Position numbers and translations under genes: made by a program
Shown: positions 1 through 64,000 of the stretch, piece after piece
How positions within the stretch are numbered: position 1 is the stretch's first letter
Layout: each line of letters opens with the position of its first letter
Assembly: GCA_010015805.1 (NCBI GenBank)
Contig: ML978121.1
Location: 3,410,001-3,474,000, forward strand
DNA from: Rhizodiscina lignyota
Lineage: Eukaryota > Ascomycota > Dothideomycetes > Aulographales > Rhizodiscinaceae
Length of the DNA stretch: 64,000 bases
Direction: 5' to 3'
Notes under the pieces: model-generated
The model's database searches: none
What the model was told of the DNA's origin: nothing
The model's input: only the letters and a program-made list of their open reading frames with translations

Positions 1-668
1 GAATATCGGGGCAAGGGGGTGGCCGAAGGAGCTCCTCCTGCGAACTCTAGAGGGTCGCGTGGAAGAAACTCCGCGAAGAAGTCCGAAGTCGATGGTGTTT
101 GTGAAGAACCGGGTAGGGGCGAGGGAGCGTAGAGAGGCGAGGAAGGCGAATAGTGTGGTGAGAGTGATGCTGGGCGCTCGCGAGCTCCCTGGACAGCAAT
201 GGGATTGCCTTCTACGAACTCTGGATTTCTGGCAGGTTGTTGCGGAGCGGTGATCGATAGTGCTCGTGGCACACTGCGGGAGGGCGAGGTGTTGGATTCT
301 TGTGCACCGGAATCTTGTGAACCAGACTCTTGCGAACCAGACTCTTTTGAACCAGAATCTTGTGAACCGGAAGCTTGTGAGCCAAATCTCCTCTCCAAGA
401 GTGTACGTCTTCCCGCGCGCTCGTTGGCTTCGTAGTCGAGATTGCGACCTGCGAGTCTGAATGCCCAGTGTTCACGAAGTGCTGGTGGGTCCCTGTGGTC
501 CTCGCCGCCGGGCTCCATTTCCTCGTAAGACCTCTGTAAAGGAGTTAGAAAAGGCAGGCAACGCGCAGTGACGCTTGGAGTGGTGTTGCGGAGTGTGGAA
601 GTTAGACGTGTGAATTGCCTTACCTTCGCAGACCGAACGTAACTATCGACCGTCTCGCTGAGAGACAT
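1..668 (-). CDS. Uncharacterised serine/proline-rich protein with GSQ[DE]S repeats, 3' end outside the window
   Basis: Two exons can be read. Exon 1 is 668-624 (starts MSLSETVDSYVR), the intron is 623-534 (GTAAGG...ACAG) and exon 2 runs from 533 off the window edge without a stop. About 190 residues are visible. After a charged N-terminal segment come six imperfect pentapeptide units (GSQAS, GSQDS, GSKES, GSQES, GSQDS, GAQES), then Pro/Ser-rich low-complexity sequence. I recognise no catalytic domain and make no functional call. The reading frame is supported by the uninterrupted frame through the intron and by the repeats keeping the same amino-acid unit while bases vary. The plus-strand ORFs here are shadows. 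Confidence 0.6.
   Translation of the reverse strand, partial: MSLSETVDSYVRSAKVRQFTRLTSTLRNTTPSVTARCLPFLTPLQRSYEEMEPGGEDHRDPPALREHWAFRLAGRNLDYEANERAGRRTLLERRFGSQASGSQDSGSKESGSQESGSQDSGAQESNTSPSRSVPRALSITAPQQPARNPEFVEGNPIAVQGARERPASLSPHYSPSSPLYAPSPLPGSSQTPSTSDFFAEFLPRDPLEFAGGAPSATPLPRY
294..383 (-). repeat. Six-unit 15-nt coding minisatellite
   Basis: Six consecutive 15-nt units, each coding for a variant of Gly-Ser-Gln-Asp/Glu-Ser on the minus strand, lie inside exon 2 of the partial gene. Because the unit length is a multiple of three, copy-number change would keep the frame. Confidence 0.85.
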
Positions 669-1409
669 GGGTGAGGAGTGCTTGCGATCAACGCAGAGGT
701 GTAAGAGAGATGAGGTTGAAGAGAAGTGATGTGTAAGGAAGAAGGCGGAAGAAAGGCGTAGTGTAGAGAAGGAAAGAGAGAGAGTTGCGCCGACGAGAAG
801 TGGGTTGTGCTGCGGTGGCGCGCACAGTCCAGGTTTTCCGTAAACGATATCGAGGTGGTCGGCCCGCAGCTACTTCATCAATAGGCCCGCCACCTACATT
901 TACTTTTTCCTATTGTCCGCGGCTTTAAGAAAAGCGAATGGCTGGCCGCTCAATAAAAGGCGGCGCAGTGCTTGCCATTCTTCTGGGCGACAATGGCAGT
1001 TTGCTTTTCATTCTCAACCGGTTTGGGAAAACGCCACGCCCACCGATTGGGAAAACCTCACGGACACTTCACGATCTCACTCCCTATCCCCGCCACGTGA
1101 CCTGTGACTTTGTTGTCCATGTCTCAATTGTGCAGGGATAAAACAGCACATTGCGCATGAGATGCAGCCACAGAAAGTGTATTGCTACATGCCGAACGCT
1201 TCGCTTGTAACTAAGCTAACACGCGAAACGCAAAGATTCCATCGCCTGCCAGAACCAGCCAACATGGGCGCTTCGTCAGCAGATATGAAATCAAAGCTTA
1301 ACCAAGGCCGAAAAGAGGCATGTTACCGACTTGAGAAGACGCCATGCAACCTGCAGTATTTTACATCAGTGAATCGCCCCCAGAGAATCCCATACCATAT
1401 CCGACGCCC
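669..1409. other. Intergenic, 741 nt
   Basis: This holds the upstream region of the minus-strand gene ending at 668 and the 3' flank of PRP19. A purine-rich stretch (about 700-790) is the likely 5' leader of the first gene. I see no convincing gene. Confidence 0.6.
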
Positions 1410-3088
1410 TCATGATGTTGCTCCGAGAACGTTTAGGGCCCCCTCCTCGGTCAATGCCACTAAGGACTGGGCGTTTGCGCCCCAAGTAAGTGAGACCGCA
1501 GAGATGGCCTTTCGGAAAGGCTCTGACCATTTCTTCGACGACTTGGCGTATTGCTGCACTGCGACGCAGCCAGGTCCCGCAACTGCAAGGAATTGTCCGG
1601 TGTAATCCCACTTTGCGGAGATCACTTGACTTCCAATCTCGACCTGGTGAATGACTGCAGCTTTCCGGAGATCCCACACAGACACGCCAGTCTGGCCTCG
1701 GGAAGCGGATGCCAGCCAGATACCGTTTTCAGAGAAGGACAACGCCTGGATAGGACCCTCTCCCTCAAATGTAGCAGCCACTTCTCCAGAAGTGACGTCG
1801 TAGAGTCGAATCTGGCCGCCCTTAGATCCAGCTGCGAACAGGTGACCGTCTGGATGGAATTCGCCACACGAGAGTTCTGCCAACACAGAGTCAGCGCCGC
1901 ACAAGATTTCTGCAAACAGAGTATCGCATTTTCTGATAACGGAATGGTTGGTGACTTACCGGAATCCGTGAGGATTCGGGAAACGACCTTCATGGTCGTC
2001 AGATCGTAGAGCCTGTACACCTTGTCGACGCCGACTGAGGCCAGAATGTCGCCAGATGGGTGTAATGCTATTGCCGTTACTGCTCCAGCATGTGATCCCA
2101 GCTGTAACCCTTCAGAGCTACTCGGCACATCCTCAAAGACTTTGATGGCTCCAGTAGAAGTTGCCACCACTGGTCGAGAGTTCCACCAAAGAGCGGAGGT
2201 GACTGAGCCACCACCAACCTTGAGAGCTTGAATGACCTTCTTCTCGATGAGGGAGTATATGCCTGCAACGCCTTCTGTGCCCCCAACGATAACGATGGCG
2301 CCAGTCGAATTGATCGCAAGCGCTCGTGCACCAGGATAGATTGCCTCTGTAGTCTGTACCGAGTCGAATGACTCGATGGTGTCTGCAGTAGCCCAGCCCT
2401 CCGGTACAGGCCGCTTTCGCCGCGTTTTCGAAAGCCTGCAATGCTGTTAGCAGGTTAATTCACAGTGTCTTTGGAGCACATACTCTGTCTGTGTCGCCTC
2501 CACCTTGGCAGCGATCTCCTGCGGCAATTCCTCCGGAACATCTACTTCCATCTCATCCCCGTTCTCTGCCACTGCCCCCACAGTCACTTGCGACAGCGCA
2601 TCTCTCGCCTCCCCTCTCTCCGCCTGGAGCCTCGCGATGACCCTCAGTGCTGCGTCATATTCGTACAACGCCGTGCTCAACTCTTGCCGTGTCTGCGCCA
2701 GCTGCTGCTTCAGCGTGTACGTTTCCAGCGCTATCGCGTCCCATTCATTTTGAAAGGCTGAGAGGAGAGAAGGGATAGAGGTGAGTGTTGGAGGACGAGG
2801 ATTCACGGCGCGTGTCGTTTTCAGCTCGATGAGATCGTCGGTCGTAAGCTCCTCGCCATTGACTGGATCGGTGCCGTGCTGCGATATGTAGTCCTCTATG
2901 AGTCGCTTCTCGAAGACATGTCCTAGAGGAATATTAGTTAAGTTACGCGCGTGGGAGAGATTGCGATTTCGACGCACCGCTCTTGCGCGAGGCAACAGGC
3001 ACTTGTGGCTGTTCGCCAGATACTGCCAAATCGTTAGCACTGAGGTCATTCAGGAAATCAAAGAGGTTAGCATACTCGCGCAAAGCAT
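1410..3088 (-). CDS. PRP19: Pre-mRNA-processing factor 19 (U-box E3 ubiquitin ligase of the spliceosome)
   Basis: Five exons: 3088-3076, 3022-2978, 2922-2484, 2435-1960 and 1909-1410, giving 490 residues, the normal Prp19 length. The first coding exon is only 13 nt (M-L-C-A plus one base) and joins to give MLCAISGEQPQVPVASRKSG, the conserved start of the family. Next come the U-box (VFEKRLIEDYI...DPVNGEELTTDDLI), the Prp19 coiled coil (about 65-135) and C-terminal WD40 repeats with HPSGDILASVG, HPDGHLFAAGS and WDYTGQFLAVAG. In the family, Prp19 is the core of the NineTeen complex. It forms tetramers through the coiled coil, activates the spliceosome with K63-linked ubiquitin chains and also acts in DNA repair. 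All four introns are 48-55 nt with GT-AG ends. The last intron has an alternative downstream acceptor, so the join near residue 325 is slightly less sure. Confidence 0.95.
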
Positions 3089-3578
3089 TCTGACGGTGTG
3101 GGGAGCTTGTTGATTTCACGAGTAAACTTCGAATTGCACCCCAGACATTCGCGAACTTTTTAGCGTATCCAAATGTCTTGGCATCACCTTGCTTAGTCAT
3201 TGCCGAATTCCGACTCTACAGATCTCAACCCATTCATTTTTGTCGCGTTTTCTCCGGGCAAAGACACCGGAATCGATAATTTCCGCTTCCTCTTGAGAGT
3301 TGCAATCAACCAGCAATAGTCTCGGAATAGTCTCTATCAGTACCATGACTCAACGTCCCGTAGTCGTAGACTAGCGAAAACAGCGTTCCCGATACCGGGT
3401 AGCACAGATCCAAGGGGAGGATGTCGACATTCAATTGGAATCGAATGGTGCATGCAAGGTCCGCTTCGGGTATAAAGTAACTTCCATGTGACGTTCCTTC
3501 TATCTTTTTCGTACCTTGTCTGCCCCTCATTTCGACTGTTTATGATCTCGGAGTCTGTAAAAACTTCTTGGCATCACG
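3089..3578. other. Divergent intergenic region between PRP19 and the methyltransferase gene
   Basis: A 490-nt region between two divergent start codons, so it should hold both promoters. Apart from the TATA-like site listed separately, no obvious element is seen. An ORF that reads through 3200-2943 on the minus strand overlaps the PRP19 first intron and is a shadow. Confidence 0.6.
3471..3477 (+). promoter_or_regulatory. TATA-like box of the methyltransferase gene
   Basis: TATAAAG lies 102 bases before the start codon at 3579, a usual fungal distance. This is motif matching only. Confidence 0.4.
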
Positions 3579-4481
3579 ATGGCATCAGATATCGGAGAAG
3601 CCGTTAAATCGCATATCTTCAACCCCAAGTTATCTGATGTTCCACCTGCTTTTAGCGAGCTGCTGGAGAAATACTCTGGCGTCCCTAAAGATGCTCAAAT
3701 CGAGCATATCACCAGCACCAGGAACAAGGCATTCAAACACCATGCGTACCCGTGTCTTGGCCGCTTCCGATTTACAGGACTGGAACTGTCCTCCTTTCCA
3801 AAGTACAGCGACGTCTTGAAGATCCTGAAGCAACCCAATGACTCAGGATCCGATGAGAAGGAACCGCTCTTCATCGATTTAGGCTGCTGTGTCGGCCAGG
3901 ACATCCGCAAGCTCATCCTCGACGGCGCTCCAGTGACTCGCGTATACGGCGCTGACCTCCTACCCCCATTCATCGACATTGGGTATGAGATGTTCCGTGA
4001 CGCAGACAGATTCCCAAGGGACCATTTCCTCGCTCCGGCGAACCTGCTTGAAGACACTCCAGACGATCCACTTAGACGAATGGACGGCAGGTTAACGATA
4101 GTGCACATCAGCGCCGTGTTCCATCTCTTTCAGCTCGACAACCAGACCGTCACCGCCAAGCGCATCATGCGTCTGCTGAACCGCAAGGCGGGCAAGTGCC
4201 TCGTCTTAGGTGCAGATACGGCGAATATCACGTCTGGGTTCTACACGCGTACAAGCGGCACCGTTCGCTACAGGCACAACCTTGAGAGCTGGACCCAGCT
4301 GTGGAAAGATGTTGCAAAGGAGCTCCCCGGTTGCAGTGTTGAAGTGGAGATGCAGCTCAACAAAAGAGACGTTACTACAAGGTTTAACGACATTGAAGTA
4401 GAGCAGAAGAGAAGTCAAGCATATATGGAGGAAGGGTTCAGGTGGGCGGTTTGGTCTGTATGGGTCACCTTCACGGATTAG
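3579..4481 (+). CDS. Class I SAM-dependent methyltransferase
   Basis: Single exon, 300 residues. A Rossmann-type SAM-binding motif I is present (LFIDLGCCVGQDIRKL, Asp100 and the following glycines), followed by the acidic motif II (VYGADLLPPFIDIGYEMF) and a motif near DGRLTIVHISAVFHLF. Overall it resembles fungal methyltransferases of about 280 residues such as those in meroterpenoid clusters (AusD-like), some of which act outside clusters. The N-terminus carries the family's typical pattern with a Pro-rich turn before AFKHHAYPCLGRFRF. No polyketide synthase, NRPS or terpene cyclase is next to it, so the substrate (a small molecule carboxylate, hydroxyl or other group) cannot be named. It starts at the first ATG after a TATA-like box. 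Confidence 0.8.
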   Translation: MASDIGEAVKSHIFNPKLSDVPPAFSELLEKYSGVPKDAQIEHITSTRNKAFKHHAYPCLGRFRFTGLELSSFPKYSDVLKILKQPNDSGSDEKEPLFIDLGCCVGQDIRKLILDGAPVTRVYGADLLPPFIDIGYEMFRDADRFPRDHFLAPANLLEDTPDDPLRRMDGRLTIVHISAVFHLFQLDNQTVTAKRIMRLLNRKAGKCLVLGADTANITSGFYTRTSGTVRYRHNLESWTQLWKDVAKELPGCSVEVEMQLNKRDVTTRFNDIEVEQKRSQAYMEEGFRWAVWSVWVTFTD

Positions 4482-4578
4482 AGACTCGGTAAATGGTGTG
4501 GGTGGTGACTTTTCAAATTAGCGATGCGCTCTACGGTCGATGTTCCTGTCGGTTTTTATCAACCCCCATACAGACTGT

Positions 4579-6252
4579 TCAATTCGAATCCTCCTTCTCA
4601 ATGACCAACAGCGACAAGGCATGAATTGGCAGGCTGAGTGACACCTTCGCGCATCCCCCCTCCACATTCAAAGCTGTCGGCTTGCCAAGCGTGGCAAGCA
4701 ATCCGGCAGCCCTAAGCTCCGCGTGCTGCTCGGCCGTAGGATTCTGCGGCGAACCCATGGACATCCACTTCGTGTATGAATTGCTGTGCTCGTTATCGAG
4801 GCGGTAATGCGTCAGCCTCGCATTACCATTCCACGAGAGGCCTTCAACTGCGACGTCGATCTCCGCATCCGGCTTCGGCAGATCGTCGTCGTGGTAGTGC
4901 CATATGAAGACGTACGCCTTGTCCCCGTCGACGCTGGAAATCGCGCCAACGTCCGTCGCATTTCTAACGCCATTTGTAACTACATCTTCCAGTGGCTGCT
5001 GGCCTGAGCTGATAGCCTTGACGCGCGTGCCCGTCATCTTCACGAGCATCCTATGCGCATTTAGGACGGGCTTGTCGATCCTGTTCGTCGTGACGACGCG
5101 GAAGCCGCTGAAGTACTCGTCATGATCGTACTCAAACGCCCACGTGAGAGAGCCCTGGTGGTTGACGCCGTACTTTTTGGAAAGGTCCATTGTCCGCGTG
5201 AAGCCTGCGGCGATGAAGGACGGGTAGAGCAGTCCGTTTCGGTAGCCATACTGTGGGGTGATGCAAGCTGCACAGCCGTCGGGATCCTGTTCGCCGACGA
5301 CGATGGGTTTGGACTTTGTCTGAGGATAGGATGCGATGACTTTGAAAGCGTCGTTGACGTTCTGGAGCTGTGCAGCGATGCCCATCTGCACGTAGCCGGA
5401 TGTGCTACTGGTGTTGATGTAATTGGGAGCACCCTTGGCATGGAAGGACACAAAGTCAAGTGGCGTGCCCTTCTCTCCAGTCGCGTAGTTTGTTCCATCC
5501 AAGCAATGTTCGATGAAATTGCCAAGGTAGTCACCAGAAGGTCCACCAGCAACTTCTGCTCCGCCGACTCTGGCCGTTGGAATGGCTCTGCGGATGCCGT
5601 TGACAGCATAGTCGTGCAACTTGTAGAATTGTGGAATAGTGCCGTTCCAGTATGGAATGTTCGGTTCGTTCCAGATCTCCCAGTACCACGAGTTTACCTC
5701 CTCTAGACCATATCTCTCGAGGCAGTGCTTCGCCCACTGGTAGATCAGCTCACCCCACTTCTCGTAGCTCTTCGGAGGATGAGACCAGCCTGTATAGATG
5801 TCGTTGTATGCGGACGTTGGGGTGAAGTTGAAAAAGTAAGGGAGTGGATTGATAGCAAGTGCCTCTGGCATGAATCCGGCTTGCACATAGGGCTTGACAT
5901 TATTCTTCAGGTACGAATCAAAGATGCGGTCAACTACGGTATAGTTGTAGATTGGGTTGCCTTCGGCATCTTCAGTATAGATATTTGTACTCCCGAACTT
6001 TAGTGTCGTCTCCAAGCCATTACCGGTAGTGAGCAAGTTGTGAGTTCGGAAATATGTCTGATGCGGCCCAAGGTGACCCAGATCGTTCAAAGTGGCCGAG
6101 CCGTCAGGATAGAAGGCATAGTCTGGCTCATCTGCGCCGAAGAATCGGGCTGTCGGTACATATGGTCCCATGGACTGTCCAACATCTACCTGGATAGAGA
6201 CCTGTCGAGCCGTGACGGCAGGCAAAGCTAAAAAGGCGAGGTTCCACAGCAT
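4579..6252 (-). CDS. Secreted GH39-type glycoside hydrolase (beta-xylosidase-like)
   Basis: The frame is open from 6315, but I prefer the ATG at 6252 because it puts a classic signal peptide at the N-terminus (MLWNLAFLALPAVTA, then RQVSIQ). That gives 557 residues. The acid/base site is WEIWNEPN (Glu196 in this numbering). The likely nucleophile is Glu321 in KPIVVGEQDP, at the expected distance. Clan GH-A folds use such Glu pairs for retaining hydrolysis. The pattern (TYFRTHNLL near the start, YWEIWNEPN, DFVSFHAKG) fits fungal GH39 beta-xylosidases or related exo-acting enzymes acting on plant or fungal polysaccharide fragments outside the cell. The exact substrate is inferred. The gene is convergent with the methyltransferase, only 97 bases apart. 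Confidence 0.85.
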   Translation of the reverse strand: MLWNLAFLALPAVTARQVSIQVDVGQSMGPYVPTARFFGADEPDYAFYPDGSATLNDLGHLGPHQTYFRTHNLLTTGNGLETTLKFGSTNIYTEDAEGNPIYNYTVVDRIFDSYLKNNVKPYVQAGFMPEALAINPLPYFFNFTPTSAYNDIYTGWSHPPKSYEKWGELIYQWAKHCLERYGLEEVNSWYWEIWNEPNIPYWNGTIPQFYKLHDYAVNGIRRAIPTARVGGAEVAGGPSGDYLGNFIEHCLDGTNYATGEKGTPLDFVSFHAKGAPNYINTSSTSGYVQMGIAAQLQNVNDAFKVIASYPQTKSKPIVVGEQDPDGCAACITPQYGYRNGLLYPSFIAAGFTRTMDLSKKYGVNHQGSLTWAFEYDHDEYFSGFRVVTTNRIDKPVLNAHRMLVKMTGTRVKAISSGQQPLEDVVTNGVRNATDVGAISSVDGDKAYVFIWHYHDDDLPKPDAEIDVAVEGLSWNGNARLTHYRLDNEHSNSYTKWMSMGSPQNPTAEQHAELRAAGLLATLGKPTALNVEGGCAKVSLSLPIHALSLLVIEKEDSN

Positions 6253-7348
6253 GTTGGAGCCACTGGAAATCATGGCGGACAGATTGAACGTGGAAAAATT
6301 ACCGTAGATATCCATTTTGCAGCTGAACGGAAATGCTCCCCTTTAAACTAAACTAGCGAAGCTGTGAAATATCCGGAATGACTTCACTTTGCTTACCTTG
6401 TCTGCGGGGTACGTACTTTTCCAAGCAAAGTTGCTGCATTTGCTCTCGTAAACGTGCTATAGCTTAAGGGGAGCTCCTGATGCTCGGTGTATTTTCCGCC
6501 ATGCAAGGCACAAATCGTGAGGAGTTCTGCCGGGGATCGACGCTGTAGAACAGGTGGAGAGGCATGGATAGATGCTTCCTCGGACAAGAACATTGCGCGG
6601 GGAGATATACCATTTTCCTGTTGATGTTAAGAGAGGATGTGATTCCGCTTGATCCAGAAATGCTTGATATGTACTAGAGACATTCAGAAGTTGCTGTTCA
6701 CCCTATGTGAGGTATTTGTTGAAGAATGAGCACTGTATGGAAGGTGTCATCCCCCTGACGAGAGTGTCACGCCAAGGCTTTGGAGTTGGCTTTTCAGAGC
6801 ACTTTCTAGGTTATACCTGGCTGATAATAGAGCTCTCTTTTAACACTTTAGATTTTCCGCCTTGGCGATGCATATGCCCGATGTCGCATGTAAGAAGAAT
6901 AGAGAAGTCCACTCTCAGCTCAAGATGAAAGATTTTTAAGGTACTCGAGTGCGGCGAACTTTAATGAAGCCGAGGACAACATAGCGATGTCTTGGCGTTC
7001 TTTTCCTCAATGAGAAACCCCGAGACGGCCGGATCGCACAACAGGACCATTACAACTCATAATACTCCTTTGACACTGGATATAGGAACTAGTTTAAAAA
7101 ATTGTTTAGTGCAGGTTTTTTAATTACTGTAGATGCATCATTGGCTGAGTTCAAATGGGGGTCAATTTCAGGCTTCAAATGCTCGCTTTTAAGGAAAGAT
7201 GGGACGAAGCTTGGCGCCAAGTATTGAAATATTACACTGTAATAGGTCTAGTGCATGACTTTCCAACGTGCCGAGGTTGACTTTTTGATCCATATCAGAT
7301 TCACCGACTCGCATTCAGAATGTTTTTTCTAACCATGATACGAAAAAT
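6253..7348. other. Divergent intergenic region, about 1.1 kb
   Basis: It lies between the start codons of the GH39 gene (minus) and the thioesterase gene (plus). It is AT-richer than the flanking genes. Short ORFs such as 6393-6593 (minus) and 6707-6928 (plus) show no family features and I do not call them. Confidence 0.6.
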
Positions 7349-7945
7349 ATGGTAGCTCAGGAGCCAGAGCGGCTTCAGAGAGCTGACGTCCCACCTGACG
7401 TCGCACAGCGCTTGCGCAAGATCCCTTGGTGTGCAGAGATCCTCGACGATCCCTCGTTGATTTCCATCTACACCTATTCACGCGAACGGAAAGAGAGCAC
7501 AGAAGACAGCTTGATCGCAGAGACGTTCAAATCCAAGGATACGATCCATACCTGGGAAACTTTCTACAGATATCACAAACCTAGCAGTGACAAGAATGGC
7601 CCAATCGGAGAAACGATCACTATTCTCGGATTCGGTTCAGGCCTGAATGGACATCCGAAACTTCTTCACGGAGGAACGGTGGCTGCAGTAATGGACGAAG
7701 TCATCACTTACCTTGGAGGTCGACATAATTCGCCTGGGATGTCAGGATATACGGCCTTTCTAAAAGTCGACTACAAGAAACCTATCCCAACGCCTTGTAC
7801 GGTTCTCCTGCGGGTGATCATGGAAGGGAGATCAGCAGGAAGAAAGCAGTGGCTCAGAGGCACATTGGAAGATGGAAATGGTGTCATCCTCGCAACGGGA
7901 GAGAGCTTGGTGGTAGAGGTGCCGAAGAATGCTACAAAGCTGTAG
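7349..7945 (+). CDS. Hot-dog fold thioesterase (PaaI/THEM4-like)
   Basis: Single exon, 198 residues. The second half has the 4HBT hot-dog signature: NGHPKLLHGGTVAAVMDEV with His107-Gly108-Gly109 and Asp116. It is followed by the beta strand SGYTAFLKVDYKKPIPTP and a second pair of strands ending GVILATGESLVVEVPK. In this superfamily the His-Gly-Gly helix start and the Asp hydrolyse acyl-CoA or related thioesters, usually as dimers or tetramers. The roughly 85-residue N-terminal region without a clear motif is common in fungal members. The natural acyl substrate is unknown. No mitochondrial presequence or signal peptide is evident, so a cytosolic site is likely. Confidence 0.85.
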   Translation: MVAQEPERLQRADVPPDVAQRLRKIPWCAEILDDPSLISIYTYSRERKESTEDSLIAETFKSKDTIHTWETFYRYHKPSSDKNGPIGETITILGFGSGLNGHPKLLHGGTVAAVMDEVITYLGGRHNSPGMSGYTAFLKVDYKKPIPTPCTVLLRVIMEGRSAGRKQWLRGTLEDGNGVILATGESLVVEVPKNATKL

Positions 7946-8437
7946 CATCGGGGAAGGTGGCTGAGCATGTTCAATGGAGTTATGAGGGAATTAGAGATGA
8001 CATGATAGAATAGGTGGCACGTCATATAATGGAACTCATTCAAGAATATCTCATCCAAGAGAGATGTCCACAAGTGCGCATGGATATGAAAGGCCTCTAC
8101 GTGCAGCTTTCAGGGGCGCCTGCAAAAGTTTGATGCCAAGGCCCAGGCCGTGTTCGGAAGGCGGCAGGCTGCAGGGCAGAAGCAGGCAAGAGCAGGCCCG
8201 CGATGATGCCGTGCATTTCACCCTGCACCTACCCCGAATCTTCCTCTGCCTACTATAACAGCCTATTGATACTACATAGTATACCGCGCGCACACGTTCA
8301 CTCATTGTTCTCACGCTTTTCCTCTTTACTACATTCCTGGACAAACTCATTCTCTTTATACCTGAGCGATCCGCTCATACATCTTCATATCTACATCTCA
8401 CGCGACCAGAGCCTGGTCAGCGCATTGCAAAAGAACC
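7946..8437. other. Intergenic, 492 nt, likely DOT1 promoter
   Basis: The segment just before DOT1 (about 8240-8437) is C/T-rich, as is usual for fungal promoters and 5' leaders. No gene is seen. Confidence 0.5.
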
Positions 8438-10046
8438 ATGTTCAACGTTAAGCAGGCCAAGAAGCCTGTTATCAAAAAAGTCCTCGAGCCTGTCAAGGAG
8501 CCTCCAAAGAAGAAACCGCTTCCTCAGCGTCATCCAAGCCTCTCCACCCCCGCACAAGCACTTGCCCGCGATGCAGCTCGTCGGTCCCCTGCCGTTAAGT
8601 CGCGACCAACGACAAACGGTCATTCCAACGGCCTTAAACCGCGCTCCAAGCCCTCTCCAGCAGTAAGGACGCCAGCTCCGCTCAAGCGCAAAAGACCAGG
8701 GACACCGCTGCAAGTCCTAAGCTCAGACAGCGAGGGAGATGACGACTTCAGCACGGATGGCGAGGTCAAGAGGAGAAAGCAAGCGCCCAAGGTCGATAGC
8801 CTTGAGCCAGACACTCGGAGAGATATATGGACGACAAGTACTCTTGTTTCGGCAGAGGATATAGGCGCGCTCATACACGGCGCTGATCTGACCTCTGGGA
8901 AGCACAAAGCCGCCACTGGCATAGGTCCAGAGTTGTTCAACCCTGCGTTCGGCATCGCAGAGGGAGAAGAAGTACCTGTCTTGGAGCTGCAATATCCCAG
9001 CGCGGCTCCTCCAGAACGGTATGATGTCCAGCCTCTATATTTTAGACTCGATTAGCTGACTATATTTCAGCTTCCAGCTCGTTTATCCCAAAGATGGCAG
9101 CGAATACCGCCCTCTCTATGACATTGTCGACACCATAGAGGCAATCCTCACTCACTACTTCCCACCCTCGCAATCCGCGACACTCACCGACGAGTCCACC
9201 GGCATCCCGCGGCGCTTACGCGTCGCATTCAAAGCTGTCAACCTCTCCGACTTTCGCGCCGTCGTCGACGAATTCAATACACTCATGAGAACGTCTCTTA
9301 AGGACGGTACAATCATTAAGCACCTCTCCACTTTACATCAAGTCCCCATAACCCTCATCGAGCGCATCCTCGAATGCCAGACGTACGAGCGCACAATCGC
9401 ACCGCATGTGGCGGAACTGAAGGTTCCCAAGAAGGACCTGAAAGAGACCAAGAACAACGTCTACGGCGAGATCAAGCCGCGCTTTGCGCACGACATCTTC
9501 CGCGAGACGAAGTTGCGCAGTGGACAGGTCTTCATCGACCTTGGCAGTGGCGTAGGAAATGTCGCTGTGCAGGCGGCGCTCGAGACGGGCGCAGAGAGCT
9601 GGGGCATTGAGATCATGCCGAAGCCAGCAATGTACGCAGTGCACCAGAAGCACGAATTCGAAGCGCGGTGCAAGCTCTGGGGTATCAGACCTGGCGCCGC
9701 GAATTTGGTTACAGGCGATTTCCTCGCTTCGCCGGAGATTGATAACGTGCTGAAGCGCGCGGATGTAGTACTCGTCAACAACCGCGTTTTTGAGGCGGAT
9801 CTGAATAACAAGCTTGTCATGAAGTTCTTGGACCTGAAGGAGGGGTGCCAGATTGTGAGTCTGGAGCCGTTCGTCACCAAGGACCACAAGATCAGCGAGC
9901 GCAACAGCTGGGATCCGAAGAATCTGCTGCGCTTCGTGAAAGAAATGCACTATGGAAGCGATCGCGTGAGTTGGTCGAACGACCCTGGTGAGTGGTGGAT
10001 GGCCGTCAAGGACAGCGAGCCAATGCGGAAGTTCGGACTTGTATAA
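8438..10046 (+). CDS. DOT1: Histone H3 lysine-79 methyltransferase Dot1
   Basis: Two exons, 8438-9018 and 9071-10046, with a 52-nt intron (GTATGA...TTTCAG) that joins to ...PPERFQLVYPKDG. The product has 518 residues. The N-terminal 130 residues are Lys/Pro-rich and basic, with an acidic patch (SSDSEGDDD), as expected for nucleosome binding. The catalytic DOT1 domain has VYGEIKPRFAHDIF, the SAM motif FIDLGSGVGNVAVQ (Asp350), GIEIMPKPA, the NNRVFEADLNNKL active-site loop and the C-terminal SWSNDPGEWW strand. The family is the only non-SET histone lysine methyltransferase. It methylates H3K79 on nucleosomes and acts in telomeric silencing and the DNA-damage response. The gene is convergent with ASE1. 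The antisense ORF across 9333-10256 is a shadow. Confidence 0.95.
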
Positions 10047-10449
10047 ATGCAGCATTGTTCTAGTTAACTTGGCTTCACATGTCAGTATTGGTATAGATAA
10101 GCTCGGGTAGCTTGCAAGTTGTATCATTGCATGAGACTTGGATTTGTTGCTGTGCAGCGAGCACGCCTTTTGGTACAATACCATATGTTCGACTTCTAAA
10201 CAGTAGTTTTCCGTCCGACCTTCCCCTTTCGCCTTTGCCTGACTCGTTGTTTCCAACTCCGAAGTGCCCCAAAAACGAGATTATGACTCCAAATACAGAC
10301 AAGAAGAAGAGAATGAAAGCTGCATAGGATGAAGCTCATCCTACAACATGAACAGACGAAGAGAATGCCCGCCCATGACTGGTTTACTCAAGATACGGAT
10401 CCAAAATGAACGAGTCAACCTGGTCATCATCGAAGCAACCAGAACACAC
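10047..10449. other. Convergent 3' intergenic, 403 nt
   Basis: 3' flanks of DOT1 (plus) and ASE1 (minus). No gene or clear terminator is seen. Confidence 0.5.
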
Positions 10450-13027
10450 TCAATAGGTCTCCTCGTCCTCCCAACTCTGCTCGCTCTCTCTGACGGCCAC
10501 CAACTCAACTCTACCATCCTCACCACGAACCTCCATCACCTCCTCGCCTCTCATCTTCTTTCCCGGCCCCAGCCGTGGGCTTGCATATGACGTTCCAGGT
10601 CTCTTACCCAGCACGCCACTTCCACCCACACGTTGCGCATACTGCGACGCCCTCAGCTTCGCATAGTACACGTCCGCGCCATCAGGCTCTGCATCGCCAA
10701 CCTCAGAAGCAGACTCATACGTCTCCCAGTTCTCGCTGCCGGACACGGTCGTCGGGTTCGTATATCCAGATCCTTGCGATTGCGCCGACACGCTCGATGT
10801 GCCGGAAATCTGGCGCGATTCGGGGCGCGATGCGGCTGCGACGGGTTCGGGGTAGTTGTGGAAGCTATTGACCGAGCCGTAGCGAGAGTGGTGCAGATTC
10901 GTAGGGTCTTCGTGCGCTGGGTTGTATTGGCCTGGTTGGACGCGCGTGTGTGGACGTACCACGCTGCTGTTTAGACTTGCTGGTGCGGAGGGCGTAGCGC
11001 GGTGGCCGAGGTAGCTTTGGCTGTGCATGTTCTCGAGACGGGAGGCAGGGCGCTCGTAACGACGGTCATCGTACGGATCTTCAGGAGCGACGTGTCGGAC
11101 GATGCTGCCGCTGCGCTCGAGCTGCGCGTTTTGGTGGCTGCTTGCGGCGGGCGTGGGAGGGATAAACAGGTCTTTCATCTTTGGTGGAGGCGCACGAGGG
11201 GGTGGTGGACCCATCTTGCGAATTGTGTCGCGGCCGCTTGCGACGGTGCTGTTGGGCGGTGCGCGGCGCTCGGGAGAGTTGTTGCCGTTGGGCATGGTGC
11301 TGAGTGGTACACGAGAGGGGATCTTGGACGGAGATGTGCGGCCTGCAGACGCAGATATAGACTTTGAGAATGTGCCTGGAGTGGGATTCGCTGTGGGAGT
11401 CTTGGAGCGTGGAGGTGGACCGCGAACGGAACCGTCCTTCGTCTTCGTTGGTACAGTCTTTGCCATTGAGGTTGGAGGTCGAGCAGGGGGATTGAGGGCA
11501 TTTGGCGTCTTGCAGCGTGGTGGAGGCGCTTTCTTACTCGATGCATCAAGCTCATCAAGGTATCGCTCGCCGTGGACGAGGAACGGCCTGCCGTACTCAT
11601 CCTCCCAGTTGTCCAACACGTTTCGAAGATCCGCTTCCACCTTTGGTAGCTCTTTCGCGATGCGCTTTCGCATCTTCTCCTCTCGCAGCAATTTTCCAGG
11701 GTCACGTCGTTCACCTTTCTGTCCACGTGCCATAAGACGAGATGCATCTTGGCTCGACGTTGCGAGGTCGTCGCGGTCCTTGATGAGGGAGCGGTACTTG
11801 TCGACCATGGCTAGGATCGGTGCGCGCTGCTCTCTCAGTGCTTCTAGACGGGCAATTTCGGTTTCGTGCGCAGAGAGAAGTGCATCGCTGTATACATCGG
11901 AGAATGCAGGTGTAAAGTCGAGCATTTCTTCTTCGGAGAAGTAGAGGCTATCCCATAGCTCTTGCAATTTGAAGCGCGCATCCTCAACGAACAGATGAAG
12001 ATTCTGGTGCTTCAACTCATTCAGACGTGCTAGTTCATCCTCAAATTCGTTGATTGTACGGAGTCCGCATCCACGGTTACTCGAGAGGAAAGCTCTGCGA
12101 TCGCGTTCCTCGACGCCAAGACGATCCCACAGATCCTCGATCGTTGCTCGTAGGTCTCTCAGTTTCTTCTCTCGTCCTTTCTTCTCGTCAATCAACTTGT
12201 CACGGCGGGTCTTCAGACGTGTGACGTCGTCTTGATGCAAGCCGAGCTGCTCTGGTGCCTCATGTCCATATTCGACGATGGCGTTATCCGTTTGTGCCTG
12301 CGGTGTGCCTAACTCTGCCCACAGCATGACAATCTCATCTGCGAGGGCGCTAACCACATCCCGACGTCGCATGTACTCTTCATAGACTCGCGTAAACTCG
12401 TTGTCAAGCGCAGTCACGTATTTCGGTGAAAGGTCGAACGTGGGAGATATCCTTGCCCCAGGGGACGTCGGCGGTAGCTGTAGTTTCACGAAGGATGGTT
12501 CAAGATGGGATGAATAAGATTCGAGGGCTTCGACAAGTTTCCTGACCTGTTCGTATCGCTCGCGATGGAGCTTGCTGACAACATTGTGCTTCTCTTTCAG
12601 AGCTTGGAGGCATTGCGTAAGCGGATACGTAACTTTCAGGTCCTCGTCATCGACATGATAGCTGTGGTCGTCTTTTGCGCCGTCTAGAGATATTTGCATC
12701 TGTTTGATTGTTGTGATGAGGTTGTTGGCTTCTTCGGCCATTTCATGTTTCTCACTGTGTTTCAGATCAGCGCGCGGACATATTTGGTTCGAGAAGCTCA
12801 TGACCTACTTTGCTACTAGGCGCAACTGATTGTGAAGAGTCTCAGATAGAGCTGAGAAGAGCTGCATGTCTTCGTTAGTTCCGACAAGCCTTTATTGTGA
12901 TGGTTACGATGCTAACCTCTGACTCTCGCGTGTCGCGCTCATGGCTAGGGACGCCAATCTCATCGAACAATTCATGAAGCTTTCCGATAATGGTCGAAAC
13001 CTGCTGCTCCAGATAACTCGTGTCCAT
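10450..13027 (-). CDS. ASE1: Anaphase spindle elongation protein Ase1 (MAP65/PRC1 family)
   Basis: Three exons: 13027-12917, 12861-12809 and 12754-10450, giving 822 residues. The spliced start reads MDTSYLEQQVSTIIGKLHEL, LFSALSETLHNQLRLVANEKHEMAEEA, a clear family start. The uninterrupted ORF that begins at 12801 would replace these N-terminal exons with intron sequence. The first 450 residues are long coiled coils (dimerisation and spectrin-like region). The conserved MAP65 microtubule-binding block follows, including EDARFKLQELWDSLYF and KVEADLRNVLDNWEDEYGRPFL. The last 300 residues are basic, Ser/Pro-rich and probably disordered, with many S/T-P sites. In the family Ase1 crosslinks antiparallel microtubules at the spindle midzone, and Cdk and Aurora kinases control it through that tail. 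Confidence 0.93.
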
Positions 13028-14135
13028 GACTGTCATGCCAACCAGCGGCTTCGCGTTGTCAAAACGTCATATGCGGCGTGAAATCGGAGTCGGAGTCGTG
13101 CTTGGACACAACAGAAAGGGAAGCTGCAAGCGTCGCGGTCGAAGAACGCGCTGCGTCTATTCGTAACGATCGTAAAGGATGTAGCAGAAGCCGATGCTCA
13201 GCTATAGAAAGCTTTGGACAGTCGCAAGGTCAGCAACATGTACGCGGAGAATATTTGGTAGGTTGAGAGGTGACGATGAGGTCGTTAGTGTACGCGTGCG
13301 GGTTGTGGACATCGGCTGTTGCTGAGGCAACCTTGACCTGCCCGCCCGCCTTGGCGAGACTTCGTCCAGGTGCCTACCTCCTCGCGTCTTACTTTCACCT
13401 TCGCCCAAACAGCACGTCTACCAGCTATATCTATTGAACAGTTCTAACCTTAATCTATGCCTGACGGGGTCGAAGCAGCCAGTATCAAGATAGAGTGCGA
13501 AGATGGACCAGTGTATCATTGCGCACCACTGCTCCTCCGCTACACATTCGCTCAATATGGGAAAGAAAGCAGACAGTGACGTCTTCCTGCATCCTATGAT
13601 GATGATGCCCACGAGCAACAAGGACGACCTCCTCACAGGAAGAGCAAGCTCTGCATCGGCTTCAATTGTGGCATTGATTTTTCTTAGCCCCCATTTACTC
13701 CGCTGCTGTGCCGCATCTTGTCCCCAATTCAAAATATGTTTCAGCCACCGTATTGTTGCCAATAATAACAATGCAGCAGTTGCAGAACCGCCAAGGGCGT
13801 CAACTCGGAAGAGAACAAATGACCACTCAAAGGGCCTTCAGTCTGCCGGGAATGGAGTCCTCGAACAGGCGCTTCCTGTTGCACTTGCAGTTTTTACTCC
13901 CTGCAGTTGCTTATTATTTGAGGTGGCCTGGTGTGACTCTTGATAAATGCTATCATACCATGGCCGATATTTCTTTATTTAAGTAGGCCTTGCGATTTTT
14001 GATATATTCCAGGTTTCGCTCTTCTTCCACGCTGCCAGAGTCGCCGTTGGGGTCTTTCATTCCTCCCTCGGCGTAATAGATCCAGAAACCCACTTCCTTT
14101 GCCTTAACACTAAGTCCTACAGATGGTTCGAAGGG
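13028..14135. other. Divergent intergenic region, 1.1 kb
   Basis: It lies between the ASE1 start and the start of the ATPase-NOV gene. ORFs at 13503-13943 and 13708-13986 overlap in different frames and show no domain. I take this as promoter sequence. Confidence 0.5.
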
Positions 14136-17100
14136 ATGTCGCTCTTTTCGACCCATTCCACCAGCGATCTAGAGTCGGCGCGAGAGACCATTGAAGGCAT
14201 TGCTAGAAAGAGGGGAATAATTAGTGACGCTTTCAGAGCACGTGCCGAAACTGAAGCGGCACAAGGTCATCAGGAATTGCTACAGTTCATTCAGGGGGCA
14301 GAAGAGAATCGAACAGATTTTTCAAGGTCACTTCAGATGTCTGTATTCAGCTTTGGTTGCGTTTGCACTGGCTCTCAATACTAAGCATCATGGTGTATCC
14401 TACAGAATATCGACCGATCTATACTCCAGCAAAGCCCGTTTCCTAATGGAAGTCATTCAAAATGCGGATGACACCCAATATCCGCCAGGCACAACTCCAA
14501 CAATTCGAATTAGCGTCGCTAAACAGCGCGTGAAGATTGAGTGCAATGAGGTTGGCTTTACTGAGCAACACATAGAAGCACTCTGCCGCGCTGGGCGGAG
14601 CTCCAAGCCTCTTGGGCAGGGCTATATAGGGGAAAAGGGCATCGGGTTCAAATCGGTTTTCAAGATTGCGAAACGAGCACACATCCGCTCGCCTCCTTTT
14701 TACTTCCAGTTGGATCAAACCCGTGAGCTTGGAATGGTCACTCCTCTCTGGGACGAGGATTACTTCAATTCCCCTGTGGAGTACCAGACTACCATAGTGC
14801 TCGACCAGATCTGCGACACGTCAACTGACTTCTCTGCAACTTTGGAACAAGACTTACGCACCCTTGATCCCGTGGTCATTCTGTTCCTTCGCCGAATCAA
14901 ACGGTTATATCTCACTCGTTATGACTCAGACCATTTCTCTCCTGACAGACTCGCATTTTCGAAGTACTTTCGGGTAGACGACGGCGCTTTCGATAATGTT
15001 GTAACCCTGGTAGACGAGGGTTCCGGTGCACGCTCCCCGTATTACAAATGGGATTTTCCGAACGTTTGGACTGGGAGTGAGCCACGTCGACCCGGTCTGG
15101 TTTCCAACCAAATTGTGCTCTCTTTTCCAGTCGAGCGATCTAGAGATTCCTGGCTCGCTAGGCCTCGGGAGCTGCTGACTTTTGCGTACCTGCCAGTGGG
15201 CAGTTTTGGATTTAAAGTATGTTGCGCCCACATATAGGCAAGTTGTGAGGCTAAAACTTCTCACAGTTCATCATTCAAGCAGATTTCCTCACAACGTCGA
15301 ATCGCCAATCTGTGGATGAGGATAATCGCTGGAACATTAACATTGCGAACGCAATTCCTCGTGCATTCGCCGGCGCTGTCCGCCATTTCAACGAAAGGCA
15401 CTCCAGTCCCACAGGCCTGGGAAAGACGTGGCCGCTTTTCCTCAACTCTGCATATCACTCTCAAAGCCGGTATTGGCGAAATATTCACGAAGGGATCTTG
15501 AACGAGCTTCGAAGCTCACACATTTTGCAAACTTGTTCTGGAAGTTATGCTTTCCCATCTTCGCTGGCATTTATGGATTGGGCCTGCGACAGTAATGGAG
15601 AACCTATGTTCGGCCAAAAGCAGGATTATGTCTCCGCGGACTACCCTCAATCTGTGCGTCCGACTCTGCGTACACTCAATGTCAAAGTTCCGGACTGGCA
15701 ATGGGTGATCGGCCATGCCAGAAATTTGATAGTTGCGGGTTGTACCTGGCAGTGGTTTTCTGATCTCGCCAAGGTGCTTCTAGCTCCCCCTGAGGCACGG
15801 TCTGGCACCAGTTATACAAGGGAACTGTGCAGGATCAATCTTGTCCCGCTAGCGGACAACAGTTGGACTACTGCACCAAATCCGCGAAATCCTGTTTACT
15901 TCCCTCAGAGCTCAGGTGTCTCCATCCCGTCCGGATTGCCCTTGACTCTGGTACATAATGGCGTTTGCGAGTATCCTCATACAATGAGCCTTTTACGCCT
16001 CCTTGGTGTGCGGGATTGTAGTGTCAGCGATGTAGTGGAGCGAATCTTCGATTATCATGACAACTTTTCCATAGCAGACCGCCAAGACATGATTGGACAT
16101 GTCAAATACCTTTTCCACGCCAGAGACCATCTGGGGAATAATAGTATGGACAGGATCCGGTTTGCACCTGAAGATATCGGACGCAACTGGCTGTTTAGAC
16201 GCAGCTGGGATATGTATATTCCAGACTTACCGGACAGCAACCTCCGCGAGCTCTTCTCCAGCTATGAAGGGGTGTTCTTTTTACATGCCGAATATTTCCA
16301 AGGACTCACTAGTTCAGAGAAGGCAGATTTTACTCGCTGGCTAAGTAGTGTCACTTCTCTTGCAACAATCCCCAGACTCAGCTTGACGACAAACGGTTTA
16401 TCGCAGATGCACGGTGATTTCCGCTGGTTGATGGACAACAAAGGCAGCGAGATTATTGGCCTTCTCCGTAAGCATTGGAGGAAATATCAGCCGCAAGCTA
16501 ACCTATCAATTCGTGGAGACCTCGAGCGCCATATTGTCTCTTGCACGAATGGCAGTCGATTGCCATTACGAGAGACATTCTTGCCTCACCCTGCGTTGAT
16601 GGAGAAGAGCCTGGACTACTGCGGCAGAGCTACATGCCCGTTTCTCAGTTTGGCGGGGCCGTGTAACGACTGGATGTTCCTTTCACAGCTCGGAGTGGGC
16701 TCAGAAGAAGACTTGGACTTTTTTCTTTGGGTTCTTAGACAGGATGCTTTTCGAAGCCGGGCTACCGTCCAGTCCGCAAAGAGACTTTACCTTGAGATCC
16801 AGTCAAGGGCGGAATATCAAAGGAATAAAGTGAAGTAAGAAACTCTTCCCAAGGCTTTTCTGGATCAGAAGTCTTCTCTGTACCTGATTGCTGACAAAGT
16901 ACCCCAGTGCTGCATTTCAACGGGATGTAATCGCAACACCGAGTGGCAATTTTGTCAGCGCGAGTAACTGCGTCTATCATGCTCCGCATGCATATTCCTC
17001 TAAGCCCTCCCTCTTCTCAATATATGGCAGTGATCTTACAGATCTATTCCAACGTGTTCTGGACATCCGATCTGCTACCGAACATGAAGTTTTTGAGCTT

Positions 17101-20026
17101 CTGCAACAGTTAAGGTCTGATCCAAGTACGACTATGTTAACGGTTGCGAACGTCTACATGTATCTCCAAAGCTATGGGACACAAAGGTAAGCAAATCGTA
17201 GCTCAAGCTCTCTAAACGTGACCTAACAGCCATTAGCACCGTCCATAATCACTTTTGCTTGTCGCTCTCCATTGCTGTTCCGTCGGACTCAGGAAGTTTG
17301 ACATGGAAGTTGCCCTTTCAATGCGTGTGGGGTGACCACGAATTCTCTCAGAATGGACTTCATCTTCGGTCCAGGATTTCGCTCCAACATATCATGGAGC
17401 GATATCTTTCAGACGCTGTATCCTTCTTCACCGGCATTTTGCGAATTCCCAATGCCGGGATTGACGACCTTTTGGGCGACCTCCGGCTGTTACAGCAAGA
17501 GCACAGTGATGATGCATCTACAATTTTCAGATTGTATGAGAGGATCACAGCACATTGTCGTAGTTCGCGTAACGAGATTAGGTAAGGGTTAGGTCCGGCT
17601 GATTCAGACAATTGTGCTGACACCGAACAGGGCTGCGTTCACGACTTCACCACTGGTTTTCCTCCGCGGTTCCAGCGGAAGTCGTGGGCAATGGCTACAA
17701 CTTAACGAATGCATTTGGAATAGGTCAAACCTTCGCAGCAAGCACGCCCTTAGCCGAACCTTGAGCCAGTATCAAACACTCTTTCGTGAGACGTTGGATG
17801 TCCCAAACGTCACATTGGAGATGTTGGTTGCAGAACTTTGCATCATCACCGCTCTCGGAGACAATGCCGCATCCAACGAGGATCAGTTTCAATATGGTAA
17901 ACGGATTTTGCGCGACATCAATGGCAACGAAGATGTTTTCAACAGCAATGACCGGCTTAGACGGGCTAAGTGTTGGCCATGCCTAACTTCAGCCGGAAGG
18001 CGAACATATCTAGGCATTGGAGAATTCTACGTCAATGACCGTCAAGATGTATTCGAGATCTTTTCCCACTCAAGATCGTTCCTCGATTTTGATTTTGACG
18101 GCTCCCGGAACTTCGTCCCCTTGCTTCGCCATTTGGGCTGCGACTTGTTCTTGTCAGAGAAGGTCACCGTGGGGACGGAAGCTTGTGAGCCACTTCAGCT
18201 TGATGAGGGCCTCGGTCAAGGATATCGAAGAAGAGCTGATGCGCTGTGCAAGTAAGTATCTATCAATAAATAAGGTACCCCCATGTCAGAGCCCCGGCTA
18301 ATTAAAGCTAGATACCTCGAGTACAAAAATGTGAATTCTCCATATGATTTGAGAATCCTGCTGGAGAATTCAACTGTGTGGTTAACCCATAACATTATAA
18401 CTCACTATTCCTTGGGAACTCCAGGGCAATCTGAGTATGTCGAGGCGACAAAAGATGAGGGAGGTTCTAGCGTGCGCGTGAGCGAGACTGCACGCTCTCA
18501 ATGGTCTCTCGAGATCTACCTCTCATCCAACAGAAATAGGCGAAATTGCGCAATGGTGACAGACTTCCCTAGACAACTTGCCATTGCTCTTGGAATTTCG
18601 CTTATTAACATCGATAATGAGCTTCATCATTTCCTTGATGTACCGGTTGAGTCGTTAGAAGAGCTACTCATTAAGAAAGGCGCCGTCGGGGGGCCTTCTT
18701 CCGCATCGAATCAAGCAGAAATCTCAGAAGCACGGGAAGCTGCTCGAGAGACTGAAGGGCTGCAGCAAACCGAAAACGCCTTGTTTACGCCCTCTTCTCT
18801 CGGGCCAGATACTCCTCTGACGGATTCCCGCGCAGAGTCTGAAGCAACTTTGGCTACGCGAGCACCTTCCGGATCCCTCGCACCTCAACCGGCACCATTT
18901 CCTCGCGAGCTACTGTCTGATCAACCTGTTCAACTCGGAGGACAGCTTTCCAGCGGAGAGATTACTTATGCCCAGCCGACACCAGATAATCAGGCGCGTG
19001 GACCCAGTGTGAGAGCAGGTATTTACCATTTTGGAAATAGAAGCCAGAATAGGGATAGACTGGAGCATTTCGCGCAGGCCGCTGATGTGGCAACTAATGC
19101 TCGAGCGTATGTCGCAACACAACCCACGAACGGATCACACGATGGCCGATCGAATGCTCGGCAAGACGCTTTTGATGTTACGGATCTGAGAGCTGCACTA
19201 GAAGATCAGCCATTCCGAGCTCACAATACCACTTCCAACGTGACAGGCGTGAATGGAGCGCGAGACGGATCTCCAACGATCGTGGCTCCACGAGCATCGG
19301 TTGTTACGCAAGAGACTCCAGTGCGGAGGCTGAGGTGGGTTCCAGACCGAAACTCTGACGAAAGAGCTCGAGATTTCGAAGTCGGATTTCTCGGCGAGCA
19401 ATTTGTGAGTTACTCTCAGAACCCCGGCAAGTCCGGCAAACTGACATGTCAACCAGGTATATACATTGCTGCACGATCGGCTTAGCCTACCCAACTTCTC
19501 TGGCGACATCAACTGGACGAGCACTTTGCGCACTCGAGCCGGCTTTAGCGCTTTTGGAAGAGAGATCTCTGATTTCACGTATCGAGATACAGAAGGTGCG
19601 CTTACGCGCTATATGCAACAGATGCGACATCCGTACCCGACGCCAGCTTGGCTCAATACTGCCTGCGACAACGGCAATGCACCGTTGTACAGGCTGGAGG
19701 TGAAAAGCACAACGTCGCAAGATCCTACGACTCAGTTCTATATGAGTGGAAACCAATACGCGTTGGTACGTGCACATACTTGTCTGATGATAAAGAAGAT
19801 ACGTGCTTGGAATAACTGACGAGAATTCCAGGCGAGGCGGCTCCAGGTCACATCAGCTGTGCCTTCTGAGATATACGCGGTCATTCGAGTTTCCGGACTG
19901 GACGCGCTCGAGGAGGGTGCTCAGCACCAGCCGGAGTGGATGGTGTACTTGGATCCGTACAGTCGCAGCGAGGAAGGGATACTGGACTTCTTTGCGCAGA
20001 CGTACACTGTTACGCCACAGCGATGA
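14136..20026 (+). CDS. Giant GHKL ATPase with C-terminal NOV (DUF3883) nuclease-like domain
   Basis: Nine exons: 14136-14326, 14406-15216, 15267-16834, 16908-17186, 17237-17581, 17631-18251, 18312-19404, 19457-19765 and 19832-20026, predicting 1,803 residues. All joins keep frame. The first intron has a weak GTCACT donor, so the first 64 residues are the least sure. The N-terminal GHKL ATPase has the N-box FLMEVIQNADD (Glu79, Asn83), a modified G1 box NEVGF (111-115) and the G2 box GYIGEKGIGFKSVF (136-149), as in sacsin and plant NO VEIN. A long middle region is helical and unassigned, and residues 1450-1600 look disordered. The C-terminal NOV domain has GEQF (Glu1634), SDFTYRD (Asp1675) and LEVKST (Glu1717, Lys1719), a pattern like PD-(D/E)XK nucleases. 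ATP-driven conformational change coupled to nucleic-acid cleavage or binding is inference. The gene is tail to tail with a C2H2 gene. Confidence 0.85.
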
Positions 20027-20189
20027 GACGCAGGAAATGTTGCAGAGACTGATGACAATACTGAACGGCCGTTTCATTCCATTACTTATCGTGCAAGATA
20101 TCCCCAAATAAACGCCTAACTGAAACTCTGATTGGTGACCCTTATCTATTAGAATGAATGTGCTTTCGTTCCCACTGAATTCATTAACG

Positions 20190-21522
20190 CTACTTGAATG
20201 TGCCCTTCCGCCTCATTGTAGTCTTAAGTGGCTCTCTCCCATGCCGCTTTCTGATATGTCTGAGAAGGTGATCACTTCTCTCAAAGCCTGTTTCGCAACC
20301 TGCTTCGTCGCAGCGATATCGTGAAGGAGAACTGTGCTCGAAGTCCCTGTGCCTTTTGGTTCGCCTATGTCGATTCAAGTCCTTCTGAGTTGCAAATGCG
20401 AAGGTACAACTGTCAAGTGAGCATTTGAATGGCTTCTCGTGGTTGCGATTATGGCGACTTGAGCTTGTTAGTACCGAAGTTGGCTATCGAAGAGTCTTAT
20501 TCTTACTTGAGTGCATGCATATACCCGAATCTTCTACCGCATTCCTCACATCGAAATTGATGCGATGGTGAGCAGTATCCACTACCTACATCGCCGGATA
20601 TGGCGCTGGTGCTTGATGTTGACGATTCACGGCTACTTGACGACAACATGCTCATAGCAGGCTCGGTAATATTTTCGATCCGGTCAGCAACAGAGAATGA
20701 TGACAACGTTCCAAGAGTTTCGTTTTCAATTACCGTGAAGCCTTGTCCGTTCGTATGTTCGCCGATGGCTACCGAAGGAAAGAAAGCGTCAAGATCCATG
20801 TTTGCTTCCGTAAATAGATCCTCCGCGGGATGGAGGGAACCTGTTGGTAGCCACTTGAGTGATTGGTAGTCAGCCTCGCTGTACCCGCTGTATACGTTCA
20901 TAGAGTCAATGGCATCATTGTATACGCCAAAGGCTTGGAAGCTATCCTCTCCACTGAAAAGCTGCGAGGAATTGCCACCTCTGACTGGAATTTGAGATTC
21001 ATGTCGTGGCCAAACGTCCGGCACACTGTGCTCGGTGTGGATGGGATTGTCCTGTCACAGATTAGCAATCGGCCGTCTCCGGGTGCGATTGCAAGTAGGG
21101 TAAACCTTAATAACAGTTTTGTTGTTGTTTGAGGGCGTCGAGTCCGAACTCGACTCTCTTGAGACTGATTGCTGCAAGCTAGCTGCGCTGAAAGCTCGAT
21201 CTCCTGCGACTGGGTGGGGCACAAACGTATAATTTTTGTAAATATTGTGATGCAGAAATGATGGAATGGATTTGGCATGAAGCCCATAAAGGTTCTCGAT
21301 GCTTTTTTCTTCGGACAAACAAATATTTTTGTAATTTTCATTCAAATTGTCTTCGGTACTTAAATTTGTGAAAGGGACGGTCTCGTATAAGTGCCCACCT
21401 GGGGCGTAGGCGTATGTTGGCTCTGGTTGGATTAACGATCCAAAGTCGGAGAATCCGTGGCTGAGTTCCCATAAGTCCCCTTTTAACCAGGCATAATTAG
21501 GATCGTCGTCAGATAGTGACAC
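20190..21522 (-). CDS. C2H2 zinc-finger protein, probable transcription factor
   Basis: Three exons: 21522-21106, 21051-20507 and 20457-20190, giving 409 residues. Three C2H2 fingers sit at the C-terminus. Finger 1 has Cys307, Cys310, His323 and His327, and is completed only after splicing with the acceptor at 20458. Finger 2 has Cys333, Cys338, His351 and His357, with the long spacings C-x4-C and H-x5-H. Finger 3 has Cys370, Cys375, His388 and His393. The first 290 residues are acidic and Ser/Asn-rich without a known fold, a layout typical of fungal regulators. The finger-1 acceptor choice is set by the canonical C-x2-C-x12-H-x3-H spacing; the upstream acceptor would add two residues. DNA binding is likely and the targets are unknown. 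The 3' end lies 163 bases from the end of the ATPase-NOV gene, facing it. Confidence 0.8.
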
Positions 21523-24034
21523 TTTGTTGTACGTTGGGAGACAATCAAGTGTCTCCCAGCAGGGAACACTTCAGAGACATCAGCGAACCATAGAAGTTGG
21601 GATTTACACTATTAGCTACTTACAAAGTTGCGGCTTGGGCGCTTTAGATACACTCCAGGCGAAACCCCGGGACGCGCGTGAGAGATGTGTGAGAAGCTGT
21701 GAAGTGATTCCTGTCTCAACAATGCTTGGAGACAGAGGATCCTCCACCGGGGAGTGAAAGCCTCGCTATGGAAGACGAGGAGGAACGTTGTTTCGTAGCT
21801 TTGTCAAGTAATCGGGTTGATCTGTAGTTTAAAAAGACCTTCATTGTGGTGGGGCCTCCAACTCCTGGGGAGCCTCTCGACGTAAGCAAAGAGGCACACC
21901 ATGCAGGTTGCTGGTCACTAATTGGGCCGTTCAGCTAGGCATATTGGAACGGAACGCAAGGCTGAGAAGGGGCCTTCAATATTGGCCAGCAGAGTGCTTC
22001 GCCCCAGACAGTTCACCGAACATGAGATCCGAACACGTGGGGAGAAGCCTCTAAAGAGCTGAGGTGCGATGACATATTTCAACGAGGCACACAATGGGAG
22101 ACATCGAAGAAACAGAGCCGCAAGAAGGGGCCTTCAATTTATGATTGCACTAGATTGTGTTGGTCGTATTTCCAGAATATCGCAGAAAAGCCGTCTCAAT
22201 GAAAATCCTGGCTGACCAAAAAGCGTATTATCGTAGTGTCATTAGGAAATCAATGCTGGATACCATAGAGAAGGATATCGAACTATACTAGTGACTAGCT
22301 CAATGACAGCGTCAATACATTTGTTGGGTTGGTACGGACGACGGGATCTGGACTGCGAAATGTTGGAATTGATCGTTACCTAACCAGCCGAGGAGTTGAG
22401 GAGCAGTGATCAGCCTTGCAGCGGGCCGGTCGACGCTTGGCTTCATCACGCCGAAATGCCTGCTGCGTCTGTATATATGCGAAGTGCAACGGGATACTGT
22501 GGTATATAATCCAGAAATAAACCGCTGACGTTTATTGTAGAGGCATCGCTATGTTGATACTATCCAGACTTCACTCATATCGGATCGAGAAATGTTCTAG
22601 AAGGTCAACTCGCCAATCGTACGTGCATGCCTTAACCTTTGGAACCCCAGCAAATAGCCCGTCCGAACGGGTAAAATCTCTTAAAGTGTGCTAGCTACGC
22701 TGCACCGTCTACAGGCCATCGTTGTGGGGTGCAGAATGCTTAGACGGGGCCAAAGCCAACCGTTTGGGCCTGTGGTTGACTTTACGAAGGTGAGGACGCC
22801 TGAGAGATAAGGCTCGATGATGTGAGAGGTTATAAATGCTGTATTGGAGGGTGGTACAGCTGCGCGTGTGCGGTTTGGGACGAAAGGGATACGCCCTGTG
22901 CATGCGGCACAACCGGAAGATACGCGGCTGGGACAAGGGAGGCGGTAGACTGTATGCGCGACATAATCAGTAAAATACGGAGGGAGACGTTTCCTTGCGG
23001 ATTTCTCGAGTTCGAAGGCGCTGAAGGACTTGAAGAAGTATGTAGATGCTGAGACGAAGTGACTCATGGCACACGAGGCCCAAATCCGCGGAGACCTGAC
23101 CATTTTGCATCGACGGTGAGTCGCGTGTCCTCCCGGCCGGAATTCCCAGCCAATAGCGGAGGCGATTATTCAGAGGTTAAGAATTTGAAGCGCATGACGA
23201 TCCTTGGGAGGAACAGGTAGGTGGCCTTCGCGTCGGCTGATGGACGGGAGCGACCTTGCTTTTGTTACGTACCTGTTACAATGGCTGGCGAGTATCCAAT
23301 AGGTCGCAAGAGGAGAGCGGTCCGATTTCCTAGGGACTCGCTTGTCCAAATGGCAACGTCATGGATACTCATTCGGCAGGAGTTTGGTATGGACTTGTGG
23401 AATCGGCGTGCAGTGGGAGCGTTCCGAGTAGCTCAAGTGTGCCGTGCAGCGTCATTTCTCAAGTAACAAGATCCACATATACAGAAGGGGAATGAACAGT
23501 GCTCGTTTGGGTGCGTGTGCCACCTGTAAAAGGCGCAGCTGGGTACCTGGCGCGCTGGCTAGGGGTACGTAGAGCGCTCGGCAGCGCCCGCGACCCGACT
23601 TCCACCTTGGCCTTATCAGTCGCGTGTGCGCAGGCACCCCACACGCTGCGACCAACACCACGCCTCACTCGCCCTTTCTGCCTCAGCTCGCCCACGCCCC
23701 AAATCGCGCAGCAAATCAAGCCTGTCGTCTGCGTTGCTTTTCTCTCCCTACTGACTTATTCTACTTTTCTGCCAGCACATCGAGCGTTTGTTCTCCTCCC
23801 ATATTTCATCGGCCGCTCTCTATGTCGCCTGCCCAGCGTTTCACACCGCACGCATTTCTATTACGAAAACCGCCCCGGCAATAACGGTCCACCACGTCAC
23901 TTCAACTTCGGCGCACCATTTATTCTGTGCCCGCCCGGCCGAGCATCCTCCTACCACAACCTGCACAAAACCCATCGCCGTCTCCGCATTTGCCAGGCCG
24001 ACGGGCCCAGGCGCATCTCGTCCCACTCATCAAA
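21523..24034. other. Gene-poor region, 2.5 kb
   Basis: No supported gene. An ORF at 22681-23103 (minus, 140 residues) has no domain or splice support. Two copies of a 16-mer, AGAAGGGGCCTTCAAT, lie at 21965-21980 and 22123-22138 within weakly similar surroundings. The last 500 bases are C/T-rich and are probably the promoter and 5' leader of the next gene. Confidence 0.5.
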
Positions 24035-25741
24035 ATGATGGTCCCCCGAGCATATACGTTGCAAAGGAGACAGTCGAAAGGTGATGTGAAGGTCAGCGAG
24101 AAGGGTATAAGCTTTGGATCGGCCCTGGAGATTCCACGACCGCGCTCGGCACCTGTCGTCGTCACCACCAAGAAAGTCCAGAAGGAAGAGAAGATGATAA
24201 GGGGCGATAAGGATGACGGGAGGTCGCGACCGACGACTCCGACGAGGATGGCGAGTGAACCTGTGTCGGTGCCTTCGAAGCCGGTCGTCATCCCTCCCAG
24301 GAGCCCTTCATTGACTGCTGCTGGGTCCCCTCGTCGAAGAAACAACTCAGGAAGCCGACGAAGCTCTCGGCCTGTCGATGATCGTCATAATTCGCGAGCA
24401 ATCCCGGCATCTGTTGCTGCCCTCCTCGCCGTTACTAGTATCCCTCCGCCCAACCCAAATGCCTCTCAACGACGCCGAACGAGTGGTACGAGAGCCTTCC
24501 ATAAGACGTCCATTGATGACTTGCTTCAAGAATGGCGTGAGGACGATTATGGATCATCATCGAACTCCCTCGGTGCTGGTTCGCCAATGGACATACTCCT
24601 CGAGCGCGCGGATGAGTCGGATATTGAAGACGTCTCTGGGAGGTCGCTGTCGCTCCTGGACAACTCGATGGCCGATAATTGCGATTATCTATCATCACGA
24701 TCCGTGTCCAGCGATTCCATTCCTTCTATTCCCGACCTAGTCCACGAGGATCGATCACCAGCCAGCTTAATTGATCCAAGGACGCCAAGCATCAGGTCGC
24801 GAAGGGTCGGAGGTAGTGCTGAGTCCAGGAGCTGGAAAGACAAGATTGTCTCGAGCCCAGCGGCTGAGGAATGCCACCATGACCATCCACTTCTCTCATC
24901 ACCAACACTGGAAGAGTCCCCGATGGGTGGTTTCTTAGACTTCAATGCATCGCTACTCTCAGCACAGCGTTCCAAGTCTTCTGCTCGGGCTCAGCCGAAG
25001 TCCTCTTTCAAGTCCAACCTAACAGCCTCTCTTAACGCCTTTGCATCAAGCTTCCGGTCTTTCTCAAACTTTACCGCTCCATCAATACCACCCGACGATC
25101 TACTGTCTCGCTCTTTCTTCGCGCCAACCTCACCGCAGCGCTTTGCGACTGAAATGCGCCCCAAGTCCTCCGACGGCATTCCTGATCCCGCACTCCGACG
25201 ATATCTCAACCCTACACCGCGGCCCGAACGCGAACGACAAGCACACCAGCGTCGCCTCAGCCTCGAAGAGCAGCACATCAGTGACCTGAGCCTGCACCAA
25301 GAACCCGATTTCGCCGCTGCCGTCAACGCGTCCAGCAGCCTGAACGCAGCGATTGAATTCGAGGGTCCGATGATCCCCATGCAGACATATGGCCCTGGTC
25401 CACGAGGCTCTGTACGTGGCAAGAGGAACAAGAGGTTGCCACCAACGCCGACATCGAAGAACTTGAATACCGAGGCTGGAAGGATCGCAAAAGCTGGATT
25501 GCTATCGGACGAGGTGCTGAGACAACGAGAGCCTAGAGAAAACAGTGATTTCTTGAGGGTTATCGTGCTGGAGATGAACATGCGGCGTGAAGGCAAGCTG
25601 GACGCGAAGGGTCTTGGAAGAGCGAAGGTATGGCTGCCTCCTCGGAAGGCGATCATGGCGGCGCGCCAGGAAGAAGAAGCTGTAGGCGGCATGAAGAAGA
25701 TTCCTGTCAGGTGGGTTGGCGTTGCCATCGACGACGCGTGA
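24035..25741 (+). CDS. Uncharacterised serine/arginine-rich fungal protein
   Basis: Single exon. The frame is open from 23927, but the ATG at 24035 sits in a good context (TCAAAATGATGG), giving 568 residues. Most of the protein is low-complexity: Ser, Pro and Arg with many SP/TP and RxxS sites and short acidic patches. A likely folded or conserved part is the C-terminal 90 residues, containing ENSDFLRVIVLEMNMRREGK and GRAKVWLPPRK. The N-terminal YTLQRRQSK and KGISFGSALEIPRPRSAP segments may be short conserved motifs. I recognise no enzyme fold. It may be a phosphorylation-regulated scaffold, but that is a guess from composition. Confidence 0.7.
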   Translation: MMVPRAYTLQRRQSKGDVKVSEKGISFGSALEIPRPRSAPVVVTTKKVQKEEKMIRGDKDDGRSRPTTPTRMASEPVSVPSKPVVIPPRSPSLTAAGSPRRRNNSGSRRSSRPVDDRHNSRAIPASVAALLAVTSIPPPNPNASQRRRTSGTRAFHKTSIDDLLQEWREDDYGSSSNSLGAGSPMDILLERADESDIEDVSGRSLSLLDNSMADNCDYLSSRSVSSDSIPSIPDLVHEDRSPASLIDPRTPSIRSRRVGGSAESRSWKDKIVSSPAAEECHHDHPLLSSPTLEESPMGGFLDFNASLLSAQRSKSSARAQPKSSFKSNLTASLNAFASSFRSFSNFTAPSIPPDDLLSRSFFAPTSPQRFATEMRPKSSDGIPDPALRRYLNPTPRPERERQAHQRRLSLEEQHISDLSLHQEPDFAAAVNASSSLNAAIEFEGPMIPMQTYGPGPRGSVRGKRNKRLPPTPTSKNLNTEAGRIAKAGLLSDEVLRQREPRENSDFLRVIVLEMNMRREGKLDAKGLGRAKVWLPPRKAIMAARQEEEAVGGMKKIPVRWVGVAIDDA

Positions 25742-26686
25742 GTTCAGGCATTGTCAAGAGTTGCAGGCTACAGAGCCGTGGATTATTTTACTGCATAGCG
25801 GGAGTTCTGGACATGGGAAGCATAGCGTTGGATTTGCGGATACCTCACACGTTGGGCTGATGAGGGTCGACTTTGTACGCTGAAGAGATGGCCGCGTTGA
25901 AGCTGAGGGTGCTTCGCTTCTATGTATAACAGCGGGACATCGTGATGTCCGACACTGGGATGGACACTATAGAACTCGTAAAGATGATCAATTATTACTA
26001 CTTACATTGTGCAAGTTCTCGTAGATCTCAAGGCTAGCAGTGAAGGGTGGAGTATAGTAGACGTTCCACAGGTTGGTTCTTGCATGTAATGGCGCATCAG
26101 GTGGCATCCGATGGGCAGAGAGTCCAGCTGGAATGCATAGCCTCGAACAACAAACGAACAAATGCATGAACGAACCAAATCTCCTGAAGAATCAACAACA
26201 CATTCGAATAGAATAGAAGCACGAGAGCACCATCAAAGTGAGAGAAATGTAAGAACAGCCTGATTGCGTGATTGCCGTGCTCATGATACCACGCCTCTTG
26301 CCCTCTCGCTTTTCGTGGCGCGGCATCTCCGCACTGAGCCGCGATGCTGGGTCCAGAAGCCATATCACATGGGCTCTGGAGGATTTTTTCTCTCTCCAAG
26401 CGAACGTTCAGACGATGACAGGCGTTTCTATTTGGGGAACGCACGGCGCTGTAATCAATGCAAGTGATCGACTTTAGTACTGTGGCGAGTCGAAATTTTC
26501 AGCGCGCGTCGAAATACTACACGCGTAAGGCTCGCGTGTGGTGATTGGATACAGCTGGGTTGATGCGTATTGCGAGTCAAGGTCGAAAAACGATATAATT
26601 TATATTATTGTTTCCTTCAGAAGAAACAGTCTAGCATTCCTCAAAGATCCATCAAGCTCATATTTCGCCAGATGTAGTCTTGTTCT
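25742..26686. other. Convergent intergenic, 945 nt
   Basis: 3' flanks of the uncharacterised gene (plus) and the MFS gene (minus). ORFs here overlap one another on both strands without domain support. Confidence 0.5.
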
Positions 26687-28400
26687 TCAAACTTTCGCCG
26701 TGACTTTCCAACCCACGAGGGTAATCCGCACAACCCCATACAAGACTGCGCTCAGGAACATGAAGAGTCCCGCGAAGATCTGGAGGCCCCAGAACGTGCC
26801 ATGATGATGACTGAGGATGGCACCGGCGATCGGATTGCCGATGATCATGAAGACTGATACGCCCAGGAACATGAGTCCGAGCCGGACGGGTACCGCCTGG
26901 GGAGTTGGAGTTATCTGCGGAACCAGTGCCGCAGCCTATGTGTGCGTCAGGCGCTCTAAGCTCAAATCGTCGATATGGGATGGACTTACCAGGGCAGGGT
27001 AGCCTCCAATAAAGAATCCATAAAGCGATGCATAGGTTAGAACCACAGCGTTTGAATGCGCAGGAATCCAGCATGCCAGGGTGACGATTGCAACAGCGAG
27101 GACGTTGAGAGTAATCATGTTGAATCTTCCGTACTTGTCACCAAGCATGGAAATAATGAGACGGCCGGGTATGCTCCACGCGTTACATATCGGTAGAATA
27201 TAGCTGGCGAGGTTCGCTGACATGCCCACGGCTGTCCTCGCTTGGACAACCATGAAATTGTACGGCACAAAGAGAACCATCCAGATCGGTATCGCTGCTA
27301 TTAATGTTATGGTATATGTCCGCTCCCGGAATGGGGAGGTCAAATCGTTCAAGGAGATATGTTGTGGATTCGGAGGGAATCGCCCTTTTACGGTGAAGCA
27401 TCCGACGACCTTTGCATACAGTCAGTCTCCAGCGATTGCCTCACAAATAAGTCAGATATACCGCAAAGAACAGGTACACAAATGCTAATGTCCTCACAGC
27501 CCATGGGAAGCCATGAAGCACTAGGACATGTTGCACAAGGATCGGCGTGATGATGGAGCCAAGCGAAGCACCCTGCAAGACGATGCCCATCGCGAGCGCC
27601 TTCCTCTGGGGAAACCATGGAGGTGCAGCGAACAAAGCTGATGAAGACCGTTAGCCCAGTTCAGAGGAATAGAACGCCGCCTGCATACCTGTGTTGTATA
27701 TCAGGCCGGCACCAATGGGCGAACATAAGCCTTGCGAGAGAAAGACCTGATAGAATTCCTTTGCTAAAGAGAGCATCATCAATCCGAATATGTGGAATAA
27801 GGTGCCCACTACAAGAAGTGGGAACGCGCCATAACGGCTAAACAGTGCGCCAACAAATGGACCCTGCGCATATGTTAGATCAATACTGTCAGGCTGCTGG
27901 GCGACTAACCAGGAACCACACGAGTCCGGTTTCGAAAGACTGTGCCCATGCGATGGAACTCGGTGAAAGGTGTCGAAACTGATTTTCCTGATAGTAATCT
28001 TGAAGTACGCCGATTGCTAGCCTTTCGTCAGTCTTCCTTCATGGATGCATCCTTTGAAAACGGCACACAGTATATCCATCCGGTAGATGCAAATCTGCCG
28101 CACTGTCAGATATATGGGCCCTGTAGACTGCGCAGCGATGTCCGGATGCCTTACAAGCAGCAGAAACCGCCAAATATCACAACCCACCCCTGGCCTCCAG
28201 CATCTGCTGGAGCGGGAGGGCCCTGCGACGGCACTTCAGCAGGTACTGCTGAGGCCTGTTTTTCGAGAGTTTCGCCGTCATTGTTGTCTGAGATTATCGG
28301 AGAGTCTGCCTTCTCATCATTCGCATCTGCTGAACGTTAGTTTGAAAGAGTATCGAGCTAGCTGGCAGCTTCAAAATGCATCACCTTTGGTATCAGACAT
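26687..28400 (-). CDS. MFS transporter, monocarboxylate porter (MCT/Mch) family
   Basis: Eight exons: 28400-28385, 28326-28155, 28094-28069, 28016-27910, 27863-27689, 27637-27462, 27409-26990 and 26935-26687, giving 446 residues. All phases agree. The first exon is 16 nt (MSDTK plus one base) and the third is 26 nt. After a 45-residue cytosolic tail, QGWVVIFGGFCCL begins helix 1, followed by GVLQDYYQENQF, SSIAWAQSFETGLVWFLGPFVGALFSRYG and further hydrophobic helices, about 12 in all. The GW-VV-F and GV-Q-YY patterns are typical of fungal monocarboxylate-porter-like proteins. These carry organic acids, nicotinic acid, riboflavin or secondary metabolites; most fungal members do not carry lactate. 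The substrate here is unknown. Its neighbours are an M20 hydrolase and a P450. Confidence 0.88.
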
Positions 28401-29815
28401 TGCTCGGTGCCGACCTCCTGCAAATGGCGTCCGATTAAACCTGTGCTGTAGTTGAGGCTATCTTAAATGCGCCGTGGGGTATTCGATCTTTAAATGATGC
28501 CAGCATGTGATAGCTCTATGGTGGATAGTGCATAACATTAAGTACGCCGCGGCAGAACTTAAAATTTTGGATGCTGTCTTACGACTCTATAAGCCGATAA
28601 ACCAGCCCAGTCTACTTTAGACCATGCCTGGGCTGCATATGCCATTGCGGCATAGAGTGGATAACCCGGGAATTGGCACTCCATCCCAGGAGCTGATGAG
28701 CGAGATCGTATTGGTGCTTGCGTGTGGCCGTCTTGCCGATGCAGCTATAATAGAAAAAGTCTCCATAGGGAATTTCTCTGGAATTTCATCGGCGGTTTCG
28801 AATTTGGCCTTTCATTTCTTCTGCTATTAATCCATCAAACAGCCAGCTAGACCAGTGTCTATGCTTGCAGTTTGAAACGCAACAGAATGATACTAATTGA
28901 GGAGATAAAGATACAAAGAGACTCCAAAGCCTGACTGGGATATTCAAACAAACGACAAAATTGATATGTAGCCTACTTACTGTATTCGATCCCAGGAATA
29001 AGCAGTAGATGTGGCGGATGAACAGACCGTAGGGCCGGAAACAACTTACACCCATTAGGGAGTGGTCTTCTAGCCATTGTGGGTCTAAAAAGGCAGCCCT
29101 GGCCTCAGATGTCGCGATGCCGTCGATTCTGTGGTGCAACGAGCTTCAGGCGTGGGCGTTGCAAGGTTCAGCGACTTGTTTGGGTAGAAAATGGCGGAAA
29201 GGAGAAGTTACCGAACAAGCCAATTGTATACTAGCTACGAAAGCTTGGCAGCATTTCAATCGAGCAGGGGCGGCCGCTAGTCAAAGCTGGTTAGAGTAGT
29301 GCGAGTGTAACAACCCCAGTTGAGTTGGCTCTCGCACTACTGCTGCAAACTGCTACAAACATTTCAACTTCTCGCAATTATAAGGTGGGATCTCCTACGA
29401 CAATATAAGAGGCTGCACAATTTGGCAGTGGCTGCAATGTTAGTGGTCGGTCAGGCAGCCTGGCTCGACGCTTCACCTATTCCTTTGTCCCAATCATCAA
29501 TCTTTCACTTCGCTTCTCGTACCTCTGGAAGTAATATGCATATAGACCCCCGATAGATGCATGAGTCTCTTTTGGGAATGACATTCTAATACGAGGATCT
29601 ATGCATTGTGTCAGCCCCAATACTCTCCGATCTACAGTGATCTCATAGCCCTTCGGAGAAATTGGGAAGCTCTCTCAGTACCCGAATACAGAAGACAAAA
29701 TTTAAATGAAGGTCGGTAGGGGTCCCTTTAGCTCATGGTTTGGAATATGCCAATACTGTGTCTCCCGCCTTTATCTCCCACGTTCATGCCATAGAGCCTG
29801 ATCGCTCTTTAACTA
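28401..29815. other. Intergenic, 1.4 kb
   Basis: It lies between the divergent MFS and M20 genes. A short minus-strand ORF at 28786-29139 starts with a plausible coding stretch ending at a GTAAGT donor near 29052, but no matching downstream exon was found, so it may be a gene remnant. A hairpin is listed separately. Confidence 0.45.
29295..29341. repeat. Perfect 11-bp inverted repeat (hairpin)
   Basis: AGTAGTGCGAG (29295-29305) and its exact complement CTCGCACTACT (29331-29341) flank a 25-nt loop. It could form a hairpin in RNA or serve as a binding site for a dimeric protein. Confidence 0.6.
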
Positions 29816-31127
29816 ATGGCGGAGGAAGCACCTCCAGCAGCCAAGGTTCTCAGCTGTATCCAAGCGGGCAGGACGATTCTCCAAGCAATCGAGGACTTTG
29901 CGGAGGATCTGAAGAGTCTCAATCACGAGGTCTGTTTTATGAAGAACATTATTAAACTAAGCCTGACTCTGATAGATTCATTCCTGCCCTGAACTGGCTT
30001 TCGAGGAGTTTCAAGCACATGACAATATTTCCTCGCTCCTTGAGCAGCATGGATTCAACGTGACGAGGCATGCCTATGGCATTGAGACCTCTCTCGAGGC
30101 GATTTACGGCTCCGGTGGTCGATTGGTCACTTTCAACGCAGAGTACGACGCCCTTCCGGGAATCGGTCATGCATGCGGCCACAACCTTCTAGCTACAGCC
30201 TCTGTTGCCGCCTTCATAGCTGTGGCGTACATCGTCCGAGAGAGCACAACACCAGGCCGTGTCCGGCTGCTTGGCACTCCGGCGGAGGAGGGTGGAGGAG
30301 GTAAAATCAAATTGATCGCGGCAGGAGCTTTTGACGGCGTCAACGCATGCTTCCTCAATCATCCGATTCCTGCTACGCTGGGTCCAGTACAGGGTTACAG
30401 CGGCATTGCCGATCCACTTACCGATGCTACTACTAAAGTCTCAGTCACATTCACCGGGAAAGCTGCACATCCAACCATGGCACCTTGGCAGGGAAAGAAT
30501 GCCCTTGATGCTGCCGTTCTCTCACACAACGCAATCTCAATGCTCCGGCAGCAGATAAGGCCTTCAGAGCGCATACATGGCGTCATCAGTAACGGCGGCA
30601 CGCGGACGAATATCATCACTGAAACCGCATGCATGGAGTACCAGTTTCGTGCAGACTCTCGTCCAGCCGTAGATGCTCTTCGGAAGCGCGTTGAAAACTG
30701 CTTCTATGGAGCTGCCACAGCCACTGGATGCTCAGTAGAGATTAAAGAAGGCTTGTCGTATGCGGAAATGCGGATCAACAAAGTCATATGTTCAGAGTTC
30801 GCGGCGGCCATGGAGGGACTAGGAAGTCCTGTAGCATGCAAATTCCAAGACGCAGTATCGCGTGTGCCTGCGTCCGGCGACCAAGGAAATGTCAGCTACG
30901 TCTGTCCTGCCTTCCACGGTGGGTTCTCAATTCCAACAGGCAAAGGCGACTTCAACCACACGCCTGGATTCGCTACCGCCTCCGGGACAGAGGAAGCTTT
31001 CCAGGCGACTCTAGAAGCGGCGAAAGGAATGGCGATTGTTGGACTAAAGGTCTTACAGGACGATGACTTTGCCACACGAGTCCGAGCGGACTTTGACGAA
31101 GACTGCAGAAGAAGAGAGGAAAGCTAG
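29816..31127 (+). CDS. Peptidase M20 family amidohydrolase (PM20D2/ACY1L2-like)
   Basis: Two exons, 29816-29929 and 29976-31127, with a 46-nt intron (GTCTGT...GATAG), giving 421 residues. Splicing restores NHEIHSCPELAFEEFQAH, the family's conserved start. Metal ligands and catalytic residues are visible: AEYDALPGIGHACGHNLL (Asp and His) and TPAEEGGGGK (the paired Glu). The lid or dimer domain includes FTGKAAHPTMAPWQGKNALD. A C-terminal GDQGNVSYVCPAFHG and a final GDFNHTPGFA complete the site. Such enzymes hydrolyse amide bonds of small acyl-amino acids or dipeptides using one or two divalent metals. No signal peptide is present, so the enzyme is probably cytosolic. It starts 1.4 kb from the divergent MFS gene and ends 78 bases from the convergent P450. 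Confidence 0.9.
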
Positions 31128-31205
31128 TGGATGCAAAGATTCGCATCGTATATGGTATCGAATTTATCTTGTTCCATCAATGACTGGTTGTCGCGCAGTC
31201 TCGTT

Positions 31206-32842
31206 TCAACCACCTTTACTAGAAGTCTTTTCGTCAAGAGCGACCATAATCGGGAGCGTGTACTTTATGCTGTTGAGTTTTACCCTGTCTTCAAGTTCCA
31301 CATCAGGATCCTCCAGTTTCATCTAAATCTCTTAGTCAGTTGCTCTACAGTCAATTTTCCGGTACCGGAGTACTAACAGTGAAGTTCATCAGCAAAAACG
31401 GAATCAGCTTCTTCATCTCTAACAGGGCGACGTATCGACCTGGACAGATCCGCTTTCCGCAGCCAAATCCCAGAAATGCTCTGTCCATTTTCTTGACTCT
31501 CTCTTCATCCCCCTCAAGCCATCTTTCCGGTCGGAATTTGTCCGCATCTTCGCCGTATAGATCTTTGTCGCGATGCACAGACTCGGGGTGGCATGCCACA
31601 ATCGTTCCAGCAGGCAAGACCGTACCTGCAATTTCTCGTCCGCCTGCTGGAATAATTCTATCTAGCCCAGAGGCAACGATCGGAAAGAGCCGCATTGATT
31701 CCTTGATAACGGCATCGAGATATCGGAGCTTGGATACTTCCGATGCGCGTGGTTGTTGAGAAAGCAGACCGTCTCTGACAGCTGCTTCTATTTCCTCGTT
31801 AAGCCTCGACATAGCTGCTGGGTTCTTCATCAAAAAGAAAAGAGTAGCAGTCAGCGTCGTTGAAGTCGTATCCGCACCGGCTCCAATAGATGATACGACC
31901 AGGCCCACTACATTCGTGTCGGAAATGGTCGTTGGATATTTGGCTTGACCATCCAGGTATTTCTGCAGAAAGTCCTTATGAGATTGCGATCCTTTCTCCG
32001 CTTTTCGCTTCTGGAACTGTGATCTTGCTAGACTTGCGAGATTGTTGATAGGACTGCCCATCCAGCGCAGAAGTGGGTTCTTGTGAACGAAGAACTCGAG
32101 GTCAGGCAGCGCGCCCCAAGTATTGTAGTACGAGAACCGCTTTTCGACAGTTTGAAGCATGTCGCCGATATCTGTTCCCTTCTCAAGGAAGCCCGGAGAT
32201 TCGCTAAACGCATTGCGATTAAGAACGTCCATGGCAAACAACTGAAACCATTTGCTCATATCGATAGTCTTCTGCTTCCTGAGCGCGGCAAGGAGCAGCG
32301 CTTCCGACTCGTCGACGAATCCTTCGTACTCAAGCACCGCGTTGGGAGTAAACGCCGGGCCAACGCCTTTCATGACCGCGCTCTGTTGCGCTTCATTCAT
32401 GGTCATCATGCTATGCACTAATTTCCCTTGGCTGAGGCCCACCAGGACTTTATATGAAGGTCCCTACGTTGCTTGTCAAATTCAATTATGACAAACTCTG
32501 CTACCGCCTCGAGACGTCTTGGGCTGATAAACTTACCTTCGCGAGCACTGGACTTGTCCCATACACTACATTGACAGCAGCTGGATCGCTAATGCTCACC
32601 AAATTGGGGCCGATGCGAACCAGCTTGCCGTATTGCTCGTGCAATTTGACCAAGGTCGGGCCGTAGAATAGCGTCTTTTGCTGCGCACGCCATCTCCAGA
32701 GGTCTGTAAATGCCGCGAGAAATGGCCCTGGGACAGATCTTAACTTAGAGTATCGTACCAACAAGTGAGTAATAAAGAGCGGAACTGCGGCGAACGCAAG
32801 AAACTGCAATACTACCAAAAACATAATTGCTGAAAGGCACAA
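31206..32842 (-). CDS. Cytochrome P450 monooxygenase
   Basis: Three exons: 32842-32537, 32463-31378 and 31322-31206, giving 502 residues. The last exon (38 residues, KLEDPDVELEDRVKLNSIKY) restores the usual C-terminal strands; without it the protein would stop 30 residues after the heme Cys. An N-terminal anchor (MFLVVLQFLAFAAVPLFITHLL) is followed by the proline hinge SVPGPFLA. Other features are the I-helix GAGADTTSTT, KESMRL (ExxR), FRPERW (PERF) and the heme loop FGCGKRICPG with axial Cys442. Such fungal P450s sit on the ER and hydroxylate lipophilic molecules using CPR-derived electrons. The overall pattern resembles pisatin-demethylase-like and benzoate-hydroxylase-like clans, but the substrate is not clear. 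Two N-terminal ATGs (32842 and 32824) are both possible. Confidence 0.9.
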
Positions 32843-34256
32843 GTCGCAATGCCACGAAGAGATACGAAAGGCTAGATAACAGATCCGATAGAAAGTACAG
32901 CAATTGAAGGACCTCGGACAATATTATGTGGCCATCTCTCGTGCATGATGCTCTCTGTGTGTATAGGAGTTGGCCGCTCCTTATCTCGACTCCGCGGTAC
33001 GTAATTACTTGGAGACGTGATATGCGGAAAGACGCATCCGCCCAAGTCACAATGTCACTGCAGGTGCATCTCACCTGCACTCTCCGTTCAATATATGACG
33101 TTCAAAATAGACTTTTGAAAGGGGTAGAGGCTTAAACTGGTATTTCTTTCGAGTCCGTGCATATAAGCGAAGTGCTGGGATAATGCTACTCTATCGTCGA
33201 GCAGTTTGGTAGTTCAGCAGATAAGGGGAGTCTGAGCATTCTCGTTTCAAGAACGGCTACTCCAACCTGTAGCATCTTAGATCGTTTTTGAGTGTTTAAT
33301 TTCATAACGGCACCCTGTGCTATCAGGATCGTTGACCTCCCAGAAGTTGGAACGTGACGATCACGTGCTATGATTGTGGGCGGTTCACGAGACGTGATTT
33401 CGAAGAGCACTCCATACAGCTGAAGGGCAGAAAATAAATTGGGAAGGCAGGATGAAGGCTTTTTTTTTCACGATTTCACATTCCACAGACCACTGGGAGT
33501 TCATGAAGTAGAGAACATGCTCTTCCATTCAACTACCTACTTACCGGCGTTGGATATCGTTGGTTGCCCTCGCTCAAACTCGTCGACTCATTTTTGTCCT
33601 TTCAACCTCATCTGCTTCATCTCCCTTCCACCCATCCACTTGGCCCATAGCAACCGTGTCATCTTCAAACAATTCCACAGAAAAGCAAACGTAGAGTCCA
33701 TTAAAACGCCGGGGAATATGCCATGCCCTTTCCGTTGGAGAGCAAAAAATCAGGAAAAGTGAAGACAGGGGAAGGTGAATCGAGAGCGCTTCGAAGAAAT
33801 TACATGATGGTGTATCTTATCTCTATCGTGATCGTGCTGTATGTTTCGGTCATGACGAAGGGGTTGGATTCGGATATTGTGAATGTTGTGCTGAGAGGTG
33901 GTGCGGATTTGGGTGATGTTGAGGGGTGCTTTTGCAACAAGTCGCAGTTGTGTTGCAAATCGGGGAATGCGTGACATCGATTCGGCCGTTGCAAATGATG
34001 ATGTTCAAGGCGTGCGAAAGTGCTCGTAGTAAGCGGCAATGTGACTCTGTAAGAGAATTGGTCGCTTTGATCTTGCATCGGGAGGGGGCGGCATCGGCGT
34101 ATCTGGGCGAACGTGTGCCAGCTTGTCGTATGACCCGTCGAGGATAGACGGATTGATCCATATAAGGGAGCTAAGATGGGTTCGGCAAGTAACTTCCCTG
34201 ACCATGGGACGTCAACGCAGTGCTACAGGACTTCTGGTGGAGACACTTATGGACAA
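32843..34256. other. Intergenic, 1.4 kb
   Basis: 5' flank of the P450 and 3' flank of importin alpha. It holds one possible small gene (33723-33974), listed separately. Confidence 0.45.
33723..33974 (+). CDS. Possible small membrane protein with a Cys-rich tail
   Basis: An 83-residue ORF with a basic stretch (SRALRRNY), one hydrophobic segment (MMVYLISIVIVLYVSVM) and a short tail with four cysteines (CFCNKSQLCC). This could be a single-pass or signal-anchored protein. There is no known family, no paralogue in view and overlapping ORFs occur on the other strand, so it may be chance. Confidence 0.25.
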   Translation: MPFPLESKKSGKVKTGEGESRALRRNYMMVYLISIVIVLYVSVMTKGLDSDIVNVVLRGGADLGDVEGCFCNKSQLCCKSGNA

Positions 34257-36163
34257 TTACATAGTGTCCATAGAGTCGCCGCCGTTCTGGAAGTTGAAGC
34301 CTCCTTGCTGCTGCTGAGCACCAAAGCCAAATGCATCCTGGCCTTGCTGGGGTGCCAAGTCGTTGATGTCGCCGGCAGCCTCCTCGTCATCAGAGAAGTA
34401 CTTCTCGATGATGTTGTAGGCTTTCATGTAGATCTCCTCGTTGGCATTGTTCTGGCATTCGTGGATCTTCTCCATACCGCCAACTTCTTCGATGAAGAGG
34501 GCATAGCGATTGATCGGGTCGGCATTTCCAGCTTCTGCAGCCTCCTTATCCATCTCACCGACCTTGAGGATATTCTCAAGACCGTCGAGGGCAACCTGGA
34601 TGATCTTGTTGTCTGGACAGGCTAGAAGGTCACACAGCGGCTTGATGGCACCTTGAGATACGAGATAGCGAATTTGCTCCGGCTTCTGCAGACCACCAGA
34701 CGTGGCGTTAGAGATAGCCCAGCAGGCTTCCTTGCGAGTCTTGAAGTCGCCATTCTGGAGAAGGTGGATGAGCGGTGGGATGATATTGGCATCAATCACG
34801 GACTGGATCTGGCTCGAGTTGCCTGCAGTGATGTTGGAGATGGTCCAGCACGCCTCCTTGCGAATGCCATCCTTCGTAGAGCTCAGAAGAGAAAGAAGAG
34901 CCGGAAGGGCGCCGCAATTGATGATCACCTGGGTCTGAACATCATCTCCAGTGACGATATTACCGACAGATCGAAGAGCAGGTGTCTGAACGGAAGTAGA
35001 AGCATGCATCAGCAGCTCCACAAGGCGTCTCGGAATGCCGGCCTCAATGACAGCTTGAATCTTGTCATTGGCGCCATCAGAGAGATAGGAAATGGCCCAG
35101 CAAGCGTCGATAAGGACCTCGTCATCGAGGGAGTAGACCAGCTTCGCCAAGACCGGAAGAGCGGGGGCAATCTGGAGATCGTCAAAGAGCTGTGCTACCG
35201 CCGCTTTTTGAACTTGAACTGCACTTACAGTCTGCCAGTCGGGTTGCGGAGTCTTGCCACGACAGAAGTTGCTGAGAGTCCAGGTGGCATTCCTGAGCAT
35301 GCTCAACTTGCGGCTGTCCCCGAGGAGCGCGAGCAGCGGGCGAAGAGCGCCTTGCTGAAGAACGAAATCGCGACAGGTCGGGCTATCGCCGGCAATGTTT
35401 CCAAGCGCCCACACAGCCTGCTCTCGAACATCTGGCTCGTGGCTGCTAAGCAGCTGCACGAAGATTGGGACGGCACCCGCCTCAATGACCACCTGAGTCT
35501 GCGCTGCAGAACCCGACGCAATGTTTGTGAGGGCCCAGGCAGCCTCGAACTGGACAAGGGTGTGTGGCGAATTTAGGAACTCGACGAAGCGGCTGACAAC
35601 ACCGGTCTCAATTACTCGCTCGATGGGGGGGTTGCGTTCTTTGGAGAGCAGCTTGCGGAACTTCGTGGTCGCTTGGATCTGCTCATCGATTTGGTCGGAG
35701 AAGACGCCTTGCACCATTTGTGGGAGGTCCTCATTGAGCTGCAAGTAGACATAGGGTGAGTAGTTTGAGTATTCCAGGGAACACGAGAGGACTAGTGAAT
35801 TAGGAGACAGCAGATGGGAAAACACTGCGGTGCGCGAAAACACCACGTGAAGCGTGATTTCTCGAGATCAAGTTGATCTCAACAGCAAATACAATGCAAT
35901 AGGGCTGGTGGATATCGAGGGCCACGTACCTGAGCTTCAGTGTTCACGCCCTCGTCGTCACTGTCAGGAGCTGCTCCAAGCGAAGCGCCAGGAGCGTCGC
36001 CATCCCTCGCGATACCTCTGCGCTTGGCCAAATTCTCTTCTCGCTTGGCCTTCCGAATTTCGACCTGCTGCTCCTCACGACGCCTACGAAGCTCGTCCGG
36101 CTTGAAGGTGTTTTTCGCCTTGAAAGTCGTGCGGCGATGCTCGGGGATGTAACGATCAGCCAT
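34257..36163 (-). CDS. SRP1: Importin subunit alpha (karyopherin alpha)
   Basis: Three exons: 36163-35930, 35738-35229 and 35171-34257, giving 552 residues. Exon 1 codes the importin-beta-binding domain ([20 protein letters not shown] and the following basic helix). About ten armadillo repeats follow, with the conserved W-x3-N array ([78 protein letters not shown]) that holds basic NLS peptides. An acidic C-terminus ([11 protein letters not shown]) binds Cse1. The second intron, 35228-35172, is 57 nt and stop-free, so unspliced RNA would insert 19 residues between DWQT and IAPALPVL. The family sequence is contiguous there (DWxTISPALPVL), so I call it an intron. The first intron is 191 nt, long for this window. 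Confidence 0.96.
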
Positions 36164-37289
36164 GCTGGCGGGTTGGCTTTTTTGACAGTGCAGCTGGTTG
36201 ATGGTTGAATGAAGAATCCGAGAGTCGCGAAGGTGGTAGAAAAAGGAAGTGGTGGGGATGTTTTGAGGTGTTGGTTGTGGGTTTGAGCGTGTAGGACGGA
36301 GGTTCGTGGGGTGGACGTCGCCCAGTGGAGCGTGGAAATTCGCCTGGGCGGCGCTAGTGATGAACCATTACCGCTTTCGGCCGCCAGTGACTCTTAGCGC
36401 GATGGAAAGCTTGCGAGGGCGTGAAGCGCCGCAAACATCATCACAACACCATTGCTGCCTGGAAAATTCACGTTGATTTGTGCCTGCTTGCCTGAAGAAA
36501 TTCTTCAAGCACGTGGGATCCTCCGGCATTCGCGCACTTGCCATGTGACAAACTACTTTCCCACCAGTGAAGCCGTGACGCGTGAGGGCGAGAAGCTCTT
36601 GCACTTCAGGGTAAGTGAGACTATCTCTAAAGCCCGGCGGGACACTATTTGGATTATATATAAATAATATATCCTTGAAGCCCTTGAATTCTCGTTTCTC
36701 TTTTGAGTTTATCTGCATTCTTTTCCGGACCTTCACCCTTGTTGCCAATCAGCTTTGGCCGTAGATGCTCTCCCTTCTCAGGTTCGAGCGACTTGACAAA
36801 TACTTCTCGTATCACTCCTCTCAACATCCCTATACAAATGTCAACTCTTATGGGTATACTTCTGCCGCTCCCTTTTCTCTATGAAACTTGCTATCAAAGT
36901 TATGACGCACCTGCGAGACCAAGCAAAAAGGCTGAAATGTTGGACCTTCTGCGATATATCAAGAGCTTGGGAATCATTCAAGGCGAAGAATGGGCAAGTA
37001 TTTAACACCTCCAAAGACCATTTTGGGGCAGGAGCCGGTCAAGTCGCAGAAGACGGGCCCAGAGAAGATGTCGGCTATATCTGGACCCAACCTTGGAACT
37101 GTGCACAGGAGGTGCCGAAATGGTATTGGTAGGCAAGAAGATAGAAGCGGTATTGTCAATAGTACGGAGGAGGTGGTGAGGAAGACAGATTTGGTGGACC
37201 AGGACGATACTGTGCATGACGAGCCAGGACAACAACGTGTCCGCACCGAGAGAGGGTAACGCTTTGAGGATGACAAATACTCGAACACT

Positions 37290-37665
37290 GCTATTTAAAC
37301 TTGATCCGAATATCACTTTCCGATCCAGCAATCGCAAGCGCAAAGTCACACTCGAGAAGGACCACGAGGACAGCGAGCTTGATGCTCTGTATGCAATACC
37401 ACTTGCGGCGTGCGCCTCTCATTGATCCAATTCGCTCCGGCTTTCGCCTCCTCGATCTGCGACCGCGTTTCCTCATCCATTGCTTGTCTCAGTGTTATGC
37501 GCCAAAGCCAATGAGCCGCGCTCGGAAGTTGCACCGGGCTTGGGATCTCTTCCACGACTTAAGGCCCACATAGCGAAAAGCTCTTTCGTATCTCTCCATT
37601 CTTTGAGCCGGATTCCACACTCCCTCCCATAGACATCTCGATCTCGCGCCAATCATGGATTCGGG
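37290..37665 (-). pseudogene. Possible decayed coding sequence in three frames
   Basis: On the minus strand three protein-like pieces follow one another in different frames: WNPAQRMERYERAFRYVGLK (ends in a stop at the codon after GFGA), then QAMDEETRSQIEEAKAGANW, then LAVLVVLLECDFALAIAGSE ending at a stop near 37290. The pieces abut and could be one gene broken by two frameshifts, but I do not recognise the family, and no splice sites explain the frame changes. Confidence 0.25.
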
Positions 37666-37821
37666 GCTCCAAATTGGTCGTCTCCGGCTACTGCCCTGCA
37701 TGTCCGGATTCCCACTAGCCCTTGCTTCTTGGGCACCCCAAGAGCAGCGAGATATAAGTACAGCTTCCAATGGAATAGCGAAGTTGAGGAGAGGATGCTC
37801 GCCAGTCTTGTAGCCAACAAA

Positions 37822-38181
37822 TGGTGATATTTCGCGAAGTCCGCGCGCAGCGTATGAGTGGACTCCACCAATATTTACAGCGATGCTCAGAGAGTATGCG
37901 CGAATAAGTCTTTAATAATTCTGACTTAGTTGGATGGAAGCTGCATAGGCAGGTATAGACAGGCATTTTCAGTGATATCTCGGGGAGATACAGGTGACGA
38001 ATCGTGCTGCCATAGGGTGAAATCCAAGTAGCTAGCCTGATTTGGAAGTGGTGATATCTCATTGATGTCCCCGCGCGGCGTAAGCGGACCCTAGTAATAT
38101 TTAAATCGGTGCTCAAGCAGTCTGCGCGAATAAGTATTTAATTCTCTCCACTTAAGCGAATTGAAGCTCGGACAACACGTA
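37822..38181. repeat. Two diverged direct repeats, about 133 bp each
   Basis: Copy 1 (about 37822-37954) and copy 2 (about 38049-38181) are offset by 226-227 bases. Shared blocks in the same order are TGGTGATAT, a GTCC...GCGCG block, AATATTTA, a GCTCA block and TGCGCGAATAAGT (37897-37909 and 38123-38135) followed by a TTTAAT block. Many mismatches separate them. Confidence 0.6.
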
Positions 38182-38608
38182 GGAGTTAAGGTTTATGTCG
38201 CGTTTCTATCTATTTAGCTATGTTGTAACGTGGGAAAGGCGGGCATCTCCCGCTCTTCGAGGCAAGCGAGCGCATATCTAAAAGTTCGATCCTATATTCT
38301 TTAGAGTGTATACTACAACTTCCACATTGTTGAAAAGGGTGCATGCTATATAAAAACAGAGTGCATAATTCGTAACTGTCCAGTATCGCACCCTGAAGGC
38401 TTGGTCTAATGTTTTGGCCGCCGTCTATCGCCGTACCGCGACGTACCTACCTAGGTGTAACACGCAATCAACACCACACTCCTAAATGACTTGCTTCAAT
38501 TGACGCGTAAAGCAGCGGTAGAAAGTTTTTCCCTCGTCTTTTTTGCGCTATATAAGTAATCTCTTCTTTGCTCAACCACTCTCTCCACAACAACCTCCAC
38601 CAAACACC

Positions 38609-40679
38609 ATGCCGCCCCCCGCTGGCTATTATGATCTGCAGCGCGTCCAGGACTCGAAAGAGGCCCAGGTCTCGGTAATGGGCGTTGTCGTCTCCTTCGC
38701 CCCGCCCATGAAATCGCAAGGTACCGACCTCACAATGACATTCACACTGCGAGATCCAATGTCATACGACGCGAGTGGTATCCTCCAAGGGTTGAACGTC
38801 CGGTTCTTCAGGCCAAATAAGGACGCATTACCCAAGATTACCGATGTTGGCGACGTAATTTCACTGAGGAAGATGAAAATGACCTCATATAATGGGGTAC
38901 CATTCTTGCTCAGCACCATCAGGACCGAGGCGGTCGTGTTTCCGCGCGACGCGATACCGGACCCTCTCTATATGCCGGTATATAGCACAGGAACGACGAG
39001 GATAGAGCACCGTCTCTCACTTGGAACATACGTGATAACAGTCGCGGAGCAGGTCTACGCGATCGCCCTGCGCGAGTGGACACTCCAAAACCAAGGCATC
39101 TTTCCTCCGAATGTCCCGGCGGCGCCAACAGGACCAGCGGTGGCGCCAACAGGACCAGCGCGCCGAGAGAAGTTTTCATTGCTTCAAGCTGTGGAAGACA
39201 GCAAATTCTATGATGTTGTCGCAGAGGTTGTTAAAGAGTTTCCTACGAGTCTTGGAAAGGACATCTACATCACGGACTACACTCAGAACCCCAAATTCTA
39301 CAATTACCCGGTACCAGACGCCTCGACAGACGATACTCATGGTGTCCCTGGAGACGAATACAATTACATTGGCGCGGCAAAGCGAAACTGGCCAGGTCCT
39401 TTTGGACAGCACGTTCTCTGCGTGACACTGTTCTATCCTCATACAAATGCCAACGTAAAGGTAGATGATATTGTGTACATTCGCAACCTTCACATCAAAT
39501 TGGGCAACAACAGTCAGCACCTTGAAGGTCGTCTTCACCAGGATAAGGGTCGTCCTGAACAAATTGATATCTACAGCATTAACCGTCCGGGTATCAACAA
39601 GATCAACGATTATCGGGCAGGAACCTTGAGGAGCCGCAAGAGTTCTTATTGGGAAAAGCTTGCGGCAGAGGGTTATCAGTGGGCAAAAAGTCAGATGGAC
39701 GAGCATGAAGCAAAGTTTCAGAAGAAGAAGATGGATAAGGCCGAGAAGAAGAGGGAGAAGGCCGAGAAGAAAAGGGAGAGGAAGGAGAAGAAGGCAAGGG
39801 AGGCGAGGGAAAAGGAAGGAAAGCTGGCTCAATACTCAAGCAGAGCAGAAGCAAAGCCGTCCATGGCCACAGAGGGAGCTGTCAATATGGGGACGATGCC
39901 CCTGCGCATTCAAGGCCCGAGCAATCCTCGTGGTAAGTTCACAGCAAGTCATTATTCATGTAACTACTAATGCTCCGAAGTGAAATGTGGCCACCACGAC
40001 AAACCCCTCGTCCGGGTTCACGACATTCTCCACAACCCGAATCGTACCGCTACAGAAAAGGACGGCGAAACATTCGAGTTGCCATTTATCAACATGAATT
40101 GCCGTTCCTTTGTTCGCGTCGTCGACTTCTGGCCACCAGCCATCGAGGATTTTGCCTCATCAATCGACGACCCCGCGTTCAACAATGTCTCGAAACTCAA
40201 CAATAGCAGTCAGATCTCTACCGAGCTTGACATGGAGCTGAGCCAGAGCAACAGGTGGGAGTGGTCCTTCAGGCTCCTTGTCGAAGATGCCCACCCGAAT
40301 CCTGGCGCGACAACCCCGGAATATATGCAATTACTCATTGCTGGAGAGACAGCTGATTATTTGCTTAAGCTGGATGCGGCAGAGTATGTCTTCTTGTTCA
40401 ATGCTCTCTATACCACAATTGGCTAATTTGCGACGCAGTTTGCGGCGTGACAAGGACACGTTGGGCAAGCTTAAGGAGCTCCTCTGGACTCTCTGGGGCG
40501 ACGTCGGAGAACTGAAAGACAAGCACAAGGACCACTTTAACCCGGCCGTGACTCGGCCTTCGAATCTCCCCTTCTACTGCTGCATCCAGGAATACGGAGT
40601 TGTGGATATGCAGTCCCCACTAGTGACGAAGCCGTACAAAAGAATGCATCGGATTGCCTTTACCACCATCAATACTTGA
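38609..40679 (+). CDS. POT1: Telomere end-binding protein Pot1
   Basis: Three exons: 38609-39932, 39981-40383 and 40439-40679, giving 655 residues. The N-terminal OB fold (residues 8-160) has VMGVVVSFAPPMKSQGTDLT, the Pot1 pattern of ssDNA-binding strands (TFTLRDPM, VRFFRPNKDALP, GDVISLRKMKM). A second OB fold includes KDIYITDYTQNP and VKVDDIVYIRNLHIKLG. A long Lys/Glu-rich helix (EKKREKAEKKRERKEKK) links to a C-terminal domain with VKCGHHDKPLVRVHDIL. In the family Pot1 binds the single-stranded G-rich telomeric overhang, caps the end and regulates telomerase with Tpz1/Tpp1. The ATG at 38609 is the first in frame after a TATA-like sequence (TATATAAG near 38552); the same frame is open further upstream. 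Confidence 0.9.
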
Positions 40680-41113
40680 AGCGAAATTTTGGGATCTCCT
40701 CAATATCTTCCCGATACGAACGAAAGATCCTGTCAAATCCAGTAAAAGTCCCTAGACCGAGTGGACTCCGAAGTCAGATTTGGCTCTCAGCTCAGCCGCC
40801 AATTGACCGGCAGCCTAACCAAAAAGGGGAAACGGCGGATACAGAAGCACGAACCTCAAGCGATGTGCTTAATCACAACCCATCCCACTTTATCGCGTGC
40901 CACCCAGACGCGTTACAGTGGTGTGGTGTGATTGCCAGCGTGTGTTCATTGCTCATTGAAGTTGCGGTGTGTATAAATAGTCAGACTGGTCCACTTACAC
41001 CTTCGATTGTACAATAAAAGCTCTCCATTTCTCCAAAACTGCCTTCAATTGCACCCGCTGTTCCTAGATACCGTCTTCTATCTTTTTGTTCATTGATATA
41101 CTATCCAAAAACG
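40680..41113. other. Intergenic, 434 nt, promoter of the following gene
   Basis: It contains a canonical TATA box (listed separately) and a C/T-rich segment before the start at 41114. Confidence 0.5.
40972..40979 (+). promoter_or_regulatory. TATA box
   Basis: TATAAATA, a perfect match to the consensus, lies 135-142 bases before the ATG at 41114. Confidence 0.5.
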
Positions 41114-41875
41114 ATGCCAAACACAGAGGAACTGCCAATACTCTCCTACGATGAGCTCTACTACGAGCCCCAGCCTCAATCTCGCCTTCTCTCCCTCCCG
41201 ACAGAGATCCGTCTGGAGATATACTATCATCTCCTAATCCTACCATCCGACCTTCCACCCAGCCTCCGAACATTAGCAGGTCGAAACCATCTCTCGTCCT
41301 ACCTCTACAAGCTCTCCTCCTCGTCCTCCGACCATCCAAACCCAGCCGATGCCCTCATCCACCCCCAGATCCTCGCAACCTGCCGCCAATGCTGCGAGGA
41401 AGCGATACCGATCCTCTACAAATGCAACACCTTCACCGCACACCCATCCCTCCTAACCTCCCTGCCCTCGCTGCCACCGCTCCAGAAATCGATAACCAGC
41501 TCGCGCGTCCTGTGCATGATTAGGCGGTGGCACGTACAAGTGCGTCTGGACTGCGACCCGCGCTACTCCCGCGACCAGGTCACGCAGGCGTTCTCGGCCG
41601 CGGAAGAGCTGGAGGTCGAGTGCTGGCAGGCGATGTACGGAGGCGCGGATCCACTAGCTGTGCTGGGCAAGTTCGCGGGAGTCAGGGGAGTGAGACGGGT
41701 GACTGTGAAGGGGAGCATGGGCGCTGATTGGATCAAGAGGATGGAGCAGAGCATGAGGAAGCCGGTTAAGGAGGTCGGAAATGCCAATGTTGAGGAGGGA
41801 GACTGGGGCGTCGTCGAGAGGGAGGTTGTCGGTGGAGGGAGGTGCTACGAGCTCTGGACCAATGGAGGCCGATAG
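41114..41875 (+). CDS. 2EXR/F-box-like domain protein
   Basis: Single exon, 253 residues. RLLSLPTEIRLEIYYHLLI (about residues 23-41) is the leucine/proline/glutamate helix pattern of F-box-like and 2EXR domains that are abundant in filamentous fungi. Next come HPQILATCRQCCEEAIPILY and a strand CNTFTAH, the usual continuation of that family. The C-terminal half has a beta-alpha unit IRRWHVQVRLDC and an acidic helix. These proteins are thought to act as adaptors, possibly in SCF complexes, but most are untested. A canonical TATA box precedes it. Confidence 0.75.
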   Translation: MPNTEELPILSYDELYYEPQPQSRLLSLPTEIRLEIYYHLLILPSDLPPSLRTLAGRNHLSSYLYKLSSSSSDHPNPADALIHPQILATCRQCCEEAIPILYKCNTFTAHPSLLTSLPSLPPLQKSITSSRVLCMIRRWHVQVRLDCDPRYSRDQVTQAFSAAEELEVECWQAMYGGADPLAVLGKFAGVRGVRRVTVKGSMGADWIKRMEQSMRKPVKEVGNANVEEGDWGVVEREVVGGGRCYELWTNGGR

Positions 41876-42247
41876 GCCGTAGCATGCCGGGTTTTTCGCA
41901 AACGTATTCGCGTTGGGGACAAGGGTGGATTCGATACCATAATTAGAGTGTACTTTGCTATTTGTCTTAATTTGATTAGAGCTGTACGATTCATAGAACG
42001 TAATCTAGAGGGTATTGGTGTAGCACAGAAGATGTACAGGAAAGGGAATTGAAGGCACGTGCTTAGAAGAAGAAAAAAGTACACCGAAATGCCGCCAATG
42101 AACTCCTCGCTTTCCTTTATTACCTCCAAAAGGAAGATCTGACGCGCATTCATGCTTACTGCTCCTTCTTTTCCATGGGCCGAATACCGATTCCGTGGCC
42201 CCCGTATGACAGGTCATTAGAGATCCTCACTCATCACCGTATCCGTC
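41876..42247. other. Convergent intergenic, 372 nt
   Basis: 3' flanks of two convergent genes. Nothing else is seen. Confidence 0.5.
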
Positions 42248-42923
42248 TCACCCCAGCCATACCACACCGAAGCCGAACGTGCCGAAAAGCACACCTAACA
42301 TATTCCATGTCGGCCTGGTCGCTCCACCGCTCTCTTGTCGCTTCTCCTTGGTGCTCGTCTCGTCTCCGTACCCGATGCTGCCGACGCCAGGGCTTGGCAA
42401 CTGCTGCGGAACCTGCGCGAATGTCTGCGTGTATGTGACAGGAATCCACGTAGGCACCCCATTGACAGCCATTTCCGGCCACTGCGTAGTCACCGTGGGA
42501 TACTGCGTTGGCCCAACGTTCGCGGTTGCTGCGACGCCTTGCGCTGCACCCGTAACGACTTCTCGCTTGCCGATGTCTTCTGGACCAGCGTTGAACGCGA
42601 GATTGATTGGATCTGGGTTGTATGCGCGTGGGATGTTCGGAGCGTGGAGGGCAAATATGGGTGCGGTGGGTTGAGGTTGAGCGGCTCGGAGACTGTAGTA
42701 ATGGTGAGCATACTGGAGCTTCCGCGGACTATGAGATAGAGAAGACGCACTCTAAGTGAGCTTCGTGTGGAGAAAACGCCTCGTTTAATGACGGGTTGGA
42801 GACTGTTGGCTTGGCCGGCGTAGAGAGTGTTGTGGTGGCATCGGAGTCCACCATTATGGCTTCAAGGAAGGATGCCGTGACGGCGGATGGAAGGAGGAGC
42901 ACCGAGAAGAGATTGGCGCGCAT
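42248..42923 (-). CDS. Secreted, probably GPI-anchored small protein
   Basis: Two exons, 42923-42751 and 42692-42248, with a 58-nt intron (GTGCGT...CTACAG), giving 205 residues. The N-terminus is a signal peptide (MRANLFSVLLLPSAVTA, cut before SFLEA). The middle is Thr/Pro/Ser-rich with YNPDPINLAFNAGPED and YPTVTTQWPEMAVNGVPTW. The C-terminus ends in a hydrophobic stretch (WNMLGVLFGTFGFGVVWLG) preceded by small residues (ESGGAT), the layout for GPI attachment. No enzyme domain is seen. Similar small GPI proteins are widespread in fungi, with Thr-Tyr-Thr-Gln motifs of unknown role; a cell-surface site is inferred. The plus-strand ORFs over this region are shadows. Confidence 0.75.
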
Positions 42924-44380
42924 CGTGAGCAGGTAGAAGGGTGAGATTGCCCGATGGCTTCCAAACGGCGAGGCGTTGATGCCCGTAATTAGGCCTGCTA
43001 CAAAGCTGTGGTCCTAACTGTGCCTCCTCTTGCAGCGCTGAGTACGAAGGATGTTGCTGTTGAAGAGGGCACTGGTAGACGCAGCCGTTGCTAGAGCGAT
43101 TGCAAACGGCTCGATTCCCTTTCGCTTCTCGTGCCAAACTTGTAAACGCGTAATCCGTGGGGCCGTCGTACAGCTGCTGTGCGCGCACCCGAATGGCGTT
43201 TCGTCTGGGAGTAATTCTCTTCGTCGCCGAGACAACGTATTCTTGTAGGCCGGTGTCGAATTATGTATTCTCGCAGTAGGGACTGGCTGGTTCGTCCAAC
43301 ACCGGGTCAGATTACCGAATTGAAAGGAGCGACTGTGGTTGTTTGTGCATTCAAAGCGACAGGAGGGGCAGCTTCTAGCTGATGAAGACGACGAGCTCTT
43401 GTTCCTCCGATGGACAAACGACTGTGGGATAAACGATAGAAGGAGTGAGGACGCGTAGACAATTCAAATTCCGCTCATCGGCACCCCTTCCACGGACCAC
43501 CTCCCTCAAACAGACGCCCCTTCACATGCCCGATGGAGCTAGGGCGAGGATATGAAGGGTCAGAGGCATGCTTTCTGACGTGGGAATGCTAATTGGCTAA
43601 TTTCTGCACACTGAGGCTCTGCTGCTAATCCTTGTCGGGCAAGGTGCCCGCTGCATCGGTAATTATAACTGGAGGTCCCCTTTAACGTCCTCTGCGGCTC
43701 TGCGGCACTTGAATTGACGACGAAATGCTGCGAAATGTTGAATCGTGCAGAGTTATGAGAGGAATGGCAGACGATTATATATACTTCCTTTGCCATACAC
43801 TAGCCCTGAGCGTCGAGGCGGAGACATTGTCTACATGGCAGATCCAGCCCCTAGATCCCACCACTCAAAGACTGTCAACTCACGGTCGAATGCCATGTAA
43901 ACTATAACGCAAGTCGTGGTTTTCAATAACTCCAGCGTGATTAAATTGATAAATCGAAGCAGGTTCGAGAGCACGAAGAGTGTACACAAGCCGTGGCCAC
44001 CGAGATATTCAACTTCGAAAGGATGAGACCAAGGTGGTGTACAACCACTTTCAGCTCAAAGACAAGCCTTCCTTGTGATCCACGGTACGCTGTCGGCGTC
44101 AACAAAAGTAATAGGCACTAAGAGATGGTGAGCATGTCCCAAGGCGCAGCGTATAATGACTTCCGCACGTGTAAAGCAGCTGCATCATTGGTATTTCGGC
44201 ATCTACCCGACTGGTTACAATTATAGATATAGAGATACCAATTATGGTTTAGCTACCACCTCTGCCTCCGCCGGACAACAGGATGCAAAGTATGTCGGGG
44301 GTATCTGGTTTCAAACCAAGTCCAATTGTCACGTTATTTGATGCCTTGTGCTAGTTACATAATACTTCTGCTGCTTCGCT
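42924..44380. other. Intergenic, 1.5 kb
   Basis: Upstream region of the secreted-protein gene and 3' flank of the GH16 gene. The short ORFs are scattered in all frames, none with support. Confidence 0.5.
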
Positions 44381-45667
44381 TCACACGCTGCCAAAACCGT
44401 ATTCCAGCAGACCGACAACTAGCAATGCCGCCATTACCAAGTACAGGACGCTGCCGTTCCACACTGGGGGAATGAGATGCGCTCCAGCGCCCTTATGATG
44501 CGTGCCGTTGTTCGACGGGACGTTGGAGCCAGTCGTGTTCGTACCAGGCGGAATGTCACCCTTCGTGAAGAAGAATGTCCTCGCCGTATTGTTGCCAGCG
44601 CTTGGGTCTGGAGCCACAGTCTGGTCAGGAATCTGGCACACGTGATCGATCCTGTCATGTCCGTGGTATTTGCTCAGGCATTGGTCGTTGTAGACTTTCT
44701 GGCGCATCGAATCGGTCGAGTTGAAGTATGCCTTGACATAGCTGACGATCATAACTGCGTCTTCCTTAGGCGGACCGCCGCTCCAGTTCGGGTTGCCGTT
44801 GCTCCAGTGGTTGAGGAAGAGTTGACCAGAGGCTTTGGGAATGTAGTCGGTAATGTCGGAAAGCCATTGACCGTCAGCATAGAATGAGACTCGATTAGGT
44901 GTCCAATCGAAGCGGTATTCATGCACTGCATTGGAAGGTGTGAACGGCAGAGACTTCACAATGAAATCGGGGGTGCCAGCGGCATTGTAGTCTGCAGCGA
45001 CCGACGCGGGTGACTGGAGGACAAGGTTGAGAGGATGATACTCATTCTTGCTTGTCGCATTCGGAGATTGCTGCCACGAAAGATACTCGAGGTCGATCTC
45101 CTGGCTGTCGTTGCGAAACCAGAAGAACGCGCCGCATGTTCCAGGAATGCCGGTCAGCTTGACGCCAATTCTGTATGATCCGTACATCATGTCCGAGCGC
45201 ATGCTAGTAATCTCGCCCATGGGAATAGCGCTGTTAACGGTCTTGCTGCGCACCCAAACCTGCAATCCAGCGTCTCCTCCGAGCACGCTCTCACCGGCCC
45301 AGTCGTATTGATTCTTCATCGGGTTGACAATGACATTAGACCCCATCGCCGCTTTGCCGTACGGACCACGGGCCGCCTTGGGTGTTACGTTGTAGACCTG
45401 CATTGCCCAGCCAGTCTCTTCGCGATTGTTGTAGCTGAGCGCATCTTGGCCGAGGTGAAGGAAGTCGGTTTCTTGAATTTCAGTGAACGATGCATAGCTT
45501 GAGGAGCTGGTCGAGTTTACGGCGTAACCGCATTCGCATATGGCCCGCACTTCAAACTGTTACGAACGTAAAACAATATACTGTAGGTAGAGTGAGAACA
45601 TACCAAAAGGTGTGAGCAGTGATAGAGCAAGCACTGCCGTGCCGAAAATCGAGAGATGAGTTTTCAT
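44381..45667 (-). CDS. GH16 family glycosidase with C-terminal membrane or GPI tail
   Basis: Two exons, 45667-45604 and 45549-44381, giving 410 residues. A signal peptide is seen (MKTHLSIFGTAVLALSLLTPF). The intron acceptor is the AG just before TGCGGGCC, which is the only one that keeps frame. The GH16 active site is QEIDLEYL with Glu172 (nucleophile), Asp174 and Glu176 (acid/base) in the ExDxE form. Flanking strands include GAFFWFRNDS and YRFDWTPNRVSFYADGQWL. A Thr/Asn-rich linker leads to a hydrophobic end (YLVMAALLVVGLLEYGFGSV), typical of a GPI signal. In the family such enzymes cleave or transfer beta-1,3 or mixed-linked glucans in the fungal wall. It is not a Crh-type chitin transglycosylase by overall pattern. 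Substrate is inferred. Confidence 0.88.
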
Positions 45668-47705
45668 GATGATGCTATCGCTGGATAGCGAAGATCAAGT
45701 CGACGACCAAAGGCAATGCTTGGCTTCAGAGTTGGTGGAGTTGGTGGAGTTGATCGCGTTGCGGAAGTTGGTTAAAGGTGTTGGAATTTGTAGAATGACT
45801 GGAATCCCAGAGACCTTGAATGAGCGAGCGAGTGTTTGATTCGAAATAGTGAAGTGGTCAAAGGAGTGTTGTCGTGGTGACGGGACGTGTCAAGGGCTGC
45901 AAACACCTGCGTCAGCGAAAAGGAAGGGAAAGAAGAGCTGCGGCGCTTTAGGCAAGTTGGTCGGCCAGATGTTGGATTGTTTATATGGTAGAGCGCATAG
46001 CTGTAATGGGCAAGTGCAACTCGAACCGTGAGGAAACGGCGTGTGCAGCGCGTGGTCGCGTGCGTACTTCATGCGGAAAGAGCAACCACCAAAGGGCTTG
46101 CGAGTAGCTCTCGATGCTCTCCGTCGTGAGCCGTAAAGAAGTTGAGGTTGAACTCCTGTTCAGGCTTGGTGTCGCCGCTGGAAATTAACCTGGAAATTAA
46201 TCTGGAAGAGGCCTGATGTTGCGGGACTCAACACCATCTGTTATGGAAATGGAAATGCACGACATTGTTTCATGCAGGTACCCGTGCACAAAATATATGA
46301 GAATAATTCTCCAGCTTAGATCTTTGCTTTAAAAAATGTTCCCAAAAATAATAATAATTGCAGACAGTGAGGAGCAGTTTGAGCTCCAAAAGAAAAAGAA
46401 AAGCGACGCGAACCCACAGTATATGCACAATGGACGTTCCTGATTTAGGCTAATTCACCGAGCCATACTCACGGAACCAACAAGGTGGTATAAGCCCTGG
46501 TGCCCCCCGCGTATTAGCACCTACGGTTAGGTCAAGCCGTCTTCTTTCTCTGCCGTTAGGATAAGGTGTTCGATTAGGAAGTAAACGCTTTATTATATAT
46601 CCTATAATACTAGTCAGCAATGTGAAGACCCGAACGACAATATCAAGACCCACCACAGCACAGAACACCATGGCTCCAATGCACCTAGCTGAGGCATTCC
46701 GTACTCTCGGGACCTGCACACCGCTTTTGCTGATTTAAAGAGAGCACAATAGAGCATTTCGTACTCAATGGATGAAGTAGACCGTGATAGCGAGACGGTT
46801 GACAAGGCGAGGAACACGTCAATGAGACAACGTAGAAAAGAGATGTCTTAATGGAATAGAGTCTCATTGCTCAGAGACTATTGACGATTCGAGGAGAGCT
46901 CGCCGACTCCAAGTCCAACTCATTGTTACAATCGGAGAACGGCTGAGTAACGGTCGTCATTTGAGAACCAACTCTCTTTCTAATGCATCATCGCCATTGA
47001 ACTAATCGTCGACTCGTCATCTCATTACCAATGCTGTCAGTCGCAGTATCAATCTTCCTCGCCAACCGCCGCCCAAATGTCTCCGGCTCAGCTACCCTCA
47101 GACGCGAGACAACATCGTTTATCTCCCCATCCTCGATCCACAAGACGCATAAGGGATGCCGAATCCAACCAACCCAGTCGCAGACCCCACAAACATATTT
47201 CAGCGCCAACCCCCGTACCCCATACCCATGCCCATGCCCCATCAAGTCCTTCAAAAACGCCGATCTTGACCAACTAAGGAAACCTCCTGAACGTCCTGGA
47301 TTAGGCCGTTGAATGGTAGCAGCGCCCCCCACTGCCGAACTTTAACCTAAAAATCGCTCTTCGCCCCAGAATTAACTCCATTGCTTGCGCGTTCGTTGCT
47401 TTATCGTGGGTGGCGCCTTGGGGACCGTGGGCGAGCAAGATCGTGAAATCGTGAAGAAGTTGTATGGTTGCTGATGCTAGCTGAAAATTGCAAATTGTAA
47501 CATATAAGGTGGAATATACCTGAAACATGAAGAGAGATTTCGCGGTTGCGCGTGTGCGTTCGGGTATCTCAAAGGAATCCGGATTCAGACAGAAGCCTAA
47601 TCAAGGAAAACAATTGATCAGCTTCAGTCCAACGCTCACTTCACACCTGCAGCCCAGGAACGGGATCTGCGTTATGTGGTGGGTCTGGCGGTGATATTTT
47701 GTAGA
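45668..47705. other. Gene-poor region, 2.0 kb
   Basis: Upstream of GH16 and downstream of the RasGEF gene. Near 45730-45758 a short GTTGGTGGA tandem repeat occurs. ORFs at 46450-46719 and 46988-47332 (both minus) lack convincing starts or domains and were rejected. Confidence 0.5.
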
Positions 47706-50700
47706 TTATGCGAGAGGAAAGGCGCTCTGGAGCCTATGGTCGACCAACCTTGCAATTTTCTCATCCTCCCTCTCCCGTGGCTCGACCTGCAGACTCATCT
47801 CGTACATCTCGTGTACGTCACCCGCGGTCCTCATGTTATTCAGAATGTACTCTTGCAACTCAGGAACTGGTTGCAGCGGATACGGAACTTTTTGGTATTG
47901 TTGAATACCGCTAATGACATCAGCAGTTTTGGCACGCTTGGCGAAGTTGATGAGGTTGGTCTTCTTGATGATCGAGGGGATACCGTCTTCGATAAATGTT
48001 AGGTCGGTAAGGTAGACACCTGATGGAACGCAAGTTAGCCTCTGAAGCTGATACGAGGTATCAATAGCGGTATGCCTGGGATGTGTAATCGCAAGAGAAA
48101 AGGGAATATACCAAAGAAGGGTATGCATGGAGGGTTTGCTTTTGTAAGCGTCTCGCGGTACTCGTTGAAGTTCTTCGTGCTGCCCATGAGCTTGCGCATC
48201 TGTTCCAGAGTGTGCATCGTCTTCGCGTTCACTCCGTTCCACGTTCTCTGAAGACGGTGAATAGGTGCTGTGCCAAGGGCGGAGATAATGGATGTAAGGG
48301 TCGAGAAGTTGTTCAGCTGTCGACAACGCTGTTTGATCGTGAGTATCTGGACGAAAGCTTGGGGAAAGCACACGGGAGGCGCACATCAGCAACTGTAACA
48401 AACCGTTTGATGACCACCACACGATTCTTCACCGCAGGCTGCGCCAGAATCATTTGCGCTACCCAGTTGGTGAGCTGATTACTATGTAAGATCAACTCCT
48501 TCACGTTCTTGGCAGGATCCGCGTCGTCGGCATTCAGTTTCTTCTGCCAAGTCTTGTTGAGGCATTCTGTCGGCTTGATCTTGCCATACAGCCTGCTTTC
48601 AATGATAGTGAGTTGTCTTGCGAACTCAGTCTCGTCGATGTCCAGGAACTTGAGCTTCTTCATGTTCTTTGGCAGGATAGGTTGAGGGGTTTGGGGGTTG
48701 AGTGTGAGGATGAGGCGCTTGGTCGGGATATCTTGCCCTCGAGCTCGTTGCTCGACGGCCTGTATGAGTGGCGTGGCGCCTGGAGTATTTGTTGTTGCTA
48801 CGTGATCCTTTGCGAAAGTGAACACACGTTGGATGAGCTGATGAGCCTCGTCGTTGTCTCCCTCCATCCAATAAGTGTCAAACCAGGATTTGAGAATGTT
48901 GACAACGCGGAATCTAGTCGGCTTCTGCTTCTTGTCAACCCAGGTCTGGTAGTCTTCTGAGGACAGGCTATATCGCGGCTGTATCTTCCATCGCTGTACG
49001 ATCATCTCGAAAAGCTCTGCGCCTGTGGTGAAGGACCGATACGTGAGGAGAAATGTATTGTTGAAAGTAGAGTCGAGACGATCATGCCGAGTAAGCTGTT
49101 CGACAAGAGCGGCCAATGTCCCTCCTCGTAGTATGGGAGGGTTCGTCTTCATGTCATATGCAATCTCTCCCTCATGGTCCAGCCGCAAGAAATCTGGAAT
49201 GTCCTCGGCCACCGGCACTGCTGGAGGAGCAGGCACCTCGCCAAAGAACTTTTTGAGTTTCTCGTTCTCTCCATTCTGGTAATTCTGTGCCGCTGGATCG
49301 ACCGGAGGCTGTGGATGACTCGGTTGAGAAGGGGGCGGGCGCTCCGCAGATATTGACTTCGAACGGCCATGGTCGTAGCTACCATTTCTGGGTTGGTCTT
49401 TGGCAGCTGCTGGATCCACTGCGGGGACCATCTCGGACAACAGCTGCAAAGAGAAGAATACTTGTGATGTTGATGTTTCCAATTCACGAGATATCGCGCG
49501 AACGTTGTTCATGCGATCCTCGAGCGAATCGCCGCGAGTATCTGACCATTCATCGCCCAATGGCGCAGCGACCGCTTGACACGAGAGCACCAACTCTGAT
49601 ATGCTGTCATAAACCTTCTGCTTCTGAACGCTAAAGTCCATGAGCTGGGCACTGGGGAATCCAGAGCCAAGTGCGGAGAGGTTGAGTGATTCGACGGTTG
49701 ATATCCACGGCGCGTAATAGTCGAGTACAGCTTTGCAAGCTTTGCACACTGTATCGCCTATTGCACGATGCTTCAGAGGAGTGATGAGTGTGTCTCGCAA
49801 TACTAATTGCTCGTTAAGCCTTCGCAGTGCGGTAACAATCATGCGCTTGTAGTCCTCGAGGCGCTCCAGTATCTTGTTATCCAAGCGCTTCACCGGCTCT
49901 ATCAACGGCTCATAGTCATCCTGGTCGAGGTAGGATGTCCCAGAACTTGAACTTCCATCTTGCACTGCGACGCCGTTATTCTGCCAGCTACCACCATTGT
50001 AGCTGCCTGCGACGAAGCCTGGAATCAGCCGTGGAATTTCTTCTCCACGCTGGCGCCTAGCAACTTCAACAAAGCCGTACATGCCATTTAGCACACCCTC
50101 AGCCTCTCGAAGACATTTCGCGTATGAGTCTGGAGGTGGCCAATCCGTCGAGGCGATATGTGATGAGAGAACCAGTTTCGAAAACCTTGACATCGTTTCT
50201 CGGAAATGGGGGTAGAGACTTCTGTTGGAGTTGATGATGGAAGGATTGCCAGAGTGATTGTCTGTAGTACCCGAGCCAGCAGCGAAGATGAGTCGAAGGT
50301 GATCTGAAATATCTTCGACTCTCCTCACGAACTCGGACTTGTCGCCTGTATTGATAGTCTGCCTGTAGCGTTCCACAGATCGTCGCATATCCTCTACAAG
50401 CCGGTTCCACGTCAACGGTATAGGATTTACATCATCAAAGAATTTGCGCGACCTTGTTATCGTGGGTTGCGCACCCAGAGCACCGCTTGTGAAGGAAGTC
50501 ATTGATGTGTCTTGGGTAGGTAATGTCTTCGAGAAGCTGGTATCGGTAAAGCCACCTCGCGCGCGTGAAGTTGGTGAACTTTGATTTAGAGAGTCGACAG
50601 AGGTCGCGGGTGATACGCCGTTGAAGCGCAGTTTGGCTCGTGACTCTACCTTTCCTTCGGCATCTGACGCAGAAGTATCGTAGTCAGTGTCATCTTCCCT

Positions 50701-51294
50701 TTCATAGCCGCCTGCCAAAAGCTCAGGTGGTGGTCTTGTTGAGTCTGGGATGTACACGTTCGTACGGTCTCTAGGCCCGTTCTCGGCAGTGCTTGTAGGC
50801 GTCTCAAGAGGTAGCTCCATTGTACTCTGGCCAGTCAGAGTGTTGAAATAGAACAATCGCCCGTCTTGCATTGCCTGCGGGATCCAGAAAGCCGCTTCTT
50901 CCTGCCCTTTGTGCCCGACAATGCCTTCGAGAGGAAGTTCTGTGTCATCCTTGAAATTGCCATCACTGTCCGCATCCTCATATTCGTCACCATCATATTC
51001 GCCCTTTATCTCCGCATCATCTTCCTCTTCCTCTTCCTCTTCTCTTCTCCCACCAAGCTCGTCATACCCATCGTCAATATTCGGTCTAGGCACCACAGCG
51101 CAGTAGTTGCTTGGAAACCACCCTCTCACCCCATTGATCACGCCATCCCACCAGCCACTTTCCAATTGGGTTATAACCTGAATGATATCGCCCTGACGGA
51201 AGGAAAGAGAGGTGCGGTCGTCGGCATCGTAGTCGTAGAGGGCGCGGACATACATGCCGCCAGGAGGCACGACGGTACCGGGATAGCCATTCAT
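47706..51294 (-). CDS. CDC25: Ras guanine-nucleotide exchange factor, Cdc25 type, with N-terminal SH3
   Basis: Three exons: 51294-48385, 48328-48112 and 48019-47706, giving 1,146 residues. An SH3 domain lies at about 14-68 (YVRALYDYDADDRTSLSFRQGD, ESGWWDGVINGVRGWFPSNYC), then an acidic Glu run and a degenerate WW-like segment (FWIPQAMQDGRLFYFNTLTG), in which the second Trp is missing. The middle is a long helical region. The RasGEF N domain starts near ILRGGTLAALVEQLTRHDRL. The CDC25-homology catalytic domain has ETEFARQLTIIESRLYGKIK, NQLTNWVAQMIL, FSTLTSIISALGTAPIHRLQ and IPFFGVYLTDLTFIEDG. It would catalyse GDP-GTP exchange on Ras, activating adenylate cyclase/PKA or MAPK signalling in nutrient sensing. 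The catalytic domain is completed only by the last two exons. Confidence 0.94.
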
Positions 51295-53313
51295 TTTGGC
51301 CTTTGTGCCCGGCCCAGGCGAGCGTGCTTCAGGCGTGCAACTCAGAACAGACTCTGTCGTTTGCGTTGTCCGTTATGCTGACAGGGAGATGTTGAAGGAC
51401 ATGAGATAGAGGTCGCGAGAGCTCCCTTGCAGGGCCCAGTTTTTCCCTTTGGAGCACGGCTTGCGCGGCGCGGGGAAGAATGAAGGGTAAAAGAAAGGGT
51501 ATTTTGATAATAGTCGGCGGGAATATTGGCTGGGCGAGAAAACAACCAGACGACGAGGCGGGCGCTGCACAAACGTCTTTTCGCGGTGGAGAGAGCTTTT
51601 CGTGACCCGGCTGCCGCAACGGCGGTAGGATAGGGATGCTGGTGCTTGGGGATATTTCGACGCGAGTATTCAGGCGATGGCAGAAGAACCTTGCCTGGCG
51701 ATAATGGGGTAGGGATGTTCGCTCGGCTCTGTCCCACTCCGGTATAGCTGGCTGTTCAGCACAAAGAGCGTCGAGGTCGAGAGTCCGTCAGCAGCAGAGC
51801 GAGCGAGAAGACAATAGCACGTTGCGCGAGGTGAGCAGAAATGTGCGTAGGTGGTGTGCTGGAGTATGGAGACGCGCCGGAGTCGTTCAGGATGCAGACA
51901 GTCGCGTCTAGCAGCTGTATGGCTGAGTAGCCGCCATGGGCCCTTGAGCTTCTGCGAGTCGGTGGCTTCGAGCTCAAAGAAGAAGATTCGCGCTAACTCC
52001 TGTTCGTTGCAAGCACCGCGAATACAGTCAAGGAGCAGCTACGAACCAGAGCGCAGGAGCCAGAAAGTGGATAGGTGCATTTGCCGTGCACCGTGCAATT
52101 GAGCGCGGAGCTGCGGGATCCGCCCGAGAGTCAAAGCACCTTTGCAAACAGGCTTCCATGCCCTTTTGAGCGTCTTATCCTTTTTATTTGTAGCGGTAGT
52201 TAATGCTGCTAGGGCTACCTAGGTAGGTACTGTCCGTACTCCTCGACATGCAATAGTATCAGCAGACATTTGCGGGGCTCGAATATCAACCGCCTCGGGG
52301 CATCCTAAGCTGGCCATCACCACCCTGACAGTTGCATGTGCCTCTGTATGCCACAGACAACTTGTCTTGAGGATGTCTATAGGCCTCTACGGATCATTGG
52401 AACCGTCGATTCAACGCCATTCCCGTCATTTCTCGCATGTGTCGTCCGAGCTCCTTCTCAATATGTGTCAAAAGCGTTACAAGTCCCCTGAAACGGTCCG
52501 ATTTTGGCCCCAGGCACAACTCCACAGGCCGGCTAGTTAGGATCTGGGGAACAAATTATAGATCTTCGAACCGTTAGGGTTGGGCCGATGAACCGATCCC
52601 TGTGCTGGCGTTTGCTGTCGCGTCGAGAAATTGGGAGGAAAAGGGGCAGACGTCCTTCGAAAGCTCTCTTTGGACGCCTCCACCACAAGCCCCCTGCGCG
52701 TCTCCAGCCTTGTCGCGACAATACGTCTGCAAATTTAAGACTTTCAGTCGTGAACGCGTGTTGAACGAGCAACGGAAATCTATATTGGCTACCAACTGCA
52801 AAATGAGCCGATCACTCGGCCCTGTCAATCTATGGCAGAAGATATCCCACTGAGCGCTCAACCATGCTTCTAGCCCCAGCCCCTTGGTCATGGAACAGCC
52901 CCCCAACAATGAGTGCGTACACATTACTCTAGGGCCGCAAGATTAATCCCAAAGCAGATCAAGACCATAACTTTTTGGAGAGCCATTTCAATACTGAACA
53001 CTGGGAGAGGTGGAGGGAAGGCAAGCTGAGCCACGGTTTGTGAGAGATGGCCGCCGAACAATTTTCTCAAAAACAGCAGAGCGATCAGTGTCGCCAGCGT
53101 GCAGAAGACCTTAACGATGCCCCATATTTATGCACCGCCAAGTGAAAGGAAAGGAAATCAGTATGAGAAGAGAGATATCGATCGTACAACTTGAACGCCC
53201 CTCCGTGACTCCGTTTCCATGATCCGTGAGCTGTGATGCGAAGAATGGAGAACTGGAAAGCCACCCTGATCACACCATGCTCTGGGAATGGCTTGCAGAC
53301 TGCTTCGACAACT
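51295..53313. other. Intergenic, 2.0 kb
   Basis: Upstream region of the RasGEF gene, and 3' flank of eIF4B. It carries the 14-mer ACCTAGGTAGGTAC (52217-52230), also found inverted at 38443-38456. No gene is seen. Confidence 0.5.
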
Positions 53314-55417
53314 TCACGATGCAAGTGCTCGAGCACCTGGGTTACCGCCTCGTCCGCGGCTTTGGCGGCCCTTTGCTGGGACAGTGCTCCATCCATCATC
53401 TTCCATGGTCTCAGCAGTTGGACTCGCGTTAGCGGCAGCAGCAGAGTGGGGGACTGAACCCTTTCTCCAAGAACCGCTTGGTCCTCGTGGAGGATCGCGA
53501 GTGACCTGCTTCGGCTTCACAGCCTTGTCTTCGACGATGTTGCCATTCGCTGGCGCATCCTCTCCATCGTTCCCCTCTTCTCCAGCATCATTCTCTCCGT
53601 CTTCATCAGTCACACGCCGAAGAATCTCATAGTTTGCGGCAGGGGCCTTCTCTTCTCCCTCTTCCTGGGCATCAGCCCTTCCATTCTCCTGCACCGGACT
53701 GGCCACGCTCTCCTTGGGACTAGAAACCTTTTCAGCTTTCTCCTTCTCTGCTTTGGCCTTGCGCTCCTCGCGAGCCTTGTCATCGGCCTCCTTCTTCTGG
53801 CGCAGCGCAAGCTGTCTCTTCTCTTCAATTTCACGCTCCCTTCCAGCAGTATCGATGGGCTTGGCAGCGCCGAATGGGCTGGCCTTGGAATCGCTTGCAG
53901 ACGCAATGGGGCTTGGCTCGGCCTCAGAGACTGTCCTCTTTTGAAGATTCAGCTTCGGCCTGGAGGTGAGCGGGGCCGCCTGCGCAGGCGAAGATGGTGC
54001 GCTTGGCTCTGGGGTAGGCGAGGTTGACTTCTGCGAAGCAGGATCCGGTCTCATTCTAGCACGCCATTGATTGTCCATGTCGGCGGCAGTCGGAGCCCGC
54101 TCAATAGGTGGTGGACGTTCGCCACGTTCGCCACGTTCACCACGTTCACCTCGTTCGCGAAATTCACCTCTCGGTGGACGAGATCCGTCTTGGCTCCTGT
54201 TCGTCCCTTCACCCCATGCTGGGCTCAGCTTTCTCTCACGAGGAGCCTGCCCTTCCTGCGAGCGGACACGGCCACCCTCACGTCCAGGAGGGGCACCTGC
54301 TTGTGGGGACGCCGGTGGAAGAGGACCCTTTCTCTCCCAATTGCCGAAATCTCGGGTCTTGCCGTCATCATTGAAGGGTGCCTGTCTGCGGCCACCTCTG
54401 TCGCTGCTGGAGTCACCAGCAGCAGGTTCGTAGCCGCGATTGAAGCCACGCTCAGATGGGCGACGCTGCTGGTTGGGGAGATCTGGGAGAGGTCCTTTGC
54501 GAGTCCAGTCGTTCAATTCGCGCGCTTCTGGGCGATCCTTTGCTGTTCCTTTGGTGAGCAAACATCTTTTTGAAATCTAGTGGGGGAAGCGACGCACGTG
54601 GATCTGCCACACTGAGTCTGATATTACGGCCTTGGAATTGGGTTCCATCTTTCTCCAAAGCCTTCTTGAGCCCATCAAGGCTACTGAACTCAACGTATCC
54701 GAAGCCCTTCGGCTTGTGCTCCATCTTGTCCTCGACTATGCGGACATGCGAGACACCGCAGTCCTGGAAGAAATCGTGGACATCGCCTTCGGTAGCATCG
54801 AAAGAGAGGTTTCCAAGATGGGCTGTATATGGAGGCTTCGAAGGGAGAGGCAGTTGCTCACGCACGGCGAATCCGCGATCTGAAAGAAAGTTAGCCTGCC
54901 GAATATCGATACAAGGGCTGCACGCATACTGCTGAAACTTCCCTCACCCATTCCAGGGGCGGTGAATGTTCGACGTTCTCCTCCATAGCCCGTGCGTGAT
55001 TCTAGTGTGATGTCAACTAATTACTCCTTCGAGTTTGTCTCGGCAAGCGTGTCGTGGCGGTTGCACGAGAAGTTCTCGGAATTACTAACCAGCTATAAAA
55101 AGTCAATTCAAAGCGTGTAAGGGGAGTCGCACTATTACTTACTTGTCACCGGCATATCTTCCATTTCATCGGCCCATGATCCCAGAGCTTGATCGTGTTA
55201 GCCATAAGAGCACTGACGCGGGATTCAATTGGAGCGCATACATTGGTCGCCTAGGAAGTCTCCCAGGGACATCTTCTGGTTCTTCTTCGGAGCTATACAG
55301 CAGAGACATGTCAGTAATTGTCCATTTCCCGAGATGAGTTCCGGTCTCAAGGCCTCGAGCCGTCGTTTCTGGAGGCCAGCCTGACGCCGATCGCTCGCGA
55401 GGGAATTACGCACCCAT
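53314..55417 (-). CDS. TIF3: Translation initiation factor eIF4B
   Basis: Six exons: 55417-55414, 55292-55242, 55187-55143, 55001-54948, 54879-54598 and 54548-53314, giving 556 residues. The first coding exon is four bases (ATGG); joining gives MAPKKNQKMSLGDFLGDQSL, then GSWADEMEDMPV and SRTGYGGERRTFTAPGM, the characteristic fungal eIF4B start. The RRM has AHLGNLSFDATEGDVHDFF (RNP2) and KGFGYVEFSSLDGLKKAL (RNP1). After it come the repeats (LNDWTRKGPLPDLP, FGNWERKGPLPP) typical of the family. An Arg-Gly-Glu tandem (ERGERGERGERGE), a charged helix (EEKRQLALRQKKEADDKARE) and DDGWSTVPAKGR close the protein. eIF4B stimulates the eIF4A helicase and mRNA loading onto 40S subunits. The exact 3' end might include another small exon, but the frame gives a fair stop. 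Confidence 0.93.
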
Positions 55418-56085
55418 GATTGCGAATTCAAGTCAGCGCGCCACAGAGAGCTGCGCGCTGCCTTGGTAGTAGTGTGCGGAGGCTCTTCAACCCTCCGGTT
55501 CGTTGTGGATCGAGGAACAGCACGTTGGATGCGTGAAGTGGTGGTTGAGAGATTCTTCGTTCGAAAGGAAAATAGCGATGTGGTTCGGTCCGTCAAAATT
55601 ACAGTTAGACCTGCGGTTGATGTCCTGATTAGGATTAGCGCATTTACATCTTAACTTTTACTTTACAGAGCAGACCAATCACGTGATCGTGGTCAGTACC
55701 CGACGCCCTGGACCGAAGACAAATAGCTAATGTCAAATTTCTCTAACTTGCAGAGTATGTAGTTCTAAATAACCAACTACATGTCAGTCCCTTTCAGGCT
55801 ATCAACTACTCAGCGTTGATTATTGGTGAGTTTAGCGTCTGAAAATGGAAGATTCTGACAAAACTTTCTACTGCGTTTTCCCCCAATTTTAAGGCTCTAT
55901 TCTACTCTAATATATTTAACAGTCCTTGAAGTTCATATGCGCGCCAAGAACCGAACAGTTCCCGTCGCCGGTGAGGAGCTGGCACAGGCTGGTTGATCTG
56001 GCCGAGCCTCGCGGAGACTCGAGATCTCAGCTCGTGAAGGTTTCAGCTTCTTTTCCATCGCGACCATCTCAGGCCATCAGCAACA
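55418..56085. other. Divergent intergenic region, 668 nt
   Basis: It lies between eIF4B (minus) and the zinc-finger gene (plus), and should hold both promoters and the eIF4B 5' leader. An ORF at 55463-55654 is not supported. Confidence 0.5.
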
Positions 56086-57732
56086 ATGGCATGGTCTCCA
56101 TCAATCGGTGACATTCTTGCTCTTTACGATCTTGCTCAAAGTATATACGTAGGATGTCGTAATGCACCGGATGAGTTCACGGCCGTACAGATCAATGTAT
56201 GCTCTATAATGTGCTCTGTGAGCGCGATATCCCGCGCTTCGAAAGATAAAAGATCTATACTTAACAGGGACGAAAGCACTCGACGAGACGTCAGGACACA
56301 ATCTGGCATGTGTCACCAGCTGCTTACGCAGGTTAGGGAGGTGCAGAAGAAGTATCCGAACCGGAATATGACTGTGAGCCAAAGGGCAGCGTGGCACTTT
56401 AGTGACAGGGCGAAGCTCTACGACAAAGTTGGACAGCTTGATAAGCTCGTGCAAAACTTCAGCACATTCTTGAACATTGTAAGTATCCAAACTATAGATT
56501 CACGAGCTTGGACCTAACCGATCCAACAGCTTGGGCTTGTCAGTCCGCAAGACATAGAGCCGGAATTTGATAGAACTACGGACGCGAACATCGCCACAGA
56601 TAGTGCTATTTCGAAGTCCGGCAGGAGCGTTTCCAAAGACGATAGGAACATGCTACTTGAATATGCTCGCCACATGAGAGAGTACGAAAGACTCATCGGC
56701 GAACAACCGAATGCAATATCACTAGTTGCTATCCAACAACGTCTAGAATGCTGGACGATTGACACTGTTACCGCGCGAAACAACAGGGACAGCACGATCG
56801 GAATGCCAAAAAAGCAGGAGCGCAGCCAAATACGCTTACAGCAGATGGCAGAAGAGTTTCAAAACAGTACTTTCAGACTTCCTGACGGCGATAGACATGA
56901 ACGAGTCAGGCGTATTCTGGAGCTGCGCAATGTTCGCGAGAACAGTCGCAGCATAAGATGGGTCTATGTAGCTGGTCGAGTCGTTGAGTATGAGTCGATT
57001 GGCGCGGATGACTCCGCCACGCAGACCGTCATGGTAATCATCAGAGCCATGGAGGACGACGCTGAACTTCGTAAAACCAGACCCATCAGGCCCCCGTCAC
57101 GAACTCGTTCAACCGAAAATCTGAGACCACAGTACGACGCCCGCAAGTCCCCGGAGCCAGGTCGGGAGAAAACCCGGGCCATACCACTCCCAGTATCTAG
57201 AGCGCCGCTTCCAGATACTCAAAAATACGAAGCCATAATGACCCAAGCAATTACACGCCCTCAACAGCGGCCTCATGATGGACTACTTAATCCACAGCCA
57301 ACACGAATTGTACGTGTCGTTTCAGACCCAGGACGCAAACCGCATCTGAAGCTACCTCCAGGATCCTCCCGAGGTACCTCACCTACTCCATCAGATATCG
57401 CGAGCGTCACCACAACCAACACAATAATCAAGCGCATACACACCGATGGTCGTTGCAAGTGGGGTGCCAAGTGCATGACACGTCGATGTCCCAACAAACA
57501 CCCGCCCTTATGTGAGCAAGGGGACAAGTGTCGAAGCCTTTCCTGTTTCTATGAACACCCAACCTTATTTTTATGCCCCAATGGAGTAGACTGCAGAAGA
57601 GATCATTGCAATAAGGAGCACGGCAGTCGGCAATGCAAGCAGGACCCGTGTACCGATGATAATTGTGCGATGAGGCATTGCGCTGGACAAAAGGCTGTCT
57701 TAGGATGGTGGGCGATACAGCGCATGGATTGA
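56086..57732 (+). CDS. Protein with STAND-like fungal N-terminus and four Nab2-type CCCH zinc fingers
   Basis: Two exons, 56086-56478 and 56530-57732, with a 51-nt intron, giving 531 residues. The N-terminus (IGDILALYDLAQSIYVGCRN, APDEFTAVQINVCSI) matches the helical start seen on many fungal STAND/NLR-like, ankyrin and kinase proteins. A charged, mainly helical middle follows, then a Pro/Arg-rich linker. The C-terminus has four CCCH fingers. Finger 1 is Cys440-446-451-His455, finger 2 Cys459-465-470-His474, finger 3 Cys480-486-491-His495 and finger 4 Cys500-505-510-His514. The first three have C-x5-C-x4-C-x3-H spacing as in Nab2/ZC3H14, which bind poly(A) RNA. RNA binding is therefore likely. 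The N-terminus suggests a signalling or immune-like role, but this is inference. Low-complexity and no nucleotide-binding domain are seen. Confidence 0.8.
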
Positions 57733-58750
57733 TGAGTCAGCTGAAATGCGGACGCCTTTAGATGGTATAGTTTAAGCACGATCACAATAGAATACATATT
57801 AAATCGTTGTTGCCCTCCGCTTGGGAACAGTGCCAATGGCCCCGCACTCCCATGGAAGTATCAACAGCTCCTGCAGACCCGCCCCATCTATACGACTGCC
57901 AATGAAAGCGGATCGAGCTGCAATTTCACGCGTTGTACCATCAAGCACTAACATACAGCATGTCCGCTCCTGAGGCAGCCGTGATAATGGATTGCTGCAA
58001 AAGTCCCTGGGGCCGTCTCGTAATATAAAATGCTCCGGAGAAGGAGAGACGAGGATGCATTAGCGGCAGGAATCATCGTGATGACTTCATAGTGAGTCCT
58101 TTCCACGTTGGGAGTGTCAAAAAATGTCCAGCCCCTCTAGTCGGGCTTGGAGCCAGAAAGTACAACTCCTTCACGAGTGTGGAAATTGATAGAGATCGAG
58201 AAGCTGCAAGGGAAACTACGAACCGTGGTGCAGGTGTGGCGAGACGAGGAGCCAAGGGCTGACATTGAGATTGAAACAGATCGAGACAGGAGTGTATTTA
58301 GGTAGAGGGAAGGGGTTGAGTGTGAATTAGAGATAGAGATCGAGTGGAAATGCATCATACAGGTCAGGACGAGCGCGAAACGGCACAGCGGGATTGTCTG
58401 CGGGAATCGTGACACTGAGCATGAAAGCAAGGCGTTATCGAGCGGTGATCAAAATGAGACGAGGGTGAGGGCAAGGGAGGAAGGCATGGCTTTTATAGGG
58501 AGTAGAGCGGTTCAGCTGCGGTATTACATTAGGAGGAGCGGAATGGATCTTACGCTATACTACAAGAGGAAAGGTCCCCTGAACCCAGGCGAATTTCCCT
58601 TCGACAGCTTTACAGCATCAGACAACTACTCTTTCACCGGAAACTGCTGGCACGCCGGAACCTCCGTGAGCGCTGTTTTCCTTCTCAAGTCTGTCGTTGA
58701 TGGAAGGAAACTCGAGTAGCAATGCCGTCGAGTTTCCGTCGCACCGACAG
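57733..58750. other. Intergenic, 1.0 kb
   Basis: No supported gene. Around 58180-58345 a purine-rich quasi-repeat (variants of TAGAGATCGAG) is visible. Confidence 0.5.
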
Positions 58751-59618
58751 ATGGCTCAGCCGGTGCTGTGGCCTTCCTTGAAAGCAGGTGCATTTGCAGG
58801 TCAGTGTGTTAAACCCCTTACCTCTATCATTTCGTTGCCCAATTCGCAATCGAAGGCAGTGCCGGCGCCTTGATTCATTTTGAAAAGAGCACACGTGTAA
58901 ATGTCTTCTCTTGAGTCATAACGAATGCTCCTCAGACTGCCGGAAACTGACGAATTACAGGCACTGCTGGACTTCTCGTCGGCGGCACTGCAGGTATTAT
59001 AAGAACTAATACTCCTGCTTTATTTGCAATTGCCTCGGGAATCCAATGTAGTCTTTTGGGCACCACATTCTGGGGTAATCGCCGTTCATCACGTCATCGT
59101 ATGGTCTATGGCTGAGAAGTTGATAGCTACGAGGACCAACGTCCTAAATGCGTGGAACACTGGAAACCTTACAAATTCGGACCGTCGGAAGGCTAGTGCA
59201 ATTGCTGGAGCAGTAGCTGGCGGGACAGTTGGAGCTGTTACACGTGAGTCGCGCAGCACATTTGTTCCTCGCTTCTATGTTTTCTTACAATCCGCTAGGC
59301 GGCCCTTCAAATATTCTCCCGGGCATCATTGTTATGTCAGGTCTAGGATATTTGGGCCAAACCGTCTATGACAAGCTTGACGCGCGGAACACGGAGCAAG
59401 TCGCGAAAGGGCCTCAGGAAAAGCTATGGGTGCGAATGGCTAAATCAAAATGGAGCCCGATGAAGGCAATCTCTGATGAAGAGTATGAGGCTATGTTGCA
59501 AGAGAAGATACTCAAGCTTGACGTCGAAATCGCTCTCATCGACGAACGCATCGAGGAGGCGAAGAAGGATGGCAACCTTCAGGCAGTTGCAAAGGAAGAA
59601 ACCAATAGACGGAGCTGA
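58751..59618 (+). CDS. Small Gly/Ala-rich multi-membrane-segment protein (Tim17/fungal mitochondrial-like)
   Basis: Four exons: 58751-58799, 58961-59074, 59127-59243 and 59299-59618, giving 199 residues. All introns have GT-AG ends and consistent phase. The start is MAQPVLWPSLKAGAFAGTAG. It has three or four short hydrophobic Gly/Ala-rich segments (GTAGLLVGGTAGII, PALFAIASGIQCSLLGTTFW, ASAIAGAVAGGTVGAV and ILPGIIVMSGLGYLG) separated by charged loops. This Gly-rich helix pattern resembles the Tim17/22/23 fold and an uncharacterised fungal family that starts with a similar LWPSLKAGAFxG segment. The C-terminal 80 residues form a charged helix (LQEKILKLDVEIALIDERIE). An inner mitochondrial membrane site is inferred, not shown. 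No single ORF shows the gene, as its exons lie in different frames. Confidence 0.72.
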
Positions 59619-60827
59619 AGCATTGTATGATTGTGCCTGTAGGTGCCAACTATGCTCGGAAACAAGCCTTTTCTGTTGCAAATGTCCAAATCCGACCTAA
59701 GTCTGCCACCCTGCTTGCTATGCAGACCTCTATGTACAAACATTGTAATCAAACGACCATCAAGATCGCTCGACGACCGACGTCGATGCGAGTATATACG
59801 GGCGGTTTCTCTTGGGTTGTGATCAAGATAGACCCCCTCCATTTAAACCCCTCTCTAAATGTCGAATATTACACTACGTCCTGATGGCACATTGAACGAT
59901 TGGCAACGACATATCCAAAAATGGAATCATCCATTTAGGGTATCTCCCCGGGAAAAGGTACTCCAGCAACGTTACTGTTCGGCTATCGGAAATGCAGTTG
60001 ATTCGACTAGAAAAATGACTAATCGTGGACATGGACTTCTCAATTTGAAAGTTATTTGTGCCAGCCACCTAGAACTGGTATCGGCTAAAATGATTTTTGA
60101 TGGGGAAATTCAAAGGGCTTTGATGTGCCGCGCCTGTCGGCATTTTGCCGAGCCGTCATACAGAACCGCAACTCTTCAATCTTACTACTGCACTTCGCAC
60201 GAAAGAGTCACTTGCTCGCAAGCGAAGATCACCTGGGATTGCCCAAGCATTCGCTTGCGTGGAATTCGCTCTTTCGCGATTTAACCTCAATTCAAGCGCA
60301 TTTCATGCAAGCCGAAATGGAGCCCATTTTCGTCATATCACTGATTCTCCGCACGGTCACGATGCGAATTTTCCATTCGGCGTCTCACTGAATGCATCAT
60401 GTCTGCTGCCTTTGCGGCAAATTTCATAGCTCGTTAAGTAACTACGTTACACTCGGACATCCCCGCTCGACCAAGTTACCTCCGCTCGAAGTACCTTTCG
60501 TATTTCTCCGCACTTTAGACTCCAGGTCATCACCAGCTTCCGCATATGGCTGCCAACATTCCCCTGGAGATCGTGCCTATTTTGATCTGGCAGAATTTCC
60601 CCATGGCCCGGTGACCGCCATGGCATCAAAGCAACGTGAAAGCTTGATTGGCACATCGATTTGACACTGTGAGATCATATGCAAGGGCCATTTGTTCCTG
60701 CGGTTCCCTCCCGCAGTAGTACCACAAGGTAGGACTTAAGCTGGGAGGGGAAAATATTTAAATGCGGGGATATATACCTTTTTCCTGAGCTCGCAGTTGT
60801 CAAGTCGTTCGTTTTCAGGTCTTCAAG
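59619..60827. other. Intergenic, 1.2 kb, including the GH55 promoter
   Basis: A 141-residue ORF (59859-60284) lacks any recognisable domain. Close to the GH55 start a TATA-like TATATA (60771-60776) lies about 55 bases before the ATG, and GCGGGG (60764-60769) fits the CreA carbon-repressor consensus SYGGRG, though the motif is short. Confidence 0.45.
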
Positions 60828-63696
60828 ATGTGGAAGTTGGCAGTCTTTCTGTTAGCGTTCGCCGCTGATATTCAGATACAAGCATATCGACATGGCGCCC
60901 CCGCATACATAGTAGATCCTCAGCCTCTGTGGCTCTTTAAGGATTGGGTTCCACACCCACAGTAAGTACAGGAGCTTTGCTTTTATCATTCTGCCCCACA
61001 TTGCTCAACACTTTGATTTTCACCTGAGTACGCTCAGGCCAACACGTTGATATCTCAAGAGCTCAGGTATCCACACTGGTCCCTTAAAATCATAGAAGAA
61101 AGAAACCGAAGATTTCCACTCCAATGCTTCCTCCCTCCTTCTGGAGACTGGGTCGATTGGCATATGGTTCAAGCTCTTTTAATTCCTGGGAATCAATTTA
61201 GCCGGCCAATTCGAGCGATTGTGCCCTTCTATGCATATGCTGATCTTCGGCAGGCCCGGGCACTTTGCCAATCGAAATGAGTCGGTCCAGCCATTCAGGC
61301 CACACAAGCCTCCCCACGGCCCTCCCCCATACAACCCAGGAGGCAATTGTGACATCACCCATCCTTCCCCCCAGAAGAAGTTCTGGCTTGAAGACGCACC
61401 CCACGAAGGAACGAGTCCTTTCCTCGTGAGAGGTCACGGATACAAGGTCTTCAGAAATGTGAAGGACTACGGCGCGAAGGGTGATGGCATTACTGACGAT
61501 ACGGACGCCTTCAACGCGGCCATCAACGGTATTCATGCCCATCATTATTACAGTCATTACCTTTTTCATTGACCATTATCAGACGGCGGTCGCTGCTCAG
61601 GTGGCGCTTGTGGCACCGGAACAACAGGACAGCCAGCCTTGATCTATGTGCCGTCCGGAAAATACGTCGTCTCATCGCCAATTCAGCTATACGTAGACAC
61701 CCAAGTCATTGGCGATGCGATAAACCTTCCGACGATAAAGGCAGCGTCGAGATTTTCTCCCAACAATGAGAGCATCATCGCTGGCTTCGACCCCGGGACG
61801 GGTAGCACGACCAACTTCTATATTGGAGTCCGCAACTTGGTCATTGATTCGGGAGCCGTACCAGCGAACGCTTCCGTCTCTCTTCTTAACTGGGCTGTTT
61901 CGCAGGCGACTAATCTGATCAATGTCAACTTCGTTATGCCTGTTGGTAGCCAGCACAGCGGTATCATAATGGACGGAGGCTCAGGTGGAGGCGGCTCTGC
62001 TACATACTTGGGCGATCTTACATTCAGTGGTGGCCTTATCGGAATCCATCTGAACAATCAACAATATGCCTTTAAGAACTGCAAGTTTACCAACGTTGCA
62101 ACAGGTATCGCTGTTCAACATCTGTTTGTTGGCACGTTCCAGGGCATGCATTTCGAAGGATGTGGAATTGGCGTTGACGTTGGCGGTATTGATGATACTG
62201 GCTCTGTCGCCCTTATTGACAGCACGGCAGACAACGTTGGCACGGTTGTCAATGGATCTGCGAACCTGGTATTGGAGAACCTACACGTTACGAATTCCGG
62301 TCCAGTGCTTCGCATAAACGGTACGAACAAGGTGACCGGCAGCTTGGATGAGAAGACATACGTAGTTGGCCATCTCTACTATGACAACAAGGACGACCTA
62401 GTTGCGTCGAAGGGAACATATGTGCCTTACACGAAGAGAGGAGCGTTGACAGATGGGGACGGCCTCTACTTGCAGAAGCCGCAGCCGCAGTATACCGAGT
62501 ACAGTGCCGACGCGTTCGTCTCCGTTAAAGATCACGGGGCGAAGGGTATGTATTTCCTTGCACCAAGTGCAATACTTGGTGGATACAGCAGCTAACCTGG
62601 TGCTGTAGGTGATGGCCAAACTGATGACACGGTAGCGATCAATGCTCTTCTCAAAGCCAATGCCAACTGCAAGATCACATACTTCCCACATGGAGTCTAC
62701 CTTGTCACCGACACGATCTACGTTCCGCCTGGATCTAGGATCGTTGGAGAGGTGTGGTCAACTATTTCCGCGACTGGTTCCAAGTTTGCAGACGAATCCA
62801 ACCCACATGTCATGTTCCAGGTCGGAAAGCCTGGAGAAGTCGGCACTGCAGAAGTCACCGACATGCTTTTCACAGTTGCTGATGTCCTTCCCGGTGCTAT
62901 CATGGTCCAAATCAACATGGCTGGCAAGAACAAAGGAGATGTATCGTTCCACAACTCACATTTCCGCTCCGGAGGTGCGGCCGACTCGAATACGGAGACA
63001 GAGTGCCAGACCGACGGTAAGCCGTGTAAGGCGGCCTTCATGATGTTCCACATCGCGCCAACGGCGCAAATCTACATCGAGAATACCTGGCTTTGGACTG
63101 CCGACCATGATCTTGACGGTGACTATAATCAAGTCATTGGCACCGGCCGCGGCATGTATATCGAGTCCACCAAGGGCGTCTGGCTTGTCGGCACCGCATC
63201 CGAGCACCACGTACTTTACGCTTACCAGCTCTACAACGCACAGAACGTCTTCGTGAGTATGCAGCAGGTCGAAACGCCATACAACCAACCCATTCCTCAA
63301 GCGCCCACACCATGGACGCCCAACCCGGCCTGGCACGACCCCGACTTCTCTGACTGCGATCGTGACTCCACCGGTGCGAGGTGTCATATGCAATGGGCGC
63401 TGAGAATCATTGGCGAGGAGACCAAAACTATCAACATCTACGGCAGCGGCTTCTGGGTCTTCTTCAACAATTATACTCAAGACTGCGGTTCCACGTTCTG
63501 TCAAGAGAACATCGTTGATTTGGAGAACTTGAAGAAAGGTGACGGAGTGGAGCTATACAACCTTAACACTAGGGGTACACAGAACCTAATCACACTTGAT
63601 GGAAATGGCCAGGCCGCTCCGTTCCAAGCTGCTGTGTCTGCGGACAATCCAGGCAGCTGGGGAGCCATCATCGCTGCATACCTCGGGTTTGAGTAA
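60828..63696 (+). CDS. Secreted GH55 exo-beta-1,3-glucanase
   Basis: Four exons: 60828-60961, 61254-61528, 61583-62545 and 62609-63696, giving 819 residues. It starts with a signal peptide (MWKLAVFLLAFAADIQIQA). Two pectate-lyase-3-type beta-helix modules begin FRNVKDYGAKGDGITDDTDA and FVSVKDHGAKGDGQTDDTVA, the hallmark of GH55. Further motifs are GTTGQPALIYVPSGKYVV, GVRNLVIDS, and in the second half WLWTADHDLD and GVWLVGTASEHHVLYAYQL. The enzyme would release glucose or gentiobiose from beta-1,3-glucans outside the cell. The first intron is 292 nt, unusually long here, so an extra small exon inside it is possible. CreA-like and TATA-like sites lie upstream. Confidence 0.92.
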
Positions 63697-63856
63697 GTCC
63701 ACAAGAAAAGTAGGTTACGGATAATTACATCATAGCGATTCAATATCAAGTTATGAACACGTACGGTGAACTTGATTGATTTTAGCAATGGCTCCAAAGA
63801 GCATCGACGTCATGTCTCCGAATCGACTGAACTCAATATTCCAGCACCCTAACTGA

Positions 63857-64000
63857 TTACTGGCAAGTAAACCCGCCATCAACTGACATGATGGCCCCAG
63901 TCATCCATGAGTTGTCTTCTGAAGCGAGGAAGACTGCAGCTTTAGCAATATCTTCTGGCAGTCCGTAACCTCGAAATGGATGAATTTTGTTCAACGCATC
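63857..64000 (-). CDS. Short-chain dehydrogenase/reductase, C-terminal part only
   Basis: The last 47 residues are seen, cut by the window end. GYGLPEDIAKAAVFLASEDN, then SWMTGAIMSVDGG, is the classical SDR C-terminus (PEDIA..V.FLAS, TG..-.VDGG), which follows the cofactor-binding Rossmann domain. It ends FTCQ and stop. The stop codon is at 63859-63857, 160 bases from the end of the convergent GH55 gene. The substrate cannot be told. Confidence 0.85.
   Translation of the reverse strand, partial: DALNKIHPFRGYGLPEDIAKAAVFLASEDNSWMTGAIMSVDGGFTCQ

Follow-up and report, generated by a model that had tools for sequence, protein, structure and literature searches.

A fungal full-length homologue of TmtA with a sacsin-like ATPase module and a divergent, putatively nuclease-like NOV_C domain

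TmtA is the PADLOC model protein of the prokaryotic Tiamat defence system and, judging from this label, presumably has anti-phage activity; Tiamat reportedly originated in a 2022 screen. Plant NO VEIN presumably joins an ATPase to a NOV_C domain. In PMC3710099 the same C-terminal family, DUF3883, is called 'a novel REase domain'. According to PMC9880540, the residue equivalent to Hsp90 D79 is Asn in all three sacsin modules, and that equivalent to Hsp90 M84 is Phe. A link between NO VEIN-type proteins and Tiamat was not found among the literature matches listed, nor was a paper naming both TmtA and Tiamat; PMC12881547 contains no mention of sacsin, Hsp90, NO VEIN or Tiamat.

The window analysed here is a stretch of 64,000 nt from Rhizodiscina lignyota (assembly GCA_010015805.1, contig ML978121.1, positions 3,410,001-3,474,000 of the forward strand). 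A nine-exon spliced model reproduces the coordinates, the length and the numbering of E1717 and K1719 that had been proposed for the gene (Table 1). The model starts with ATG at 14136, ends with the stop codon at 20024-20026 and contains eight introns of 49-79 nt, all GT-AG. The Pfam, paralogue, PDB, PADLOC, full-length hhalign and identity runs were performed with a 1804-aa version that differs in intron 3 alone; intron 3 of the 1803-aa model has the same position and phase as in the paralogues. Two paralogues are located elsewhere in the 33.4-Mb genome, and each of the six introns in either paralogue matches an intron of the focal gene, in the same phase and at most 3 alignment columns apart.

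Table 1. Features of the gene, with positions in the window
Feature	Position	Strand	Evidence
Whole coding region	14136..20026	+	nine exons, 1803 aa; spliced translation without internal stop
Exons 1-5	14136-14326, 14406-15216, 15267-16834, 16908-17186, 17237-17581	+	
Exons 6-9	17631-18251, 18312-19404, 19457-19765, 19832-20026	+	
Sacsin-like ATP-binding module, exon 2, aa 65-334	14407..15216	+	NCBIfam P_loop_sacsin, 61.4 bits (cut-off 50)
N-box EVIQNADD with catalytic Glu: E79, N83, D86	14449..14472	+	alignment; Hsp90/sacsin residue table, PMC9880540
G1 box NEVGF: N111, F115	14545..14559	+	alignment; Asp-to-Asn form also in sacsin, PMC9880540
G2 box GEKGIGF: G139, G142, G144, F145	14629..14649	+	alignment
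R347 in SNRQS, candidate Hsp90-type catalytic-loop Arg	15303..15305	+	invariant in three paralogues
Long middle region, ~aa 348-1400, introns included	15306..18700	+	profile match to TmtA middle; without named domain
Divergent NOV_C (DUF3883)-like domain, ~aa 1626-1803, exons 7-9	19372..20023	+	hhalign
E1634 of GE motif	19396..19398	+	invariant in 3 fungal rows and in 11-row alignment
D1675, tentative candidate metal-binding Asp	19571..19573	+	invariant in three fungal copies only
E1717-x-K1719, ExK motif	19697..19705	+	invariant in 11/11 rows
Q1736 after ExK strand	19754..19756	+	invariant in three fungal copies; Q or E in 8 prokaryotic rows

The gene lies ~630 kb from the end of the contig. 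Ten ORFs/exons, representing part of the window genes, were scanned; three have no match, and the others encode MAP65/ASE1, GH39, ARM repeats of importin-alpha type, POT1, RasGEF, an M20 peptidase and a C2H2 finger. No defence gene is present among these ten, so within them the fungal gene is not located among defence genes. Since the recognised neighbours besides the C2H2 finger are ordinary genes, the adjoining C2H2 gene, read by the earlier note as a hint of function, appears to carry no weight. Bacterial contamination is ruled out by the eight introns, six of them common to both paralogues, and by the ordinary eukaryotic neighbours.

The catalytic Glu, N-box, G1 box and G2 box characteristic of the GHKL/Hsp90-sacsin ATPases are all present, as the earlier note had claimed for the N-box and G2 box of a sacsin/NO VEIN-like ATPase, and the ATP-site residues are kept in all three paralogues. 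The Hsp90 counterparts of the residues listed for the three boxes are, in order, E33, N37, D40, D79, M84, G118, G121, G123 and F124 (PMC9880540). The N-terminal profile of the three paralogues matches structures of Hsp75, Hsp83, HtpG and sacsin, with E values of 1.9e-5 to 5.4e-5; Pfam SACS (PF25794) has one match in the focal protein, under the cut-off. R347 may be the equivalent of the Hsp90/sacsin catalytic Arg, and a similar motif, NRED or SRED, occurs in many prokaryotic relatives.

Sequence comparison shows the focal protein to be homologous to TmtA over its full length. Specifically, seven PADLOC TmtA models (within PDLC03964-03972) match it, with a best E of 2.9e-66, and one paralogue, C2, reaches E 5.1e-75. 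Alignment of three fungal with seven TmtA proteins by hhalign gives 1427 collinear columns (probability 100, E 9.9e-84). The middle region, in which Pfam finds no match, aligns on its own with the TmtA middle at probability 99.3 and E 3e-20, and 15 shuffles give at most 0.4. Identity between the focal protein and its best prokaryotic matches is about 24-34%. We label the protein a TmtA homologue; membership of the Tiamat defence system is not claimed.

The DUF3883/NOV_C label proposed for the C-terminus stands in profile comparison and falls short in single-sequence search. Comparison of 3 fungal with 9 prokaryotic NOV_C domains by hhalign gives a probability of 97.9 and an E of 2.1e-12 for a single comparison, while the maximum probability among 60 column shuffles is 0.3 and two other C-terminal domain types give 0.0. 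In Pfam, the focal domain alone scores 12.0 bits (E 0.23) against NOV_C, under the cut-off of 22.1; a six-frame genome scan gives no PF13020 match, and an HMM built from 4 prokaryotic NOV_C sequences does not hit the fungal proteins at E 10. The C-terminus is NOV_C-like by profile comparison, and a chance motif is ruled out by the shuffle controls for the NOV_C and middle-region comparisons. Of the suggested PD-(D/E)XK-like pattern, E1634, D1675, E1717 and K1719 are all present, but D1675 is not aligned opposite the Asp of the prokaryotic HDI/YDF motif in either profile or multiple alignments. The fungal domain also carries a long insert ahead of ExK. An alignment built with focal exon 8 alone was of poor quality and was left out. 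Searched by sequence against the PDB, the full protein has no match at E 1, and the NOV_C domain has weak matches to unrelated proteins only.

The three best genome-scan matches (L011, L012 and L013) align with almost the whole of the TmtA model, with 489-515 bits. Duplicate genes (L031, L032, L038 and L055) were taken out before the 44-row tree and the NOV_C, full-length and identity comparisons. The 44-row tree places the fungal proteins as the sister group of a TmtA clade (support 93/88) in which 6 of 9 members bear NOV_C, and a 22-row tree supports the fungal position at 94/93. The branch closest to the fungal protein is therefore, in these trees, mostly NOV_C-bearing. NOV_C alone does not define this branch, because NOV_C-bearing L017, L034 and L046 fall outside it in the 44-row tree. 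The C-terminal domains of the prokaryotic relatives vary among NOV_C, HNH-like, NucS_C and helicase; for example, L030 (NOV_C) and L040 (HNH_2-like, E 3.8e-4) share 47% identity across a 1188-column core. Such exchange provides an internal argument for the NOV_C tail as effector. Relatives at E 1e-30 are patchily distributed, with 5/296, 23/294 and 30/84 genomes in three phyla. No relatives were found on viral contigs among the 38 stretches returned by the ATPase alignment or the 42 returned by the NOV_C alignment. The N-terminus of the C2 paralogue matches one of 50,697 phage records, partially, and five of 72,556 plasmids.

The family occurs in virus-defence regions of both bacteria and archaea, and several prokaryotic relatives adjoin defence genes. 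L011 is accompanied by a type III methylase and restriction subunits, a GajB/UvrD-like helicase and two JetC pieces (Wadjet-like), L013 by REase_III and HerA, and L074, on a Sulfuricurvum plasmid, by qatABCD and a NERD gene; neither of the two genes tested near L012 is a defence gene. Seven of ten chosen nearby genes of the relatives are SNF2/DrmD-like, type IIG or MkoA-like, and the remaining three have no defence match. The bulk neighbour scan covered 12 of 19 loci and 110 of 123 ORFs (L026 and L027 omitted for size; L017, L018, L021, L024 and L025 outside the scan). Control regions likewise contained defence genes; the control comprised 109 of 215 ORFs (110 were drawn at random and one, of ~4,300 aa, was then dropped), and some of its stretches share contigs with relatives. 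Together with full-length TmtA homology and the differing C-terminal domains, these neighbours tie the protein more firmly to prokaryotic genome defence than had been guessed.

We propose, with about an even chance of being right, that this TmtA homologue serves in nucleic-acid surveillance or defence, is gated by ATP and carries a nuclease-like domain of divergent NOV_C type. On meeting a target, its Hsp90/sacsin-type ATPase at the N-terminus and its long middle region would change shape, the target being foreign or aberrant DNA, RNA or nucleoprotein; the shape change would release or position the NOV_C domain, which would then cut nucleic acid. The comparisons establish homology along the entire length, intact ATP-site residues, the GE and ExK motifs and, among the prokaryotic relatives, defence-gene neighbours together with exchanged C-terminal domains; the nuclease fold and activity, the trigger, the gating and a fungal role in defence or quality control are inferred. 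Against this proposal, the candidate catalytic Asp, D1675, is out of register with the prokaryotic Asp, the fungal gene setting is ordinary, some prokaryotic neighbourhoods show no defence gene among those tested and the controls also have defence genes. It is possible, if doubtful, that fungi retain a working Tiamat, in which an ATP-gated NOV_C nuclease recognises viral, transposon or other foreign nucleic acid.

The two old, intron-sharing paralogues and the ordinary chromosomal setting also fit a domesticated role, in which a NO VEIN-type nuclear regulator of the same ancestry would act in development, chromatin or transcription; its chief activity would be the ATP-driven shape change, and its NOV_C domain would bind nucleic acid without cutting it. 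Divergence of NOV_C below the Pfam cut-off points the same way, as does plant NO VEIN, a plant-specific nuclear factor in leaf vascular development according to PMC7260716. All three paralogues nevertheless retain the GE, ExK and ATP-site residues, and a binding-only NOV_C is disfavoured because retention of GE and ExK is not expected of such a domain. We regard this domesticated role as rather unlikely.

An improbable reading is that of a nuclease of restriction-like or meiotic/silencing quality-control type, which would attack fungal DNA that is unpaired or unmodified, with viruses not its target. Filamentous fungi have several genome-defence pathways, and several prokaryotic relatives adjoin restriction-modification genes, both in its favour; no methylase or SNF2 gene is present among the ten scanned window ORFs/exons, which argues against it. 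The resemblance of the N-terminus to sacsin and Hsp90 would suit a sacsin-like chaperone that serves protein quality control and whose C-terminal domain is incidental, a reading which we consider very improbable, since a second sacsin module, DnaJ, HEPN and ubiquitin-like domains are absent from the focal protein in Pfam at E up to 1, and the full-length relatives found are TmtA proteins. A plain sacsin orthologue, with three modules, DnaJ and HEPN, is rejected on the same Pfam result.

If the proposed surveillance function is true, a Tiamat ancestry would be assigned to a poorly understood class of giant proteins in fungi and, through the family name, to plant NO VEIN as well, the mechanism would be testable through two residues, and one more prokaryotic immune family would have been kept by eukaryotes. 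If fungi do retain a working Tiamat, the NO VEIN-type proteins of fungi and plants would represent eukaryotic lineages within an immune family of prokaryotes, some of them retaining an immune role and others having been recruited to development.

Compared with known systems, the focal protein resembles plant NO VEIN in the design of ATPase plus NOV_C (PF13020) and in the GE and ExK motifs, whereas its single-sequence domain scores under the Pfam NOV_C cut-off. It shares with TmtA/Tiamat the N-terminal sacsin-like ATPase and the long middle and, with many TmtA members, a NOV_C C-terminus; unlike these, it is fungal, has eight introns and an insert before ExK, and lies without recognised defence neighbours. 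As in sacsin (SACS, PF25794), the ATP-binding module has Asn replacing the G1 Asp, but one module is found instead of three, DnaJ and HEPN are absent in Pfam, and the protein has a nuclease-like tail. Finally, its C-terminal domain family is that of the bacterial restriction-operon DUF3883 REase, which, according to PMC3710099, is fused to an SNF2 helicase, whereas in the focal protein the domain is fused to a GHKL ATPase.

The source genome comprises 33.4 Mb in 29 contigs; in one of these, 4.063 Mb long, the focal gene is found near 3.424 Mb. Gene content and the shortness of the introns accord with a fungal source. A six-frame search identified two further copies in the genome, on C2 and C14 (hereinafter the C2 and C14 copies), with modelled lengths of 1614 aa and 1288 aa, respectively. 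With the C2 copy as reference, identity in the N-terminal region is 33% for the focal protein and 56% for the C14 copy. Both paralogues contain six introns, each with a focal counterpart of identical phase no more than three alignment columns apart, indicating that the copies descend from an intron-bearing ancestor. Focal intron 3 shares its position and phase with the paralogues, and its donor is stronger than that of the alternative splice (1804 aa). The resulting 1803-aa model reproduces E1717 and K1719, the residue numbers that the earlier note had given for the nuclease-like tail. The middle region of the C14 copy is ~375 residues shorter (16 residues vs 391 in C2) and is still in frame. 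A POT1 telomere-protein gene is also found by Pfam in the window, at a site in the contig interior.

Coordinates of the focal gene and of other features discussed
Feature	Sequence	Coordinates	Strand	Description
Focal coding region	window	14136-20026	+	1803 aa from nine exons; spliced translation free of internal stops
POT1 gene	window	38522-39967
C14 copy	L010	2150-6360
Sacsin-like gene	L022	9727-13902		NucS_C tail
Sacsin-like gene	L023	9914-14260		NucS_C tail
Sacsin-like gene	L028	4676-9769		AAA_11/AAA_12 fusion
DrmD-like SNF2 helicase	L014	2518-5637
DrmD-like SNF2 helicase	L015	6808-9936
DrmD-like SNF2 helicase	L026	575-4141
DrmD-like SNF2 helicase	L029	4476-8147
Sacsin-ATPase + DUF3883 gene	L074	8911-11931		1006 aa

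Focal exon 2 by itself exceeds the cut-off of the NCBIfam sacsin ATP-binding model (61.4 bits vs 50). Against the Pfam SACS cut-off of 32.8, the focal protein scores below (27.9) and the C2 copy, represented by its N-terminal part, above (39.8). A profile of the three fungal N-termini matches structures of the Hsp90 family and of sacsin, at best with E 1.9e-5 and 4.2e-5. The focal ATP site retains the catalytic Glu, the N-box and the G2 residues; in the G1 box, Asp is replaced by Asn and Met by Phe. Because sacsin has the identical replacements, as tabulated in PMC9880540, they are no argument against ATP use.

Prokaryotic genomes, when scanned with the alignment of the N-termini, yielded 115 pattern matches and 19 relatives. 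The top three, from Euryarchaeota MAGs (L011, L013) and a Leptospiraceae MAG (L012), are proteins of 1533–1626 aa that match the PADLOC model of TmtA almost end to end. The focal protein and the C2 copy match the TmtA models as well, with E of 2.9e-66 and 5.1e-75, respectively. We take both the name Tiamat and the anti-phage activity of TmtA from the PADLOC label; among the literature matches listed, none links NO VEIN-type proteins to Tiamat. The fungal and TmtA profiles are collinear across 1427 columns, and their middle regions by themselves match with E 3e-20 (the E-value of one comparison). In BLASTP against 41 prokaryotic relatives, the top match of the focal protein is L030 (24% over 1012 columns, E 5e-55).

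In trees of the ATPase region, the three fungal proteins group together and adjoin a TmtA clade, with support of 94/93 in the 22-row tree and 93/88 in the 44-row tree. In the latter, the clade has nine rows, six with a NOV_C tail, one (L040) with an HNH-like tail and two (L039, L044) without an assigned tail type; the NOV_C-bearing L017, L034 and L046 fall outside it. The L040 tail is HNH_2-like at E 3.8e-4 (20.7 bits, slightly below the cut-off of 21), and its core is 47% identical to that of L030, which carries NOV_C. The L039 gene, which is archaeal and of TmtA type, has a TGA in frame within its model match. Transfer and old inheritance both fit the tree, since it is midpoint-rooted, the focal row is a long branch and the three fungal proteins are the only eukaryotic rows.

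Matches for the focal C-terminal domain are weak in single-sequence searches, and a small prokaryotic NOV_C HMM does not match the fungal copies. Profile–profile comparison of the fungal domain gives a probability of 95.0 against four prokaryotic NOV_C domains and 97.9 (E 2.1e-12) against nine; 60 column shuffles stay at or below 0.3, and other relatives' tails of HNH type and NucS type give 0.0 each. All 11 aligned rows carry the GE and ExK motifs unchanged, and the fungal copies have an insert upstream of ExK. D1675, which the aligners do not place against the prokaryotic HDI/YDF Asp, is in our view its likely equivalent. For the fungal protein, homology and residue conservation are shown. 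PMC3710099 regards DUF3883 as a restriction-endonuclease-type domain.

Of the 19 relatives, four have NOV_C (L011, L012 and L017 by Pfam, L013 by HMM), five have by pattern a CxxC..CxxC zinc/HNH-like tail that gives no Pfam HNH match (L014, L015, L018, L026, L029), two sacsin-like proteins of Poribacteria (L022, L023) have a NucS_C nuclease domain, and in L028 a superfamily-1 helicase is fused to the sacsin-like ATPase. L016, L019, L020, L024 and L025 are without a type, and L021 and L027 are incomplete. L024 and L025 are very long bacterial sacsin-like proteins (~2500 aa) with a C-terminus that looks transglutaminase-like by eye.

All five tested neighbours of L011 match defence models (GajB/UvrD-like helicase, type III methylase, type III restriction subunit and two JetC pieces), as do two of three for L013 (REase_III, HerA) and none of two for L012. 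In a second set, 7/10 chosen nearby genes match; that of L016 is a type IIG enzyme, those of L019 and L020 are MkoA-like, and those of L022, L023 and L028 match no defence model. The other four matches (L014, L015, L026, L029), all in CxxC..CxxC-tail loci, are DrmD-like SNF2 helicase genes placed immediately upstream of the sacsin-like gene, which suggests a two-gene system. On Sulfuricurvum kujiense plasmid pSULKU01 (L074), the sacsin-ATPase and DUF3883 gene follows a NERD-domain gene and has qatABCD directly downstream. Taken together, 110 ORFs from the flanks had hits to 99 PADLOC models at E 1e-20, compared with 33 for 109 control ORFs drawn from the relatives' own genomes; these figures count redundant models rather than genes, and the controls included a type II methylase and a CRISPR-Cas locus. 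At E 1e-30, TmtA-type matches, many spanning the ATPase part alone, are patchy: they occur in 5/296, 23/294 and 30/84 genomes of the phyla to which L012, L011 and L022 belong, respectively, and in 0/14 named control genomes.

The prokaryotic pattern, in which nuclease-like or helicase tails vary on one conserved ATPase and middle platform, would be expected of a fused sensor and effector. The fungal protein, by homology, would couple an ATP-dependent shape change to its NOV_C effector; such gating, a trigger, cutting and the purpose of the protein are what we infer. A defence role in the fungus is argued against by the ordinary neighbourhood of the focal gene, by the age of the paralogues and by plant NO VEIN, which, according to PMC7260716, acts in development.
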